The notes beneath the pieces are model-generated. The model ran no database searches and was not told the DNA's origin. It saw nothing but the letters and a program-made list of their open reading frames with translations. The position numbers and the translations under genes are program-made. Shown one piece after another: positions 1 through 64,000 of a stretch of DNA of 64,000 nt (positions are counted from its first letter, which is position 1; each line of letters begins with the position of its first letter). The stretch comes from Pseudomonas sp. MIACH (GTDB taxonomy: Bacteria; Pseudomonadota; Gammaproteobacteria; Pseudomonadales; Pseudomonadaceae), in assembly GCF_001269925.1 (NCBI RefSeq), contig NZ_LHVO01000056.1, positions 62,001-126,000 on the forward strand, given 5' to 3'.

Positions 1-252
1 ACCGGCACCGCCGCCACCCATGCTCGGATCGACACCGGCATGTCCATACTGGTCGTAGGCTGCACGCTTGTTGGGATCAGACAGACATTCGTAGGCCTCG
101 TTGGCCTCTTTGAACATCTCTTCGGATTCTTTGCTATCCGGATTACGGTCCGGGTGGTGCTTCATTGCCAGGCGACGGTAAGCCTTTTTCAGGTCCGCCT
201 CGCTGGAGCCGCGCTCCACACCCAATACTTCGTAATAGTCACGCTTTGCCAT
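1..252 (-). CDS. dnaJ: Chaperone DnaJ, N-terminal part (cut by window edge)
   Basis: Only the first 84 codons are present; the rest lies left of the window. The protein opens [15 protein letters not shown] and holds a complete J-domain with the HPD tripeptide ([10 protein letters not shown]), the motif that stimulates the DnaK ATPase, then the start of the Gly-rich linker. The start is the ATG at 250-252. It lies downstream of dnaK on the same strand, the usual grpE-dnaK-dnaJ order. A 318-bp gap separates it from dnaK and I see no sigma-32 promoter in that gap, so it is probably read through from dnaK. Confidence 0.97.
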
Positions 253-570
253 AAGTCTTTGCACTCTTAAGGACGTTCAGCCAGACCCTCCTGAGCCCGA
301 CCAAACTCGTTGAGCCCCAATACAGGCCCGGACCCAACTCACGTCAATTCAACGATCCTGGTCATTACTACTTTTTAGCCAGGGACCCGGCCAAAAACGC
401 GGTATTTATTGCTCGGGAAGCAGGAGCATCCCCGATCACACCGCCAACATCCGAACGCTGTCGCATGCTGTAAAAATTCGCATACCCCAGACACGCCAAC
501 GCGGGAGCAAGCTCCCGCGCGGCGACATCCTACCAGTCACCGCTTGATAGCGGTCAACCGGGCGAGCAAC
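253..570. other. dnaK-dnaJ intergenic region
   Basis: No gene is seen here. It contains a perfect palindrome at 501-518 (arms GCGGGAGC and GCTCCCGC around AA). There is no T-run after it on either strand, so it looks more like a REP-type half element or an mRNA processing hairpin between dnaK and dnaJ than a simple terminator. Confidence 0.5.
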
Positions 571-2484
<1,914 letters not shown>

Positions 2485-2562
2485 GATTTACTCTCCCGAA
2501 ACTTGAATTGGGTTGCCGCAGCAGTGGTGGCTAACTGCGGTAGCACTTAAACGCTTGACTTA

Positions 2563-2591
2563 TAGATGGGGGCCTTGCGGCGAATTTCAAG
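2563..2591 (-). promoter_or_regulatory. Sigma-32 heat-shock promoter of dnaK
   Basis: On the minus strand the sequence reads CTTGAA, a 14-nt spacer, then CCCCATCTA, an exact match to the RpoH consensus (CTTGAA-N13-15-CCCCATNTA). The -35 hexamer contains the TGA stop codon of grpE (2587-2589), so the promoter begins inside the upstream gene. It lies about 80 bp before the dnaK start. Confidence 0.9.
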
Positions 2592-3147
2592 CCTGCTCAT
2601 CAATAGAAGGTGCAACGGGTGCAGGAGCCTTGCTCACCACCACCATTGCCGGGCGCAGCAGGCGACCATTGAGCTGGTAGCCCTTCTGGAACACTTTCAA
2701 CACACTATTGGGCTCAAGATCATGGCTTTCTTGCATGGCCATGGCCTGATGATGCTCAGCGCTAAACGGTTCGCCGCCTTGCGGATCAATGGCTTCGAGC
2801 TGATAACGCTTCAGGGTGTCCTGAAACATTTTCAGGGTCAGTTCGATCCCTTCGCGCATCGGACGGATGTTTTCATCATCCGGGTTGGACAACTCAAGGC
2901 CGCGCTCCAGACTGTCAATGATTGGCAGCAGGTCACCGGCGAATTTCTCCAGCCCGAACTTGTGAGCTTTTTCTACATCCTGCTCGGCACGGCGGCGGAC
3001 GTTCTGCAGATCGGCGGCAACACGCAAAGACTGATCCTGCGCAGCGGCCAACTGCTCTTCGAGCACTTGCACACGAGTTGCCAGTTCATCACCGACAGCC
3101 GAATTGGCGTCTGGAGTTTGCGTATCCTGCGTCTGTTCGTCAGCCAT
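2587..3147 (-). CDS. grpE: Nucleotide exchange factor GrpE
   Basis: The protein has 186 residues, normal for GrpE. It has a low-complexity acidic N-terminus ([13 protein letters not shown]), a long coiled coil (residues about 25-80, including [15 protein letters not shown] and [17 protein letters not shown]), and the C-terminal beta-wing with the GrpE signature around [23 protein letters not shown]. It releases ADP from DnaK. It heads the heat-shock cluster and has its own sigma-32 promoter at 3200-3228. Its stop codon overlaps the dnaK promoter -35. Confidence 0.98.
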
Positions 3148-3199
3148 AGATTTCTCCTTTCAAAATCATGCGCGAGCTCAACTCGCGCTTCTGTTCCGG

Positions 3200-3228
3200 T
3201 ATATGGGGCCACAATTTCCAGGTTCAAG
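3200..3228 (-). promoter_or_regulatory. Sigma-32 heat-shock promoter of grpE
   Basis: The minus strand reads CTTGAA, 14 nt, then CCCCATATA, an exact RpoH-type promoter about 50 bp upstream of the grpE start. It shares the intergenic region with the LexA-controlled recN promoter pointing the other way. Confidence 0.9.
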
Positions 3229-3340
3229 GGCGCAAGGGTTACCAAAAGTCTTTCGACTGTCCCAGATCAGTTTCCATACCGACATGCTCCTTTGCACTAA
3301 AAAACCTGGGTAACCAAGCAATTTGAGCTAAGCATCAGGA

Positions 3341-3377
3341 TTGTCAGCCCAGATCAAAACACTGTATAAATAACCAG
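3341..3377 (+). promoter_or_regulatory. recN promoter with overlapping LexA (SOS) box
   Basis: A sigma-70 promoter is visible as TTGTCA (3341-3346), 18 bp, TATAAA (3365-3370). The 16-bp LexA box CTG-N10-CAG (CTGTATAAATAACCAG, 3362-3377) lies on top of the -10, so LexA should block polymerase. The recN start codon is 25 bp further on. Confidence 0.85.
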
Positions 3378-3401
3378 ACCTAAAGCCTGGGAGCGGCCGT
3401 C

Positions 3402-5075
3402 ATGCTCGTGCACCTGTCTGTACATAACTACGCCATCGTTGAACACCTGGATCTCGAACTGGATCGCGGGATGAGCGTAATCACAGGCGAAACCGGCGCC
3501 GGCAAGTCGATCATGCTCGACGCGCTGGGCCTGACCCTAGGCGACCGCGCCGACAGTGGCGTGGTGCGCCCCGGTGCGGACAAGGCCGATATTCTGGCCA
3601 CTTTCGACCTCGCGGACATCCCCGAAGCCGAAGCCTGGCTGGCCGAGCGCGACCTTAATAATGACGGCCCGTGCATCCTGCGCCGAGTCATCACCGCCGA
3701 GGGTCGCTCGCGCGGCTATATCAACGGCACGCCCTGCCCCTTAGGCGACCTGAAGGCCCTGGGTGAACTGCTGATCGACATCCATAGCCAGCATGAACAC
3801 CAGTCCCTGCTCAAAACCGACACCCCTCGCCGCCTGCTCGACGAATACGCTGGCGCCACCGACCTTGCCCGGCAAGTACAACTTGCCGCCCAGCGCTGGC
3901 GCCAGACCCGACAGGAGCTGGAGCGACTTTCCAACTCCGGTGATGAGCAACGCGCTCGCCATCAATTGCTCAGCTATCAGCTTGAAGAGCTGGAAAGCCT
4001 GGGGCTTGGCGAAAACGAGCTGGAACAACTGGAACAGGAACACAAGAACCTCACCAACGCCGAAACCCTGCTGGGTATCTGCCGCCAAGTGGTGGAGCAA
4101 TGCAGCGAGAGCGATTCCGGCAATGTGCTCAATGCGCTCACGGCCAGCCTCAACCGACTGTCCAGCGTTAACAGCGCCTCAGGCTCACTGAGTGAAGCCA
4201 CCACGCTGCTGACCAGTGCGCAAATCCAGGTAGAAGAAGCAGTAGGTGAGCTCAACCGCTTTCTGGATCATTTCGATGCCGACCCGGCGCGGCTGCAGGA
4301 AATAGAAGAGCGCCTCGACACCATCTATACCTTGGCACGCAAACATCGAATCCAGCCCACCGAAGTGGCAACAATGCAGCAGAAGCTGCTGGATGAAATC
4401 GAGACCCTGAACGCGAATGACGAATCCATTGAGCGACTCGGCGAAGAGCTAGGCGCTTTTGCCCGCCACTATCAGGAGAAGGCCCGCGAACTGAGTGACC
4501 TGCGCCAACAGGCAGCCACCAGCCTGGCTGGTGCCGTTGAGCAGGAAATTCAGCGCCTGGGCATGCCGGGCGGACGCTTCACCATCGAGTTGCGTACCAA
4601 CACCAGCAATGAGCTGCAACCCCACGGCCTGGAGCAGGTAGAGCTACTGGTCAGCGCCAACCCAGGGCAACCGCTCAAGGCACTGGCAAAAGTGGCGTCG
4701 GGTGGTGAGCTGTCACGAATCAGCTTGGCGATCCAAGTGATTACCGCGCAAACCTCCCGGGTACCGACACTGGTGTTCGACGAAGTGGACGTAGGTATCG
4801 GCGGGCCCACCGCAGAAATTGTTGGTCAGTTACTGCGCCGCCTGGGAGAGCGGGGCCAGGTGCTGACCGTCACGCACTTGCCGCAAGTGGCGGCCCAAGG
4901 GCATCAACATTTGTTTGTACACAAGGTCAGAGGCAGTGATGCGACACATACAGCCGTATCCAAACTGAACAAGTCGGAACGCGTGGAAGAAGTGGCGCGG
5001 ATGCTAGGCGGTATCGACTTGACCAAAGAGTCTTTGGCACACGCGAAGAAAATGGTCGTAGCCACCAAGGCTTGA
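3402..5075 (+). CDS. recN: DNA repair protein RecN
   Basis: This 557-residue SMC-like ATPase acts early in double-strand break repair. The N-terminus MLVHLSVHNYAIVEHLDLEL precedes Walker A GETGAGKS (about residues 30-37). A long coiled-coil middle follows (many Leu/Glu/Gln heptads, about 150-350). The C-terminal half has the ABC signature region VASGGELSRISLAIQ and Walker B with the D-loop LVFDEVDVGIGGPTA. The ATG at 3402 follows GGAGCGG. The LexA box directly upstream agrees with RecN being a strongly SOS-induced gene. Confidence 0.98.
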   Translation: MLVHLSVHNYAIVEHLDLELDRGMSVITGETGAGKSIMLDALGLTLGDRADSGVVRPGADKADILATFDLADIPEAEAWLAERDLNNDGPCILRRVITAEGRSRGYINGTPCPLGDLKALGELLIDIHSQHEHQSLLKTDTPRRLLDEYAGATDLARQVQLAAQRWRQTRQELERLSNSGDEQRARHQLLSYQLEELESLGLGENELEQLEQEHKNLTNAETLLGICRQVVEQCSESDSGNVLNALTASLNRLSSVNSASGSLSEATTLLTSAQIQVEEAVGELNRFLDHFDADPARLQEIEERLDTIYTLARKHRIQPTEVATMQQKLLDEIETLNANDESIERLGEELGAFARHYQEKARELSDLRQQAATSLAGAVEQEIQRLGMPGGRFTIELRTNTSNELQPHGLEQVELLVSANPGQPLKALAKVASGGELSRISLAIQVITAQTSRVPTLVFDEVDVGIGGPTAEIVGQLLRRLGERGQVLTVTHLPQVAAQGHQHLFVHKVRGSDATHTAVSKLNKSERVEEVARMLGGIDLTKESLAHAKKMVVATKA

Positions 5076-5103
5076 GCCGAACTTTTCCTTATTATAGAAA
5101 GCA

Positions 5104-5129
5104 CGAAGGCGACCCTAGGGTCGCCTTCG
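5104..5129. terminator. Hairpin between convergent recN and fur
   Basis: A perfect 26-bp palindrome (half-site CGAAGGCGACCCT) lies between the two stop codons. No strong T-run follows, but its placement between convergent genes supports a bidirectional transcription stop. Confidence 0.6.
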
Positions 5130-5159
5130 ATCGTTTCGCAGAGCAATTCTGCGTCGTTT

Positions 5160-5564
5160 TTACTTTTTCTTACGGATGTACAACACAAGATTGTGGTCGA
5201 CCAAATCGAATCCATGCTCCTCAGCAATCTCATGCTGGAGCTTTTCGATTGCCGGGCTGGTGAACTCGATAACCTCATTGGTATCCAGGTCAACCATGTG
5301 ATCGTGATGACCACCGTCAGCCAATTCGAACACTGCATGACCGCCGTCGAAATTATGACGAACCACCAGCCCTGCGGCTTCAAACTGGGTCAGTACACGG
5401 TAAACCGTGGCCAGGCCGACGTCCTCGTTAGACTCCATCAGCGCCTTGTAAACATCCTCGGCACTCATGTGACGCTGCTCAGCAGAATCGAGCATTTGTA
5501 GAATCTTGACTCGTGGCAGAGTCACTTTAAGACCGGCTTTGCGTAGTTCGCTATTTTCAACCAT
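5160..5564 (-). CDS. fur: Ferric uptake regulator Fur
   Basis: The 134-residue start MVENSELRKAGLKVTLPRVKIL (ATG at 5562-5564) gives the normal Fur length; an upstream in-frame extension is not supported. The N-terminal winged helix (residues 1-80, with SAEDVYKALMESNEDVGLATVYRVL) is followed by the metal-binding dimerisation domain with GGHHDHMVDLDTNEVIEF. It lacks the CxxC zinc pairs of E. coli Fur, as do other Pseudomonas Fur proteins. It represses iron uptake genes when Fe(II) is bound. It is divergent from bamE/omlA, an arrangement conserved in pseudomonads. I see no clear Fur box in the 98-bp gap. Confidence 0.97.
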   Translation of the reverse strand: MVENSELRKAGLKVTLPRVKILQMLDSAEQRHMSAEDVYKALMESNEDVGLATVYRVLTQFEAAGLVVRHNFDGGHAVFELADGGHHDHMVDLDTNEVIEFTSPAIEKLQHEIAEEHGFDLVDHNLVLYIRKKK

Positions 5565-5662
5565 GGTTAGCTTTCTCGCGGATGCTGCTTCGCAGCTTCT
5601 CTTAATACGGGTATGATCGGCGTTTACGTTGTCCCAGCCAAGATAGTGGAAGTCGCCCACCG

Positions 5663-6190
5663 ATGCAAAACACCAAGCTCTTGCTAACCAGTTTCACCTT
5701 TGTGGGACTGCTCGCACTCGCCGGTTGTTCATTCCCCGGGGTTTACAAAATCGACATCCAGCAGGGCAATGTCGTCACGCAGGACATGATAGACCAGTTA
5801 CGCCCGGGAATGACCCGACGGCAAGTACGGTTTATTATGGGCAACCCCCTGCTGACCGACACTTTCCACGCCGATCGCTGGGATTATCTCTACAGCCTGC
5901 AGCCTGGTGGCGGTGAACGCCAACAGGAGCGTGTCAGCGTCATTTTTAATGGCAATGACCAGCTCGTCAGCCTGTCCGGTGACTTCATGCCAGGCGTAAG
6001 CCGCGATGAAGCACTGCTGGGCAACGGCAATGGCGCTAACGTGACTGCGCCAGCGCAGGAAAGCGAGAAGCCGAAGTCCGAAGTACCGGCTAAACCAGGC
6101 TCCTTGCTCGACAAGATCCAGAAAGACGTCGACGGGGTGGAAACCGTTCCAGTCCCGACGCCTCAACCTCTGGACACCAGCCCGCAGTAA
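5663..6190 (+). CDS. bamE: Outer membrane lipoprotein BamE/OmlA
   Basis: This 175-residue lipoprotein has a signal peptide ending in lipobox LALAGC (lipidated Cys22). The SmpA/OmlA domain follows (about residues 28-115), with the BamE hallmarks [34 protein letters not shown] and WDYLYSL. A Pro/Glu/Lys-rich tail of about 60 residues follows, longer than in E. coli BamE. It is a subunit of the BAM complex, which folds outer-membrane barrels. It is divergent from fur, and a strong hairpin terminator follows. Confidence 0.95.
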
Positions 6191-6204
6191 TATTGCGGCG
6201 CCCA

Positions 6205-6231
6205 CAAAAAGCCCGGCATGCCGGGCTTTTT
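6205..6231. terminator. Bidirectional rho-independent terminator (bamE / rnfH)
   Basis: The self-complementary core GCCCGGCATGCCGGGC (6211-6226) is flanked by AAAAA on the left and TTTTT on the right, so it can work for both convergent genes. Confidence 0.9.
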
Positions 6232-6261
6232 GTTACCTGCCGTTTAACCAACTGATGGATT

Positions 6262-6561
6262 CTACAGTTTGCCCAGCGCCGCCTTGGCTTTGGCTGCTCG
6301 CAGCCTGCGCACTTCTTTAGGGTCGACCAGCAATGGCCGATAGATCTCAATGCGATCGCCCGATTGCACGGGGCGCACGTCAGCATCCGTGGCAACCTTA
6401 CCGAATACCCCTAAAAGACATTCAACCAGATCCAGCTCAGGAAACTGCGCAGCCATTCCTGACACTTGCACTGCCGCGCGCAAACTGGTTCCCGAAGCCA
6501 CCGTCAACGCCAGCAACACCTGACGATCCTCGGCGGCATATACCACCTCAATCTCAACCAT
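6262..6561 (-). CDS. rnfH: RnfH-family ubiquitin-like protein
   Basis: The chosen ATG (6559-6561) gives 99 residues starting MVEIEVVYAAEDRQVLLALTV. The beta-grasp pattern and the region VGVFG-like LLGVFGKVATDADVRPVQSGDRIEIYRPLLVDPKEVRRLRA are characteristic of the RnfH/YfjF family (UPF0125). The function is unproven. It overlaps the end of ratA by 8 nt, and the ratA-rnfH pair is conserved across gammaproteobacteria, indicating translational coupling. Confidence 0.92.
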   Translation of the reverse strand: MVEIEVVYAAEDRQVLLALTVASGTSLRAAVQVSGMAAQFPELDLVECLLGVFGKVATDADVRPVQSGDRIEIYRPLLVDPKEVRRLRAAKAKAALGKL

Positions 6562-6988
6562 GCAGTTGCTTGGCTCGCTGGCAGAATGCATCAACCAGGG
6601 TATTGGTCGCCTGATTGAACAACGGCCCCAATGTCGCCCGCACAATCGGCCCGGCGTAATCAAACGACAGGTCCAGGCTGATCTTGCAGGCCTTGTCCGT
6701 CAGCGCCTTGAATACCCATACGCCATGCAACTGGGTAAACGGCCCTTCCTGCAGATTCATTTCAATGGACTTGCCGGGCACCAGCACATTACGCGTAACA
6801 AAGTGCTGACTAAGCCCGCCTTTCGCCACCCCAACACTGGCAACCATATGGTCATCACTGCTTTCCAGCACCTCGGCAGTTGAACACCAAGGCAGGAATT
6901 CCGGGTAACGCGCCACGTCGTTGACCAGGTCATAGAGCGCCTGCGCCGGATAGGGCAGCAGGGCCGAACGTTGAATATGCGTCGTCAT
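6554..6988 (-). CDS. ratA: RatA / Coq10-like START-domain protein
   Basis: Starting at the ATG of 6986-6988 the protein is 144 residues: MTTHIQRSALLPYPAQALYDLVNDVARYPEFLPWC and so on. This is the polyketide cyclase/START fold of the RatA-Coq10 family. E. coli RatA was described as a ribosome-association toxin, while the Coq10 resemblance suggests quinone binding; the sequence alone does not decide. It is divergent from smpB with a 168-bp shared upstream region, the usual arrangement. It should be co-transcribed with rnfH. Confidence 0.92.
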   Translation of the reverse strand: MTTHIQRSALLPYPAQALYDLVNDVARYPEFLPWCSTAEVLESSDDHMVASVGVAKGGLSQHFVTRNVLVPGKSIEMNLQEGPFTQLHGVWVFKALTDKACKISLDLSFDYAGPIVRATLGPLFNQATNTLVDAFCQRAKQLHG

Positions 6989-7156
6989 GTGTGCGTGATT
7001 TCCACAGCTGAGCGGCAAACATCGCGAAATAACAGCCCGATCCGCGAGAGAAAATAACCAAAGTACTTCCCGCATTGTCCGGGATTCGACCAACACGCTC
7101 AAGCACGCAGGTTGACCGTAGCCGACACGCTCGCAACTCCCTATAATGCCGCCCCT

Positions 7157-7639
7157 ATGGCTAAACAAAAGAAACACCCCACAGGGACCATCGCGCAAAA
7201 TAAAAAAGCGCGACACGATTACTTCATCGAACATCGGTTCGAGGCTGGTCTGGTCCTGGCCGGCTGGGAAGTAAAGAGTCTGCGTGCCAGCAAGTTGCAG
7301 CTGGTCGACAGCTACGTATTGCTCAAGGATGGCGAGGCATGGCTGCTCGGCAGCCATATCACCCCGCTGACAACCGCGAGCACCCACGTAATTGCCGACC
7401 CGGTGCGCACACGCAAACTGCTGCTCAATGCCCGCGAACTGGAAAAACTCGCCGCAGCCGTACAGCAGAAAGGCTACGCCTGTATCTGCCTGTCCTGGTA
7501 TTGGAGCAAGCATCTGGTCAAGTGTGAGATTGCACTGGGCAAGGGCAAGAAGGAATACGATAAGCGAGATACTGAGCGCGAACGCGATTCCAACCGCGAA
7601 TTGCATCGCGCCGTGCGCAACAAGGGCAAGGAAGAATAA
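7157..7639 (+). CDS. smpB: SsrA-binding protein SmpB
   Basis: The ATG at 7157 gives 160 residues: [44 protein letters not shown]. The oligonucleotide-binding barrel is complete ([40 protein letters not shown]), and the basic C-terminal tail ([22 protein letters not shown]) enters the ribosomal mRNA channel. SmpB delivers tmRNA to stalled ribosomes. Its RNA partner ssrA is about 6.2 kb downstream in this same window. Confidence 0.98.
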
Positions 7640-7651
7640 TCCTTGTAACGT

Positions 7652-7679
7652 TGTAGCCTTGGGACTTTCCCAGGCTACA
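7652..7679. terminator. Hairpin between smpB and lldR
   Basis: An inverted repeat with arms TGTAGCC / GGCTACA and inner TGGGA / TCCCA lies between the convergent genes and overlaps the last codon of lldR. There is no long T-run. Confidence 0.55.
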
Positions 7680-8442
7680 TCCCCTTGCGCCGCTCCGCAC
7701 GCGCCACGCGCTGAACTTCCTGGCGCACTTCCTCCAAGACTTCCTGTACGTACTCCAAGTGACGTGTAGAGACCTCTCGCGCCAACTCGGCTCGCCCCTC
7801 GATAATCGCCAGGTACAGTTCCCGGTGCTGGCTGATCAGCATGTCGCGGGTCTCCGTCCGCTGCTGATACATGCCACCGATATTGGTCACCACGTTACGC
7901 TTGAGCAGGTCGAACAAGCCACGGATGGTGTGCAGCAACACCGCGTTATGACTGGCCTCCGCAATAGCCAGGTGGAACCTTGCATCAGCAGCGCCCTCCT
8001 CGACCCGGCTCACTTCATCAACACGGGTATAGCAATCCTGTAGCGCGTCGAATGCAGCGGTCAGTCGTTCACGGTCGACCTCAGTCGCTCGCAATGCCGC
8101 GTAATAAGCACAAGATGCTTCAAGGGTCTGGCGAAATTCCAGCAAATCGCGCTGAGCCTCGGGATTGTTTTCCAACAGGTGCAACAGCGGATCGCTGAAC
8201 GTCGAGCCCAGTGACTCAGCAACATAATTGCCTCCGCCCTGACGACTCACCAACAAGCCCTTAGCCGCCAGTTTCTGAATCGCCTCCCGCAATGACGGAC
8301 GCGACACGCCAAACTGCTCAGCCAAAGCGCGCTCCGCCGGCAAGCGCTCACCCGACTTCAGCGTGCCCTCAAGGATCATCCCCTCAAGCTGCTCGACAAT
8401 ATCGTCAGACAAACGGCGCTGACGCACCTGATCAAACCCCAT
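7675..8442 (-). CDS. lldR: GntR/FadR-type lactate regulator LldR
   Basis: This 255-residue regulator has an N-terminal winged helix (residues about 8-75: LSDDIVEQLEGMILEGTLKSGERLPAERALAEQFGVSR) and a C-terminal all-helical FCD ligand domain (DARFHLAIAEASHN, ISQHRELYLAIIEG) with the metal-binding Asp/His pattern. It is divergent from lactate permease, and a perfect 17-bp palindrome lies in the shared region. By analogy with other LldR proteins it represses the lactate genes until lactate binds. A PdhR-like role cannot be excluded from sequence alone, but context favours LldR. Confidence 0.9.
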   Translation of the reverse strand: MGFDQVRQRRLSDDIVEQLEGMILEGTLKSGERLPAERALAEQFGVSRPSLREAIQKLAAKGLLVSRQGGGNYVAESLGSTFSDPLLHLLENNPEAQRDLLEFRQTLEASCAYYAALRATEVDRERLTAAFDALQDCYTRVDEVSRVEEGAADARFHLAIAEASHNAVLLHTIRGLFDLLKRNVVTNIGGMYQQRTETRDMLISQHRELYLAIIEGRAELAREVSTRHLEYVQEVLEEVRQEVQRVARAERRKGM

Positions 8443-8588
8443 AACTCGCTCTCCACCATCCCGACCACTCGCCGGGCCCTCTATTCTGGCCTATCGCCGC
8501 CCTTCCAGCACCTATCAGAACTGCTTCGATTGACCCGATCAGACCACCTCGCCTGCCGAGCTACGACCAAAGTTTCGCAAGCGGCAAA

Positions 8589-8617
8589 TTGACACATCCC
8601 CCCGAAGGCTTTTAACC
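8589..8617 (+). promoter_or_regulatory. Candidate promoter of the lactate permease gene
   Basis: TTGACA (8589-8594) is followed after 17 bp by TTAACC (8612-8617), a good -35 with a weak -10. The LldR-type palindrome lies just downstream, where a bound repressor would stop initiation. Confidence 0.45.
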
Positions 8618-8635
8618 TAGCCTCCAGCGATTGTA

Positions 8636-8652
8636 AATTGGTATTACCAATT
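8636..8652. promoter_or_regulatory. LldR operator (17-bp perfect palindrome)
   Basis: AATTGGTATTACCAATT is a perfect palindrome with the TGGT-N3-ACCA core typical of FadR-subfamily GntR sites. It is placed between the candidate promoter and the permease start. Confidence 0.85.
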
Positions 8653-8704
8653 ATCCAAATCGACTAAGAAGTGCCTGACCAACAACAATTAGGGGCCACC
8701 CCAT

Positions 8705-10399
8705 ATGCAAACCTGGCAACAGCTCTACAGCCCTCTCGGCAGCCTCGGCCTGTCCGCATTGGCCGCCGTTATTCCGATCGTGTTCTTCTTCCTGGCCCTG
8801 GCCGTGTTTCGCCTCAAAGGCCACGTGGCCGGCAGCATCACCCTGGCATTATCGATACTGGTGGCGATCTTTGCCTTTCACATGCCAGTGGATATGGCGC
8901 TGGCCGCCGCCGGTTACGGTTTTGCCTATGGCCTGTGGCCTATTGCCTGGATCATTGTCGCGGCGGTGTTTCTCTACAAACTCACCGTTAAGAGCGGCCA
9001 ATTCGAGATCATCCGCAGCTCCGTCCTGTCGATCACCGATGACCAACGCCTGCAAGTGCTGCTGATCGGTTTCTGCTTCGGCGCATTCCTGGAAGGTGCT
9101 GCCGGTTTCGGTGCGCCCGTGGCGATTACCGCCGCGCTGCTGGTAGGCCTGGGTTTCAACCCACTGTACGCGGCCGGCCTGTGCCTGATTGCCAACACCG
9201 CGCCCGTCGCCTTCGGTGCCCTGGGGATTCCAATCATCGTTGCAGGGCAAGTGACTGGTATCGATGCCTTCAAGATCGGCGCCATGACGGGTCGCCAGCT
9301 GCCGTTGCTGTCGCTGTTCGTGCCGTTCTGGCTGGTATTCATGATGGATGGCCTGCGTGGCGTTCGTGAAACATGGCCGGCTGCGCTGGTCGCCGGCCTG
9401 AGCTTTGCCATCACCCAATACTTCACTTCCAACTTCATCGGCCCGGAACTGCCGGATATCACCTCGGCCCTGGCCAGCCTGATTTCCCTGACGTTGTTCC
9501 TTAAAGTCTGGCAACCCAAGCGCACCGCGGGCGCACAGATTGCCGGCGCCACATCCGGCGTAGCAATTACCGCCAGTGCAGGCGGTTTCGGTCTGCCACG
9601 CAGCACGGTCGCCTCGCCTTACAGCCTGGGGCAGATCTTCAAGGCTTGGTCACCCTTCCTGATCCTCACCGTGCTGGTCACCATCTGGACCCTTAAACCC
9701 TTCAAGGCAATGTTCGCCGCTGGCGGCTCGATGTACAGCTGGGTATTCAACTTCGCGATCCCGCACCTGGATCAAATGGTGATCAAGGTTGCACCAATCG
9801 TGACCAACCCGACTGCAATTCCGGCGATATTCAAGCTGGACCCGATCTCAGCGACCGGCACCGCGATTTTCTTCTCCGCACTGATCTCGATGCTGGTTCT
9901 GAAGATCAACATCAAGATTGGTCTTACCACTTTGAAAGAGACCTTCTACGAACTACGCTGGCCGATCCTGTCCATCGGCATGGTGCTGGCATTCGCTTTC
10001 GTCACCAATTACTCCGGCATGTCTTCGACCATGGCGCTGGTGTTGGCCGGCACCGGCGCAGCCTTCCCGTTCTTCTCGCCTTTCCTCGGCTGGCTGGGAG
10101 TGTTCCTGACAGGCTCCGACACTTCGTCCAACGCCCTGTTCAGCTCGTTGCAAGCCACAACGGCGCACCAGATCGGCGTCAACGACACACTGCTGGTAGC
10201 GGCAAATACCAGCGGCGGCGTGACCGGCAAAATGATCTCGCCGCAATCGATCGCTGTGGCCTGCGCGGCGACCGGACTGGTGGGCAAAGAATCCGATCTG
10301 TTCCGTTTCACCCTCAAGCACAGCCTATTCTTCGCCACGATCGTCGGGCTGATCACCCTGGCCCAGGCTTACTGGTTTACCGGCATGCTGGTGCACTAA
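8705..10399 (+). CDS. lldP: L-lactate permease (LctP/LldP family)
   Basis: This 564-residue polytopic inner-membrane protein has about 12-14 hydrophobic segments and family signatures such as [26 protein letters not shown] and [15 protein letters not shown]. Proteins of this family carry lactate (D and L) and glycolate in with protons. The ATG at 8705 is preceded by AGGGG. The gene is divergent from lldR and followed after 106 bp by D-lactate dehydrogenase. In PAO1 lldD lies between these two genes; here it is absent. Confidence 0.96.
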
Positions 10400-10420
10400 A
10401 GCCACAAGCAATAGGGTAAT

Positions 10421-10457
10421 AACCGACGCCGGGCGGTAACCTCGGCGTCGGTTTTGC
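10421..10457 (+). terminator. Hairpin between lldP and dld
   Basis: Perfect 11-bp arms (AACCGACGCCG at 10421-10431 and its complement at 10443-10453) with an 11-nt loop are followed by a short T-run. It could terminate or attenuate between the permease and dehydrogenase genes. Confidence 0.75.
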
Positions 10458-10505
10458 GTAATCGTGTCAACACGGCGCCCAGGGGGTGCTGATCCTGGAG
10501 GACCA

Positions 10506-13316
10506 ATGAGTCTGCCTGCCGCTTTCCTTGCTGACGTCGCACAGCTGATCCCAAAAAGTCGGCGCTTCGACGATCCACTTTCCACCCTCGCATTCGGCAC
10601 CGACGCCAGCTTTTACCGATTGGTCCCACAACTGGTGATCCGTGTGGAGTCGGAAGACGAAGTGGTTGCGCTGCTGCAACTGGCCCAGCGTGAACGCGTG
10701 CCGGTGACGTTCCGCGCAGCCGGCACCAGCCTTTCCGGGCAAGCGATAAGCGACTCGGTGCTGATTGTGCTGGGGGACAACTGGAACGGCCGTGAGATTC
10801 GCGGGCAAGGTACGCAGATCCGCCTGCAACCCGGCGTGATCGGCGCACAGGCTAACGCCTGGCTGGCGCCATTCGGGCGCAAGATCGGCCCCGACCCGGC
10901 GTCGATCAATGCCTGCAAGATCGGCGGAATCGTCGCCAACAACGCCAGTGGCATGTGCTGCGGTACGGCGCAGAACACCTACCACACCCTGGCCGGAATT
11001 TGTCTGGTTCTGGCTGATGGCAGTCGCCTCGATACAGAAGACTCAACCAGCGTTACGGCGTTTCGTGAACAGCACGGCGCACTGCTGGAGCGCCTGGCGA
11101 CACTCGGCCGTGAGACGCGGGCAAACGCCGAATTGGCAGCAAAAATACGCCACAAATACCGCCTGAAAAATACCACCGGCCTGTCACTCAACGCCCTGGT
11201 AGATTTTGATGATCCGCTGGACATCCTCAGCCATTTATTGGTGGGCTCCGAGGGCACCCTGGGATTTATCAGCGCAGTCACCTACGACACCGTGATCGAT
11301 CACCCCAACAAGGCGTCGGCGTTGATTGTGTTTCCAGACGTGGAGACCTGCTGTAACGCGGTCACCGTCCTGAAAACCCAACCGGTATCGGCCGTGGAAC
11401 TGCTGGACCGGCGCAGCATGCGCTCGGTGCAGAACAAGCCGGGCATGCCCGCATTCGTACAGCACTTATCAGAAAATGCCTGCGCGCTGCTGATTGAATC
11501 CCGCGCCGCATCGCCGTCGTTGCTACACGAACAATTGGCGCTGATCATGGCGTCGCTGGCCGGTTTCCCAGTGGAGAAACAGGTCGACTTCACCGAAGAC
11601 CCGGTGGAAAACGCTCGCCTGTGGGCAATCCGCAAGGACACCTTCCCTGCCGTAGGTGCTGTACGCAAAACCGGCACCACGGTAATCATCGAAGACGTCA
11701 CCTTCCCGGTCGAGCAACTGGCGATTGGCGTGAACCGTTTGATCGAACTGTTCGACAAACATCACTACGACGAAGCCATCCTTTTCGGACATGCCCTGGA
11801 AGGTAATCTGCACTTTGTGTTCACCCAAGGCTTCAACAGTGCGCAAGAAGTCACACGCTATCAAGCGTTCATGGATGACGTCGCGCAATTGGTCGCCGTG
11901 GAGTTCGGCGGCTCACTGAAAGCCGAGCACGGCACCGGCCGCAATATGGCACCGTTCGTCGAGCTGGAATGGGGCAGCGATGCCTATCAACTGATGTGGC
12001 AACTTAAACGCCTGCTCGATCCCAACGGCATCCTCAACCCGGATGTGGTGCTCAGCGAAGATCCCCAGATTCACCTCAAACACCTCAAACCGCTGCCGGC
12101 GGCCGACGAGCTTGTGGATAAGTGCATTGAGTGTGGTTTCTGTGAACCGGTATGCCCCTCGAAAGGCCTGACGTTGAGCCCGCGCCAGCGCATCGTGATC
12201 TGGCGAGATATACAGGCAAAAAAACGTGCAGGCGTCGACACCACTGAACTGGAAGCGGCCTACCACTATCAGGGCATCGACACGTGCGCCGCTACTGGCC
12301 TATGTGCCCAGCGCTGCCCAGTAGGAATCAACACCGGCGACCTCGTGAAAAAACTGCGAAGCCGCGACGCCGACCGTACGAAAACCGCCGAATGGCTGGC
12401 CACCCATTTCGCCACGGCACTGCAAGGTGCGCGCTTTACCCTGCATGTCGCCAATAGCGCGCGCATGCTGCTGGGCGCTCCTCGCCTGGCGAAGCTGTCA
12501 GCCACCGTGACCAAGCTGTCCAAGGGACAGATCCCACAGTGGACCAACGCCATGCCACAACCGGAAAAAGCCATTCGCTTCAGCCCGGCCGTGACGGATG
12601 AGCGGCCACGAGTGGTCTACCTGGCGGCTTGTGTCTCACGCGCCATGGGGCCAGCGGCCGGTGACAAAGAGCAGATGTCGCTGTACGAAAAAACCCAAGG
12701 CCTGCTGGAAAAAGCCGGTTACCAAGTCGTGTTTCCCGATGATCAGGACAGCTTGTGCTGCGGCCAGCCTTTCGCGTCCAAAGGCTACGCCGAACAGGCA
12801 GAACACAAACGCCAGGAGCTGATCGGCGCCCTGCTCCATGCCAGCCGTGGCGGCCTGGACCCGATCTATTGCGACACCAGCCCCTGCACCCTGCGCCTGG
12901 TGCAAGACCTCGGCGAAACGCGCCTGGACCTTTACGACCCTGTACGCTTCATCCGTACGCACCTGATGGACCGTCTCGATTTCACACCGCAAGAGGCGCC
13001 GATCGCCGTGCACGTCACCTGTAGCACCCAACACCTGGGGGAAAGCCAGGCGCTGATCGACCTGGCCCGCCGTTGCGCCAAGACCGTGGTAATACCGGAA
13101 GGCATCCACTGCTGCGGATTTGCCGGCGACAAAGGTTTCACCACGCCGGAACTCAACGCCCACTCGCTGCGCTCCCTCAAGGATGCAGTGCAAGACTGCA
13201 GCGAAGGTATCTCCACCAGCCGCACCTGCGAGATCGGCCTGAGCCAGCACGGCGGTATCGATTATCACGGATTGGTGTACCTCGTGGATCGCGTGACCCA
13301 GGCCCGCGCGCATTAA
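10506..13316 (+). CDS. dld: FAD-binding and 4Fe-4S D-lactate dehydrogenase
   Basis: The ATG at 10506 after GGAGGACC gives 936 residues. Order of domains: FAD_binding_4 (about 40-260; FRAAGTSLSGQAISDSVLI, GGIVANNASGMCCG), FAD-oxidase C-terminal domain (about 270-520; ending near HGTGRNMAPFVELEWG), two ferredoxin-type clusters (CIECGFCEPVCPSKG and CAATGLCAQRCPVGI), then two CCG domains (DQDSLCCGQPF and IHCCGFAGDKG). This fused architecture is the quinone-linked D-lactate dehydrogenase found in the Pseudomonas lld operon (PAO1 lldE/dld). It oxidises D-lactate to pyruvate at the membrane. It probably depends on the lldP promoter plus any local promoter beyond the hairpin. Confidence 0.92.
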   Translation: MSLPAAFLADVAQLIPKSRRFDDPLSTLAFGTDASFYRLVPQLVIRVESEDEVVALLQLAQRERVPVTFRAAGTSLSGQAISDSVLIVLGDNWNGREIRGQGTQIRLQPGVIGAQANAWLAPFGRKIGPDPASINACKIGGIVANNASGMCCGTAQNTYHTLAGICLVLADGSRLDTEDSTSVTAFREQHGALLERLATLGRETRANAELAAKIRHKYRLKNTTGLSLNALVDFDDPLDILSHLLVGSEGTLGFISAVTYDTVIDHPNKASALIVFPDVETCCNAVTVLKTQPVSAVELLDRRSMRSVQNKPGMPAFVQHLSENACALLIESRAASPSLLHEQLALIMASLAGFPVEKQVDFTEDPVENARLWAIRKDTFPAVGAVRKTGTTVIIEDVTFPVEQLAIGVNRLIELFDKHHYDEAILFGHALEGNLHFVFTQGFNSAQEVTRYQAFMDDVAQLVAVEFGGSLKAEHGTGRNMAPFVELEWGSDAYQLMWQLKRLLDPNGILNPDVVLSEDPQIHLKHLKPLPAADELVDKCIECGFCEPVCPSKGLTLSPRQRIVIWRDIQAKKRAGVDTTELEAAYHYQGIDTCAATGLCAQRCPVGINTGDLVKKLRSRDADRTKTAEWLATHFATALQGARFTLHVANSARMLLGAPRLAKLSATVTKLSKGQIPQWTNAMPQPEKAIRFSPAVTDERPRVVYLAACVSRAMGPAAGDKEQMSLYEKTQGLLEKAGYQVVFPDDQDSLCCGQPFASKGYAEQAEHKRQELIGALLHASRGGLDPIYCDTSPCTLRLVQDLGETRLDLYDPVRFIRTHLMDRLDFTPQEAPIAVHVTCSTQHLGESQALIDLARRCAKTVVIPEGIHCCGFAGDKGFTTPELNAHSLRSLKDAVQDCSEGISTSRTCEIGLSQHGGIDYHGLVYLVDRVTQARAH

Positions 13317-13451
13317 TCCCGCAAAAAAACAGAACCCCTGCGCGCCGGCGTAGTCATCTGCATAGGCCTCGACAAACGAGGCTCATCAGTGATGTCGCTG
13401 GCAGCCCTTGAACGCCAGCAGCGTCGAGCCCTTTGCGCAAGGAGATACCCT

Positions 13452-13730
13452 ATGAAGCGTTCCGCTCTTGCTGGCTTGTTCATTACCGCTGCGATGTTGG
13501 CCTCCCCTGTTTTTGCGGCGGGCGAGCCCGACCTGTGCAAGATCAACCTGGACAAAATCAACAACGGTAAAGCGCTGCTCGCCACCGATTCCAGTGGCAA
13601 AAGTGGCGAAATCGACACAGCCGTCTCCCAGGCCAAGGCCGCCCACGCCGCCGGCGATGACAAGAAGTGCATCGAGATCACCTCCAAGGCCCTGCAAGAC
13701 CTGCAGAACATGGACAAAGGCGGCCAATAA
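13452..13730 (+). CDS. Small secreted/periplasmic protein of unknown function
   Basis: The start at 13452 follows AAGGAGA and gives 92 residues. A clear Sec signal peptide (MKRSALAGLFITAAMLASPVFA, cleavage after AFA-like VFA-A) is followed by about 70 hydrophilic residues with two cysteines (DLCKINL and KKCIEI), which could form a disulfide. The mature part is mostly helical with Lys/Asp/Ala. I do not recognise a named family beyond similar small proteins in pseudomonads. It sits alone between dld and tmRNA and has its own terminator hairpin. Confidence 0.85.
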   Translation: MKRSALAGLFITAAMLASPVFAAGEPDLCKINLDKINNGKALLATDSSGKSGEIDTAVSQAKAAHAAGDDKKCIEITSKALQDLQNMDKGGQ

Positions 13731-13736
13731 GCGCAG

Positions 13737-13758
13737 GGCCAACCTTCGGGTTGGCCTT
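13737..13758 (+). terminator. Terminator hairpin after the small secreted protein
   Basis: GGCCAACC and GGTTGGCC close on a TTCG tetraloop, followed by TT. It is compact and stable but has a short T-run. Confidence 0.65.
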
Positions 13759-13823
13759 CCGTAACCGTTTGGCGTACACTGCACAGGCTTGTCACTCACT
13801 ATGAAACAACGAGTTACAAGCAC

Positions 13824-14221
13824 GGGGCCGTTTAGGATTCGACGCCGGTCGCGAAACTTTAGGTGCATGCCGAGTTGGTAACAGAACTCGTAAATCCACT
13901 GTTGCAACTTCTTATAGTTGCCAATGACGAAAATCCAAGCTGGGAAACCGCTATCGCTGCGTAAGCAGCCTTAGATCCTGAGCTTCTGGTACCTTCGGGT
14001 CCAGCAATCACCAGGGGATGTCTGTAAACCCAAAGTGATTGTCATATAGAACAGAATCGCCGTGCAGTACGTTGTGGACGAAGCGGCTAAAACTTACACA
14101 ACTCGCCCAAAGCACCCTGCCCTTCGGGTCGCTGAGGGTTAACTTAATAGAAACGGCTACGCATGTAGTACCGACAGCGGAGTACTGGCGGACGGGGGTT
14201 CAAATCCCCCCGGCTCCACCA
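13824..14221 (+). ncRNA. ssrA: tmRNA (SsrA)
   Basis: The 398-nt gene starts GGGGCCGTTTAGGATTCGAC and ends with the T-arm sequence GGGGGTTCAAATCCCCC and encoded CCA. The 7-bp acceptor stem pairs GGGGCCG with CGGCTCC, including the conserved third-position G-U. The resume codon GCC is at 13920, after TATAGTT. The tag reads ANDENPSWETAIAA and stops at TAA 13962-13964. It rescues stalled ribosomes with SmpB and marks the product for proteolysis. The tag departs from the usual YALAA-type ending; the ANDE start and the two final alanines are kept. Confidence 0.98.
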
Positions 14222-14242
14222 ATTCGCCTTCCCACGAAGGCC

Positions 14243-14289
14243 AAAAAAAGCCGTAAAGCCTAGATAAATCAAAGCTTTACGGCTTTTTT
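14243..14289 (+). terminator. tmRNA rho-independent terminator
   Basis: AAAAAAAGCCGTAAAGC pairs with GCTTTACGGCTTTTTT across a short AT-rich loop; a strong T-run follows. The A-run on the left could also serve the convergent glyA paralogue. Confidence 0.88.
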
Positions 14290-14370
14290 ATTGCCAAAAT
14301 CCACCCTCCCCCCCACTACAATGCTCATAAACGCTTGCGGCATAACACGCGCGCAACGACCAAACCAAAC

Positions 14371-15636
14371 TCAGCGATACACCGGAAAACGACGGCACAG
14401 CGCAACAGCCTGTTCGCGCACGTGGTGTCCGACCTTGTCGCTTTCACCGTTTTCCAAGGCGTCCAGTACGTCGCACAACCAGCCGGCCACTTGCTGGCAG
14501 GCCTCCACACCAAACCCGCGGGTGGTCACCGCTGGGGTGCCGATGCGAAGGCCGGAGGTCACAAACGGTGAGCGTGGGTCATTTGGCACCGAGTTTTTGT
14601 TGGCGGTGATGTAGGCACTGCTCAGGGCGGTGTCGGCTTCTTTGCCGGTGTAGGGCTTGTCGGACAGGTCGATCAGCATCATGTGGTTGTCGGTGCCGCC
14701 TGAGACGATTTTGTACCCGCGCTCTTGCAACACCCCGGCCATGGCCCGGGCGTTGATGACCACCTGGGCCTGGTAGAGGCTGAACTCCGGCGCAAGCGCT
14801 TCCTTGAACGCCACGGCCTTGGCCGCGATCTGGTGCATCAACGGCCCGCCCTGTACGCCCGGAAACACAGCGGAATCGAGCTTCTTGTAGAAGGCTTCAT
14901 CCTGTCCCTTGGACAAAATCAAACCGCCGCGTGGCCCGCGCAGGGTTTTGTGCGTGGTGCTGGTGACCACATGGGCATGGGGAAGCGGGTCCGGGTATTG
15001 TCCCGCGGCGACCAGCCCGGCGACGTGGGCCATATCGACCCAGAAGATAGCCCCGACCTTGTCGGCAATGCTGCGCATGCGTGCCCAGTCCTTGTAGCGC
15101 GAATACGCGGAAAAACCACCGATCAACATTTTGGGGCGTGTCTGCAGGGCGATGCGTTCCATCTCGTCGTAGTCAAGAAAGCCGGTTTTGGGGTCCAGTC
15201 CGTAAGGCACGATGGTGTAGTGACGCCCCGAAAAGTTGGCCGGGTTGCCGTGGGTCAGGTGACCGCCCTGGGCCAGGTTCATGCCCATCACCGTGTCACC
15301 GGGGTTGATCAGTGCCAGGAAGACCGCCGCGTTGGCCTGTGCGCCAGCATGGGGCTGCACGTTGGCGTAGTCGCAGTCGAACAGGGCCTTGACCCGCTTG
15401 ATGGCCAGCCGCTCGGCCACATCGACGTATTCGCAGCCGCTGTAATAGCGCTTGCCGGGGTAGCCTTCGGCGTACTTGTTGGTGAGCACCGTGCTCTGGG
15501 TTTTCATCACCAGCGGGCTGGCATAGTTTTCCGAGGCGATCAGCTCGATATGGTCTTCCTGGCGATGCTCTTCGTTGTGAATCGATTCATACAGCTCAGG
15601 GTCGAAAGCGTTGAGGGTCAGCGTCGAGTCGTACAT
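14371..15636 (-). CDS. glyA: Serine hydroxymethyltransferase, accessory paralogue
   Basis: Starting at the ATG of 15634-15636 (AAGGA upstream) it is 421 residues. It has the full SHMT pattern: [37 protein letters not shown], the aldimine lysine in [14 protein letters not shown], and the C-terminal [15 protein letters not shown] interconverts serine and glycine with tetrahydrofolate. This copy differs clearly from the one at 44269 (for example [19 protein letters not shown] at the start) and follows a BenE-family transporter by 52 bp, opposite a MocR regulator, so it is probably part of a dedicated catabolic unit rather than housekeeping C1 supply. Confidence 0.95.
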
Positions 15637-15688
15637 GCGCAAAGTGTCCTTGGTCAAGAATTCAAGCGGCGGATGACAGGGGCAAGCA

Positions 15689-16912
15689 TCAGCGGTCGGC
15701 CTGTGGCACAGCCGTCTTTTCCCGACGCGGCCACTGCCCATTGAGCACCGCGTAGGCCGCTAGGCCGATGACTAGGCCCCAGAACGCGCCGCCGATGCCC
15801 AGCAGGGTGATATTGGCCGCGCAGGCCAGAAAGGTAATCAGCGACGCTTCCCGCGATCTCACGTCCGCCATCGCGTTGGCCACACTCATGCCGAGTGTGC
15901 CCAACAGGGCCAGCCCGGCCAGGGTGGTGATGAAGGTCGCCGGGAAGGCCATGAACACCGCCGCCAGGGTCACGCCGAAGATCCCCACGAGGATGTAGAA
16001 GATGCCCGCGGCCACGCCTGCGATCCAGCGCTTGGACGGGTCTTCAGACGCTTCCTTGCCCGTGCAGATGGCGGCCGTGATTGCCGCGAGGTTGAAGGCA
16101 TGGGAACCGAACGGCGCCATCAGCAAAGAACCCAGCCCGGTCACACTGAGGATCGGGTTGGCACTGGTGTTGAAGCCATCATTGCGCAGCACCAGCATGC
16201 CCGGCATGTACTGCCCCGTGAGGGTGATCAGAAACAGCGGCAACGCCACGCTCAACAACGCATTGACCGAGAACTCAGGGCGTGTGAACACCGGGGTCGC
16301 AAACTCCAGCGCCAGCCCCGTGAAGTCCACGCGCTCCTGCATCAGCAGAAAGCCAAGCCCCAGCACCAGAATGCCGACCACTGCATAGCGCGCACTCAAG
16401 CGCTTGAACAGGATGTAGGCGCCTATCAACACCCCGACCAATAACGGGTCGACGCTCATGCTGGCGAACGCACCGATGCCGAACTGCAGCAGGATGCCGC
16501 CCAACAAGCCCGCTGCCACACCGGGCGGGATAAGGCGAACGGCTTTTTCAAAGTAACCGGACACGCCCAGCAGCACGAACGCTGCAGCCGAAATCATGTA
16601 TGCCCCAATGGCCTCGGCGTAGGGTGTGGTCGCCAAGGCGACGATCAAAAACGCCGCCGCCGGGGTCGACCAGGCGGTGATGATCGGCTCGCGACTCACC
16701 CAGCTCAGGAACAACCCGGTCACACCGACCCCGATCGACACAGACCACACCCACGACGCCGTCAATTCAGGGCTGAGTCCTGCGACCTTGGCGGCCTGAA
16801 ACACCAGGATGAAGGTGCCGCCGTAATTGACGATCACCGAGATCAGTCCGGCAACCACCGGATGCAGCAGGTCCCGCAGCCCCAGGGACGACGGGGATCG
16901 AGTAGATGACAT
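15689..16912 (-). CDS. BenE-family membrane transporter
   Basis: The ATG of 16910-16912 follows AAGGAG at good spacing and gives 407 residues; a further in-frame ATG at 16963 has no better site. About 11-12 hydrophobic segments are visible, with family landmarks [20 protein letters not shown] and [30 protein letters not shown], the BenE (benzoate:H+ symporter) signature region. The family name does not fix the substrate: there are no benzoate catabolic genes here, and the neighbours are SHMT and a MocR regulator. I infer uptake of an amino-acid-related or small organic compound. Confidence 0.85.
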
Positions 16913-16980
16913 AGGTCTTGGCTCCTTGCGGGACGACGCATTCGTCCATGGGTAAGCGGTCATTTATAGCCGTTGAATGG

Positions 16981-17084
16981 CAGGCTTTACCCCCGACGCT
17001 GCAGCGTAGAAGACCAGACCACGTTGCGCGGTCGGCTCAGCAATGCTCGCGCGCAAACGAGCCTGATCAACGAGGTAAAGCCTG
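16981..17084. promoter_or_regulatory. Paired inverted repeat in the benE-like / mocR intergenic region
   Basis: CAGGCTTTACC (16981-16991) and its exact complement GGTAAAGCCTG (17074-17084) lie 82 bp apart in the 247-bp divergent region. MocR regulators often bind two separated sites in such gaps, so these are candidate operators for the adjacent regulator; this is inference. Confidence 0.5.
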
Positions 17085-17159
17085 GGGTGGCGAGGGCCAG
17101 AGTCTACGGATAAGCTGGCCTGCCCTTACCTGCCATTTCATGGAAAGAGAGCAGACCAC

Positions 17160-18656
17160 ATGGCAAAGACCTTCGAGCTGGAAACCCTGAAGATGCGCCT
17201 CAACGACGCGGAGTTTCAGTTGCTGGATCTGCACCAGCGGATCCAGCGTGCGTTGCGTGCCCTGATTCTCGACGGCGCCCTCGGCCCCGGCCTGAAACTG
17301 CCCGCCACGCGGGTGCTGTCCAAGTCACTGGGCTGCGCCCGCGACACTGTTGAGAACGCCTATGTGCAGTTGCATCGGGACGGGTTTATCGTGCGCCGCG
17401 AAGGGGCTGGCAGTTATGTCTGCGACACGCTGGGCGTCGAATTGCGCGGTGCCGGTCGTCGACGTCTGAGGGCTCAGGAAGTCAGGAGCAGTGTCGCCGC
17501 ACCGGGCGCTGCACTCAGCCAACGCGGACGGATGATCTTCGACACCGGCGGCGTGCGCGATCAGCAAGTTATCAAGGCATTCGCCACCGGCCTGCCGGAA
17601 ACCCGTAGCTTCCCGATGGATGTCTGGGAGCGCTTGCAGCGCCAGGTCATGAAAGACTATCGCGCCAGCGTGCTGCTGCATGGCGACCCACAAGGGGTCG
17701 AGCCCCTGCGCAAGGCGATTGCCACTTACCTGAACCTCGAACGCGGCGCCAAATGCTCCCCCGACCAGGTACTGGTCTTGAGCAGTACGCGTCAGGCCTT
17801 GTACTTGTGCGCGCAGTTACTGGTGGACGCCGGCAAGCCGATTCTGCTGGAAAATCCCGGCTATTACGGCGCCCGCAAGGCCTTCGAAATCGCCGAAACC
17901 AAGGTGCTGCCCATTGATGTCGATGAACGCGGCATCCGCACCGACCTGCTGTACGCCGACCGCAGCGGCGCCAATTGCGTGTATGTCACGCCCTCGCACC
18001 AATACCCCACCGGCGTGACGTTGCCGCTGGAGCGGCGTCTTGATTTGATCAATTGGGCGGCACAGAAAGGCAAGTGGATCATCGAGGATGACTACGACAG
18101 CGAGTTCCATTACGACGGGCAACCCACGGCGTGTGTGCAAGGCCTGGACAAGTATCAGCGCACGCTCTACATCGGCACATTCAGCAAGACGCTCTACCCC
18201 GGCCTGCGCATGGGGTACATGGTGCTGCCCCCCGAACTGGTCAAGCCCTTTGCCTATGCGCGCAGCATGATGGACGGCCACACGCCGCAAACGCTGCAAC
18301 TGACGCTGGCGCGTTTTATGGAGGACGGCCATTACAACGCGCATGTCCGGGCCATGCGCAAGCTCTATGCCGGACGCCGGTCGAGCATGCACGACGCGAT
18401 CGGCAAGTACTTGAGCACGGTGGTCAGCACCGAACTGCCGCCGGGCGGATTGCAAATCCCCTGCTTGCTGAAGGCCGGATGGTCCGAGGAAAAAACCATC
18501 CGCCAGGCCGCCGCTGCTGGCGTACAACTGTCCGGCCTCAGCGGCTTGTACGTGGGCGACCCGAAGCAACAGGGCTGGCTGTTGGGCTACTCCTCCCTGA
18601 CCGCACATGAAATCGAAGCCGCCACGTTGCGCCTGGCCAACGCCCTGAAAATCTAA
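17160..18656 (+). CDS. MocR-type regulator (GntR winged helix fused to aminotransferase fold)
   Basis: This 498-residue protein combines an N-terminal GntR winged helix (about residues 20-90: LHQRIQRALRALILDGALGPGLKLPATRVLSKSLGCARDTVENAY) with a fold-type I aminotransferase domain (about 130-498). The PLP lysine is K343 in TFSKTLYPGLRMG, and the Asp/Tyr cofactor contacts are visible in IIEDDYDSEFHY and TPSHQYPTG. MocR proteins sense PLP or an amino-acid adduct of it and usually control the gene facing them. Here that is the BenE-like/SHMT pair, with a common 247-bp control region. The start follows AAAGAGAG. Confidence 0.93.
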   Translation: MAKTFELETLKMRLNDAEFQLLDLHQRIQRALRALILDGALGPGLKLPATRVLSKSLGCARDTVENAYVQLHRDGFIVRREGAGSYVCDTLGVELRGAGRRRLRAQEVRSSVAAPGAALSQRGRMIFDTGGVRDQQVIKAFATGLPETRSFPMDVWERLQRQVMKDYRASVLLHGDPQGVEPLRKAIATYLNLERGAKCSPDQVLVLSSTRQALYLCAQLLVDAGKPILLENPGYYGARKAFEIAETKVLPIDVDERGIRTDLLYADRSGANCVYVTPSHQYPTGVTLPLERRLDLINWAAQKGKWIIEDDYDSEFHYDGQPTACVQGLDKYQRTLYIGTFSKTLYPGLRMGYMVLPPELVKPFAYARSMMDGHTPQTLQLTLARFMEDGHYNAHVRAMRKLYAGRRSSMHDAIGKYLSTVVSTELPPGGLQIPCLLKAGWSEEKTIRQAAAAGVQLSGLSGLYVGDPKQQGWLLGYSSLTAHEIEAATLRLANALKI

Positions 18657-18667
18657 TCGCCCAGCGC

Positions 18668-18913
18668 ATGGTTCGTCAGCAACTGCCGGGCCTGGGCGGC
18701 CATCCGCGCAACATCTCCCCCGAAACTCTGCTGATCCAGGCCAGCGAAACCCTCGCCTCACTCAACGCCATGACCACCGATCTGGCCTTCGAGTTCGAAG
18801 GCGCCAACCGTCACAAGCTACTGGCCACCCAACACTTGATCGTGCTGGGTGAACGCTTGGTCGAGCGAGTGATGGTACTCACCCAGGGCACGCAAACGGG
18901 CTTCCAATCTTAA
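18668..18913 (+). CDS. DUF6124/DUF3077-like small protein, perhaps N-terminally truncated
   Basis: The 81-residue frame contains PETLLIQASETLASLNAMTTDLAFEFEGANRHKLLATQHLIVLGERLVERV, closely resembling the C-terminal half of the DUF6124 (formerly DUF3077) proteins common in Pseudomonas. Those proteins usually carry 40-60 more residues at the N-terminus, which are missing here, and no convincing ribosome site precedes the ATG. It begins 12 bp after the MocR stop. It may be a decayed remnant or a short functional form; function unknown. Confidence 0.5.
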   Translation: MVRQQLPGLGGHPRNISPETLLIQASETLASLNAMTTDLAFEFEGANRHKLLATQHLIVLGERLVERVMVLTQGTQTGFQS

Positions 18914-19112
18914 TCATTCTCAACACTTAAATTAGCAAGTTAGCCAACTAACGACTTTCAACCATCCACTTGAATAGCTCATCATCCGCATCGCTATTGC
19001 TTTAACGATAAACCCTGCGATTATTTTTAATTCACATATATTTTACATCCCCTTACATATGCTAGTGTCATTAAGGCATCAATGCTATTCCAACCAGAAT
19101 CAAGGGGTGTGT

Positions 19113-20045
19113 ATGGCAGGAGTAATGGCATCCGTTAACAGCCGTACGCAATTGGTCGGCCAGAACAGGCTGGAATTATTGCTATTCCGCTTCAACGATC
19201 AACAGCTATACGGGATCAACGTCTTTAAAGTGCGGGAAGTTATCCGCTGCCCCAAGTTATCCATACTACCAAAGTCTAATAACAACATTTGTGGCGTTGC
19301 CAATATACGCGGCGCTTGTATCCCTATTCTAGACCTCGCGATGGCAACAGGACTGCCCGGCATCACCGATAAAGAAAGCGCTTTTATTATACTTACGGAG
19401 TACAACAACCGCGTTCAAGGTTTCCTCGTCCATGCGGTTGAACACATCGTCAATTTGAACTGGGAAGACATTCATCCGCCCCCCAAGGGCAGCGGTGACA
19501 ACAATTACCTGACGGCCGTTACCCGTGCCGATGATCGTCTGGTCGAAATCATCGATGTGGAAAAGGTACTGACGGAAATCTCGCCCTCGTCCGAAGAAAT
19601 ATCCATTGGCGTGGTGGACGACGCGGTCACCCAACAGGCCAGGCACCTGCGTGTGCTGACCGTGGATGACTCGATGGTGGCGCGTAAACAGGTGACCCGC
19701 TGCCTGGAGACGGTGGGCGTCGAGGTGGTCGCGTTGAACGATGGGCGCCAGGCGCTGGATTACCTTCGGGCCATGCTCGACGAGGGGCGCAACCCCGACG
19801 AGGAGTTCCTGATGATGATTTCAGACATCGAAATGCCGGAAATGGACGGCTATACCCTGACCGCCGAAATACGCAGCGACCCGCGCATGGCCAAGTTGCA
19901 TATCGTGCTGCACACCTCCCTGTCGGGCGGTTTCAACCAGGCCATGGTCAAGAAGGTCGGAGCCGATGACTTCCTGGCGAAGTTTCGCCCGGATGACCTG
20001 GCAGGCCGCGTGGTCGCACGTATCAAGGCCGCAAGCACTGTCTGA
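19113..20045 (+). CDS. cheV: Chemotaxis coupling protein CheV
   Basis: The ATG at 19113 follows AAGGGG and gives 310 residues. Residues about 15-165 form a CheW domain (LELLLFRFNDQQLYGINVFKVREV, VANIRGACIPILDL); residues about 180-310 form a receiver domain with the acidic pocket LTVDDSMVARK, the phospho-acceptor Asp in MMISDIEMPEMDGY and the switch Lys in FLAKF. CheV couples receptors to CheA and can act as a phosphate sink. It is followed by an HD-GYP protein and a chemoreceptor on the same strand. AT-rich DNA upstream (18914-19112) probably holds its promoter, but I could not pick a convincing one. Confidence 0.94.
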   Translation: MAGVMASVNSRTQLVGQNRLELLLFRFNDQQLYGINVFKVREVIRCPKLSILPKSNNNICGVANIRGACIPILDLAMATGLPGITDKESAFIILTEYNNRVQGFLVHAVEHIVNLNWEDIHPPPKGSGDNNYLTAVTRADDRLVEIIDVEKVLTEISPSSEEISIGVVDDAVTQQARHLRVLTVDDSMVARKQVTRCLETVGVEVVALNDGRQALDYLRAMLDEGRNPDEEFLMMISDIEMPEMDGYTLTAEIRSDPRMAKLHIVLHTSLSGGFNQAMVKKVGADDFLAKFRPDDLAGRVVARIKAASTV

Positions 20046-20120
20046 AAGGCAAAACGAACTTGCTCAAGCCAAGGAGGCTGATAAGAAACGCATAAAAAGA
20101 ACATCAACAGAGGGCATACC

Positions 20121-21227
20121 ATGTTGAAGTGCAATGAACTAAACCTTCAGGCGCCTCACGGCGAGGCAAAGCCATTCTGGCGGGACAGCGCACCGTCAGA
20201 GGGGCCGTGCGCCTTGGGCTGCGGCGCTCAGCCGCCCGCCCCCGCACCAACGGCTGTGCCAGCCATCCCCACATCCATGCAGGACGAGTTGCTCGCCGCA
20301 CAGGAAATCTGTAGCCGCGCCAAGACCGCCGTTATCGAAATGTTCGGCCATGCCCGTATGGGCCGGGCCCTGGAGCTTGAACACATCAGTGCCCTGGTGG
20401 ACGACATTTCGAGCTCGATCGCCCGCCATCCCAATGCCTTTATCAGCCTGGCACGCCTGAAAAGCGTCGACGACTACACCTACATGCATTCGGTCGCCGT
20501 GTGTGCGCTGATGATTGCCTTGGGTAATCAATTGGGCCTGTCCACCGCACTGATTCGACGCGTCGGGATGGCCGGACTGCTGCACGACATCGGCAAAATG
20601 ACCATACCGGGCGCTATCCTCAACAAGCCTGGACGGTTGAGCAGTGACGAATGGCAACTGGTGCGCACCCACCCACTGGAGGGGGAAAAAACCCTGCTGG
20701 CAGCCTCGCAGATGTGCGAGATGGTGGTGGATGTGTGCCTGCATCACCACGAAAAAGTCGACGGCAGCGGATACCCCCATCAATTGGCGGGGGACCAGAT
20801 CAGCCTAGCGGCCCGAATGGCTGCGGTGTGCGATGTCTACGACGCAATCACCTCGGACCGCCCCTACAACCAGGGCTGGGACCCCGCCGTCGCCATCCAG
20901 CAAATGTCCACATGGGCCGGGCATTTTGATGATGAGGTGTTCCGCGCGTTTTTAAAGTCCGTGGGTATTTACCCAGTCGGCTCTATCGTTCAATTGAAAA
21001 GTGGCAGTATCGGTGTAGTGATAGAACAACATCCCGACTCATTATTGACGCCAAAAATAAAAGTGTTTTTCCTGCCCGTTCTAAATATCTATGTAACGCC
21101 GAAAACAATTGACCTGAGTGATCCCGCACAACCCGACCGAATTGTTGCGCGAGTACCACCCCAGCGTTACGGTTTTAAAAATACCGAACGTTTATGGCTC
21201 GATGAAGATATGCCCGAAAAGCGTTAA
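20121..21227 (+). CDS. HD-GYP domain c-di-GMP phosphodiesterase
   Basis: This 368-residue protein starts after AGAGGG. Residues about 1-75 are Pro/Ala-rich and unassigned. The HD-GYP domain runs about 100-290 with intact catalytic motifs: HSVAV, HDIGK (155-159) and HHHEKVDGSGYP (208-219). The motif set predicts an active phosphodiesterase that hydrolyses c-di-GMP in the cytoplasm; no membrane segment or receiver domain is present. The last 80 residues (VGSIVQLKSGSIGVVIEQ) form the small beta extension common in this family. It lies between cheV and an MCP gene, suggesting a joint role in chemotaxis and motility decisions. Confidence 0.93.
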   Translation: MLKCNELNLQAPHGEAKPFWRDSAPSEGPCALGCGAQPPAPAPTAVPAIPTSMQDELLAAQEICSRAKTAVIEMFGHARMGRALELEHISALVDDISSSIARHPNAFISLARLKSVDDYTYMHSVAVCALMIALGNQLGLSTALIRRVGMAGLLHDIGKMTIPGAILNKPGRLSSDEWQLVRTHPLEGEKTLLAASQMCEMVVDVCLHHHEKVDGSGYPHQLAGDQISLAARMAAVCDVYDAITSDRPYNQGWDPAVAIQQMSTWAGHFDDEVFRAFLKSVGIYPVGSIVQLKSGSIGVVIEQHPDSLLTPKIKVFFLPVLNIYVTPKTIDLSDPAQPDRIVARVPPQRYGFKNTERLWLDEDMPEKR

Positions 21228-21360
21228 GTAATGCCCAGCGCTGTACAGCATGCCTATGCCTAAACAGCCGACGATCAAACAATAAGCCTCGCGTGCAAAA
21301 AGACATTGGAATGCCAACATCCGTTTATGTTGGTAACTATTAGCGTGGGCAGGAAATATC

Positions 21361-23523
21361 ATGAAATTCAACTCATTGCAGACTCGAATTTGCTTCACCG
21401 CCGGGCTCTGCCTGTTTATCTCATGTGCGAGTTTGGTGTCATATGGCTTGTACTCCTCGAACGCCAACCAGGCCTATGTAGGCACTGAGGTTTCAACCCT
21501 GATTGAAAGCGCCACCATCCGCGAAGTGCAAAACCTGGCCGAGTCGCGTGCCAATGCCATCCAGGCAAAACTGCAGAACGCCTTGGACTCGGCACGCACA
21601 ATGGCCAATACGCTGGGCGCGAGTAAAAGTGCCCAGAGCCCGCTGACCCTGGGCCGTGAGCAGATCAATACGATGCTGCTCAGCGTGCTCAAGGACAACC
21701 CCGACTTCAACGGCACGTATTCATGCTGGGAGCCGGATGCGCTCGACGGCCAGGATCAAGCTTTTCGTATCAATGAGGGCGGTAACAACCCGTTGACGGG
21801 CCGCTTCACCCCCTACTGGACACGCAGCTCAGATGGCCATATCGCCGTGCAACCGCTGGTTGAGTACGACTCCGATGCCCGCCACCCCAATGGCGTGTTG
21901 AAGGGCGGCTGGTACTCCGGCCCTCGGGACACCCAGAAAGAAAGCGTACTGGACCCACTTCCCTATGTGGTGCAAGGCAAAAATGTATGGCTGACCACGC
22001 TGTCGGTACCTATCACCGCCAATGGCAAGTTCTACGGCGTGGTCGGTGCTGACTTCGACATCTCGTTTATCCAGAAGCTCAGCGAACAAATGTCCGCCGA
22101 CCTGTATGGCGGCAAAGGCTCCGTGGCGATCCTGAGCAATCAAGGGCTGGTGGTGGCCGACAGCAAACGCCCGGAACTCATCGGCCAGTCACTGAAAGCC
22201 TTGTTGCCCGGCACATGGGAAAAAGTGCTGGCCAATGTGCAGAAGGGCCAGGGAGACAGCCGGTTCAACCAGGACTCCCAGGAAATCGAAGTGCAGATGC
22301 CGATCAACCTGGGTCGCACCGGCAAGCCCTGGGCGATCGTGATCCATCTGCCCAAGGCGGTGGTCATGAGCCAGGCCATGGCCCTGGAGCAGGAACTGCA
22401 GTCACGTGGCGTCAGGAGCAGCATCTGGCAGGTCTCGGTCGGCGTGGGCATCTCGTTGCTGGCATTGCTGGCGTTGTGGTTTGCCACAGCGAAAATCGTC
22501 GGCCCGATTCGTGAAGCCGCCGCCCTGGCCGCCAACATCAGCCTGGGTGATTTCTCTCGTCGGCTGGTGCAAAAGTCTGAAGATGAAGTCGGCCAATTGT
22601 CCTTTGCCTTGAACGATATGTCGGAAAGCCTGCAACGCCAGGTACGCGTGGCCGAGCGCATTTCCGAAGGGGACCTGGATCTGGAAGTACGCCTGTCCTC
22701 GCCCAACGACACCCTGGGCAAGTCGTTGGAAAAAATGGTCGGCAACCTCAACACCCTGATTTCCCAGGTGCAGGCCAGCGCCACGCAAATCACCGGCAGC
22801 TCTGCGCAGGTCACCGAGTTGAGCCAGTCGCTGTCCGACGGCGCGTCGAACTCTGCATCCTCCATCACCGAAATCAGCGCGGTGATGACCCAGATGGCAG
22901 CCCAGACTACCGACAACGCCGCCAATGCGAAAAAGGCCGACGAGCAATCCCAGGCCTCGCGCGCCGACGCCGGGGAAAGTGACAAGTTGATGAGCGAATT
23001 GATCGCGGCCATGGCGGAAATCGACAACTCGGGCAAAGACATCACGGCCATTATCACCACCATCGACAACATCGCCGCTCAAACCAACCTGCTGGCGCTG
23101 AACGCGGCCATCGAGGCGGCACGTGCCGGCGAACTGGGTCGTGGTTTTGCGGTGGTCGCCGACGAAGTCAGGAGCCTCGCCGCCCGCAGCGCCGAAGCCG
23201 CCCAGCAAACCGCCGCGCTGATTGCCGATTCTTCGACCAAGACGCAACGCGGCATGATCATCGCCGGCCGTACAGCCGACTCGTTGAGAAATATCGTCAC
23301 CGGCACCAGCACGGTTTCCAGCCTGGTGTCGTTGATCTACCAAGCCTCCAGTGAGCAGGCTTCCGGCCTGCAACAGGCAAGCATCGGCCTGGAGCAGATC
23401 GACGAAGTCACCCAGCAGAATCAAGCAAACTCCCAACAATGCGCGGAGGCGGCCAAGAACCTGTCGGAACGGGCCAACTCCATGCAACAGGGCCTGAGCC
23501 GCTTCAAAGTCAAAGTCTCGTAA
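21361..23523 (+). CDS. Methyl-accepting chemotaxis protein with double Cache sensor
   Basis: The 720-residue receptor has TM1 (about 10-32), a periplasmic dCache_1 domain (about 40-345; motifs [17 protein letters not shown]-like [38 protein letters not shown]), TM2 (about 355-378), HAMP (380-440) and a signalling domain with the conserved hairpin tip [20 protein letters not shown] followed by [16 protein letters not shown]. There is no C-terminal CheR/CheB tether. The ligand is not evident from sequence; dCache receptors mostly bind amino acids, polyamines or organic acids. The start follows AGGAAAT. It completes a cheV, HD-GYP, MCP run in one direction. Confidence 0.95.
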
Positions 23524-23671
23524 TGCCTCAAGCGAAGCCAGGAGGACGTCAACCTCCTGGCCCAACGACATAACCCCACTCTCATTCATGAAATATTAAG
23601 AATCGTCTCCCTATACTCACCGATTGCGTGCCGTTCCCCCGAACGGCCTCCTGCCTCGGTAGCCAGACTCC

Positions 23672-25111
23672 ATGACGCGTCCCGTTCCCCTGCTGCTCCT
23701 GCTTGCTGGTCTGTTGTTCTTCTTTGCCCTGGGAAACCATGAACTGCAAGGCTCCACCGAGGCCCGCGTGGCGGGGATCGCCATGGCCATGCACTTGGAC
23801 AATAACTGGGTCGTGCCGCAGCTGTTTCGTGAACCCTTCCTGGAAAAACCGCCCCTGAGCCTGTGGCTGGACGCCGGAGCGATTCGCCTGTTTGGCGGCA
23901 CGCCCGGGGCCGTACGCCTGGCCTCGGCATTTGCCGGTCTGTTCAGCGTGATGCTGCTCTACGCAATGCTGCGCAGGTTCGGGCGCCCGAAGACACTGGC
24001 CTTCAGCGCGGCACTGATCCTGGCGACCATGGCCAGCTACTGGAGCAATGTGCGCGGCGTGGGGGAAGACTCACTGCTAAGCCTGGGCGTGACCACTGCA
24101 CTGCTGGCGTTCTACCAGGCGATGCGGCCTGAGTCCGAGCGCCAAGGCTCCACAACGTGGACCTGGGCGTTGTTTACCGCCGGCATGGTGATCGCCACCT
24201 TGAGCAAAGGCGTGCTGGGCCTGGCGATGCCGGGCATCGTGATCTTTGTGTACCTGGCCAGCATCAGCCTGATGGACAAGCGCCTGCGCCTGGCCGACTG
24301 GCTCAAGCCGGCGCTGTTCACCCTGCTGGCATTGGTGCCGCTGATGATCTGGCTGGGCTTCCTGTTCCAGCGCGGCGGGATGCAGGCCGTGGGCGAAGTG
24401 CTGTGGACCAACAGCGTCGGGCGCTTCAGCGGCTCGTTTGTCGAGGCCGGGCATTACGAACCGTTCTACTACTACATCGCCAAACTGCCCGAGGCTTTCC
24501 TGCCGTGGAACATCCTGGTGTACCTGGGCCTGTGGCATTTCCGTAAAAGCCTGGTGCGTAACCGCTATCGCCTGTTTTTCAGCGTATGGCTGGTGGCGCA
24601 GTTCACCCTGCTGACGCTGGCCTCAAGCAAGCGCACGGTTTACTTGATGGCCCTGACCCCAGCCGCCGCCGTACTGGCCGCAGAATATGTGCGGGTGCTG
24701 CTGGAATGGCTGAAGGATCACAAGCCGGCCTTGTACACCTATCACCGCCGCGTGATTGGCGGCGTTTTCACCCTGGCAGTGGCGTGCTACCTGATCGCTG
24801 CTTTCTGGTTCGCGCCCAAAGCCGACGTGCGCCAGTCATTTGTGCCGCTGATCAGTCAGATCCAGGCACTGCAAGCCGAAGGCAGGGAAGTGGTGTTGTT
24901 TCAGCCTAACGAAAGGATTGCCGGGGCCAGCGTGTTCTACACCCAGGCCTACCTGCCAATCCTGCAGACAGAAACCGAACTGCACAGCTACCTCGCGGCC
25001 AAGCCCGGCAACATTGCGCTGCTGGACCATACCAACGAGTTGACCACCAAGGTCACGGTGATCAAGGAGATGGCAATCAACCGCCAGCCCTACTACTTCA
25101 TCGAGCAGTAA
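23672..25111 (+). CDS. GT39/ArnT-like membrane glycosyltransferase
   Basis: This 479-residue protein has about 11-12 membrane segments and the PMT/ArnT-type first periplasmic loop (NHELQGSTEARVAGIAMAMHLDNNWVVPQL) with LEKPPLSLWLDA, the typical EKPPL motif. These enzymes use polyprenyl-phosphate sugars as donors in the periplasm. It lacks the large C-terminal soluble domain of ArnT and has no arn or lipid A genes beside it, so the acceptor is unknown. The start has a weak ribosome site. Neighbours give no pathway. Confidence 0.85.
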   Translation: MTRPVPLLLLLAGLLFFFALGNHELQGSTEARVAGIAMAMHLDNNWVVPQLFREPFLEKPPLSLWLDAGAIRLFGGTPGAVRLASAFAGLFSVMLLYAMLRRFGRPKTLAFSAALILATMASYWSNVRGVGEDSLLSLGVTTALLAFYQAMRPESERQGSTTWTWALFTAGMVIATLSKGVLGLAMPGIVIFVYLASISLMDKRLRLADWLKPALFTLLALVPLMIWLGFLFQRGGMQAVGEVLWTNSVGRFSGSFVEAGHYEPFYYYIAKLPEAFLPWNILVYLGLWHFRKSLVRNRYRLFFSVWLVAQFTLLTLASSKRTVYLMALTPAAAVLAAEYVRVLLEWLKDHKPALYTYHRRVIGGVFTLAVACYLIAAFWFAPKADVRQSFVPLISQIQALQAEGREVVLFQPNERIAGASVFYTQAYLPILQTETELHSYLAAKPGNIALLDHTNELTTKVTVIKEMAINRQPYYFIEQ

Positions 25112-25126
25112 GGCCGGCGTGGGGCA

Positions 25127-25615
25127 TCAGTGCTTGGTGACCTTGTCCAGGTAACCCATGGCGAACGCCGAGATCACGAAGGTCATGTGGATGATCACGT
25201 ACCACATCAAGTGTTGTGGATCGACGTTCTTGGCGTCCATGAAGATGCGCAGCAAGTGGATGGAGGAAATCGCCACGATGGAGGCCGCCACTTTCATCTT
25301 CAACGACGAAGAGTCCATGGTGCCCAGCCAGTTGAGCTTTTCCTTGCTTTCATCGATATCCAGCTGCGAGACGAAGTTCTCGTAGCCGGAAATCATCACC
25401 ATCACCAGCAAGCCGCCGACCAGGGCCATGTCGATCAAAGACAGCAGCACCAGGATCAGCTCCGACTCGGCCATCGAGAACACGCTCGGCAGCAGGTGAA
25501 TCACTTCCTGGAAGAATTTCAGCGCCAGCGCCAGCAACCCGAGGGACAAGCCGAAATAGATCGGCGCCAGCAGCCAGCGCGAGGCGTACATAGCATTTTC
25601 GATAAAGCGTTCCAT
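25127..25615 (-). CDS. UPF0114 (YqhA/TIGR00645) inner-membrane protein
   Basis: This 162-residue protein starts [25 protein letters not shown], the near-invariant opening of the UPF0114 family, and has four hydrophobic segments (about 12-35, 52-75, 105-125 and 135-155). Conserved [20 protein letters not shown] and [16 protein letters not shown] are present. Its biochemical role is unknown. It is convergent with the glycosyltransferase gene (15 bp gap). Confidence 0.93.
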
Positions 25616-25779
25616 TGGATCTCACACAGCATGGCTAGAAATGGCGGCGAGTATACCAGCCGCTATAAGACACCTGTAACCACGAGAAAACTGACCCAGG
25701 CGGCTTCTGTAAGAGAATTTTTCTGCTAGTGTCGAGCCCATCAACTCGGCTCAATGACGTCGGACAGGAAGAAACTCAG

Positions 25780-27603
25780 ATGATGGATGTGCGATCCCCT
25801 TTGGCCAGCCTCGGCCTGTGCGCGGCATTGCTGCTGGCCGGCGGCTGTTCCCCAAGCGATGAGCAGAAACACACCACCCTCGAAGAGAAAACCGCAACGT
25901 TCGAACAATCCCTCGACAGCATCCAGGACCCCAAGCTGCGCGATGCCGTGGCCGACCTCGGCGGTTCGCTGCTGTTGCTGGAACGGGCGCGGGTCAAGCT
26001 CGCCACCAAGCCCGTCGAAGCCGAATACGGCGAAGATACCCTCGCCCTGCTCAAGCATTACCCTACACCCCAGGGGCTGGTGGACACCTACATCAATGGC
26101 TTGTTCGTACTGCGCAAAAACTCACACTCCGATTACCTGACGGACTTGCAGCCGGTCTTCCCGTTCAACTTCAACATCCCGGACCAATTCCCCTTCCCCC
26201 ATGGCCTGGAGTGGCAGTCCGTCACCTTGAGCAACAACAAGGTCGTGCCGTTCCAGCCGGAATGGTCGGAAACCGATCCCGGCATCCAGTTGAGCCCCAG
26301 CAGCTCCAACCTGACCAACCCGGATGACCTGACGGTGACTTACCCGTTCATCGATGGCATCGAGACGGAAAACAAAAGCCAACCGCAGCCCATCAGCCTC
26401 AAAGGCACAGTGGAAGTGATCGCGCCGGGCAAAGTGCTGACCTTCGATCTGTCGAAAAAGGACGTGGGCCATAAGCGCACCGACGGCAACATCACCGTCA
26501 ACCTGCTGCTTCTGGAAAAGAACTACGCCGAAATCGAGCTGACCAACAGCCAGCCGCTGGCACCTGAAGTCGGTGACGAATCGCCCAACCCCTTGCTGGT
26601 GCAGGCGCGGGACAGCACCGGGCAATTCCTCACGCGTTCGGGCTCGATCAACGAAAGTGCCGCGCAAGTCGAGTTCTACGAGAAGCAACTGGCCGAGATG
26701 CAAAAACAGAAAGCCTGGTCAGATGCCTTTGAAAAGCAGTTGACCGATGAGCAGAAAGCCTTCGAACACAAGCAGAGCAGCCATTACGCCAAGGTCTATT
26801 TCAATGGCGTGATCGACACCTTGCAGATCAACGTGCTGGATTTTTCCACGGCCACGGTCACCCGCAAGGATCTCGACCTGCCGGTGCTGCGCTTCGACAA
26901 GAACAGCCTGGAAAAGACCGTACAAGCCTTGCCCATGCCGGTCACCGTGTATGACGACGGCGCCGCCAGCTGGCTCAAGGACGCGACGATGACTGAGGAG
27001 CAACTGAAGAACAGCGTCACCATCAGCCAGTCCGTCGAAGATGCCAGCGCCGCCCATATCGTGTTCGACCACCCGTTCACCTTCAATGACGACCTGGTGG
27101 GCAGCGAGCGCAACAGCAGCGAATCGCCGGTGACGTTCTTCACCGCCGACGAAAAAGGTGAGCGCGGCGAGCCCATCGAGTTGCCCACCGAGGCGTATGA
27201 ATTGAACCCGGCGCGCGGCACCCTCACCTACGACCTCAACCTGTTCCCGGAAAACCCGGCATTTGTGGTGGGTTCGATCCCGCTGTTCCTGGCGACTATC
27301 GAGAAAGGCGACATCGATGCGGCCAAGCTGCCCAAGGGTTTGTCACTCAAGGACAACGCGCTGATCATCGACCAAAAGGAATTCCCCGCCGACAGCTGGC
27401 GCTTCTACGCCAAGGACGCCAGCGGCAACTACCTCAAGGAAATCCTCGGCGTCAGCCACCGCGCCGAGGAATACGGCACGGCATTGTTTGACGTGCATTA
27501 TTTCTACGGCCGGCCAACGGCGTTTGAAAGCTACCAGCGCACCGACCTGAGCACCGTGCAGTACGGTTTCGAGGTCAAGCTGCACAAGCCTGAGAACAAA
27601 TGA
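25780..27603 (+). CDS. Large outer-membrane-type lipoprotein of unknown function
   Basis: From the ATG at 25780 (AGGAAG upstream) the product is 607 residues; an ATG one codon later is equally possible. A lipoprotein signal ends LLLAGGC (lipid Cys23), with Ser at +2, predicting outer-membrane sorting. The mature part is soluble, acidic and beta-rich with no repeats or catalytic motifs I recognise; a helical patch (EFYEKQLAEMQKQKAWSDAF) lies near residue 310. It resembles uncharacterised Pseudomonas proteins. It is monocistronic, divergent from the UPF0114 gene. Confidence 0.85.
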   Translation: MMDVRSPLASLGLCAALLLAGGCSPSDEQKHTTLEEKTATFEQSLDSIQDPKLRDAVADLGGSLLLLERARVKLATKPVEAEYGEDTLALLKHYPTPQGLVDTYINGLFVLRKNSHSDYLTDLQPVFPFNFNIPDQFPFPHGLEWQSVTLSNNKVVPFQPEWSETDPGIQLSPSSSNLTNPDDLTVTYPFIDGIETENKSQPQPISLKGTVEVIAPGKVLTFDLSKKDVGHKRTDGNITVNLLLLEKNYAEIELTNSQPLAPEVGDESPNPLLVQARDSTGQFLTRSGSINESAAQVEFYEKQLAEMQKQKAWSDAFEKQLTDEQKAFEHKQSSHYAKVYFNGVIDTLQINVLDFSTATVTRKDLDLPVLRFDKNSLEKTVQALPMPVTVYDDGAASWLKDATMTEEQLKNSVTISQSVEDASAAHIVFDHPFTFNDDLVGSERNSSESPVTFFTADEKGERGEPIELPTEAYELNPARGTLTYDLNLFPENPAFVVGSIPLFLATIEKGDIDAAKLPKGLSLKDNALIIDQKEFPADSWRFYAKDASGNYLKEILGVSHRAEEYGTALFDVHYFYGRPTAFESYQRTDLSTVQYGFEVKLHKPENK

Positions 27604-27610
27604 CCGATCG

Positions 27611-27928
27611 TCACAGGGCAAGCCGTTCATGCCCACCATTGAGCTGCCGCAGATGGGCCTGCATATGCAGGCACCAGATCTGCGGGTCGGCCGCCACCTC
27701 ATAGCCGTACAAAGTCAGGCTATCGACGATCGATTGCAGAATGGTTTCTGCCACAAAAGGCCCATGAAACGGGCCTTGGGACTTAATGGTGGAAGGCTGC
27801 TCGCCAGTCATTCCGGCGGCAAACAACAAGGTCCACATTCCGTTATCCCCCGCGAGCGGGCGAATGGAACATTCAATACGGGTGACCAGGCCGAAGCACT
27901 GGCGGGTGAGGCAGAGGTTGCGCGGCAT
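27611..27928 (-). CDS. Conserved small hypothetical protein
   Basis: The preferred ATG (27926-27928), with GAGGG at proper distance, gives 105 residues beginning MPRNLCLTRQCFGLVTRIEC. The sequence looks like a real structured protein (RPLAGDNGMWTLLFAAGMTGEQPSTIKSQGP-type stretches and a C-terminal helix) and resembles small pseudomonad proteins without a known role. Coding on the opposite strand is less plausible. Its stop lies 8 bp from the convergent lipoprotein stop. Confidence 0.7.
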   Translation of the reverse strand: MPRNLCLTRQCFGLVTRIECSIRPLAGDNGMWTLLFAAGMTGEQPSTIKSQGPFHGPFVAETILQSIVDSLTLYGYEVAADPQIWCLHMQAHLRQLNGGHERLAL

Positions 27929-28112
27929 GGCGGCGACCCTCGGTAGATCGGCGTTCAACCTCAGCCTGAAGCGAGGCTGTTTCTATCCAGCGACTCCTGT
28001 GGATATCCCTACGCTCAGAATAGAAGAAAAACACGACAAACCAAGGCTGTAGGGACCAACGGACATTAGTCCCTCAGAAAGAAGTCAATTTAATGACGCA
28101 ACCAGATCCAAA

Positions 28113-28200
28113 TGTGGGAGGGGGCTCGCTCCCGATGCAGTGTGTCAGCCGACATCTACATGACTGACCTATCGCAATCGGGAGCAAGCCCCCTCCCACA
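28113..28200. repeat. REPIN (inverted REP pair)
   Basis: Two REP units face each other. The left unit starts TGTGGGAGGGGGCTCGCTCC; the right unit is its near complement ending CCCCCTCCCACA. A short loop (TGTCAG/CTGACA-like) separates them. It lies between the small hypothetical gene and the Lon-like protease gene. I see nothing else in 27929-28226. Confidence 0.85.
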
Positions 28201-28226
28201 GGTTTGATCGGGCCTGGCCTCAGAAC

Positions 28227-30665
28227 TCAGGTGGGCTTGGCTTCGGCCAGCGCCTGCTGCGCCAACTCCTTCTCGGCTTCCTTCAGGTCTTCCTCGCTGA
28301 TCATCTCGGCAATCGCGCGCAAGCGCTCGACCACCCGGGCATTGACGGTGCCTTCCGGGAACTGCCCCTCGGCGTCCGGCTCACCGGCATCCTCGCCCAC
28401 CAGCAGGCTCAACGCCTCATCCGCCTGGCGCACCGCATAGATGTGGAATTGCCCAGCACGCACGGCCTGCAACACCTTCTCATCCAGCATCAGAGTGGCG
28501 ACGTTGGCCTGGGGAATGATCGCCCCTTGCTCACCGGTCAAACCACGGGCTTCACACAGGCGGAAGAAACCTTCGATCTTCTCGTTGACCCCGCCCACGG
28601 CCTGCACTTCACCAAACTGGTTGATCGATCCGGTGATGGCAAAACACTGTTTGAGCGGCGTCTTCGACAAGGCCGAAATCAAGGTGCACGCCTCGCCCAA
28701 GGACGCGCTGTCACCGTCCACGTAACCGTAGGACTGTTCCAACGCGATGCTTGCCGAGATCGCCAGCGGGAACTCCTGTGCATAGCGGCTGCCCAGGTAA
28801 CCGGTGAGGATCATCACGCCCTTGGAGTGAATCGGCTGACCGAGGTTAACTTCGCGCTCGATGTCGACAATGCCGCTGCCGCCCGGATACACCGTGGCGG
28901 AAATCCGTGCCGGCACACCGAACGCCGAATCACCGACCTCCAGCACCGTCAGCCCGTTGCACTTGCCGACCGCCGCGCCGGCGGTGTCGATCAGGATGAC
29001 TCCGGCGAGCATGTCGTCGAGAATCCGCGCCGACACACGCCCGGTACGCGTAGCCTTGGCCTTCAGTGCACGCTCGATATGGCCAGCATCGGTCATCTCG
29101 TCGCCCGCCAAGTGGCGAATGAAATCTGCCTCGCTGACCAACTGGAACAAATCCCCAATACGCGCCGACAAACGCCCCTGGTGTTCGGCCAGGCGTGCGC
29201 TGTAAGTGGCCAGCCGCGCGACCGCGTCCGAGGTCAGCGGCGCCATGCCTTCCTCCGAGGTCCGGGTTTTGAGCAACTGGGCGAACTGCTCCAGGCTCTC
29301 ATCCACCATCGGGATGTCTTCGTCGAAGTCCACCAGCACCCGGAACATCTCCTGGAAGTCCGGATCGGCGTCCTGCAACGCGTAATACAACTGGCGCGAA
29401 CCGATGATGATGACCTTGACCTGCAACGGGATCATCTGCGGGTTGAGGGTCACAGTGGCCAGGCGGCCCAGTTCGCCCAGGGGCGATTCCATCTTCAGCT
29501 TGCGCGACTGCAAGGAACGCTTGAGGGCGTCCCACACAAACGGCTCGCTGAGCATCTTCTCGGCTTCAAGAATCAGGAACCCGCCGTTGGCACGGTGCAA
29601 GGCGCCCGGGCGTAACTGGCGATAGGTGGTGTACAGCGCGCCCTGGTCGGTGCTGTATTCGATACGGCCGAACAGGTTGTCGTAGGTCGGGTGCGGTTCA
29701 AACACCACCGGCGCGCCACCGTTGACCGGATGGCCCACCACCAGGCTCGGGCAGTATTGCTCTTCGAGCAGCTTGCGGGCCTGGGCGTCGGTCTTGGCGT
29801 CGTCCACCAATTGTTCCACCACGGTTTTCAGCAGGTACACCTGCATGGCCTGCAGGTAACCGCAGACGCCGGCGTTCTCGGCGTATTTTTCCGACAGCGG
29901 CGCGAGCAATGGTTGCAGGGCCAGGGTGATGGTTTCTTCGTTGAACTGACGCAGTTGGTTGTTGGACTCGCGCTTCCACTGAGGGAGGCTGGCCAACTCC
30001 TCGTTGAGGCGTTCTTCCAGCTCGGAAATATCCGTATGGAAACGCTCGCGATCCACTTCCGGCAGCTGCGAGAACTCGGCCTCATCCAGCGCCTTGCCGT
30101 CGAGCATCGGCGTGAAGGCGATGTTGGAGCTGTCGCGGTAAAGCGCCACGTCCTTTTCCAGGGCCAGACGTTCGATCACGTCCAGCGCCTTGTCGTAACG
30201 CTGGTTGAAGGCGCGGTCGATGGCACTTTTACGCTGTTGATAAGTCGGGTGCTCGAACACCGCCGGGAAGGTCGCGACGAGGTTGTCGACCAGGCCATTG
30301 ATGTCAGCAATGAACGCCGCTGCCGCACCGCCGGGCAATTCCAGGGCGCGGGGTTCGCGAGGCTCGTCAAAGTTATTCACATAGACCCAGTCCGCCGGGG
30401 TCTGCAGGCGCTTGCCTTCAGCCTTCAGGTAACGTTTGACGAACGAAAAGCGGCCGGTACCCGGCTCGCCCATGACAAACACGTTGTAACCGGGGCGTGG
30501 CATGGCCACACCGAACTGCAACGCTTCAACCGCGCGTTCCTGGCCAAGCACACCGCGAAAGGGCTCCAGATCATTGGTGGTCGAGAAGCTGAACTGTTCA
30601 GCGGAGAAAGGGCGAGTCAGCGCTTCGGGCGCTAGACGCAAGCTGGCAGCAACAGGATCAGGCAT
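28227..30665 (-). CDS. Lon-like ATP-dependent protease (LonB/AAA_32 family, S16)
   Basis: This 812-residue protein starts after AAGGAAG. Residues about 35-380 form the AAA part, with a P-loop-like GEPGTGRFS (66-74) where the usual Lys is replaced by Arg; insertions and helices follow; the C-terminal S16 protease domain (about 560-770) has catalytic Ser653 in GDSAS and Lys696 in GGVNEKIEGF. The domain layout matches the LonB-like family (AAA_32 plus Lon_C) rather than canonical Lon, as there is no Lon substrate-binding N-domain. Substrates are unknown. An intact Ser-Lys dyad predicts active proteolysis. Confidence 0.92.
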   Translation of the reverse strand: MPDPVAASLRLAPEALTRPFSAEQFSFSTTNDLEPFRGVLGQERAVEALQFGVAMPRPGYNVFVMGEPGTGRFSFVKRYLKAEGKRLQTPADWVYVNNFDEPREPRALELPGGAAAAFIADINGLVDNLVATFPAVFEHPTYQQRKSAIDRAFNQRYDKALDVIERLALEKDVALYRDSSNIAFTPMLDGKALDEAEFSQLPEVDRERFHTDISELEERLNEELASLPQWKRESNNQLRQFNEETITLALQPLLAPLSEKYAENAGVCGYLQAMQVYLLKTVVEQLVDDAKTDAQARKLLEEQYCPSLVVGHPVNGGAPVVFEPHPTYDNLFGRIEYSTDQGALYTTYRQLRPGALHRANGGFLILEAEKMLSEPFVWDALKRSLQSRKLKMESPLGELGRLATVTLNPQMIPLQVKVIIIGSRQLYYALQDADPDFQEMFRVLVDFDEDIPMVDESLEQFAQLLKTRTSEEGMAPLTSDAVARLATYSARLAEHQGRLSARIGDLFQLVSEADFIRHLAGDEMTDAGHIERALKAKATRTGRVSARILDDMLAGVILIDTAGAAVGKCNGLTVLEVGDSAFGVPARISATVYPGGSGIVDIEREVNLGQPIHSKGVMILTGYLGSRYAQEFPLAISASIALEQSYGYVDGDSASLGEACTLISALSKTPLKQCFAITGSINQFGEVQAVGGVNEKIEGFFRLCEARGLTGEQGAIIPQANVATLMLDEKVLQAVRAGQFHIYAVRQADEALSLLVGEDAGEPDAEGQFPEGTVNARVVERLRAIAEMISEEDLKEAEKELAQQALAEAKPT

Positions 30666-30932
30666 CGGGCTTCCTTACATCAGGCGGGGCAGATGACGGC
30701 ATTCTGGCTCTCCGTTGCGCGCTCTGGCAAGGCGAGCCGTAGGGAAAGCATAGACACGGAACATACCCTACAAAAAAAACGCGACATTGCTGATTGTTTT
30801 ATAAAAACACACGGAACCGTTGGAACATGCCTAAACTCCAAACTGCGCGGGTTGGACTAATAACCGATCCCAGGGGCGCTATGAAGTGCCTGAACCCTTG
30901 TCCATTGGTTTGCACACAAAGAGAACAAAGCT

Positions 30933-31421
30933 ATGAAACGGATCCTTCTCGGTACTCTCTTCACCGTCGTCTCCCTCAATGCAATGGCTGAAGCACCAGG
31001 CGGCCCTAACTGCGGTTGGGGCAACATGTTGTTCGAAGGCCAGCGCGGTACTCCGGCTCACTTCCTGGCTTCCACCACCAACGGTACTTCGGGTAACGCC
31101 ACCTTCGGCATGACCTCGGGCACCAACGGTTGCAGCACCAACAGCGCGCTGACCTACGGCGGCAAGTCCTGGATTGCCATGAATGGCATGATGAACGAGC
31201 TGTCCGAAGACATGGCCAAGGGTAATGGTGAAGCACTGACCACCTATGCCGTGGTACTGGGCGTTGCGCCGGAAGATCGCGAGCACTTCGCTGCCGTGGC
31301 TCACGAACACTTCCAGCAAATCTTCAGCAAGGCCGATGTAACCGCTGAAGACGTGCACAACAACACCCTGGCTGTACTGAAAGGCGATGCCCGTCTGGCG
31401 AAATACGCTACCCAGGCTTAA
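30933..31421 (+). CDS. DUF3015 periplasmic protein
   Basis: The 162-residue protein has a signal peptide (MKRILLGTLFTVVSLNAMA) and the DUF3015 pattern GPNCGWGNMLFEGQRGTPAHFLASTTNGTSGNATFGMTSGTNGC. Two conserved cysteines (NCGW and NGCST) could form a disulfide. Function unknown. It precedes the DUF4105 gene by 91 bp, separated by a strong terminator, so the two are neighbours but probably separate transcripts. Confidence 0.92.
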   Translation: MKRILLGTLFTVVSLNAMAEAPGGPNCGWGNMLFEGQRGTPAHFLASTTNGTSGNATFGMTSGTNGCSTNSALTYGGKSWIAMNGMMNELSEDMAKGNGEALTTYAVVLGVAPEDREHFAAVAHEHFQQIFSKADVTAEDVHNNTLAVLKGDARLAKYATQA

Positions 31422-31431
31422 GCTCGACCTG

Positions 31432-31463
31432 CCCGCGCCTCCCCAGGCGCGGGTTTTATTTTT
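31432..31463 (+). terminator. Terminator after the DUF3015 gene
   Basis: CCCGCGCCT and AGGCGCGGG enclose a CCCC loop, followed by TTTTATTTTT. Confidence 0.92.
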
Positions 31464-31512
31464 GGACCCACCTCCCTTTGGGTCTCTCTAATTTCCGACT
31501 TAAGTTGCCCCT

Positions 31513-33366
31513 ATGCTCAAACGCTTTGCCTGGATGGCACTCCTCGCCTGCGCCCCGCTGTACGCGGCACCGCACCTTGATGATCAACGTTTGCAGCAAT
31601 TGGCCAATGATCCGTTCTGGCTTTCTTTAGGCCATTACGAAGCCGGCAAAATCAGTGGCTGGCGCAGTTATGTCAGTGAAAAGAAATTTTTCCTCGCAGC
31701 CGATGGCGCCCACCACCCGGATGCAGAACTCAAGGCCACCGTCGATGCGCTTTACGCTCCGGCCAGCCTGGGTGAAAAACACGCCCAATGCGTTTACCCC
31801 GCACGTACCCGCTGGCTCAAGGATCAGTTGCACCTCACTGACCTGCCTGCCGTGGACTGCAAAGAATTCAAGCAATGGTTCAAGGACGTCGCGCCCCATA
31901 GCGCGGTGATGATCTTCCCGGCGGCCTACCTCAACAGCCCGTCGTCGATGTTCGGCCACACCCTGCTGCGTATCGACCAGGCCGACGTGCAGAGCAACAA
32001 GACTGCGCTGCTCAGCTACGCGATCAACTTCGGCGCCTACATCGAAGGTTCGGACAACAGCATCCTTTATGCCTGGAAAGGCCTGATGGGCGGCTACCCC
32101 GGCCTGTTCGCCCTGGTGCCCTACCAGGAAAAACTCTCCGAGTACCGCAGCCTCGAAAACCGTGACCTGTGGGAATACCGCCTCCACCTCACCCAGGTCG
32201 AGACCGAGCGCATGGTCGAGCATGTGTGGGAACTCAAGCAGATCCAGTTCGACTACTTCTTCTTCGATGAAAACTGCTCCTATCGCCTGCTGGAACTGCT
32301 GCAAGTGGCCCGTCCGGGCCTGCGCCTGACCGAGCAATTCCCGCTCACCGCCATCCCCACCGACACCGTCAAGGCGGTGAAGGATGCAGGTTTGGTAGAG
32401 AAAATCGACTACCGCCCCTCCCGCGAGCGCGAGTTGCTGGAGCGCGCCAAGCCGCTGAACAGCGACGAACAACAATGGGTGCTGAAGGTCAGCGACGACC
32501 AGCAGCAATTGCAGGCGCCGGCCTTCAAAGCGTTGCCTCGCGACCGCCAGGCCCTGATCATCGACGCGGCTTACCGCCTCGGTCGCTATCGCGCCAATGG
32601 CCTGGAACGCGACACCGCACGCTCCCAACGCAGCTTCGAGCTGCTGCGCGCGATCAACCAGAACCCAGCGCCCGACCTGAAGATCACACCCCCCGGCCTG
32701 CCCGAAAACGGCCATGAATCGCGCACCTGGCAAGCCGGCATCGGCACCCGTGGTGACAAGGCCTTCGGCGAATATGGCCTGCGCATGGCCTACCACGACC
32801 TCAACGACAACGCCGAAGGCTTCCCCCTCGGCGCGCAGATCGAAATCCTGCAGATGAAGCTGCGCCAGTACGAAGGTAACCACTGGCAACTGCAGCAACT
32901 GGACTTAGCCACCATCCGCTCCCTGACCCCGCGCAACGCCTTGCTGCAGCCGTGGTCCTGGCAAGTCACCGGCGGCCTGGAGCGGGTGCCCGGTAAGCAC
33001 GACGACGAAACCCTGGTTGCCCACGTCAACGGCGGCGCCGGTGGCACCTGGCAACTGAGCGACGACATGCTCGGCTTCGCCCTCGGCACCGTGCGCGTGG
33101 AACACAACAACGACTTCAACGAAGCCATCTCCCCCGCTGCCGGTTTCAATACCGGCGTGCTGTGGAAAAACCCCCTGGGCAACTTGAGCCTGGAGGCTAA
33201 AGGAGACTTCTTCACCAATGGCGAAGTACGGCGCAGCCTCAGCCTGAACCAGCAGTGGGAACTGTCCCGCAACCTCGGCCTACGCCTGAGTGCACAGCGC
33301 GAGTACAGCCACTTGTCGACGCCGGTGAATGAAGTGATGCTTGAGGTGAAGTGGTATCACTACTGA
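31513..33366 (+). CDS. DUF4105 (Lnb N-terminal-type) protein with probable outer-membrane barrel
   Basis: This 617-residue protein has a signal peptide (cleavage near LYAAP). The DUF4105 domain (about 130-280) has SSMFGHTLLRID (His149) and FDENCSYRLLELL (Asn254-Cys255). The last 220 residues alternate polar and nonpolar residues and end EVKWYHY, like an outer-membrane beta-barrel. The His-then-Asn-Cys order is reminiscent of circularly permuted papain-fold enzymes (YaeF/LRAT type), so a cysteine hydrolase or acyl-transferase is a possible but unproven activity. The start codon lacks a clear ribosome site. Chorismate mutase follows 48 bp later. Confidence 0.85.
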   Translation: MLKRFAWMALLACAPLYAAPHLDDQRLQQLANDPFWLSLGHYEAGKISGWRSYVSEKKFFLAADGAHHPDAELKATVDALYAPASLGEKHAQCVYPARTRWLKDQLHLTDLPAVDCKEFKQWFKDVAPHSAVMIFPAAYLNSPSSMFGHTLLRIDQADVQSNKTALLSYAINFGAYIEGSDNSILYAWKGLMGGYPGLFALVPYQEKLSEYRSLENRDLWEYRLHLTQVETERMVEHVWELKQIQFDYFFFDENCSYRLLELLQVARPGLRLTEQFPLTAIPTDTVKAVKDAGLVEKIDYRPSRERELLERAKPLNSDEQQWVLKVSDDQQQLQAPAFKALPRDRQALIIDAAYRLGRYRANGLERDTARSQRSFELLRAINQNPAPDLKITPPGLPENGHESRTWQAGIGTRGDKAFGEYGLRMAYHDLNDNAEGFPLGAQIEILQMKLRQYEGNHWQLQQLDLATIRSLTPRNALLQPWSWQVTGGLERVPGKHDDETLVAHVNGGAGGTWQLSDDMLGFALGTVRVEHNNDFNEAISPAAGFNTGVLWKNPLGNLSLEAKGDFFTNGEVRRSLSLNQQWELSRNLGLRLSAQREYSHLSTPVNEVMLEVKWYHY

Positions 33367-33414
33367 CTAACATCTTTTGTCAGCATTGCCCGCACCATCA
33401 GGAGTTCACTCGAC

Positions 33415-33726
33415 ATGGCCGTTACCTGCACCACCCTTGAAGAAGTCCGAAACAACATCGACCGCCTCGACCAGCAAATCGTCACCCTGCTGGCCGAACG
33501 CGGCCGCTACGTCTCCCAGGCGGCACGCTTCAAAAAAGACACCGATGGCGTCAAGGCCCCACAGCGGGTTGAGCAGGTGATCACCAAGGTGCGGGATCTG
33601 GCGCAGACCGTGGGCGCCAACCCCGAGGTGACCGAGCAGGTCTATCGCGCCATGATTGCGGCGTTTATCCAGCAGGAATTGGCGGAACATGCGGCTCTGG
33701 CGAGAGCTGAAAAGCCACAAACCTAA
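33415..33726 (+). CDS. Monofunctional chorismate mutase (AroQ class)
   Basis: The 103-residue all-helical protein has the AroQ pattern: EEVRNNIDRLDQQIVTLLAERGRYVSQAARFKKD, including the first-helix Arg, the second Arg and the Lys of the active site, and the final helix AFIQQELAEHAAL. There is no signal peptide, so it is cytoplasmic, converting chorismate to prephenate (or, in PchB-like relatives, acting as isochorismate pyruvate lyase). AGGAG lies 12 nt before the ATG. No pch or aro genes are adjacent. Confidence 0.88.
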   Translation: MAVTCTTLEEVRNNIDRLDQQIVTLLAERGRYVSQAARFKKDTDGVKAPQRVEQVITKVRDLAQTVGANPEVTEQVYRAMIAAFIQQELAEHAALARAEKPQT

Positions 33727-33962
33727 TCCATCAAACTGATCCACTCAGAATTTTCAGACTTTTGCATGCAAGTACAAATTACTACTCGGCTTCCAACCTA
33801 TTGATAAATAGGCAAGAAATTTCCGACAAATTTTTAGCTTTTTTCAGTCAAAACAAACTCCCTCTCACTCCATTCTCTTTGTGAAGATTTGTGTCTAGTA
33901 TCGAATGGCAGTCAATTTGCCATCACGTCTATACACGGATTCGAATAGGGTAAGAGGCTTAT

Positions 33963-35048
33963 ATGGAATTTTTTGAAAAGCTCACCAGTCTGGCAGCAAA
34001 AGTTCGGTTGCAAGGCCCTGCCATCCAAACAGAAGAAGCAACAAAGAACGCTTTTGTAATGCCTTTTATCAACACGGTTTTGGGTTACGACGTGTTTGAT
34101 CCACAGGAGGTAACGCCTGAGTTTGTCTGCGATATAGGGACAAAAAAAGGCGAAAAAATCGACTACGCAATTATGAAAAACGGTGAGGTTCAAATACTCA
34201 TCGAATGCAAAAAAATCGGCGAGTCATTGAGCATTAATCACGCATCGCAGTTGTTTCGATACTTTCACGTCACAAGCGCAAGAATCTCAATTCTCACGAA
34301 CGGCCAGGTCTACAGGTTTTTCACTGACCTGGATGCACCTAATAAAATGGACGAAAAGCCATTTTTAGAATTGGATCTACTGGACATCGATGAGTACTCC
34401 GTACCTGAGCTGATAAAGCTTACAAAGTCGGCCTTCGACGTCGACTCGATCATCAACGCTGCCGGAGAGTTGAAATACGTCAGCCAGCTAAAGAAGCTTA
34501 TTGGCGCCCAAGTCAGCAAACCAGAAGACGACTTCGTGAAATTCTTCGCTTCCCGCGTTTACGAGGGCGCAATCACGCAGAAAGTCCGTGAGCAATTTTT
34601 CGAACTGACACGGAAAGCGTTAGCTCAGTTTCTGAATGACCAAATCAATGATCGGCTCAAGTCGGCTATGAGCGGCGCTATTCAGCCGACGATAGCGTCA
34701 CTGACTGTCGCGAACAGCACGAATGCTGAGACTCAGGATCGAGACGAGTCAGAAGATAAAATCCTGACAACGCTTGAAGAGCTTGAGGGCTATCACATCG
34801 TCCGGGCTGTCGTCCGCTCCGTTGTCGATGCCAAAAGAATCGTTCAGCGAGATACCCAAAGTTATTTTGGCATCTTGCTGGACGACAACAATCGTAAACC
34901 GATTTGTCGCCTTCACTTCAACAGAAGTCAGAAATACCTCGGAATATTCGACGAGGAGAAAAATGAGACTCGGCACGCTATCTCATCCATTGATGAGATT
35001 TACGAGTACGCCGATCAGTTGAAAAGGACCGTGGGCTATTACGCCTGA
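33963..35048 (+). CDS. Orphan PD-(D/E)XK nuclease-like protein (HsdR N-terminal type)
   Basis: The 361-residue product has an N-terminal domain like that of type I restriction subunit R: EEATKNAFVMPFINTVLGYDVFDPQEV, then KIDYAI (Asp67) and IECKK (Glu81, Lys83), the D...ExK nuclease core. No helicase or SNF2 motifs follow; the C-terminal third (about 260-361) is a separate small alpha/beta domain. No methylase or specificity subunit is nearby. DNA here is visibly richer in A+T than its flanks, suggesting horizontal acquisition. Roles could be phage defence or DNA repair. AGAGG precedes the ATG; the 236-bp AT-rich region upstream should hold its promoter. Confidence 0.8.
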   Translation: MEFFEKLTSLAAKVRLQGPAIQTEEATKNAFVMPFINTVLGYDVFDPQEVTPEFVCDIGTKKGEKIDYAIMKNGEVQILIECKKIGESLSINHASQLFRYFHVTSARISILTNGQVYRFFTDLDAPNKMDEKPFLELDLLDIDEYSVPELIKLTKSAFDVDSIINAAGELKYVSQLKKLIGAQVSKPEDDFVKFFASRVYEGAITQKVREQFFELTRKALAQFLNDQINDRLKSAMSGAIQPTIASLTVANSTNAETQDRDESEDKILTTLEELEGYHIVRAVVRSVVDAKRIVQRDTQSYFGILLDDNNRKPICRLHFNRSQKYLGIFDEEKNETRHAISSIDEIYEYADQLKRTVGYYA

Positions 35049-35632
35049 AGGCCAGATTGCATCAGGCAACACTTATTCAAGATGAGTGAAATCTGTTGCT
35101 AGGGAGGTGCCACTACCTCTTCGATGTAGCGCTGTCGCTCAGCAAACGGGGACCTCTGTGGCGAGCGGGCTTGTCCCGCGTTGGGGTGCGAAGCGCCCCT
35201 GATGAAGACAAATGTGGTGTATCAGACACTCCTCTGCGCCTGGTTTTGGGGCTGCTGCGCAGCCCAACGCGGGACAAGCCCGCTCGCCACAAGAATGCGG
35301 TCGCCTGAAATTATTTATGCAAGACTCAAAACCTCAGGGTGAAATTTTAACCTTTTAAAATCAGTGAGTTATTTTAAGTTTGATAAGAGTTTGCTTCCGC
35401 TGGGCTGCGCAGCAGCCACCGAACCGGGCGAAGCGTTCCTACCGAGAAAATATCCACCGTCAGCATTGGGCTGCTTTGCAGCCTTACGGAAGCCAGCGCC
35501 CTCGCCACAGATTCAGTGCTCACCGCTCGATCTCATCGCGCTCCACACCTTTCTCACACCCCTTTCACACCTCCCCGACAAATCCCTATCTAGACTTCCC
35601 CTATCAGCCGTGAAACGGCCAGGGAGCAAGCA
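35049..35632. other. Gene-poor stretch with REP-like elements
   Basis: I see no convincing gene. It contains the 29-bp inverted repeat at 35157-35291 and a second degenerate REP-like pair at about 35391-35510 (arms with GGGCTGCGCAGC / GGGCTGCTTTGCAGCC). Short reading frames here arise from repeat arms and do not look like proteins. Confidence 0.7.
35157..35291. repeat. Long perfect inverted repeat (REPIN-like)
   Basis: The 29-nt arm at 35157-35185 (starts TGTGGCGAGCGGGCTTGTCC) is exactly complementary to 35263-35291. The intervening 77 nt contain a second GGGGTGCGAAGCGCCCC hairpin and a GGCTGCTGCGCAGCC hairpin. It is a different REP subtype from the TGTGGGAGGGGG units elsewhere in this window. 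Confidence 0.88.
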
Positions 35633-35989
35633 ATGTGGCGGTATGCAGTAATGCTGTGTGCGGTGGTGTGGCTGGCGGGTTGCCAATCAACTCACCAGGA
35701 CTTGTTGGCCAAGGGCTATCCACCGGCCTTTGCCGATGGCTTTGATGATGGCTGCAGCAGCGGTCGCCAGGCCGCTGGCGTGATCACGGGGGAGTTTCGC
35801 AAGAATGTGCCGCGCTACCTGAAAGACCGGGAATACGCCGCTGGCTGGGAGGATGGTTTTCGCCAGTGCAAGGCCATGCGCGAGAACGAGGAACTGCGCG
35901 ACTACAAGAACGACCACTGGGACGACCGTGAGCGCGCCTGGCAACAGGAGAAGAACCGCGACGCGGCGCGGGCCTATCGCTCGCAATAG
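35633..35989 (+). CDS. Small lipoprotein
   Basis: The ATG at 35633 follows AGGGAG. The 118-residue product has a lipobox WLAGC (Cys17), so it is probably lipid-anchored. The mature part has two similar Gly/Asp/Trp segments, FADGFDDGCSSGRQA and YAAGWEDGFRQCKA, each with one cysteine, and a charged, helical C-terminus. It resembles short Pseudomonas lipoproteins of unknown role. The next gene starts 70 bp downstream on the same strand. Confidence 0.85.
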   Translation: MWRYAVMLCAVVWLAGCQSTHQDLLAKGYPPAFADGFDDGCSSGRQAAGVITGEFRKNVPRYLKDREYAAGWEDGFRQCKAMRENEELRDYKNDHWDDRERAWQQEKNRDAARAYRSQ

Positions 35990-36059
35990 GTCGCTTTCAG
36001 ACATCCATCGAAACTAAAGCGCGGCGAACATGGCCCAAGCTCCATAGAGGGAGAACGTC

Positions 36060-37939
<1,880 letters not shown>

Positions 37940-38088
37940 TTATCAATTCATGTCGCACCGCGACAGGGCAAAATGTCGCTTTTGTGAATTTAAATGGTGC
38001 ATTAGATATAAATAAACCCAGGAAACAGGGATTTATCGCACCTAAAAGGGGATTTCCAAGGCAGGTTATGCACCAGCAGGGAAATAGC

Positions 38089-38160
38089 TATCGGGGCAAG
38101 CCCCCTCCCACATTTTGAATGTATTCACAAATCAAATGTGGGAGGGGCTTGCTCCCGATA
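38089..38160. repeat. REPIN (inverted REP pair)
   Basis: The left unit TATCGGGGCAAGCCCCCTCC and the complementary right unit ending GGGCTTGCTCCCGATA are separated by about 25 nt of AT-rich loop. Same subtype as the units at 28113, 44060 and 46641. Confidence 0.88.
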
Positions 38161-38192
38161 GGGCCATCAAAAACACTGCAAAACCCCAGCGC

Positions 38193-38227
38193 AAAAAAAA
38201 GCGGAGCCCGAGGGCCCCGCTTTTTTT
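38193..38227 (-). terminator. ettA rho-independent terminator
   Basis: On the minus strand AGCGGGGCCC and GGGCTCCGCT-type arms close on a short loop and are followed by TTTTTTTT. The A-run on the other side would also allow use from the plus strand. Confidence 0.9.
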
Positions 38228-38238
38228 GACCAGCCGGA

Positions 38239-39903
<1,665 letters not shown>

Positions 39904-40187
39904 GGTGAACCTAGCGTCTGTGACTGATGAATTAAGCGGGCGAAGCCCGTGCCAGGCCATGCGCCGCGCGGGCCGTTGACTATCATCAAGGCCAGCGAGC
40001 GGAAAAACCTGAAGATCTGGGGCTGGAACGCCACCGCGTAACCGGCAAAGCTACCTGAATGCGCTTGGTCAGTCCAGCCAAGCAGGGCTGGCACTTTGCC
40101 ACAAGTCAAGGCATGCTAGCCGCCCTTCGGGCGTCCGGCTTATAGTGCACGTCGCGCGCCAGTCCAGCCAAACCGCAGGATCACAGC

Positions 40188-43100
40188 TTGTCCAAAGTCA
40201 CGCCGCCAACTCCCTTGCGCGCCGCTCATATAGCGCCGGGAGCGCCCCTGCACGGTACCCTCAAAGGCGCATTGGCGACGCTCGTCCTCATGCTGCTCGC
40301 ATTATTGTTCTGGCAGTTGCTGGACCAACTGCAGCAAAACCAGAAAAACCAACAGCAATACACCATCGACTACAGCGCCGACCTGGCTGAACAGATCAGC
40401 CTGAATATGGCCCTGAGTGCCAAAATTGCCCTGAACCTGCTGCCGATGGTCGAGCCGCCGCGCGACGTCGAACAGCAACAGGCCTTGACGCGCACGCTGC
40501 AGCGCTCGCTGCCGGAACTGCGCAGTATCGCCCTGCTCGCGCCCAGCGGCGCGCTGATCAGCGACAGCGCCACTGACAGCCAGGACAGCAGTTGGCTGGA
40601 AGAGTTGGTGCAGCGCAGCCATGGCCAACCCTACTACCTGAGCAATAACGACGACGGCACCATCATCTATCTGCTGCTGCACCAGCCCAGCGGCGGCTCA
40701 AGGATGTACTGGGCACTGCGCCTGGCACCCGACTACCTGGTCAACCTGACCCGCCAGGACAGCCAGGGCCAGCGCCCCACGTGGGCCATCGAGAACCGCC
40801 TGAACCACCGCGTGGTCAGCCGTGACAGCGGCATGCCGGCACAATGGGCCGGCGCCCTGACCCCGGATGACTTGAACAAAAGCGTACTGGTCACCCCCCT
40901 GAGCAAAAGCGACTGGCAGTTGCGCGGGATGTTCGACCGCTCAGCCGTGCTGGAACAACTGCTGCCAGCGTTTATCGGTAAATGCCTGCTGGGCCTGGCC
41001 TTCTCGTTGATCCCGGTGATCGTGCTGCTGAATATGCGTCGCCGTCAGCGCCAGGTGCATGAAGGCCGGCGCCGCTACCAGGATATTTTCGAAGGCACCG
41101 GCGTGGCCCTGTGCGTACTTGATCTGTCGGGCCTGAATGCGTTTTTTGCCAAGGTGCACTTGCACACCCGCGAGCAACTTCACGACTGGCTGCAAAACGC
41201 CCCTGAGGAATGCCAGCGGTTGCTCACCGAACTGCGCATCACCGAGATCAACCAGGTGGCAGTGCGTCTGCTCAGAGTGGGCTCCTGCGAGGAGGCTTGG
41301 GAACGGCTGATCAGTGATTGCCCGCGCAACACCACATCCATCGGGCATCAGATACTCGAAGCGGTGCTGACCCAACAAAACCAGCTTGAGTTGGAAATCC
41401 AGCTCAAGGATGCAGCCGGCAACGAGCAATACCTGTGGCTGGTAATGCGCCTGCCGGAGCAGCAGGACGACTTCAAGGCGGTGATCCTCAGCATCAGCGA
41501 TATCACCAGCCGCAAGCTGATCGAGCTGTCGTTGGTAGAACGCGAGGGTTTCTGGTCGGATGTGGTGCGTACGGTGCCCGACCACCTGTATGTGCAGGAT
41601 GTGATCAGCCAGCGCATGATCTTCAGCAACCACCATCTGGGTCACACCCTCGGTTATACCAAGGCCGAACTGCAGCAAATGGGCGAGTACTTCTGGGAAA
41701 TCCTGCTACACCCCGAAGATGCCGAGCATTACCACGATTTGCGCCAGCAGCAACGTCATGTCGGCTACACCACCCAGCTGCACTGCCAGTTGCGCTTTCG
41801 CCATCGCAATAACCAATGGCGGCGCTTTGATATTCGCGAGCAAGCCCTGGCGCGGGACAAGACTGCGCAAGTCACGCGCATCATCGGTGTGGCCAAGGAC
41901 ATCACCGACCAGATCGAAGCCAGCGAGTCCCTGCGCGACAGCGAAAAGCGCTATCGCATGCTGGCCGAAAGCATCAGCGACGTGATCTGCTCCACCGACA
42001 GCCAACTGGCCCTGAACTACGTCAGCCCCTCGGTCAACGCCGTGCTGGGTTACGACGTGGACTGGGTATTCAAGAACGGCTGGCAGTCGATCATCGCCAA
42101 CCCGCAGCAATTGACCGGTATTTATAGCCTGATGGAACAGGTCAGCCGGGCACTGGGCGATCCCGAGGCACTGAACCGACTCCGCGATCAAGTGCACACC
42201 CAATTGTTCCTGTTCGACTGCCTGCGCGCCGATGGCCGCAAGGTGCCGATTGAGCTGCGCCTGGTACTGGTGTGGGATGAGCACGGCGCCTTCGAAGGCA
42301 TCCTCGGCGTGGGCCGCGACATCAGCCAGCAACGCCGCGCCGAAAAAGACCTGCGCATGGCCGCCACCGTATTCGAGCACTCCACGTCGGCGATCCTGAT
42401 CACCGACCCCGCCGGTTACATCGTGCAGGCCAACGAGGCCTTCAGCCGGGTCAGCGGTTATGCAGTGGCGGATGTACTCGACCAGTTGCCAAACATGCTG
42501 ACCGTCGACGAACAACAGGAAGCGCACCTGCGCTACGTGCTCAAGCAACTGCACCAGCACAGCACCTGGGAAGGCGAAGTGTGGCTCAAGCGCCGCAACG
42601 GCGAGCATTACCCGGCCTGGGTGGGTATTACGGCGGTGTTCGACGACGAAGGCGACCTGGCCAGCTATGTTTGTTTCTTCAGTGATATCAGCGAGCGCAA
42701 GGCCAGCGAACAGCGCATCCACCGCCTGGCCTATTACGACGCCCTGACCCACCTGCCCAACCGCACCTTGTTCCAGGACCGCCTGCACACCGCGTTGCAG
42801 TCGGCCGAACGGCAGAAGTCGTGGGTGGTGCTGATGTTCCTCGACCTTGATCGCTTCAAGCCGATCAACGACTCCCTGGGCCACGCCGCCGGCGACCGCA
42901 TGCTCAAGGAAATGGCCACCCGCCTGCTCGGTTGCGTGGCCGAAGACGACACCGTGGCGCGCATGGGCGGTGACGAGTTCACCTTGCTGCTGCAACCGCG
43001 GGTCAGCCGCGAAATGGCGCTGAACCGCGCGATTCATGTGGCCGAGCAGATCCTTGCGAGCCTGGTGAAGCCGTTTGTGCTGGAGGGTCGCGAGTTCTTT

Positions 43101-44039
43101 GTGACCGCCAGTATCGGCATCGCCCTCAGCCCCCAGGATGGCAACGAGCTGAGCCAGCTGATGAAGAACGCCGACACCGCGATGTATCACGCCAAGGAGC
43201 GTGGCAAGAACAACTTCCAGTTCTACCAGGCCGACATGAACGCCAGTGCCCTGGAACGCCTGGAGCTGGAAAGCGACCTGCGCCACGCGCTGGAGCAGGA
43301 CGAATTCGTGCTCTATTACCAGCCGCAGTTCAGCGGCGACGGCAAACGCCTGACCGGCGCCGAAGCCCTGCTGCGCTGGCGCCATCCACGCCGCGGGCTG
43401 GTGCCGCCGGGGGACTTCATTCCGGTGCTCGAAGAGTTGGGCCTGGTCGTGGACGTGGGCGACTGGGTGATCAGCGAAGCCTGTCGCCAGCTCAAGACCT
43501 GGCACCAGAACAAGGTGCGGGTGCCGAAAGTCTCGGTGAACATCTCCGCGCGGCAGTTCTCCGATGGCCAACTGGGCACGCGCATCGCCACCATCCTCAA
43601 GGACACCGGCCTGCCGCCGGCGTGCCTGGAGCTGGAGCTGACCGAAAGTATCCTGATGCGCGAAGTCAACGAAGCACTGCATATCCTCGATAGCCTGAAA
43701 AACCTGGGCCTGAGCATTGCGGTGGACGACTTCGGCACCGGTTATTCGTCGCTCAACTACCTCAAGCAATTCCCCATCGACGTGCTGAAAATCGACCGCA
43801 CCTTCGTCGATGGCTTGCCCTCCGGCGAGCAGGACGCGCAAATCGCCCGCGCGATTATCGCCATGGCCCACAGCCTCAATCTGGCGGTGATCGCCGAAGG
43901 TGTGGAAACCCATGAGCAATTGGACTTCCTGCGCGAGCATGGTTGCGATGAAGTGCAGGGTTATCTGTTCGGGCGGCCGATGCCGGCGAATCGGTTCGAG
44001 GCGCAGTTCAGCAATGATGCCCTCTTCATGTTCGACTGA
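40188..44039 (+). CDS. morA: MorA-type sensory diguanylate cyclase/phosphodiesterase
   Basis: The best start is the TTG at 40188 (GCAGGA upstream), giving 1283 residues. TM1 (about 28-46), a periplasmic region to about 260, TM2 (about 263-283), then four or so PAS/PAC segments (about 290-850), GGDEF (about 855-1020; intact [11 protein letters not shown]) and EAL (about 1035-1275; intact [29 protein letters not shown]). Both active-site sets are complete, predicting dual synthesis and hydrolysis of c-di-GMP. MorA of P. aeruginosa/P. putida controls flagellar timing and biofilm. Context (ettA before, glyA after) matches PAO1. Confidence 0.94.
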
Positions 44040-44059
44040 GATTTTGTGGTGAAGCCACT

Positions 44060-44142
44060 GGCCTCATCGGGGCAAGCCCCCTCCCACATTTGAATGTATC
44101 CACAAGTCAAAAGGTGGGAGGGGGCTTGCTCCCGATGAGGCC
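44060..44142. repeat. REPIN (inverted REP pair)
   Basis: GGCCTCATCGGGGCAAGCCC (left) pairs with the right unit ending CCCGATGAGGCC; arms of about 29 nt with one bulge and a 25-nt loop. It lies between morA and glyA. Confidence 0.88.
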
Positions 44143-44268
44143 GGTACAGTCACCACCCATCCCGAGATGAGCCCCACTTGTCCGCGACATGATGTCCTTT
44201 CATATGCCATCTAAAACCCATTGGGTTAGAATGCCCTCCTTTTCTGCCCCCGATCCTTGAGGACCGCC

Positions 44269-45522
44269 ATGTTCAGCCGTGATTTGACTATTGCCAAGTA
44301 CGACGCCGATCTCTTCGCCGCCATGGAGCAAGAAGCCGTGCGCCAGGAAGAGCACATTGAGCTGATCGCTTCGGAAAACTACACCAGCCCTGCGGTGATG
44401 GAGGCTCAAGGTTCGGTTCTGACCAACAAGTACGCCGAAGGCTACCCAGGCAAGCGCTACTACGGTGGCTGCGAGTACGTCGACGTGGTTGAGCAACTGG
44501 CCATCGACCGTGCAAAAGAACTGTTCGGTGCCGATTACGCCAACGTCCAGCCACACGCCGGCTCCCAAGCCAACAGCGCCGTCTACCTGGCCCTGCTGCA
44601 AGGCGGCGACACCATCCTGGGCATGAGCCTGGCCCACGGCGGTCACCTGACCCACGGTGCCAGCGTTTCCTCCTCCGGCAAGCTGTACAACGCCGTTCAA
44701 TACGGCATCGATGCCAACGGCCTGATCGACTACGACGAAGTCGAGCGTCTGGCGGTTGAACACAAGCCAAAAATGATCGTGGCCGGTTTCTCTGCCTACT
44801 CGCAGATCCTGGACTTCCCACGCTTTCGCGCGATCGCTGACAAGGTGGGCGCCTACCTGTTCGTCGACATGGCTCACGTGGCCGGTCTGGTCGCCGCTGG
44901 CGTCTACCCGAACCCGGTGCCTTTCGCTGACGTGGTCACCACCACCACCCACAAGACCCTGCGCGGTCCACGTGGTGGCCTGATCCTGGCTCGCGCCAAC
45001 GCCGAGATCGAGAAGAAGCTGAACTCCGCCGTATTCCCGGGCGCCCAGGGTGGCCCACTGGAGCACGTGATCGCCGCTAAAGCGATCTGCTTCAAGGAAG
45101 CACTGCAACCTGAGTTCAAGACCTACCAGCAACAAGTGGTGAAAAACGCCCAGACCATGGCCAGCGTGTTCATTGAGCGCGGCTTTGACGTGGTGTCCGG
45201 CGGTACTGAAAACCACCTGTTCCTGCTGTCCCTGATCAAGCAGGACATTTCCGGTAAAGATGCTGACGCTGCCCTGGGCAAAGCCTTCATCACCGTGAAC
45301 AAAAACTCCGTGCCGAACGACCCACGTTCGCCGTTCGTCACCTCGGGCCTGCGCTTCGGCACCCCGGCTGTGACCACTCGTGGTTTTAAAGAAGCAGAGT
45401 GCAAGGAACTGGCCGGCTGGATCTGCGACATCCTGGCGGACCTGAACAACGAAGCCGTGATCGACGCGGTACGTGAGAAGGTCAAGGCCATCTGCAAAAA
45501 ACTGCCGGTATACGGCGCGTAA
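44269..45522 (+). CDS. glyA: Serine hydroxymethyltransferase (housekeeping copy)
   Basis: The ATG at 44269 follows TTGAGGACC and gives 417 residues, the standard SHMT length. [40 protein letters not shown] and the PLP lysine K229 in [14 protein letters not shown] are all present; the C-terminus is [12 protein letters not shown]. It supplies glycine and 5,10-methylene-THF. It corresponds in position to PAO1 glyA3, next to morA. Codon choice looks strongly biased, consistent with high expression. A terminator built from a REPIN follows. Confidence 0.97.
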
Positions 45523-45530
45523 TACAAAGA

Positions 45531-45651
45531 AGCCCACTGTAGGAGCGAGCTTGCTCGCGAAAAACGTCAACGATAACGCGTGCATCTTGGGTGCACGCGT
45601 TGCCTGTGAGTTCTTCGCGAGCAAGCTCGCTCCTACAGGTGGGCTTTTTTA
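45531..45651. repeat. REPIN that also forms the glyA/cobW terminator
   Basis: Outer arms AGCCCACTGTAGGAGCGAGC and its complement ending CAGGTGGGCT (right arm 45614-45645) are followed by TTTTTT; an inner hairpin ACGCGTGCA / TGCACGCGT sits in the loop. The unit type (GTAGGAGCGAGCTTGCTCGCG) is a further REP subtype. Its location between convergent stops and its T-run make it a probable terminator. Confidence 0.85.
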
Positions 45652-46608
45652 TGCCTGATAGACCCGCTCAAAGCCTTTTCGGATCTTGTCCTCCGGCAAC
45701 TCATCGGCAATAAACACGATCACACTCTCCCGCACCTCGCCTTCGGCCCACTCGGTATCCCAGTCGAAACCATAGAGCTTGAGCACGCCTTGGAACACCA
45801 TGCGGCGGTCTTCGCCGGCGATGTTGAGCACGCCTTTGTAGCGCAGCAGCTGCTTGCCATGGTCTTCCAGCAGTTCGTTCATGAACTCACTGAGACGGTC
45901 GATATCCAGCGGCTGGTCGGTGCGCAGCACCAGGCTGGATATACGGTCGATGGACGGCGCCTTACTCACCGGGCGCAGGCTCATGCCCGCGTTGAGGTTG
46001 AAACCACGCACGTCGAGCAGTTCGGCCAAATCAATCTTGCCGTGCTCGACCACGCGAATCGGCGCGCGGCGGTTGATGCGTGTCAGGCGCTCACTGAGTG
46101 CCTCGAAGGTGGCGTCATCCACCAGGTCACGCTTGCTCACCAGCAGGCGGTCGGCGAAACCGATCTGCGCCTGGGCGATGGTCTGGGTCAGGTGGTGCTC
46201 GGCGTGGGCCGCGTCCACAAGGGTGATGATGCCGTCGAGGATGTAGCGTTCGCGCAGCTCCTCATCGATGAAAAAGGTCTGGGCCACCGGCGCCGGGTCG
46301 GCCAGGCCGGTGCACTCGATCACCAGGCGGTCGAAGGCGATCTCGCCGCTGTCCAGGCGCTCTAGCAGCAGATACAGGGCTTTGGTGAGGTCGGTGTGGA
46401 TGGTGCAGCACACGCAGCCGTTGGACAGGGTCATGACCTGCACCGGTTCTGCGCCCAGCAACTGGGTGTCGATACCGGCATCGCTGAATTCGTTTTCGAT
46501 CACGGCGATTTTCAAGCCGTGTTCGGCCTTGAGCAGATGGCGCAACAAAGTGGTCTTGCCGGCGCCGAGGAAGCCACTGAGGACGGTGACTGGAATGGGA
46601 GAGGACAA
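45649..46608 (-). CDS. CobW/COG0523 zinc-type GTPase (YjiA-like)
   Basis: No ATG fits; the TTG at 46606-46608 with AAGGAG at ideal distance gives 319 residues starting MSSPIPVTVLSGFLGAGKTT. Walker A GFLGAGKT (12-19), the CxCC metal motif GCVCCT (C65, C67, C68), Walker B ECTGLADPAP and SKRDLVD place it among COG0523 metal-chaperone GTPases; a C-terminal CobW_C domain follows. The precise client is unknown. It precedes nothing on its strand but belongs to the conserved glyA-cobW-ybdD-cstA neighbourhood; a REPIN lies immediately upstream. Confidence 0.92.
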   Translation of the reverse strand: MSSPIPVTVLSGFLGAGKTTLLRHLLKAEHGLKIAVIENEFSDAGIDTQLLGAEPVQVMTLSNGCVCCTIHTDLTKALYLLLERLDSGEIAFDRLVIECTGLADPAPVAQTFFIDEELRERYILDGIITLVDAAHAEHHLTQTIAQAQIGFADRLLVSKRDLVDDATFEALSERLTRINRRAPIRVVEHGKIDLAELLDVRGFNLNAGMSLRPVSKAPSIDRISSLVLRTDQPLDIDRLSEFMNELLEDHGKQLLRYKGVLNIAGEDRRMVFQGVLKLYGFDWDTEWAEGEVRESVIVFIADELPEDKIRKGFERVYQA

Positions 46609-46640
46609 AGAAATTCTCCTTGAAGGAACACAGAAACAAA

Positions 46641-46728
46641 TGTGGGAGGGGGCTTGCCCCCGATAGCAGTGTGTCAGGCACTGATCTGTCACTGACACAT
46701 CGCTATCGGCGGCAAGCCCCCTCCCACA
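46641..46728. repeat. REPIN (inverted REP pair)
   Basis: The left unit TGTGGGAGGGGGCTTGCCCC and right unit ending CCCCCTCCCACA face each other around a loop holding GTGTCAG / CTGACAC complements. It separates ybdD from cobW. Confidence 0.88.
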
Positions 46729-46744
46729 GGGGCGTTGCGTTAAA

Positions 46745-46942
46745 TCAACAGCACTTGGGCCCACCCTTGCCGCCGTATCGGGCCTCCTGGCGTTCCCGGA
46801 AGAACGCCTTGTAGTCCATCATCGGCTTGTCCGGGTGCTTGGTTTGCATATGCTCGACGTACGTGTCGTAGTCGGGCATGCCGACCATCAGGCGCGCGGC
46901 CTGACCGAGGTATTTACCGAGGCGACTGATGTCATTGAACAT
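46745..46942 (-). CDS. YbdD/YjiX family small protein (DUF466)
   Basis: The 65-residue protein [32 protein letters not shown], with [22 protein letters not shown] and a C-terminal PKCC, is a typical YbdD-family member. These always follow cstA/btsT-type transporter genes; deletion studies in E. coli relatives suggest the small protein is needed for transport, but the mechanism is not known. Its ribosome site (GAGGA) overlaps the end of cstA, 15 bp away. Confidence 0.94.
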
Positions 46943-46957
46943 GTTTGCAATCCTCGG

Positions 46958-49024
46958 TTATGCGTCAGGTACGGCCTGGAACGGGGCTTCTTTATCCGTA
47001 CGTTCTTTGTTGCCCCAGGCGGCGACGCCGACCTTGAGCGCATAGAACAGGATGCTGAACACCACGAACAGAAACAGCACCGTCAACGTTGCGTTGGTGT
47101 AGGCGTTCCAGATCACATGTTGCATCTGGTCCACGCTCTTGGCCGGGGCCAGGATCTGGCCGTTCGCCAGGGCATCGCTGTACTTCTTCGCCAGGGACAG
47201 GAAGCCGATCGCCGGGTTGGCGTCGAACAGCTTGATGAAGCCTGCGGTGGTGGTGCAGATCAGCAGCCATACCGCCGGCAGCATGGTCACCCAGATGTAG
47301 CGTTGGCGTTTCATTTTGATCAGCACAACCGTAGCGAGCATCAGCGCGATACCGGCCAGCATCTGGTTGGATATACCGAACAGCGGCCACAAGGTATTGA
47401 TACCGCCCAGTGGATCGATCACGCCCTGGTACAGCAGGTAACCCCACATGGCCACGCAACCGGCGGTCGCGATCAGGTTGGCGGTCCAGGACTCAGTGCG
47501 CTTGAGCGCCGGTACGAAGGAACCTAATAGGTCTTGGAGCATGAAGCGACCGGCACGGGTACCGGCGTCAACTGCCGTCAGGATGAACAGCGCTTCGAAC
47601 AGGATCGCAAAGTGGTACCAGAACGCCATGGTGTTTTCACCCGGCAGCACACTGTGCAGGATCTGCGCGATACCCACCGCCAACGTCGGCGCACCACCGG
47701 CACGCGCCAGGATGGTCGTTTCACCGATGTCATGGGCCACGGCCGACAGCGCCTCAGGGGTAATTGCAAAGCCCCAGCTGCTGACGGTTTGCGCCACGGT
47801 GACCACGTCGGTGCCGACAATCGCCGCCGGGCTGTTCATGGCGAAGTACACGCCTGGCTCGATCACCGAAGCGGCAACCATCGCCATGATCGCCACGAAG
47901 GACTCCATCAGCATGCCGCCGTAACCGATGTAACGGGCGTGGCTTTCGCTGGCCAGCAGCTTGGGCGTGGTGCCCGAGGAGATCAGCGCGTGGAAGCCAG
48001 AGACTGCGCCACAGGCAATGGTGATGAAGAGGAACGGGAACAGGCCGCCCTTCCATACCGGGCCGGTACCATCGATGAACTGGGTCAACGCCGGCATTTT
48101 CAGGTCGGGCATGGTGACCAGGATGCCAATCGCCAGGGCGATGATGGTGCCGATTTTCAAGAAGGTAGATAGGTAGTCACGGGGCGCGAGGATCAGCCAC
48201 ACCGGCAGTACCGCTGCCACGAAACCGTAGCCGATCAGCATCCAGGTGATCTGGATCCCGGTGAACGTGAAGGCCTTGGCCCAGACCGGATCAGCGGCAA
48301 TCTGCCCGCCCAGCCAGATCGAACCGAGCAGCAACAGCACGCCGATGATCGAAATTTCACCAATGCGGCCCGGGCGGATGTAGCGCATATAGATGCCCAT
48401 GAACATCGCAATCGGGATGGTCGCCATCACCGTGAAGATGCCCCATGGGCTCTCGGCCAGGGCCTTGACCACGATCAGTGCCAGCACCGCGAGGATGATG
48501 ATCATGATCAGGAAGCAGCCGAACAGCGCGATGGTCCCCGGGATACGGCCCATCTCTTCGCGGACCATATCCCCCAGGGAACGGCCATTACGACGAGTGG
48601 ACAGGAACAGGACCATGAAGTCCTGCACCGCACCGGCCAGCACCACGCCGGCAATCAGCCAGAGCGTGCCGGGCAGGTAGCCCATTTGCGCCGCCAGTAC
48701 CGGGCCGACCAGAGGGCCTGCACCGGCAATCGCCGCAAAGTGGTGACCGAAAAGGATGTGTTTGTTGGTCGGCACATAGTCCAGACCGTCATTGTTGACC
48801 ACTGCGGGGGTGGCCCGCCGTGGATCGAGTTGCATCACATTGTTAGCGATGAACAGGCTGTAGTAGCGGTAAGCAACCAGATAGATGGCCACGGCCGCGA
48901 CCACGATCCACAAGGCGTTGATCGCCTCGCCGCGGCGCAAGGCCACTACGCCCAGGGCGCACGCTCCTACGATTGCCAGCACCAGCCAGGGTAAGTGGCG
49001 TAGCAGGCTATTATTATTTTTCAT
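46958..49024 (-). CDS. cstA: Carbon starvation protein CstA (peptide/pyruvate transporter family)
   Basis: From the ATG of 49022-49024 the protein is 688 residues, full length. About 16-18 membrane segments; family signatures FGHHFAAIAGAGPLVGPVLAAQMGYLPGTLWLIAGVVLAGAVQDF and LFGISNQMLAGIALMLATVVLIK (only parts quoted here are family-diagnostic: GHHFAAIAGAGPLVGP). CstA/BtsT proteins import pyruvate or peptides under carbon limitation. ybdD follows 15 bp downstream. The ribosome site is weak. Confidence 0.96.
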   Translation of the reverse strand: MKNNNSLLRHLPWLVLAIVGACALGVVALRRGEAINALWIVVAAVAIYLVAYRYYSLFIANNVMQLDPRRATPAVVNNDGLDYVPTNKHILFGHHFAAIAGAGPLVGPVLAAQMGYLPGTLWLIAGVVLAGAVQDFMVLFLSTRRNGRSLGDMVREEMGRIPGTIALFGCFLIMIIILAVLALIVVKALAESPWGIFTVMATIPIAMFMGIYMRYIRPGRIGEISIIGVLLLLGSIWLGGQIAADPVWAKAFTFTGIQITWMLIGYGFVAAVLPVWLILAPRDYLSTFLKIGTIIALAIGILVTMPDLKMPALTQFIDGTGPVWKGGLFPFLFITIACGAVSGFHALISSGTTPKLLASESHARYIGYGGMLMESFVAIMAMVAASVIEPGVYFAMNSPAAIVGTDVVTVAQTVSSWGFAITPEALSAVAHDIGETTILARAGGAPTLAVGIAQILHSVLPGENTMAFWYHFAILFEALFILTAVDAGTRAGRFMLQDLLGSFVPALKRTESWTANLIATAGCVAMWGYLLYQGVIDPLGGINTLWPLFGISNQMLAGIALMLATVVLIKMKRQRYIWVTMLPAVWLLICTTTAGFIKLFDANPAIGFLSLAKKYSDALANGQILAPAKSVDQMQHVIWNAYTNATLTVLFLFVVFSILFYALKVGVAAWGNKERTDKEAPFQAVPDA

Positions 49025-49198
49025 TTTTATATTCCAGCCAGGGTGGACAGAAAGGACAGCCATCCGGAGTTTAGCGCTACTGGCCCTAAAGGCCACCCCC
49101 CTACGTTGGTCTAGAGCCTTGCAGGGGCAAAAAAAGCAGAAAAAATCGCCCAATGATGGCGCAGGGCTACAATCCTGTTATCCACAGAGGGTTTCACC

Positions 49199-49567
49199 AT
49201 GACCGAGCAAGCGTCTGATCGTCGCCGTTTTCGCCGGATCGCCTTTGATGCCAAGACCGAACTTCGGCAAAACGGCAACGAATGGCCAGTGCAATTGGTG
49301 GATTTGTCGCTCAAGGGCCTGTTGGCGCAACGGCCTGAAGAGTGGAAGGGAAATAAGGCGCTGCCCTTTGACGTCGATATTCGTCTGGATCCAAAGGCCC
49401 ATATAAAGATGCAGGTGAAGCTGACCCACGAGGATCCTGGCCAGTTGGGTTTCGTATGCCAATACATCGACCTGGACTCGATCAGCCACTTGCGGCGGCT
49501 GATCGAGCTGAACCTAGGCGATCAGGAAGAACTGGATCGGGAGCTGGCGGCGTTGCTGGAAGTGTGA
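49199..49567 (+). CDS. mapZ: PilZ-domain c-di-GMP receptor (MapZ-like)
   Basis: The 122-residue protein is a stand-alone PilZ domain. The c-di-GMP motif RxxxR is visible in RRRFRR (8-13) and the D/NxSxxG motif in DLSLKG (35-40), so binding is predicted. It matches the position and type of PAO1 PA4608 (MapZ), which on binding c-di-GMP inhibits the chemotaxis methyltransferase CheR1. It starts after AGAGGG, divergent from cstA. Together with MorA about 5 kb away it places a c-di-GMP enzyme and a receptor in one conserved block. Confidence 0.93.
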   Translation: MTEQASDRRRFRRIAFDAKTELRQNGNEWPVQLVDLSLKGLLAQRPEEWKGNKALPFDVDIRLDPKAHIKMQVKLTHEDPGQLGFVCQYIDLDSISHLRRLIELNLGDQEELDRELAALLEV

Positions 49568-49571
49568 TGGC

Positions 49572-50297
49572 TCAGGGGAACGCGGTACGTGCGGGAAATT
49601 CGCTTTCCGTGTCCCAGTAGCCCTTCTTCTGACTTGAGGCGCTGTGCCACTGCCCGTCGACAAACCGATAAGTCTGATAACGGGTGGCAAAGTCGTCCTC
49701 GCCGTCGCCGTCCATAAATGACGACACCTGCAGCAGTTCATCCGCGCCGCCACTGGCTGGCGTTGCGATCATCCACGCAGCCTTGCCGGTGTGAGCCAGG
49801 GTCAGCGCCTGGACTTTGCCGTCGGCCCCCTGGTAACTCAACGGTTTGAGTTGCTGCTTGCCAGGCAGCAACAGCTGCGTGGCAGGCCCGCTGTAGCTGC
49901 CCATGGGAGCGGTCTGGTCGATGGTCAAAAAATACACAGGTTCGGGCAGCCCTTTGAGTGGGGCGTTCTTGACCTCGGCCAACGGGTAGCCGAGGTCTTC
50001 GTGAGCTATCACCTCGCCAGAGGCCGACACCCAGCGCACCTGGGCTTCGAGCAGCGGGTTGTCGACCAAATCGTCGGGCTCGTCGAACGAGTCTTCATCC
50101 AGCCCACTGCCCCAACTGTCCTTGTGCAGTTGGGGGCTGATGCGCTGGTCTTCGAGCACCTGCAGCACACTGCCATCTGGCGTCACCAGCGTTTGCGCCA
50201 GGCGATAGCCCGTTGGCAGCTCAGCCCAGGCCATGGCGGGCAAGCCGGCCAAGGCGATAAACAGGGCGACTACACCCCAGCGATTCGATCGTTGCAT
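49572..50297 (-). CDS. Secreted protein of unknown function
   Basis: Of two close ATGs, 50295-50297 has AGGG at better spacing, giving 241 residues with signal peptide MQRSNRWGVVALFIALAGLPAMAWA. The mature part is soluble, Asp/Glu/Gly-rich and beta-like, with no motif I recognise (GYRLAQTLVTPDGSVLQVLED, ATPASGGADELLQVSSFMDGDG). It lies 16 bp downstream of radA on the same strand, so may be co-transcribed, and converges on pilZ with a 4-bp gap. Confidence 0.8.
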   Translation of the reverse strand: MQRSNRWGVVALFIALAGLPAMAWAELPTGYRLAQTLVTPDGSVLQVLEDQRISPQLHKDSWGSGLDEDSFDEPDDLVDNPLLEAQVRWVSASGEVIAHEDLGYPLAEVKNAPLKGLPEPVYFLTIDQTAPMGSYSGPATQLLLPGKQQLKPLSYQGADGKVQALTLAHTGKAAWMIATPASGGADELLQVSSFMDGDGEDDFATRYQTYRFVDGQWHSASSQKKGYWDTESEFPARTAFP

Positions 50298-50313
50298 GGC
50301 GTCCATCCCTGAG

Positions 50314-51681
50314 TTATTCGAAAAGTGCATCCAACGCCTGTTCCAGGCGCGTGACTCCAATTACCTGCAATCCTGGCGGCATTTCCTTCGGCGCATTGCC
50401 CTTGGGCACGATCGCGCGCTTGAAGCCATGCTTGGCCGCTTCCTTCAAGCGTTCCTGGCCGCTGGGCACCGGGCGCACTTCGCCCGACAGCCCCACCTCA
50501 CCGAACACCAGCAGGTCGTGGGGCAATGGCCGGTTACGCAGGCTGGACATCACCGCCGCCATCAACGCCAGGTCGGACGCGGTTTCCAGCACCTTGACCC
50601 CGCCGACCACGTTGAGGAACACGTCCTGGTCGTGGGTCGGGATGCCGCCGTGACGGTGCAGCACCGCCAGCAGCATCGCCAGGCGGTTCTGATCCAGGCC
50701 AAGCGTGACGCGGCGCGGGTTGGCCAAATGGCTGTCATCCACCAGCGCCTGGACTTCCACCAGCATCGGCCGGGTGCCTTCCCACGTCGCCATGACCACA
50801 CTGCCTGGGACTTCTTCCTGGGCACGGGTCAGGAAAATCGCCGATGGGTTGGAGACTTCTTTCAGCCCTCGGTCAGTCATGGCGAACACACCCAGTTCGT
50901 TCACCGCGCCGAAGCGGTTCTTCACCGCCCTCAGCAAGCGCAAACGACCATCGGACTCGCCTTCGAAATACAGCACGGTGTCGACCATATGCTCCAACAC
51001 CCGTGGCCCGGCCAGCGCGCCCTCTTTGGTGACGTGGCCGACCAGGAAGATCGCCGTGCCGCTCTGCTTGGCGTAGCGCACCAGCAACGCCGCACTTTCG
51101 CGCACCTGAGACACACCGCCCGGCGCCGACTGCAATTGCTCGGTGAAAATCGTCTGGATCGAGTCGATCACCATGACCTTGGGTTTTTCGATCCGGGCCG
51201 TGGCGATGATGCTTTCGATGCAGGTTTCGGTCATGACCCGCAGTTGGTCCTGGGGCAAGCCGAGGCGGCGCGCGCGCATGGCCACCTGTTGCTGGGATTC
51301 TTCGCCGGTGACGTACAGCGCCGGCATGCGGCTGGCGATGCTGCACAGGGTTTGCAGCAGAATCGTCGATTTGCCGATGCCGGGGTCGCCGCCAATCAAC
51401 ACCACCGAACCGTCCACCAGGCCGCCACCCAGAACCCGATCCAGCTCGCCGGAAGCCGTCGAGAAACGCGGGATCTCTTCAACGCTGACTTCGGCCAGGG
51501 TCTTGATCTGCGCCTGCTGCCCGGTCCAACCGGCACGCCCGGTAGGGGCAGCGGCGCCGCCGCTTTCGATCATGGTTTCAGTCAGGGTATTCCACGCACC
51601 ACACTCGGTGCATTGGCCGGCCCACTTGGGAAAGGTCGCGCCGCACTCCGTGCAGCCGTACATGCGCTTGGCCTTTGCCAT
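50314..51681 (-). CDS. radA: DNA repair ATPase RadA (Sms)
   Basis: The 455-residue protein has the N-terminal C4 zinc finger (YGCTECGATFPKWAGQCTEC), a RecA-like core with Walker A GGDPGIGKST (about residues 100-109), the RadA-specific KNRFG motif (VKNRFGAVNELG), and a Lon-protease-like C-terminal domain (about 300-450; SSLRNRPLPHDLLVFGEVGLSGEVRPV). It drives branch migration in recombination. The ATG of 51679-51681 follows GGAGGTT. Confidence 0.98.
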   Translation of the reverse strand: MAKAKRMYGCTECGATFPKWAGQCTECGAWNTLTETMIESGGAAAPTGRAGWTGQQAQIKTLAEVSVEEIPRFSTASGELDRVLGGGLVDGSVVLIGGDPGIGKSTILLQTLCSIASRMPALYVTGEESQQQVAMRARRLGLPQDQLRVMTETCIESIIATARIEKPKVMVIDSIQTIFTEQLQSAPGGVSQVRESAALLVRYAKQSGTAIFLVGHVTKEGALAGPRVLEHMVDTVLYFEGESDGRLRLLRAVKNRFGAVNELGVFAMTDRGLKEVSNPSAIFLTRAQEEVPGSVVMATWEGTRPMLVEVQALVDDSHLANPRRVTLGLDQNRLAMLLAVLHRHGGIPTHDQDVFLNVVGGVKVLETASDLALMAAVMSSLRNRPLPHDLLVFGEVGLSGEVRPVPSGQERLKEAAKHGFKRAIVPKGNAPKEMPPGLQVIGVTRLEQALDALFE

Positions 51682-51716
51682 TTGAGAACCTCCAACCGAA
51701 AAACCGCGATGATAGC

Positions 51717-52256
51717 TCAGCGCGACGCCGGGGTCCGGATTTCACCGCTGGCCAATCGTGAAGCACTATTGCCGACCGGGTCTTCGGCGTTGAGATCGGC
51801 GCCCTTGGCCTTGAGTTCGTCGAGCAACTCGATGCGCTTGAACAGCCCGGCATACATGGCTGCCGTCTGACCGGCACCGTTACGCTGGTCGGGGTTGCAG
51901 TCGGTGGCCAGCAGGCGCTGGGCGATTTTCAGTTCACCCTTGAAGATCGCGCCCATCAACGCGGTGTTGCCGCGCTTGTCCTGCACGCAGGCGTCGGCAC
52001 CGGCGGCGAGCAATCGCTCCACGTAAGCGCTTTCGCCATGGTAAGCAGCGAGGATCAGCGCGGTGTAACCCTTATCGTCCTGGGTGTTGAGGGAGAAACC
52101 GGAGTCGATAAAGGTGTTGAGCATGTCGAGGTCGCCACGGCGGGCGGCGTCGAAGTAATAATCCTGGAGCTGCGCCTTGAGGGCGACCGGGTCGGGCGAC
52201 TCGGCATGGGCGACAAAGGCCAGCATGGCCATCAGTAAGCCGATAGAAATACGCAT
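51717..52256 (-). CDS. ankB: Periplasmic ankyrin-repeat protein AnkB
   Basis: From the ATG of 52254-52256 (GGAGAG upstream) it is 179 residues with signal peptide MRISIGLLMAMLAFVAHA. About four ankyrin repeats follow (GYTALILAAYHGESAYVERLLAAG, GNTALMGAIFKGELKIAQRLL, GQTAAMYAGLFKRIELLDEL). In P. aeruginosa AnkB is needed for full KatB catalase activity and lies just after katB. Here it is likewise 54 bp downstream of katB on the same strand. Confidence 0.93.
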   Translation of the reverse strand: MRISIGLLMAMLAFVAHAESPDPVALKAQLQDYYFDAARRGDLDMLNTFIDSGFSLNTQDDKGYTALILAAYHGESAYVERLLAAGADACVQDKRGNTALMGAIFKGELKIAQRLLATDCNPDQRNGAGQTAAMYAGLFKRIELLDELKAKGADLNAEDPVGNSASRLASGEIRTPASR

Positions 52257-52310
52257 GGGTTCTCTCCTGCCAGAGGTCGACGCCCGCATGGGCGTCGACC
52301 AAAACCAACA

Positions 52311-53852
52311 TCAGTCAGTGAGTTTTTCGGCCAGCGCCTTCACGCGCGCCAGATCACCCTTGGCGACCTTGGCCACGCCGGTGCCGTATTCCGGATCAGC
52401 CTTGTAGAGGAACGACAGGATGATGTGCTTGCTCTCGTCATCGGTCGTGGCCAGGGAGCCGCCGAAGTTGTCGATCAAGTCCTGACGCTCTTTCGGGCTG
52501 TAGGAGCGATACAGGTCACCCGCTTGTTTGAAGTTCTGCTCACGCTGGATCTTCGCCTGCTGGGTGCTGCCCGACAGTGCCGTCTGGCTGTAGCGCGCGG
52601 TTTGCGGCTCTTCACGGTTTTCCAGGCGGCTTGGCTGGTAGTTCACGCCGCTGGTGGTCTTGCCGAAGTTCAGCGCGCCGTCCTGGTTCCCGTTGTTGAC
52701 GGTCACCCGTGGGGCGTTGATCGGCAATTGCAGGGCATTGGCGCCCAGGCGATACATCTGCGTGTCGGCATACGAGAACACCCGGCCTTGCAGCAGGCGG
52801 TCTTCCGACGGCTCGATACCCGGTACCAGGTTGGCCGGGGCCATGGCCACTTGCTCGGTTTCCTGGAAGACATTCGCCGGGTTGCGGTTCAGCACCATCT
52901 GCCCGACTTTGCGCTCGGGCACATTCGGCCAGATCTTGGTGGCGTCCAGCGGGTCGAAATCAAACTTGGCCAAGTCTTCTGGCTTGAGTACCTGCACATA
53001 CAGGTCCCACTTGGGGAAATCGCCCTTGTTGATATGGGTGACCAAGTCGTTGGTCATATGGCTGTAGTCACGCCCCTGCACTTCGGTGACTTGCTTGGGG
53101 TCGAGGTTCTTGATGCCTTGCAGGCTCTTCCAGTGGAACTTGACGTAATGCACTTCGCCCTTGGCGTTGATCAATTTGTAGGCATGTACGCCATTGCCGT
53201 CCATTTCCCGGTAACTGGCCGGGGTGCCAGAGTCGGAATACAACTCGGTAAGTGTGCGAGTGGCCTCGGGAACATGAGAGAAGAAGTCGAAGCGACGGGA
53301 GTCATCGTCCAGGTTGGTGCGCGGGTCCGGCTTGAAGGCGTGGACCATGTCCGGGAACTTGATGGCATCGCGGATAAAGAACGTCGGGAAGTTATTCCCC
53401 ACCAGGTCCCAGTTACCGTCAGCGGTGTAGAACTTGGTGGCGAAACCGCGCGGGTCACGCAACGTTTCCGGGGAATGGTTGCCGTGCACCACGGCCGAGA
53501 AGCGCACGAACACCGGGGTGGCTTCGCCTGCCGCAAAGACCTTGGCCTTGGTCAGGTCGCTGAGGTTGTCGGTGACGGTAAAGGTGCCATGGGCGCCGGT
53601 GCCACGGGCATGCACCACGCGCTCAGGGATGCGCTCACGGTCGAAGCGCTGCAGCTTCTGGATCAGTTGCACGTCCTGCAACAGCACCGGACCATTGGCA
53701 CCCGCGGTTTGCGAGTTCTGGTTGTCGCCGACGGCAGCGCCGTTATCGCGGGTCAGGTTGGCGGCTTGCACGGAGAGGGAAAGCAGGCTGGCGGTCGCCA
53801 CTACCAGCACATGACGCGCCAATAGCGGGCCGCGATTGATTGGATTCTTCAT
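52311..53852 (-). CDS. katB: Periplasmic-type catalase KatB
   Basis: The ATG of 53850-53852 (AGAGGA upstream) gives 513 residues. A signal peptide (cleavage near SVQAAN) marks export. Clade-typical small-subunit catalase features: distal His in RVVHARGTGAHG, distal Asn in LVGNNFPTFFIRDAIKFPD, and proximal heme Tyr in GRVFSYADTQMYRLG. It degrades hydrogen peroxide; KatB of P. aeruginosa is peroxide-induced through OxyR. I could not see a clear OxyR site upstream. ankB follows in the same direction. Confidence 0.96.
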   Translation of the reverse strand: MKNPINRGPLLARHVLVVATASLLSLSVQAANLTRDNGAAVGDNQNSQTAGANGPVLLQDVQLIQKLQRFDRERIPERVVHARGTGAHGTFTVTDNLSDLTKAKVFAAGEATPVFVRFSAVVHGNHSPETLRDPRGFATKFYTADGNWDLVGNNFPTFFIRDAIKFPDMVHAFKPDPRTNLDDDSRRFDFFSHVPEATRTLTELYSDSGTPASYREMDGNGVHAYKLINAKGEVHYVKFHWKSLQGIKNLDPKQVTEVQGRDYSHMTNDLVTHINKGDFPKWDLYVQVLKPEDLAKFDFDPLDATKIWPNVPERKVGQMVLNRNPANVFQETEQVAMAPANLVPGIEPSEDRLLQGRVFSYADTQMYRLGANALQLPINAPRVTVNNGNQDGALNFGKTTSGVNYQPSRLENREEPQTARYSQTALSGSTQQAKIQREQNFKQAGDLYRSYSPKERQDLIDNFGGSLATTDDESKHIILSFLYKADPEYGTGVAKVAKGDLARVKALAEKLTD

Positions 53853-54139
53853 CAAGGTTTCCTCTGGTTTTTTTAGTGCACATTCAGTTGTGCTTGCCAG
53901 AGGCTAGTGACCCTCGAGTCAGAAGATAAATAGAAAAAGACCACCAGGTCGATTGAGAAAATAATGTGGTAAGCCACTGAAACAGCGCGTATTTCGCGCG
54001 CGATTAGTGGCACTTTGCAAACTATTTGCGATTTGATGTGTCGATAAAAGCTGACAGTGTTAGCAGTTGTGTCGGGCAAGCCCTCTGCGACTGATTTACA
54101 CTAAGCGGCACCCTTCTCATCTGTAACAAGGAATAACCT

Positions 54140-54556
54140 ATGGGCGTGATCAGTGAGTTCAAGGCCTTCGCGGTCAAAGGTAATGTCGTCGACATGGCCG
54201 TCGGTATTATCATCGGCGCCGCCTTCGGCAAAATTGTTTCCTCGTTCGTAGGCGATGTGGTGATGCCGCCCATTGGTCTGTTGATCGGTGGCGTGGACTT
54301 TGGTGACCTGGCGATAACGCTCAAGGCGGCACAAGGCGACGTGCCCGCCGTCGTCCTGGCGTACGGCAAGTTCATCCAGAGCGTGATCGACTTTGTGATC
54401 GTCGCGTTTGCGATCTTCATGGGCGTCAAGGCCATCAACCGCCTCAAGCGCGAAGAAGCCGTGGCACCTAGCCTGCCACCGACACCAAGCAAGGAAGAAG
54501 TGCTGCTGGGTGAGATTCGCGACCTGCTCAAGGCACAGAACGACAAGCCGCTTTAA
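54140..54556 (+). CDS. mscL: Large-conductance mechanosensitive channel MscL
   Basis: The 138-residue protein begins [37 protein letters not shown], the conserved N-helix and TM1 pore helix. A periplasmic loop, TM2 ([22 protein letters not shown]) and a charged cytoplasmic bundle follow. It opens at high membrane tension to release solutes on hypo-osmotic shock. AAGGAAT precedes the ATG. A bidirectional terminator follows. Confidence 0.98.
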
Positions 54557-54571
54557 GCCGCTCAGGTCGTT

Positions 54572-54599
54572 AAAAAGGCGCCTTCAGGGGCGCCTTTTT
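54572..54599. terminator. Bidirectional terminator (mscL / fpr)
   Basis: AAAAAGGCGCC and GGCGCCTTTTT enclose TTCAGG between the convergent stop codons. Confidence 0.92.
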
Positions 54600-54600
54600 A

Positions 54601-55377
54601 TTACCAGTAGTTTTCCACCGCCACCTGCCCTAGCCGGCGGCTCAGGCTCAGTTGCATGTCGCGCTGCTTGAGCAACTGGCGCGTGTCATCGACCATCTGT
54701 GGGTTACCGCAAATCAGTACTCGGGAATGCTCGGGGCTCAACGCCACGCCAGCGGTGCGCTCCAGCTCACCGTTTTCAATCAGCGTGGTAATGCGCCCAT
54801 TCAGCGCCCCCGGATGCTGTTCACGCGTAACGGTGGGGATGTACGTGAGTTTATGCGCGTATTCGGCGAGGTACTCGCGCTCGCCCAGTTCCTTGATCAG
54901 CGACTGATAGGCCAACTCTTTGGACTCCCGCGCGCTGTACACCAGGATGATGCGTTCGAATTTCTCCCAGACTTCGAAGTCCTGCAGAATCGACAAAAAC
55001 GGTGCCACCCCGGTGCCAGTGCCTAACATCCATAAGTCGCGGCCATCGACGAAACGGTTCAGGGTCAGGAACCCGGTAGCCTGGCGCTCCACCATCAAGG
55101 TATCGCCCACCCGCAGTCGGCTGAGTTCACTGGTGAATTCGCCGCCAGGGACAACAATCGAGAAGAAGTCCAGGTGTTCATCAAATGGCGAGGACACCAC
55201 GGAATAGGCGCGCCACACCGTGCTGCCATCCGCCTTGGTGACCCCCAGGCGCACGAACTGCCCAGCCGTAAACCGGAACCCCGGGTCGCGGGTGGTTCGC
55301 AACGTAAACAGGCTTGGGGTCAGCGATTGCACATCGAGCAAGGTCTGGCGGGTAAATTTCTCAGCACTGGCCGTCAT
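54601..55377 (-). CDS. fpr: Ferredoxin/flavodoxin-NADP+ reductase
   Basis: The 258-residue flavoprotein has the FAD-binding barrel with RAYSVVSSP (RxYS), GGEFTSELSRLRVGDTL, then the NADP domain with GTGTGVAPFLSILQD and the C-terminal VENYW aromatic end of bacterial subclass I Fpr enzymes. It moves electrons between NADPH and ferredoxin or flavodoxin. It is next to mscL and katB as PA4615 in PAO1 and is not paired with a finR regulator. Its start follows GGAG. Confidence 0.95.
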   Translation of the reverse strand: MTASAEKFTRQTLLDVQSLTPSLFTLRTTRDPGFRFTAGQFVRLGVTKADGSTVWRAYSVVSSPFDEHLDFFSIVVPGGEFTSELSRLRVGDTLMVERQATGFLTLNRFVDGRDLWMLGTGTGVAPFLSILQDFEVWEKFERIILVYSARESKELAYQSLIKELGEREYLAEYAHKLTYIPTVTREQHPGALNGRITTLIENGELERTAGVALSPEHSRVLICGNPQMVDDTRQLLKQRDMQLSLSRRLGQVAVENYW

Positions 55378-55760
55378 GGGGGACTCCGTTCAACAGGTGC
55401 ACTAGTGTCCCCCAAAGTTACCTGCGGAAACACCGCTGGTTTGTAGTGGCATCGCCTGGGCCCCGACAGTGACCTGTCGATACGCGCACTAATCAATTGG
55501 CTATTAGGCGCTCTACGGGGGTTCTAACTTCGCTGTAAGTGAGGCTTTACACAAGATTCAACTCTTTAAAAAACCGTGAAAAACCAACGAAATCGTGTCG
55601 ACGTCAACTGATGGCTTCGTAGAAAAAATTCTTAAACCCCGCCGTACAAGAGCAAAAATCTCCTCTTCATCTGTAGCTCGTGTCCTACACTCAATTCCGT
55701 GCAGTTTTGGGAGTCGAGGACGTATCCCATATAAAAAAGAACCTCACGGAGAGTTACCGA
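55378..55760. other. fpr-luxR intergenic region
   Basis: This 383-bp divergent region contains no convincing gene. The distal half (55540-55640) is AT-rich and should hold promoters. CTAATCAATTGGCTATTAG (about 55488-55506) is an imperfect palindrome, too loose to call a lux box. Confidence 0.5.
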
Positions 55761-56471
55761 ATGGTTAACTGGCGCAATACAAGGTTGCCCAAACTGGAAG
55801 GCGAGAACGAAATCACCAGTGCTTTCGAAATGGTCATCAACCACACCTATGAGCTTGGCTTCCAATTCTGTTCATTTACGATGAGTTCCCAACGACCCAA
55901 CAATCATACGAAACCTGTCAACTTCAACAACTATCCAAACGAATGGAACACGCTGTACCAAAAGGCGCACTTCTTCGACGTGGATCCCGTGGTTAATCAC
56001 AGCAAACGTAGCGTACTGCCGATTGTCTGGGAGGAAAAAGCCTTCGGCGCTGCCCCTAATCTGTGGGAGCTGGCCCAAACATACGGCGTGCACTTGGGCT
56101 GGACCCAAGCGGTGCATGACTTCCAGGGCGTGTTCAGCATGCTGACCCTGAGCCGCGGCAAGGGTGAGGTCAGCCCACAAGAGTTGTACGAAAAGGCCGG
56201 GAGCGTCCTGTGGTTGTGCCACGCAATGCATGCAGTCGTGGTTCAGACGTATGCCGGCCAGCCTAGCCTTGACCCTGCGAGCAAATTGACCCCGCGCGAA
56301 ACGGAAATCCTCAAGTGGTCAGCCATGGGCAAGACTGCGGCGGACATCGCCACCATCCTCTGCCTGTCCGAACGTACGGTGGGGTTTCATATCTGCAGTT
56401 GCTTCAAAAAGCTGGGGGTCAACAACAAGATCGCCGCAGTGCTCTGCGCCTCGAAAGCGGGGTTGTTTTAA
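55761..56471 (+). CDS. LuxR-family quorum-sensing regulator (LuxR solo)
   Basis: The ATG at 55761 with GGAGAG gives 236 residues, the standard LuxR size; an upstream in-frame extension is unlikely. The autoinducer-binding domain (about 10-160) keeps the usual acyl-homoserine lactone contact pattern YPNEWNTLYQ, DVDPVV and PIVWEE. A C-terminal GerE helix-turn-helix follows (LTPRETEILKWSAMGKTAADIA, SERTVGFHI). No luxI-type synthase is next to it in the window, so it is a solo, possibly of the PpoR type. It may sense self or foreign signals. Confidence 0.93.
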   Translation: MVNWRNTRLPKLEGENEITSAFEMVINHTYELGFQFCSFTMSSQRPNNHTKPVNFNNYPNEWNTLYQKAHFFDVDPVVNHSKRSVLPIVWEEKAFGAAPNLWELAQTYGVHLGWTQAVHDFQGVFSMLTLSRGKGEVSPQELYEKAGSVLWLCHAMHAVVVQTYAGQPSLDPASKLTPRETEILKWSAMGKTAADIATILCLSERTVGFHICSCFKKLGVNNKIAAVLCASKAGLF

Positions 56472-56635
56472 GCCTCGTTGAAACACCGCATGTAATCCCT
56501 CTGGAAAAAAAGTAACATTTACGGCCAGTCCTGAGTGTTGAAGCAGCCCCCTTGAAACGGCGCCTCGAAGTTCACTCAGGCCGTTCCGCAGCCCCCCTGC
56601 CGAACACCCATCGATTACCCAGAGCCTCCCCCGCC

Positions 56636-57760
56636 ATGCCCCTGCTCGACAGCCCCTTCGCCCAGCTCGATCTGATCCGCCAGCCAGAGCAACATAACGA
56701 TCCGCTGCAGGCCTTCGACGCCGCCGACGAATACCTGCTCAGCTATCTGGCCGAACAGCGACCGACCGCCACGACCCGCGTGCTGGTGCTCAACGACAGT
56801 TTCGGGGCGCTGGCGGCCAGCCTTGAAGGCCAGGTGCAAGTGACCTCCAGCGGTGACTCGTTTCTCGCCGCCCTTGGCCTTGAGAAAAACCTGGTGCGCA
56901 ACGACAAGGCCTTTGACGCAGTGCCGTTCATCCCCGCCAGCCAGTTGCCCCGTGGGCCGTTCGACCGCGTGCTGATCCGCGTACCCAAGACTCTGGCACT
57001 GCTGGAAGAGCAGTTGATTCGCCTGCAAGGCCAACTGGCGCCAGGTGCCGAAGTGATCGCCGCAGCGATGGTCAAGCATTTGCCCCGGGCGGCCGGCGAG
57101 TTGCTGGAGCGCTATATCGGGCCAATGCACGCCTCCCTGGCAGTCAAGAAAGCCCGTTTGCTGATTGCCACCCAGGCCGACCGTCCGGCCGCTGTCTCGC
57201 CCTACCCGACGCGCTACACCCTGGACGCGCCGGCGATTGAACTGCTCAACCATGCCAATGTGTTCTGCCGCGAAAGCCTCGATATCGGCACCCGCGCCTT
57301 CCTGCCGCACCTGCCCAAAAACCTGGGCAGTGCCCGCGTGGCGGACCTGGGTTGCGGCAACGGGGTACTGGCGATCGCCAGCGCCCTGCAAAACCCCGAC
57401 GCCCAGTACACCTTGGTGGACGAGTCCTACATGGCCGTGCAATCGGCGCTGGAGAACTGGCAAGCCGCCCTCGGTGAGCGCGCCGTCAGCGTACGCGCGG
57501 ATGACGGCCTGGCCGGCCAGGAAGCCGACTCCCTGGACGTGGTGTTGTGCAACCCACCGTTCCATCAACAACAGGTGGTGGGCGACTTCCTTGCCTGGCG
57601 CATGTTCCAGCAGGCCCGGGAAGCCCTGGTGGTGGGCGGCGCCCTGTATATCGTCGGCAACCGTCACCTGGGTTATCACAGCAAGTTGGCGCGCTTGTTC
57701 CGTGGCGTAGAGCAGGTCGCTGCCACTCCCAAGTTCGTGATTCTCAAAGCACGCAAATAA
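56636..57760 (+). CDS. rlmG: 23S rRNA (guanine1835-N2)-methyltransferase RlmG
   Basis: From the ATG at 56636 it is 374 residues in two tandem methyltransferase-like domains: an N-terminal inactive one (about 1-190) and the C-terminal catalytic domain with SAM motif VADLGCGNGVLAIAS and the NPPF motif (residues 306-309) of N2-guanine methylases. It corresponds to RlmG/RsmC family; the length and split fit RlmG, but RsmC-like specificity cannot be fully excluded. A hairpin shared with the convergent cio operon follows. Confidence 0.9.
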   Translation: MPLLDSPFAQLDLIRQPEQHNDPLQAFDAADEYLLSYLAEQRPTATTRVLVLNDSFGALAASLEGQVQVTSSGDSFLAALGLEKNLVRNDKAFDAVPFIPASQLPRGPFDRVLIRVPKTLALLEEQLIRLQGQLAPGAEVIAAAMVKHLPRAAGELLERYIGPMHASLAVKKARLLIATQADRPAAVSPYPTRYTLDAPAIELLNHANVFCRESLDIGTRAFLPHLPKNLGSARVADLGCGNGVLAIASALQNPDAQYTLVDESYMAVQSALENWQAALGERAVSVRADDGLAGQEADSLDVVLCNPPFHQQQVVGDFLAWRMFQQAREALVVGGALYIVGNRHLGYHSKLARLFRGVEQVAATPKFVILKARK

Positions 57761-57794
57761 AAAAGCCCTGCCCTTCCAAAAGAAGAGCAGGGCT
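57758..57794 (-). terminator. Terminator of the cio operon (shared with rlmG)
   Basis: On the minus strand AGCCCTGC and GCAGGGCT arms enclose a short loop and are followed by TTTTTTAT. A second CGGGC/GCCCG hairpin lies at 57801-57815. Confidence 0.85.
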
Positions 57795-57825
57795 GAAAAC
57801 CGGGCGCGAAGCCCGGATCGGGATG

Positions 57826-57993
57826 TCAGTGAGTGGTCAGGCCGGCCGCATTCATGAACATGCGCATCAGGCTGGCCACGACGAACAGGGCCAGCACACT
57901 GCCGGTCCAGATCATCGCCAGCCACCCCAGGCGCCGCCACAACGGCTGTTTCTCGGCCTGTTCGATCTCGTGCAACGTAGGTTTGCCGGACAT
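57826..57993 (-). CDS. DUF2474-family small membrane protein of the cyanide-insensitive oxidase
   Basis: This 55-residue gene starts at the ATG of 57991-57993 after GGAGGG. The product MSGKPTLHEIEQAEKQPLWR is followed by a single membrane helix (about residues 22-45: LGWLAMIWTGSVLALFVVAS). DUF2474 proteins follow cioB in many pseudomonads and are probably small accessory subunits comparable to CydX. It is 12 bp downstream of cioB. Confidence 0.88.
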   Translation of the reverse strand: MSGKPTLHEIEQAEKQPLWRRLGWLAMIWTGSVLALFVVASLMRMFMNAAGLTTH

Positions 57994-58005
57994 GCAACGA
58001 CCCTC

Positions 58006-59013
58006 CTAGTGATAGCCGTCTTCGTGGGTGACCTTGCCGCGGAACACGTAGTAGCTCCAGAAGGTGTAGCCCAGGATGAACGGGATGATGAACAAGGTGC
58101 CCACCAGCATGAAGCCTTGGCTCTGCGGCGGCGCAGCGGCATCCCAGATCGACACGGATGGCGGGATGATGTTCGGCCACAGGCTGATCCCCAGGCCGCT
58201 GTAGCCGAGGAAGATCAGCACCAGCGTCAGCAGGAACGGCGTGTAGTGGGCATTACGCGCCACGGCGCGGATCAGCCCGTACATGGTCACCAGCACCAGG
58301 ATCGGCACCGGCAGGAACCAGAACAGGTTCGGCAGGGTGAACCAGCGCGAAGCGATTTCCGGGTGCGACAGCGGAGTCCAGAGACTCACGATACCAATCA
58401 CCGCCAGCACCACGAAGGCCAACGGCCGCGCCAGGTTGTGCATCTTCTCCTGCAACGGGCCTTCGGTTTTCATGATCAGCCAGGTGCAGCCGAGCAAGGC
58501 ATAGGCCACGATCAGCGCCACGCCGCAGAACATCGTGAACGGCGTGAGCCAGTCCAGCGAGCCGCCGGCAAACTGGCGATTGACCACCGGAATCCCATCG
58601 ATAAACGCGCCCAGCGCTACCCCCTGGAAGAACGTGGCCGCCAGCGAACCGCCGATGAATGCCTTGTCCCACAGGTGACGCTTGTGGTCCTTGGCCTTGA
58701 AGCGGAACTCGAAGGCCACGCCACGAAAGATCAGGCCGATCAGCATCAGGATCAGCGGCAGGTACAGCGCCGACAACACCACCGAATAGGCCAGCGGGAA
58801 CGCGCCGAACAACGCCGCGCCGCCGAGTACCAGCCAGGTTTCGTTACCGTCCCAGACCGGGGCCACGGTGTTCATCATCACGTCACGGTCGGTCTTGCCC
58901 GGGATAAACGGGAAGAGGATGCCGATGCCCAGGTCGAAGCCGTCCATGACCACGTACATCATGATCCCGAAGATGATGATCACGGCCCAGATCAACGGAA
59001 GATCAATACCCAT
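58006..59013 (-). CDS. cioB: Cyanide-insensitive terminal oxidase subunit II
   Basis: From the ATG of 59011-59013 (AAGGGG upstream) it is 335 residues with about eight to nine membrane segments. MGIDLPLIWAVIIIFGIMMY, MDGFDLGIGILFPF and VWDGNETWLVLGGAALF are the CydB/CioB family landmarks. It forms the bd-type quinol oxidase with CioA. It starts 1 nt after the cioA stop, so translation is coupled. Confidence 0.96.
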   Translation of the reverse strand: MGIDLPLIWAVIIIFGIMMYVVMDGFDLGIGILFPFIPGKTDRDVMMNTVAPVWDGNETWLVLGGAALFGAFPLAYSVVLSALYLPLILMLIGLIFRGVAFEFRFKAKDHKRHLWDKAFIGGSLAATFFQGVALGAFIDGIPVVNRQFAGGSLDWLTPFTMFCGVALIVAYALLGCTWLIMKTEGPLQEKMHNLARPLAFVVLAVIGIVSLWTPLSHPEIASRWFTLPNLFWFLPVPILVLVTMYGLIRAVARNAHYTPFLLTLVLIFLGYSGLGISLWPNIIPPSVSIWDAAAPPQSQGFMLVGTLFIIPFILGYTFWSYYVFRGKVTHEDGYH

Positions 59014-59014
59014 C

Positions 59015-60454
59015 TCAATTCCCCTTGTGCTGGATGTGGGTGTGGTCGTCATCGCTGCCATCATCGGCGGCGGACAACGGACGGGCCGGTGTGCGTTTCT
59101 GGCCGGGACCACCGTGGGTCGGTTCCGTACCTTCGTGAGTCACAGGACCTTTGCGCACCAGGCGCATCATGTAGCCCAGACCCGCGCCGAACAGGGCGAA
59201 GTACACCACCACGAACAACACCAGGGTGATCGTCATCTGCGCCAGGCTATGCCCGGAAGAAGCATCCGACGTGCGCATCAACCCGTAGACCACCCACGGC
59301 TGGCGGCCAATTTCGGTGGTGAACCAACCGGCGAGAATCGCGATCAGGCCAGACGGCCCCATCCACAGCGCCAGGTACAGGAACGGTTTGGACGTGTACA
59401 TCTTGTCGCCCCGGCGCAGCCAGAGGCTGAACAGACCGGTGAAGATCATCAGGAAGCCCAGGCCGACCATGACCCGGAACGACCAGAACACGATGGTCGA
59501 ATTCGGGCGGTCTTGCGGCGGGAATTCCTTGAGCGCCGGCACCTGTTTGTCCAGGGAGTGGGTCAGGATCAGGCTGCCCAGGTACGGAATCTCCACCGCA
59601 TACTTGGTTTTTTCGGCCTTCATGTCCGGCCAGCCAAACAGGATCAGCGGGGTTGGCTCATTGCCTTTGTTTTCCCAATGGCCTTCGATGGCGGCGATTT
59701 TTGCCGGCTGGTGCTTGAGGGTGTTGAGGCCATGGAAGTCACCGATCACGGCCTGGATAGGCGCCACGATCAGGGCCATCCACATCGCCATCGACAACAT
59801 CTTGCGGATCGCCGGGTTGTCCTTGCCGCGCAGCAGGTGCCAGGCCGCCGAGGAACCGACAAAGAACGCCGTGGCCACAAAGGCTGCCGTCGCCATGTGC
59901 ATCAGGCGGTAAGGGAACGATGGGTTGAAGATCACCGCCAGCCAATCGGTAGGAATCACGCGGCCGTCGATGATTTCAAAGCCTTGCGGCGTCTGCATCC
60001 AGCTGTTGGACGCCAGGATCCAGAAGGTCGAGATCAACGTACCGACGGCCACCATCACCGTGGAGAAGAAGTGCAGCTTGCGCCCCACCTTGTTCCAGCC
60101 GAACAGCATCACACCGAGGAAACCGGCTTCGAGGAAGAAGGCCGTGAGCACTTCGTACGTAAGAAGCGGCCCGGTGACGGCGCCGGCGAAGTCCGAGAAG
60201 CGGCTCCAGTTGGTGCCGAACTGGTAGGCCATGACCAAACCGGAGACCACGCCCATGCCGAAGTTGACGGCAAAGATCTTCGACCAGAAATGGTAGAGGT
60301 CACGGTAGGTGTCGTTATGGGTCTTGAGCCACAAGCCTTCCAGCACTGCGAGGTAACTGGCCAGGCCGATGGTGATCGCCGGGAACAGGATGTGGAATGA
60401 GATGGTGAACGCGAACTGAATTCGGGCGAGATCTAGCGCCTCCAAACCGAACAT
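59015..60454 (-). CDS. cioA: Cyanide-insensitive terminal oxidase subunit I
   Basis: The ATG of 60452-60454 (AGAGGAAG upstream) gives 479 residues. It has the heme-bearing membrane core: FGLEALDLARIQFAFTISFH near the N-terminus (with the heme His), the VSGLVMAYQFGTNWS segment and the conserved GWFTTEIGRQPWVV. The Q-loop is short, as in CIO-type enzymes. It reduces oxygen with ubiquinol and resists cyanide, which many fluorescent pseudomonads produce. An ANR box lies in the divergent upstream region at 60612-60625. Confidence 0.96.
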   Translation of the reverse strand: MFGLEALDLARIQFAFTISFHILFPAITIGLASYLAVLEGLWLKTHNDTYRDLYHFWSKIFAVNFGMGVVSGLVMAYQFGTNWSRFSDFAGAVTGPLLTYEVLTAFFLEAGFLGVMLFGWNKVGRKLHFFSTVMVAVGTLISTFWILASNSWMQTPQGFEIIDGRVIPTDWLAVIFNPSFPYRLMHMATAAFVATAFFVGSSAAWHLLRGKDNPAIRKMLSMAMWMALIVAPIQAVIGDFHGLNTLKHQPAKIAAIEGHWENKGNEPTPLILFGWPDMKAEKTKYAVEIPYLGSLILTHSLDKQVPALKEFPPQDRPNSTIVFWSFRVMVGLGFLMIFTGLFSLWLRRGDKMYTSKPFLYLALWMGPSGLIAILAGWFTTEIGRQPWVVYGLMRTSDASSGHSLAQMTITLVLFVVVYFALFGAGLGYMMRLVRKGPVTHEGTEPTHGGPGQKRTPARPLSAADDGSDDDHTHIQHKGN

Positions 60455-60772
60455 AAGTCTTCCTCTGTCAGGTAATACCGGCTGCTGGCGGGAGCCTGCA
60501 CCCACTGCCCCCACGGATATGGAGTCTGGCGAATTTCAATTCGTTTCTTTTTTTAACCAGCCACGTAGGGAATCTGGCCTTGCGGCCGCCAGAACAAATT
60601 TTGAAATGACTTTGATCTGGATCAATCACAGTCAAAAGAGTAGTCCCATTTTCGCGGTTGGTCCGTGTGGTCTTTTGCCGCGTGACAGACTGCCTCAGCG
60701 CAGTTCTTGCAACCATCCGTTACAACTTGATGATAATCTCGGCCCCTCCTCCGGCCTTGACCAGAATTCCCG
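60455..60772. other. Divergent control region of cioA and the MFS gene
   Basis: This 318-bp region holds no gene. It contains the ANR/FNR box at 60612-60625 and probable promoters for both directions; I could not choose a convincing -10/-35 pair. Confidence 0.6.
60612..60625. promoter_or_regulatory. ANR/FNR box
   Basis: TTGATCTGGATCAA is a perfect TTGAT-N4-ATCAA dyad, the consensus of the oxygen-sensing regulator ANR/FNR. It lies about 158 bp upstream of cioA and 148 bp upstream of the MFS gene. ANR represses cioAB in P. aeruginosa. Confidence 0.88.
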
Positions 60773-62020
60773 ATGCCTAGTGAACCCGCGTTGCTGTTAC
60801 GTCATCACCGCCCTTTCATCGCGTTCTGGCTGGCACGTATCTTTACCGCCAGCGGCTTTCAGATGCTCACCGTGGCCATCGGCTGGAACCTCTACCAACT
60901 CACCGGCAACGTGCTGGACCTGGGGTTGGTCGGCCTGGTGGAATTCGTGCCGCGCGTGCTGTTCATGCTGCACACCGGGCATGTGGCCGACCGCTATGAG
61001 CGCCGCAAAGTCGCGGCCATCTGCCAGACCGTGCAGGCATTGATTGCCCTCTCCCTGGCCATCGGCGGCCTGACTGGCAACGTGACCCGCGAGATGATCT
61101 TTATCCTCGCCTTCCTGCTCGGCGCCGCACGCTCGTTTGAAATGCCCACCACCCAGGCCCTGCTGCCGAGCATCGTGCCCAGCGCGCTGTTTCCGCGTGC
61201 GGTGGCCTCGTCGCAGTCGGCCCAGCAACTGGCGACCATTGTCGCCCCGGCGCTCGGTGGTTTGCTTTACGCCTTCGGCAGCGTCTGGGTGTATGGGCCC
61301 ACGGTGGTGCTGTACCTCATCGCCTGTGTGCTGACCCTCAACCTGCCCGCGCGCCAGACTCCGCTCAATAAAGGCAAGGCCACCCTCGATTCGCTGCTGG
61401 CCGGGATTCGTTTTATCCGCAGCCGCCCGGACATCCTCGGGGCGATTTCCCTCGACCTGTTCGCCGTGCTGCTGGGCGGAGCCACCGCGTTGCTGCCGGT
61501 GTTCGCCAAGGACATCCTGCTGACCGGTGCCTGGGGTCTGGGCCTGTTGCGCTCGGCACCGGCAGTGGGCGCCTTGTTGATGTCACTGTGGCTGGCGCGC
61601 TTTGCGGTGGACCGCAAGGTTGGCCGGGTGATGTTCACCGCTGTTGGCGTATTCGGCGTGGCGACCATCGCCTTCGGCCTGTCCACCTCGTTCTGGTTTT
61701 CCCTGGCAGTGCTGGTGGTGCTGGGCGCGGCGGACATGATCAGCATGGTGATCCGCGCGTCTTTTGTGCAGCTGGAAACGCCGGATGAAATGCGCGGCCG
61801 GGTGAGTGCGGTCAACGGCCTGTTTATCGGCGCATCCAACCAACTGGGCGAGTTCGAGTCCGGTATCACCGCCCATTGGTTCGGCACCGTGCCCGCCGTG
61901 GTCATGGGCGGGATCGGTACGCTGGTGGTGACCGGGGTGTGGATCAAACTGTTCCCGACCCTGGCGAATCGGGATCGTATGCATGTGCCGGTAGAGGAAA
62001 GCATCAAGCCCGCTGCATGA
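60773..62020 (+). CDS. MFS exporter (EntS/MFS_3-like)
   Basis: The 415-residue protein has 12 hydrophobic segments. The loop between TM2 and TM3 reads GHVADRYERRKVAAIC, the major facilitator signature, and the overall pattern (FIAFWLARIFTASGFQMLTVAIGWNLYQLTG; only part diagnostic) matches the enterobactin-exporter-like MFS_3 group. Substrate unknown. It is divergent from cioA and shares the ANR-box region, so it may respond to oxygen. Confidence 0.9.
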   Translation: MPSEPALLLRHHRPFIAFWLARIFTASGFQMLTVAIGWNLYQLTGNVLDLGLVGLVEFVPRVLFMLHTGHVADRYERRKVAAICQTVQALIALSLAIGGLTGNVTREMIFILAFLLGAARSFEMPTTQALLPSIVPSALFPRAVASSQSAQQLATIVAPALGGLLYAFGSVWVYGPTVVLYLIACVLTLNLPARQTPLNKGKATLDSLLAGIRFIRSRPDILGAISLDLFAVLLGGATALLPVFAKDILLTGAWGLGLLRSAPAVGALLMSLWLARFAVDRKVGRVMFTAVGVFGVATIAFGLSTSFWFSLAVLVVLGAADMISMVIRASFVQLETPDEMRGRVSAVNGLFIGASNQLGEFESGITAHWFGTVPAVVMGGIGTLVVTGVWIKLFPTLANRDRMHVPVEESIKPAA

Positions 62021-62042
62021 TCCAATGTGGCAATAAGGTCAA

Positions 62043-62070
62043 TGTGGGAGAGGGCTTGCCCCCTCCCACA
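62043..62070. repeat. Short REP hairpin
   Basis: TGTGGGAGAGGGCTTGCC is directly followed by its near complement CCCTCCCACA with almost no loop, a collapsed REPIN, between convergent genes. Confidence 0.75.
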
Positions 62071-62101
62071 CCTAGATCTCCAGGGGCTTGAAAGAATGGC
62101 G

Positions 62102-64000
62102 TCAGAGCACCTTGTCCAGGGTGATCGGAAACTCCCGCACCCGCTTGCCGGTGGCATGGTAAATCGCATTCGCCACCGCCGCCGCCACCCCGACAATGCC
62201 AATCTCACCCACGCCTTTTGAGCCCAGGGCGTTGACGATCTCGTCGTGTTCTTCGACAAACACCACGTCTATGTCGCCGATATCGGCATTAACCGGAATG
62301 TGGTACTCGGCCAGGCTGTGGTTCATGTAGCGTCCCAACTGATGGTCGACCTGGGTCTCTTCATGCAGGGCCATGCCGATGCCCCACACCACCCCGCCGA
62401 GGATCTGGCTGCGCGCCATCTTCGGGTTGACCACCCGCCCGGCCGCAATCGCGCTGACCACGCGGCTGACCTTGATCGTGCCCAAGTCCTCATCCACCCG
62501 TACTTCGACGAACACCGCTGAATGGGTGGCGGTGGCGTAACCTTCGCGCTTCTTGTCCGGTTCGCTGTCGACCTGGACGTCCAAGGCCTCTTCGCCACTG
62601 TCCTTGACCAGTTGTGCCAACGACACACTCACGTCGCCGGTGTGCAGTTGGCCGTCTTCAAAGCGTACGGACTCGGCATCCTTGAACACCGGGTAAGTCT
62701 GCCGGGCGATGGTCAGCAGCTTGGCGCTCAACGCTTCGCAGGCTTGCTGCACGGCGGTACCGACGGACGACACGGTGAACGAACCGCCTTGCAGCGGTGC
62801 GGTAGGCAGTGAGGAATCACCGAGCAGAAACACCACGTCTTCCACCGCCACACCACTGGCCTGCGCCGCGATCTGGGTCATCACCGTGTAGGTGCCGGTG
62901 CCGATGTCCGTGGTGGCGCTGCTGACGGTCAGTTTGCCCTCGGCGTCGATGCGCGCCTTGGCGCTGGCCTTCATCTGCATGGCCTCCCACACGCCACCGG
63001 CCATGCCCCAGCCGATCAACTGGCAGCCGTCGCGCATGCTGCGCGGTTCCGGGTTGCGCTGGCTCCAGCCGAAGCGCTCGGCACCTTCGCTGTAACACTC
63101 GCGCAAGGCCTTGCTCGACCAGGGCTTGTCTTCATTCTGGTTGCGCTCGGCGTAGTTGATCAGCCGCAGTTGCACCGGGTCCATCCCCAAGGCGCACGCC
63201 AACTCGTCCATGGCGCACTCCAGGCCGATCACCCCCAACGCGGCGCCGGGCGCGCGCATATCCAAGGGCGTGAACACATCCAGCGGCACCAGCTTGTAGG
63301 TCAGTTGCACGTTGTCGCAGTGGTAAAGCATGCCGCTCCACTCCACCACGTGCTCGCTGAAATCTTCGAAGCGTGAGGTCTGGCCAATCGCCGTATGCCC
63401 CAGCGCCAGCAGACGACCATTGGCAGCGGCGCCCATCTGCAAACGCTGCAAGGTGCGCGGGCGGTAGCCGAAGGTGAACATCTGCTGGCGGGTCAGGGTG
63501 ACGCGCACCGAGCGCTTGAGCGCCAGGGACGCCATCACCGCCAGGGGCAATTGATACTGCGGACGCAAACCCGAGCCAAAGGCACCCCCGACGAATGCAG
63601 CAAAAATCCGCACCTGGCTTTTATCCAGGCCGAACACTTTTTGTACATAGGCCTGGCAGTTCTGCGGGCCCTGGGTCTTGTCGTGGATATGCAGGGTGCC
63701 GTCCGGCTGATACAGCACGGTGCTGGCGTGGGGTTCCATGGGGTTGTGGTGTTCGATGGGGGTGCTGTAGTGCAGGTCGAGGCTGACGGCAGCGGCGGCC
63801 CATTCGGCCTGGAAGTTGCCGCGCGGCGCGGGCGGCGTCTGCGGTGAAGCATAGGCCTGTTCCTGTTGGGCGAGCAGATCAGTCTCGAAGTCTTCGCGCG
63901 CGTATTCGATCTCTACCAGCGAGCCGGCATGCCGCGCCAGTTCCAGGTTGTCGGCGATCACCAGGGCCAGAGGCTGGCCGCTGTAGAGCACACGGTCGTT
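62102..64000 (-). CDS. Molybdopterin-binding subunit of a xanthine/aldehyde-dehydrogenase-type enzyme (N-terminus outside window)
   Basis: The frame is open to the right edge (codons AAC GAC CGT GTG continue beyond an internal GTG), so the start lies outside; 632 C-terminal residues are seen. The family pattern is clear: HNPMEPHASTVLY, FVGGAFGSGLRPQY, GAALGVIGLECAMDELA-type region, TDIGTGTYTVMTQIAA, and the catalytic-Glu segment GSKGVGEIGIVG near the C-terminus. Such enzymes hydroxylate aldehydes or purines using molybdenum cytosine dinucleotide. The FAD and 2Fe-2S partners are expected to the right. Substrate cannot be told. Confidence 0.93.
   Translation of the reverse strand, partial: NDRVLYSGQPLALVIADNLELARHAGSLVEIEYAREDFETDLLAQQEQAYASPQTPPAPRGNFQAEWAAAAVSLDLHYSTPIEHHNPMEPHASTVLYQPDGTLHIHDKTQGPQNCQAYVQKVFGLDKSQVRIFAAFVGGAFGSGLRPQYQLPLAVMASLALKRSVRVTLTRQQMFTFGYRPRTLQRLQMGAAANGRLLALGHTAIGQTSRFEDFSEHVVEWSGMLYHCDNVQLTYKLVPLDVFTPLDMRAPGAALGVIGLECAMDELACALGMDPVQLRLINYAERNQNEDKPWSSKALRECYSEGAERFGWSQRNPEPRSMRDGCQLIGWGMAGGVWEAMQMKASAKARIDAEGKLTVSSATTDIGTGTYTVMTQIAAQASGVAVEDVVFLLGDSSLPTAPLQGGSFTVSSVGTAVQQACEALSAKLLTIARQTYPVFKDAESVRFEDGQLHTGDVSVSLAQLVKDSGEEALDVQVDSEPDKKREGYATATHSAVFVEVRVDEDLGTIKVSRVVSAIAAGRVVNPKMARSQILGGVVWGIGMALHEETQVDHQLGRYMNHSLAEYHIPVNADIGDIDVVFVEEHDEIVNALGSKGVGEIGIVGVAAAVANAIYHATGKRVREFPITLDKVL

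What the first reader, a model, noticed from the sequence alone, without database searches (positions are those of the whole stretch)
31513..33366. DUF4105 protein: possible permuted papain-fold enzyme joined to an outer-membrane barrel
Seen: His149 in SSMFGHTLLRID comes before Asn254-Cys255 in FDENCSYRLLELL, and the C-terminal 220 residues alternate like a barrel and end in aromatic residues. Known: in circularly permuted papain-fold enzymes (YaeF/YiiX and LRAT groups) the catalytic His comes before an NC motif at the start of a helix. Inference: DUF4105 may be a cell-envelope cysteine hydrolase or acyltransferase displayed at the outer membrane.
Basis: partly seen in the sequence, partly recalled or inferred. 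Interest (0 to 1): 0.62.

Follow-up and report, generated by a model that had tools for sequence, protein, structure and literature searches.

The report
Outer-membrane cysteine enzyme with dedicated partner
This Pseudomonas gene probably encodes a cysteine enzyme acting on lipids, tethered by its own protein barrel to the bacterial outer membrane and usually encoded beside a small partner protein of unknown function, which suggests an unexplored way of remodelling the cell envelope.

Summary
In detail: window 31513-33366 (+) encodes 617 residues with His149 before Asn254-Cys255 and a C-terminal barrel. Pfam finds DUF7843, Lnb_N (formerly DUF4105) and DUF7840. Both catalytic residues are kept in 69 of 71 members. 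Not found in print in my searches: the outer-membrane-barrel version and its partner. The shown structure matches of the barrel part are outer-membrane barrels (VIA Z up to 12.6); the catalytic core was modelled too poorly to test its fold. The enzyme is no Lnb orthologue (20 bits against 550) and coexists with a strong Lnt match in 46 of 50 genomes. It is tightly linked to a small secreted protein, DUF3015: 43 of 43 DUF3015 genomes among 229 of its class have it, 41 side by side; in some divergent lineages a small lipoprotein sits there instead. Best reading: an outer-membrane, Lnb-like thiol acyltransferase or phospholipase working with a dedicated envelope partner. Activity, membrane side and the partner's role are inferred.

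The parts
31513..33366 (+). Lnb_N/DUF4105 enzyme with outer-membrane barrel, 617 aa
   Evidence: 80 near relatives kept by the genome scan; DUF7840 in 50 of 229 class genomes, 49 over the curated cut-off
31513..31569 (+). probable type I signal peptide (residues 1-19, ...PLYAA)
   Evidence: read by eye from the translation; inference
31594..31827 (+). DUF7843 domain (residues 28-105), with invariant Cys93
   Evidence: Pfam PF25225, 85 bits; Cys93 in 26 of 26
31864..32385 (+). Lnb_N catalytic domain (residues 118-291)
   Evidence: Pfam PF13387, 203 bits
31957..31959 (+). His149, proposed catalytic base
   Evidence: 25 of 26, 69 of 71
32272..32277 (+). Asn254-Cys255, proposed nucleophile at a helix start
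   Evidence: Asn 71 of 71, Cys 70 of 71; model helix 255-266, low confidence at 245-255
32701..33357 (+). DUF7840 domain, twelve-stranded outer-membrane barrel (residues 397-615)
   Evidence: Pfam PF25222, 229 bits; strands in the model; VIA-align Z up to 12.6 to outer-membrane barrels
30933..31421 (+). DUF3015 partner gene, 162 aa, secreted (signal peptide by eye), directly upstream (91 bp gap)
   Evidence: Pfam PF11220, 183 bits; beside the enzyme in 79 of 80 scan loci and in 41 of 43 DUF3015-bearing class genomes

Best explanation
An outer-membrane, Lnb-like thiol acyltransferase or phospholipase. Shown here: an Lnb_N domain with conserved His149 and Asn254-Cys255, a separate N-terminal domain, a C-terminal outer-membrane barrel (by model), and tight genetic linkage to a small secreted protein (DUF3015) that in some lineages is replaced by a small lipoprotein. 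Inferred from the family: Cys255, activated by His149, attacks an acyl ester of a phospholipid, holds the acyl chain as a thioester and passes it to water or to an acceptor. Inferred from topology: an even-stranded barrel puts both termini in the periplasm, so the catalytic domain most likely works on the periplasmic face of the outer membrane. The partner is most likely its acceptor, activator or assembly factor. It is not a replacement for Lnt in most of its hosts.
For: Lnb_N at 203 bits. His and Cys kept in 69 of 71, and the single protein that lost both residues (L027) has neither kind of partner gene beside it. Profile comparison with 21 Peptidase_C92 sequences puts His149 on their conserved His and Cys255 on their Cys, score 23.3, reached by 0 of 300 column and 0 of 200 block shuffles. 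Published: DUF4105 papain-like (PMC10318531); sister of a phospholipase toxin clade and equal to Lnb (PMC12994826 section 11). Barrel. Strong Lnt match in 46 of 50 barrel-positive class genomes. DUF3015 linkage: 43 of 43 DUF3015 genomes in the class sample and 37 of 38 in the phylum sample have DUF7840.
Against: The model has pLDDT under 50 at 138-148, 160-215 and 245-255, so the fold and the distance between His149 and Cys255 are untested here. The C92 profile match has only 3.3% HHalign probability; with the two halves of the C92 set taken apart the Cys did not align (13 sequences: His in register, Cys not; 8 sequences: a short stretch without either), and a three-sequence LRAT set gave only a chance-like 18 columns. 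No experiment on a barrel-bearing member was found. [quoted passage not shown] Other permuted papain-like families act on proteins, not lipids (PPPDE, passage). 7 of 50 class genomes with DUF7840 have no DUF3015, and 12 of 49 in the phylum sample.
Confidence: 0.62

Rival explanations
1. A cell-surface enzyme: the barrel exports its N-terminal catalytic domain, as in type Va autotransporters such as EstA, and it hydrolyses lipids or esters outside the cell.
For: N-terminal enzyme, helical stretch, then a C-terminal twelve-stranded barrel in the model; EstA is among the structural matches (3kvn, Z 11.1, rmsd 5.7, 164 aligned).
Against: Porins with no passenger match as well or better (CymA 12.6, OmpG 12.2; differences around 1 count as ties); two invariant cysteines (93, 116) in the N-terminal part, which if disulfide-bonded before export would hinder passage (inference); no autotransporter family among the Pfam matches.
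Confidence: 0.17
2. A periplasmic peptidase or amidase tethered to the outer membrane, acting on proteins or peptidoglycan; DUF3015 would be its inhibitor or substrate.
For: The papain superfamily holds many peptidases and cell-wall amidases (PMC10318531, passages); a dedicated small neighbour fits an inhibitor.
Against: Relatives in the permuted group with published lipid activity: Lnb, Tox-Act1, TseH, LRAT, YiiX (PMC12994826).
Confidence: 0.15
3. The enzyme domain is secondary: the barrel and partner form an export or assembly complex like LptD-LptE, and DUF3015 or the lipoprotein is the plug or assembly factor.
For: The partner is secreted or a lipoprotein and usually adjacent; precedent of barrel-lipoprotein pairs (LptDE, recalled); DUF4105 linked by others to transport contexts.
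Against: His149/Cys255 kept in 69 of 71 argues that catalysis is under selection.
Confidence: 0.12

Closest known systems
Lnb, lipoprotein N-acyltransferase of Bacteroides (Lnb_N, PF13387; NCBIfam NF051878)
   Same: Same catalytic domain family; the NF051878 match spans the His and Cys motifs (protein 145-260).
   Different: 20 bits against a 550-bit cut-off; outer-membrane barrel in place of Lnb's own C-terminal part (inner-membrane helices, recalled); most of the genomes also have Lnt; partner DUF3015.
Tox-Act1 and TseH, permuted NlpC/P60 T6SS toxins with phospholipase activity
   Same: Tox-Act1 is the published sister clade of DUF4105; conserved His then Cys (PMC12994826).
   Different: The window protein has an outer-membrane anchor, and none of the five neighbours scanned in Pfam is a secretion-system gene.
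Peptidase_C92 (YiiX/YaeF) and LRAT
   Same: His before Cys; both residues align in register with the pooled C92 profile.
   Different: No C92 or LRAT match among the Pfam hits; weak profile score; extra domains and barrel.
Outer-membrane barrel enzymes (EstA autotransporter; PldA and PagP, recalled)
   Same: Enzyme joined to, or made of, an outer-membrane barrel; EstA in the structural match list.
   Different: Here a separate Lnb_N domain precedes the barrel; none of these families is among the Pfam hits.

Membership tests
Lnb_N domain (PF13387, formerly DUF4105) | Profile match above the curated cut-off | tested here: met
   203.1 bits against 22.2
Lnb (lipoprotein N-acyltransferase equivalog NF051878) | Full-length equivalog score | tested here: not met
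   20 bits against 550
Lnb (lipoprotein N-acyltransferase equivalog NF051878) | Takes the place of Lnt in the genome | tested here: not met
   Own genome has Lnt on the same contig (E 1.5e-90); 46 of 50 barrel-positive class genomes have a match at E 3.5e-63 or better; weaker only in G047, G163, G064, G067 (E<=0.001 alone is unspecific, 12 of 14 controls ring)
Lnb (lipoprotein N-acyltransferase equivalog NF051878) | N-acylates diacyl lipoproteins | not testable with these tools
   needs biochemistry
Permuted NlpC/P60 papain-like enzymes | Catalytic His before catalytic Cys, both conserved | tested here: met
   69 of 71
Permuted NlpC/P60 papain-like enzymes | Papain-like fold of the core | tested here: inconclusive
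   Core pLDDT under 50 in 160-215 and 245-255; the structure search was filled by the barrel; fold assigned in print
Permuted NlpC/P60 papain-like enzymes | Profile similarity to C92 or LRAT | tested here: inconclusive
   Pooled C92 (21 sequences): score 23.3, probability 3.3%, His and Cys in register, 0 of 500 shuffles reach it; C92 halves apart: Cys not in register; LRAT (3 sequences): nothing meaningful
Outer-membrane beta-barrel protein | C-terminal antiparallel barrel | tested here: met
   Twelve strands in 401-616; CymA Z 12.6, rmsd 4.7, 203 aligned
Outer-membrane beta-barrel protein | C-terminal aromatic residue | tested here: met
   21 of 26 end in F, Y or W; window protein ends YHY
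Type Va autotransporter | N-terminal passenger exported through the barrel | not testable with these tools
   EstA in the match list shows shape only

The most novel reading that the evidence does not exclude
A second, outer-membrane protein-acylation system: the barrel-anchored Lnb-like enzyme transfers an acyl chain from outer-membrane phospholipid to its dedicated partner, secreted DUF3015 in most lineages and a small lipoprotein in others, and so makes or adjusts an acylated envelope protein after the Lol pathway in cells that already have Lnt.
Probability: 0.2. Interest if true: 0.82.

Novelty: new variant of a known kind. Interest (0 to 1): 0.56.

Why it matters
Acyl transfer to lipoproteins is known at the inner membrane (Lnt; Lnb by recall). 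A relative of Lnb anchored in the outer membrane by its own barrel, present beside Lnt and bound genetically to one small protein, would be a new place and perhaps a new purpose for this chemistry in Pseudomonas and many other Proteobacteria. It gives two neglected families (DUF7840 and DUF3015) a shared, testable role.

Tried and rejected
Structure of the whole protein: mean pLDDT 66.7, good for the helices and parts of the barrel, poor for the catalytic core and for 427-445, 462-509. No papain, C92 or LRAT chain appeared in the 50 rows shown each; that is no evidence against the fold, since the barrel filled the lists.

DUF3015 structure: mean pLDDT 57.3; helices in 83-150, residues 1-82 without a fold, so no fold search was made.

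Sequence search of the PDB: no relevant hit with the protein or its alignment. Viral contigs: no relative. PHROGs and PADLOC: nothing for either gene.

Shared tail of DUF3015 and the two longer lipoproteins: suggestive only. With a model of the DUF3015 helical half they come at positions 49 and 51 (counted from 0) of 1609 listed matches among 3005 ORFs, E 0.056 and 0.14, with a 470-aa ORF of no known relation between them; 0 of 2000 shuffles each reach the real score, narrowly for L279 (12.4 against a best shuffle of 11.8). Pfam DUF3015 gives E 0.029 for L279 and nothing at E 0.1 for L128. Not used as proof.

Considered and dropped: Lnb orthologue or Lnt substitute; toxin or effector (no such gene among the five neighbours scanned); mobile gene (LonB-like protease and DUF3015 flank it in 79 of 80 scan loci). 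My recollection that PA1689 of P. aeruginosa is the orthologue could not be checked; PMC3398322 calls PA1689 a putative outer-membrane protein (passage) and PMC6532553 lists it as a conserved hypothetical among T3SS genes (table row).

Rows dropped before counts: A1 uses the window protein and 25 of the 30 loci L003-L032; L007 (self), L012 (split), L015, L028 (short start) and L031 were left out. A2 uses 64 of 80 loci, A3 40 of 79. The C92 set uses 21 of 24 loci (L248, L251, L253 left out; L253 holds masked N). The regions were partly chosen because they lacked DUF3015, so its totals are not rates; searches give rates. The lipoprotein model was built from enzyme neighbours and run only on regions around enzyme genes, so it cannot say how common that family is elsewhere. 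The 50 and 49 DUF7840 genomes include 1 and 2 with a match only under Pfam's cut-off. In one search some hhalign runs ended in a merge error (several seen in the cut output), so a few shuffle scores may repeat the one before. Fisher p-values (1.4e-39 and 1.7e-40) are not corrected for relatedness, although most class genomes come from different families. Class and phylum are unnamed in the tool; I call them Gammaproteobacteria and Pseudomonadota because the window is Pseudomonas.

Full report
What is there. Pfam divides it into DUF7843 (28-105), Lnb_N (118-291, the former DUF4105) and DUF7840 (397-615), all far above their cut-offs. A signal peptide is likely by eye (inference). The closest genome-scan hits, at 98-99% identity, bear Pseudomonas names.

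Conservation. Over 26 aligned members (25 relatives, 29-43% identical to the window protein), Asn254, Cys93, Cys116, Arg217, His237 and Glu240 are invariant and His149 and Cys255 are each kept in 25. In 71 members His and Cys are both kept in 69; one is truncated and one (L027) has lost both together, to Gln and Gly. All 65 rows of the Pseudomonas-type alignment keep both. That is what a Cys-His catalytic pair should look like.

Fold of the catalytic part. I could not prove it by structure: the AlphaFold2 model (mean pLDDT 66.7) is poor at 138-148, 160-215 and 245-255, and the structure matches shown are to the barrel. Independent sequence evidence is modest but pointed: a profile of the domain against 21 pooled Peptidase_C92 sequences aligns His149 with the C92 His and Cys255 with the C92 Cys, with a score (23.3) that 0 of 300 column shuffles and 0 of 200 block shuffles reach; reversing the C92 alignment gave 15.6 and a DUF3015 alignment 12.8. 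Against it: HHalign's own probability is only 3.3%, the two halves of the C92 set taken apart do not place the Cys (13 sequences: His only; 8 sequences: neither), and three LRAT sequences gave nothing meaningful. The assignment itself is already published: DUF4105 is among newly found papain-like families in PMC10318531 (passages seen), and PMC12994826 (passages and section 11 read) places it in the permuted NlpC/P60 group, sister to the phospholipase toxin Tox-Act1, and equates it with Lnb, the Bacteroides lipoprotein N-acyltransferase (Armbruster 2024; that paper is not held).

Barrel. The model has twelve strands between 401 and 616, some of them at low confidence. VIA-align gives CymA Z 12.6 (rmsd 4.7, 203 aligned), OmpG 12.2-12.3, EstA 11.1 and NanC 10.4, mostly covering 394-616. 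21 of 26 members end in an aromatic residue. Hydrophobic alternation alone is weak support (58 of 2000 shuffles reach it). An even-stranded barrel has both termini in the periplasm, so a periplasmic catalytic domain is the default reading; surface display as in EstA is a live rival.

Not Lnb itself. The NCBIfam Lnb equivalog model scores 20 bits against a cut-off of 550. Of the 50 class genomes with DUF7840, 46 have a Lnt match at E 3.5e-63 or better, among them the window's own genome; G047, G163, G064 and G067 have only weaker ones (the loose threshold of that search rings in 12 of 14 controls, so only strong matches are counted). The enzyme therefore does not stand in for Lnt in most of its hosts.

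The partner. Directly upstream (91 bp) lies DUF3015 (30933-31421), a small protein with a signal peptide by eye. It is beside the enzyme in 79 of 80 loci of the genome scan, the other (L053) being cut by a contig end. Across 229 class genomes, 50 have DUF7840 (49 over the cut-off), 43 have DUF3015 and all 43 are within the 50; in 41 of the 43 the two lie on the same strand within 3.5 kb, and in one of the other two (G212) a later look found a pair 3 bp apart on another contig. Across 398 phylum genomes the numbers are 49 (47 over the cut-off), 38 and 37, with 35 adjacent and one DUF3015 without the barrel (G279). The converse is looser: 7 of 50 and 12 of 49 barrel genomes have no DUF3015. In 40 class regions, clustering of ORFs of at least 100 aa gives the enzyme in 40, DUF3015 in 30 plus 6 in a divergent cluster, four clusters (11-21 regions) whose representatives overlap these two genes in other frames, and one cluster in 5 regions that I did not identify. 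Of 45 enzyme genes with DUF3015 on the same strand within 1.5 kb, 38 have a gap of at most 129 bp, some overlapping (starts taken at the longest frame). Relatedness was not corrected for, but most class genomes are from different families. DUF3015 is also annotated in Leptospira (PMC13066512, a table row seen), so the linkage is a statement about Pseudomonadota.

A second kind of partner. Of 63 enzyme genes in 70 regions, partly chosen for lacking DUF3015, 43 have DUF3015 only, 9 have a small lipoprotein only, 2 have both and 9 have neither; 4 of those 9 end at a contig edge on the upstream side, and one is the enzyme that lost His and Cys. All 12 hits of the lipoprotein model lie within 1.5 kb of an enzyme gene, though the model was built from such neighbours; 11 of the 12 carry a lipobox by eye, the other being a fragment. 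Of eight run against Pfam, three are PEGA over the cut-off (L279, L290, L113), L128 is just under it, and L274, L280, L291/L293 and L151 have no Pfam family over its cut-off (nine proteins in all). In two of them (L279, L128) a C-terminal stretch resembles the helical half of DUF3015, but only suggestively. So the enzyme seems to go with some small envelope protein, and the kind can change.

How it most likely works. Cys255, helped by His149, takes an acyl chain from a phospholipid as a thioester and gives it to water or an acceptor (inferred from Lnb, Tox-Act1, LRAT). The barrel holds it in the outer membrane (supported by model). The partner is acceptor, activator or assembly factor (linkage shown, role inferred). 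My most novel open reading is that the partner is the acyl acceptor.

Novelty. Papain-like DUF4105 and Lnb are known. My searches of the open-licence PMC library found two papers naming DUF4105, none naming DUF7840, DUF7843, DUF7844, PF13387, PF25222, PF25225 or PF25226, one listing for PF11220 (a fungal secretome paper, not opened) and one Leptospira paper for DUF3015. The outer-membrane variant and its partner linkage therefore look new to print within that library, hence 'new variant of a known kind'.

Noticed in passing
L002 / L301 (own genome, contig C12), P0002, 653 aa: The genome's second Lnb_N gene joins DUF7844, which carries an HELTH (zincin-like, by eye) motif, to an Lnb_N domain that keeps its His (WGHSML) and Cys (NNCAVE): apparently two hydrolase-like domains in one protein, without a barrel family match. 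Genes downstream are a CitMHS-family transporter and TerC.
   Followed up: partly
L027 / L135 (G033): A member that lost both His149 and Cys255 (to Gln and Gly) and has neither DUF3015 nor the lipoprotein within 1.5 kb: possible pseudoenzyme.
   Followed up: partly
window 33415-35048: Chorismate-mutase-like gene (33415-33726) and an orphan HSDR_N-type protein (33963-35048) lie in a variable slot: found in 14 and 4 of 80 related loci, some of which are cut short.
   Followed up: no
G047 (L151): A 100%-complete genome with a divergent enzyme, a lipoprotein neighbour, no DUF3015 match and only a weak Lnt match (E 8.3e-14): here the enzyme might do Lnt's job.
   Followed up: no
L128 8663-9283, L279 2014-2640: Lipoproteins with a PEGA or PEGA-like part and a C-terminal stretch like the helical half of DUF3015; NCBIfam's nearest model for the PEGA part is the LEPBI_I2678 family (24.8 and 43.4 bits, cut-off 240).
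   Followed up: partly
L132, L138, L142: Two DUF3015 genes in a row before one enzyme (L132, L138), and two enzyme-DUF3015 pairs in one region (L142).
   Followed up: no
G279 (L275) and G408 (L276, L277): DUF3015 without any DUF7840 gene (G279), and the two genes about 3.27 Mb apart (G408): rare exceptions to the linkage.
   Followed up: partly
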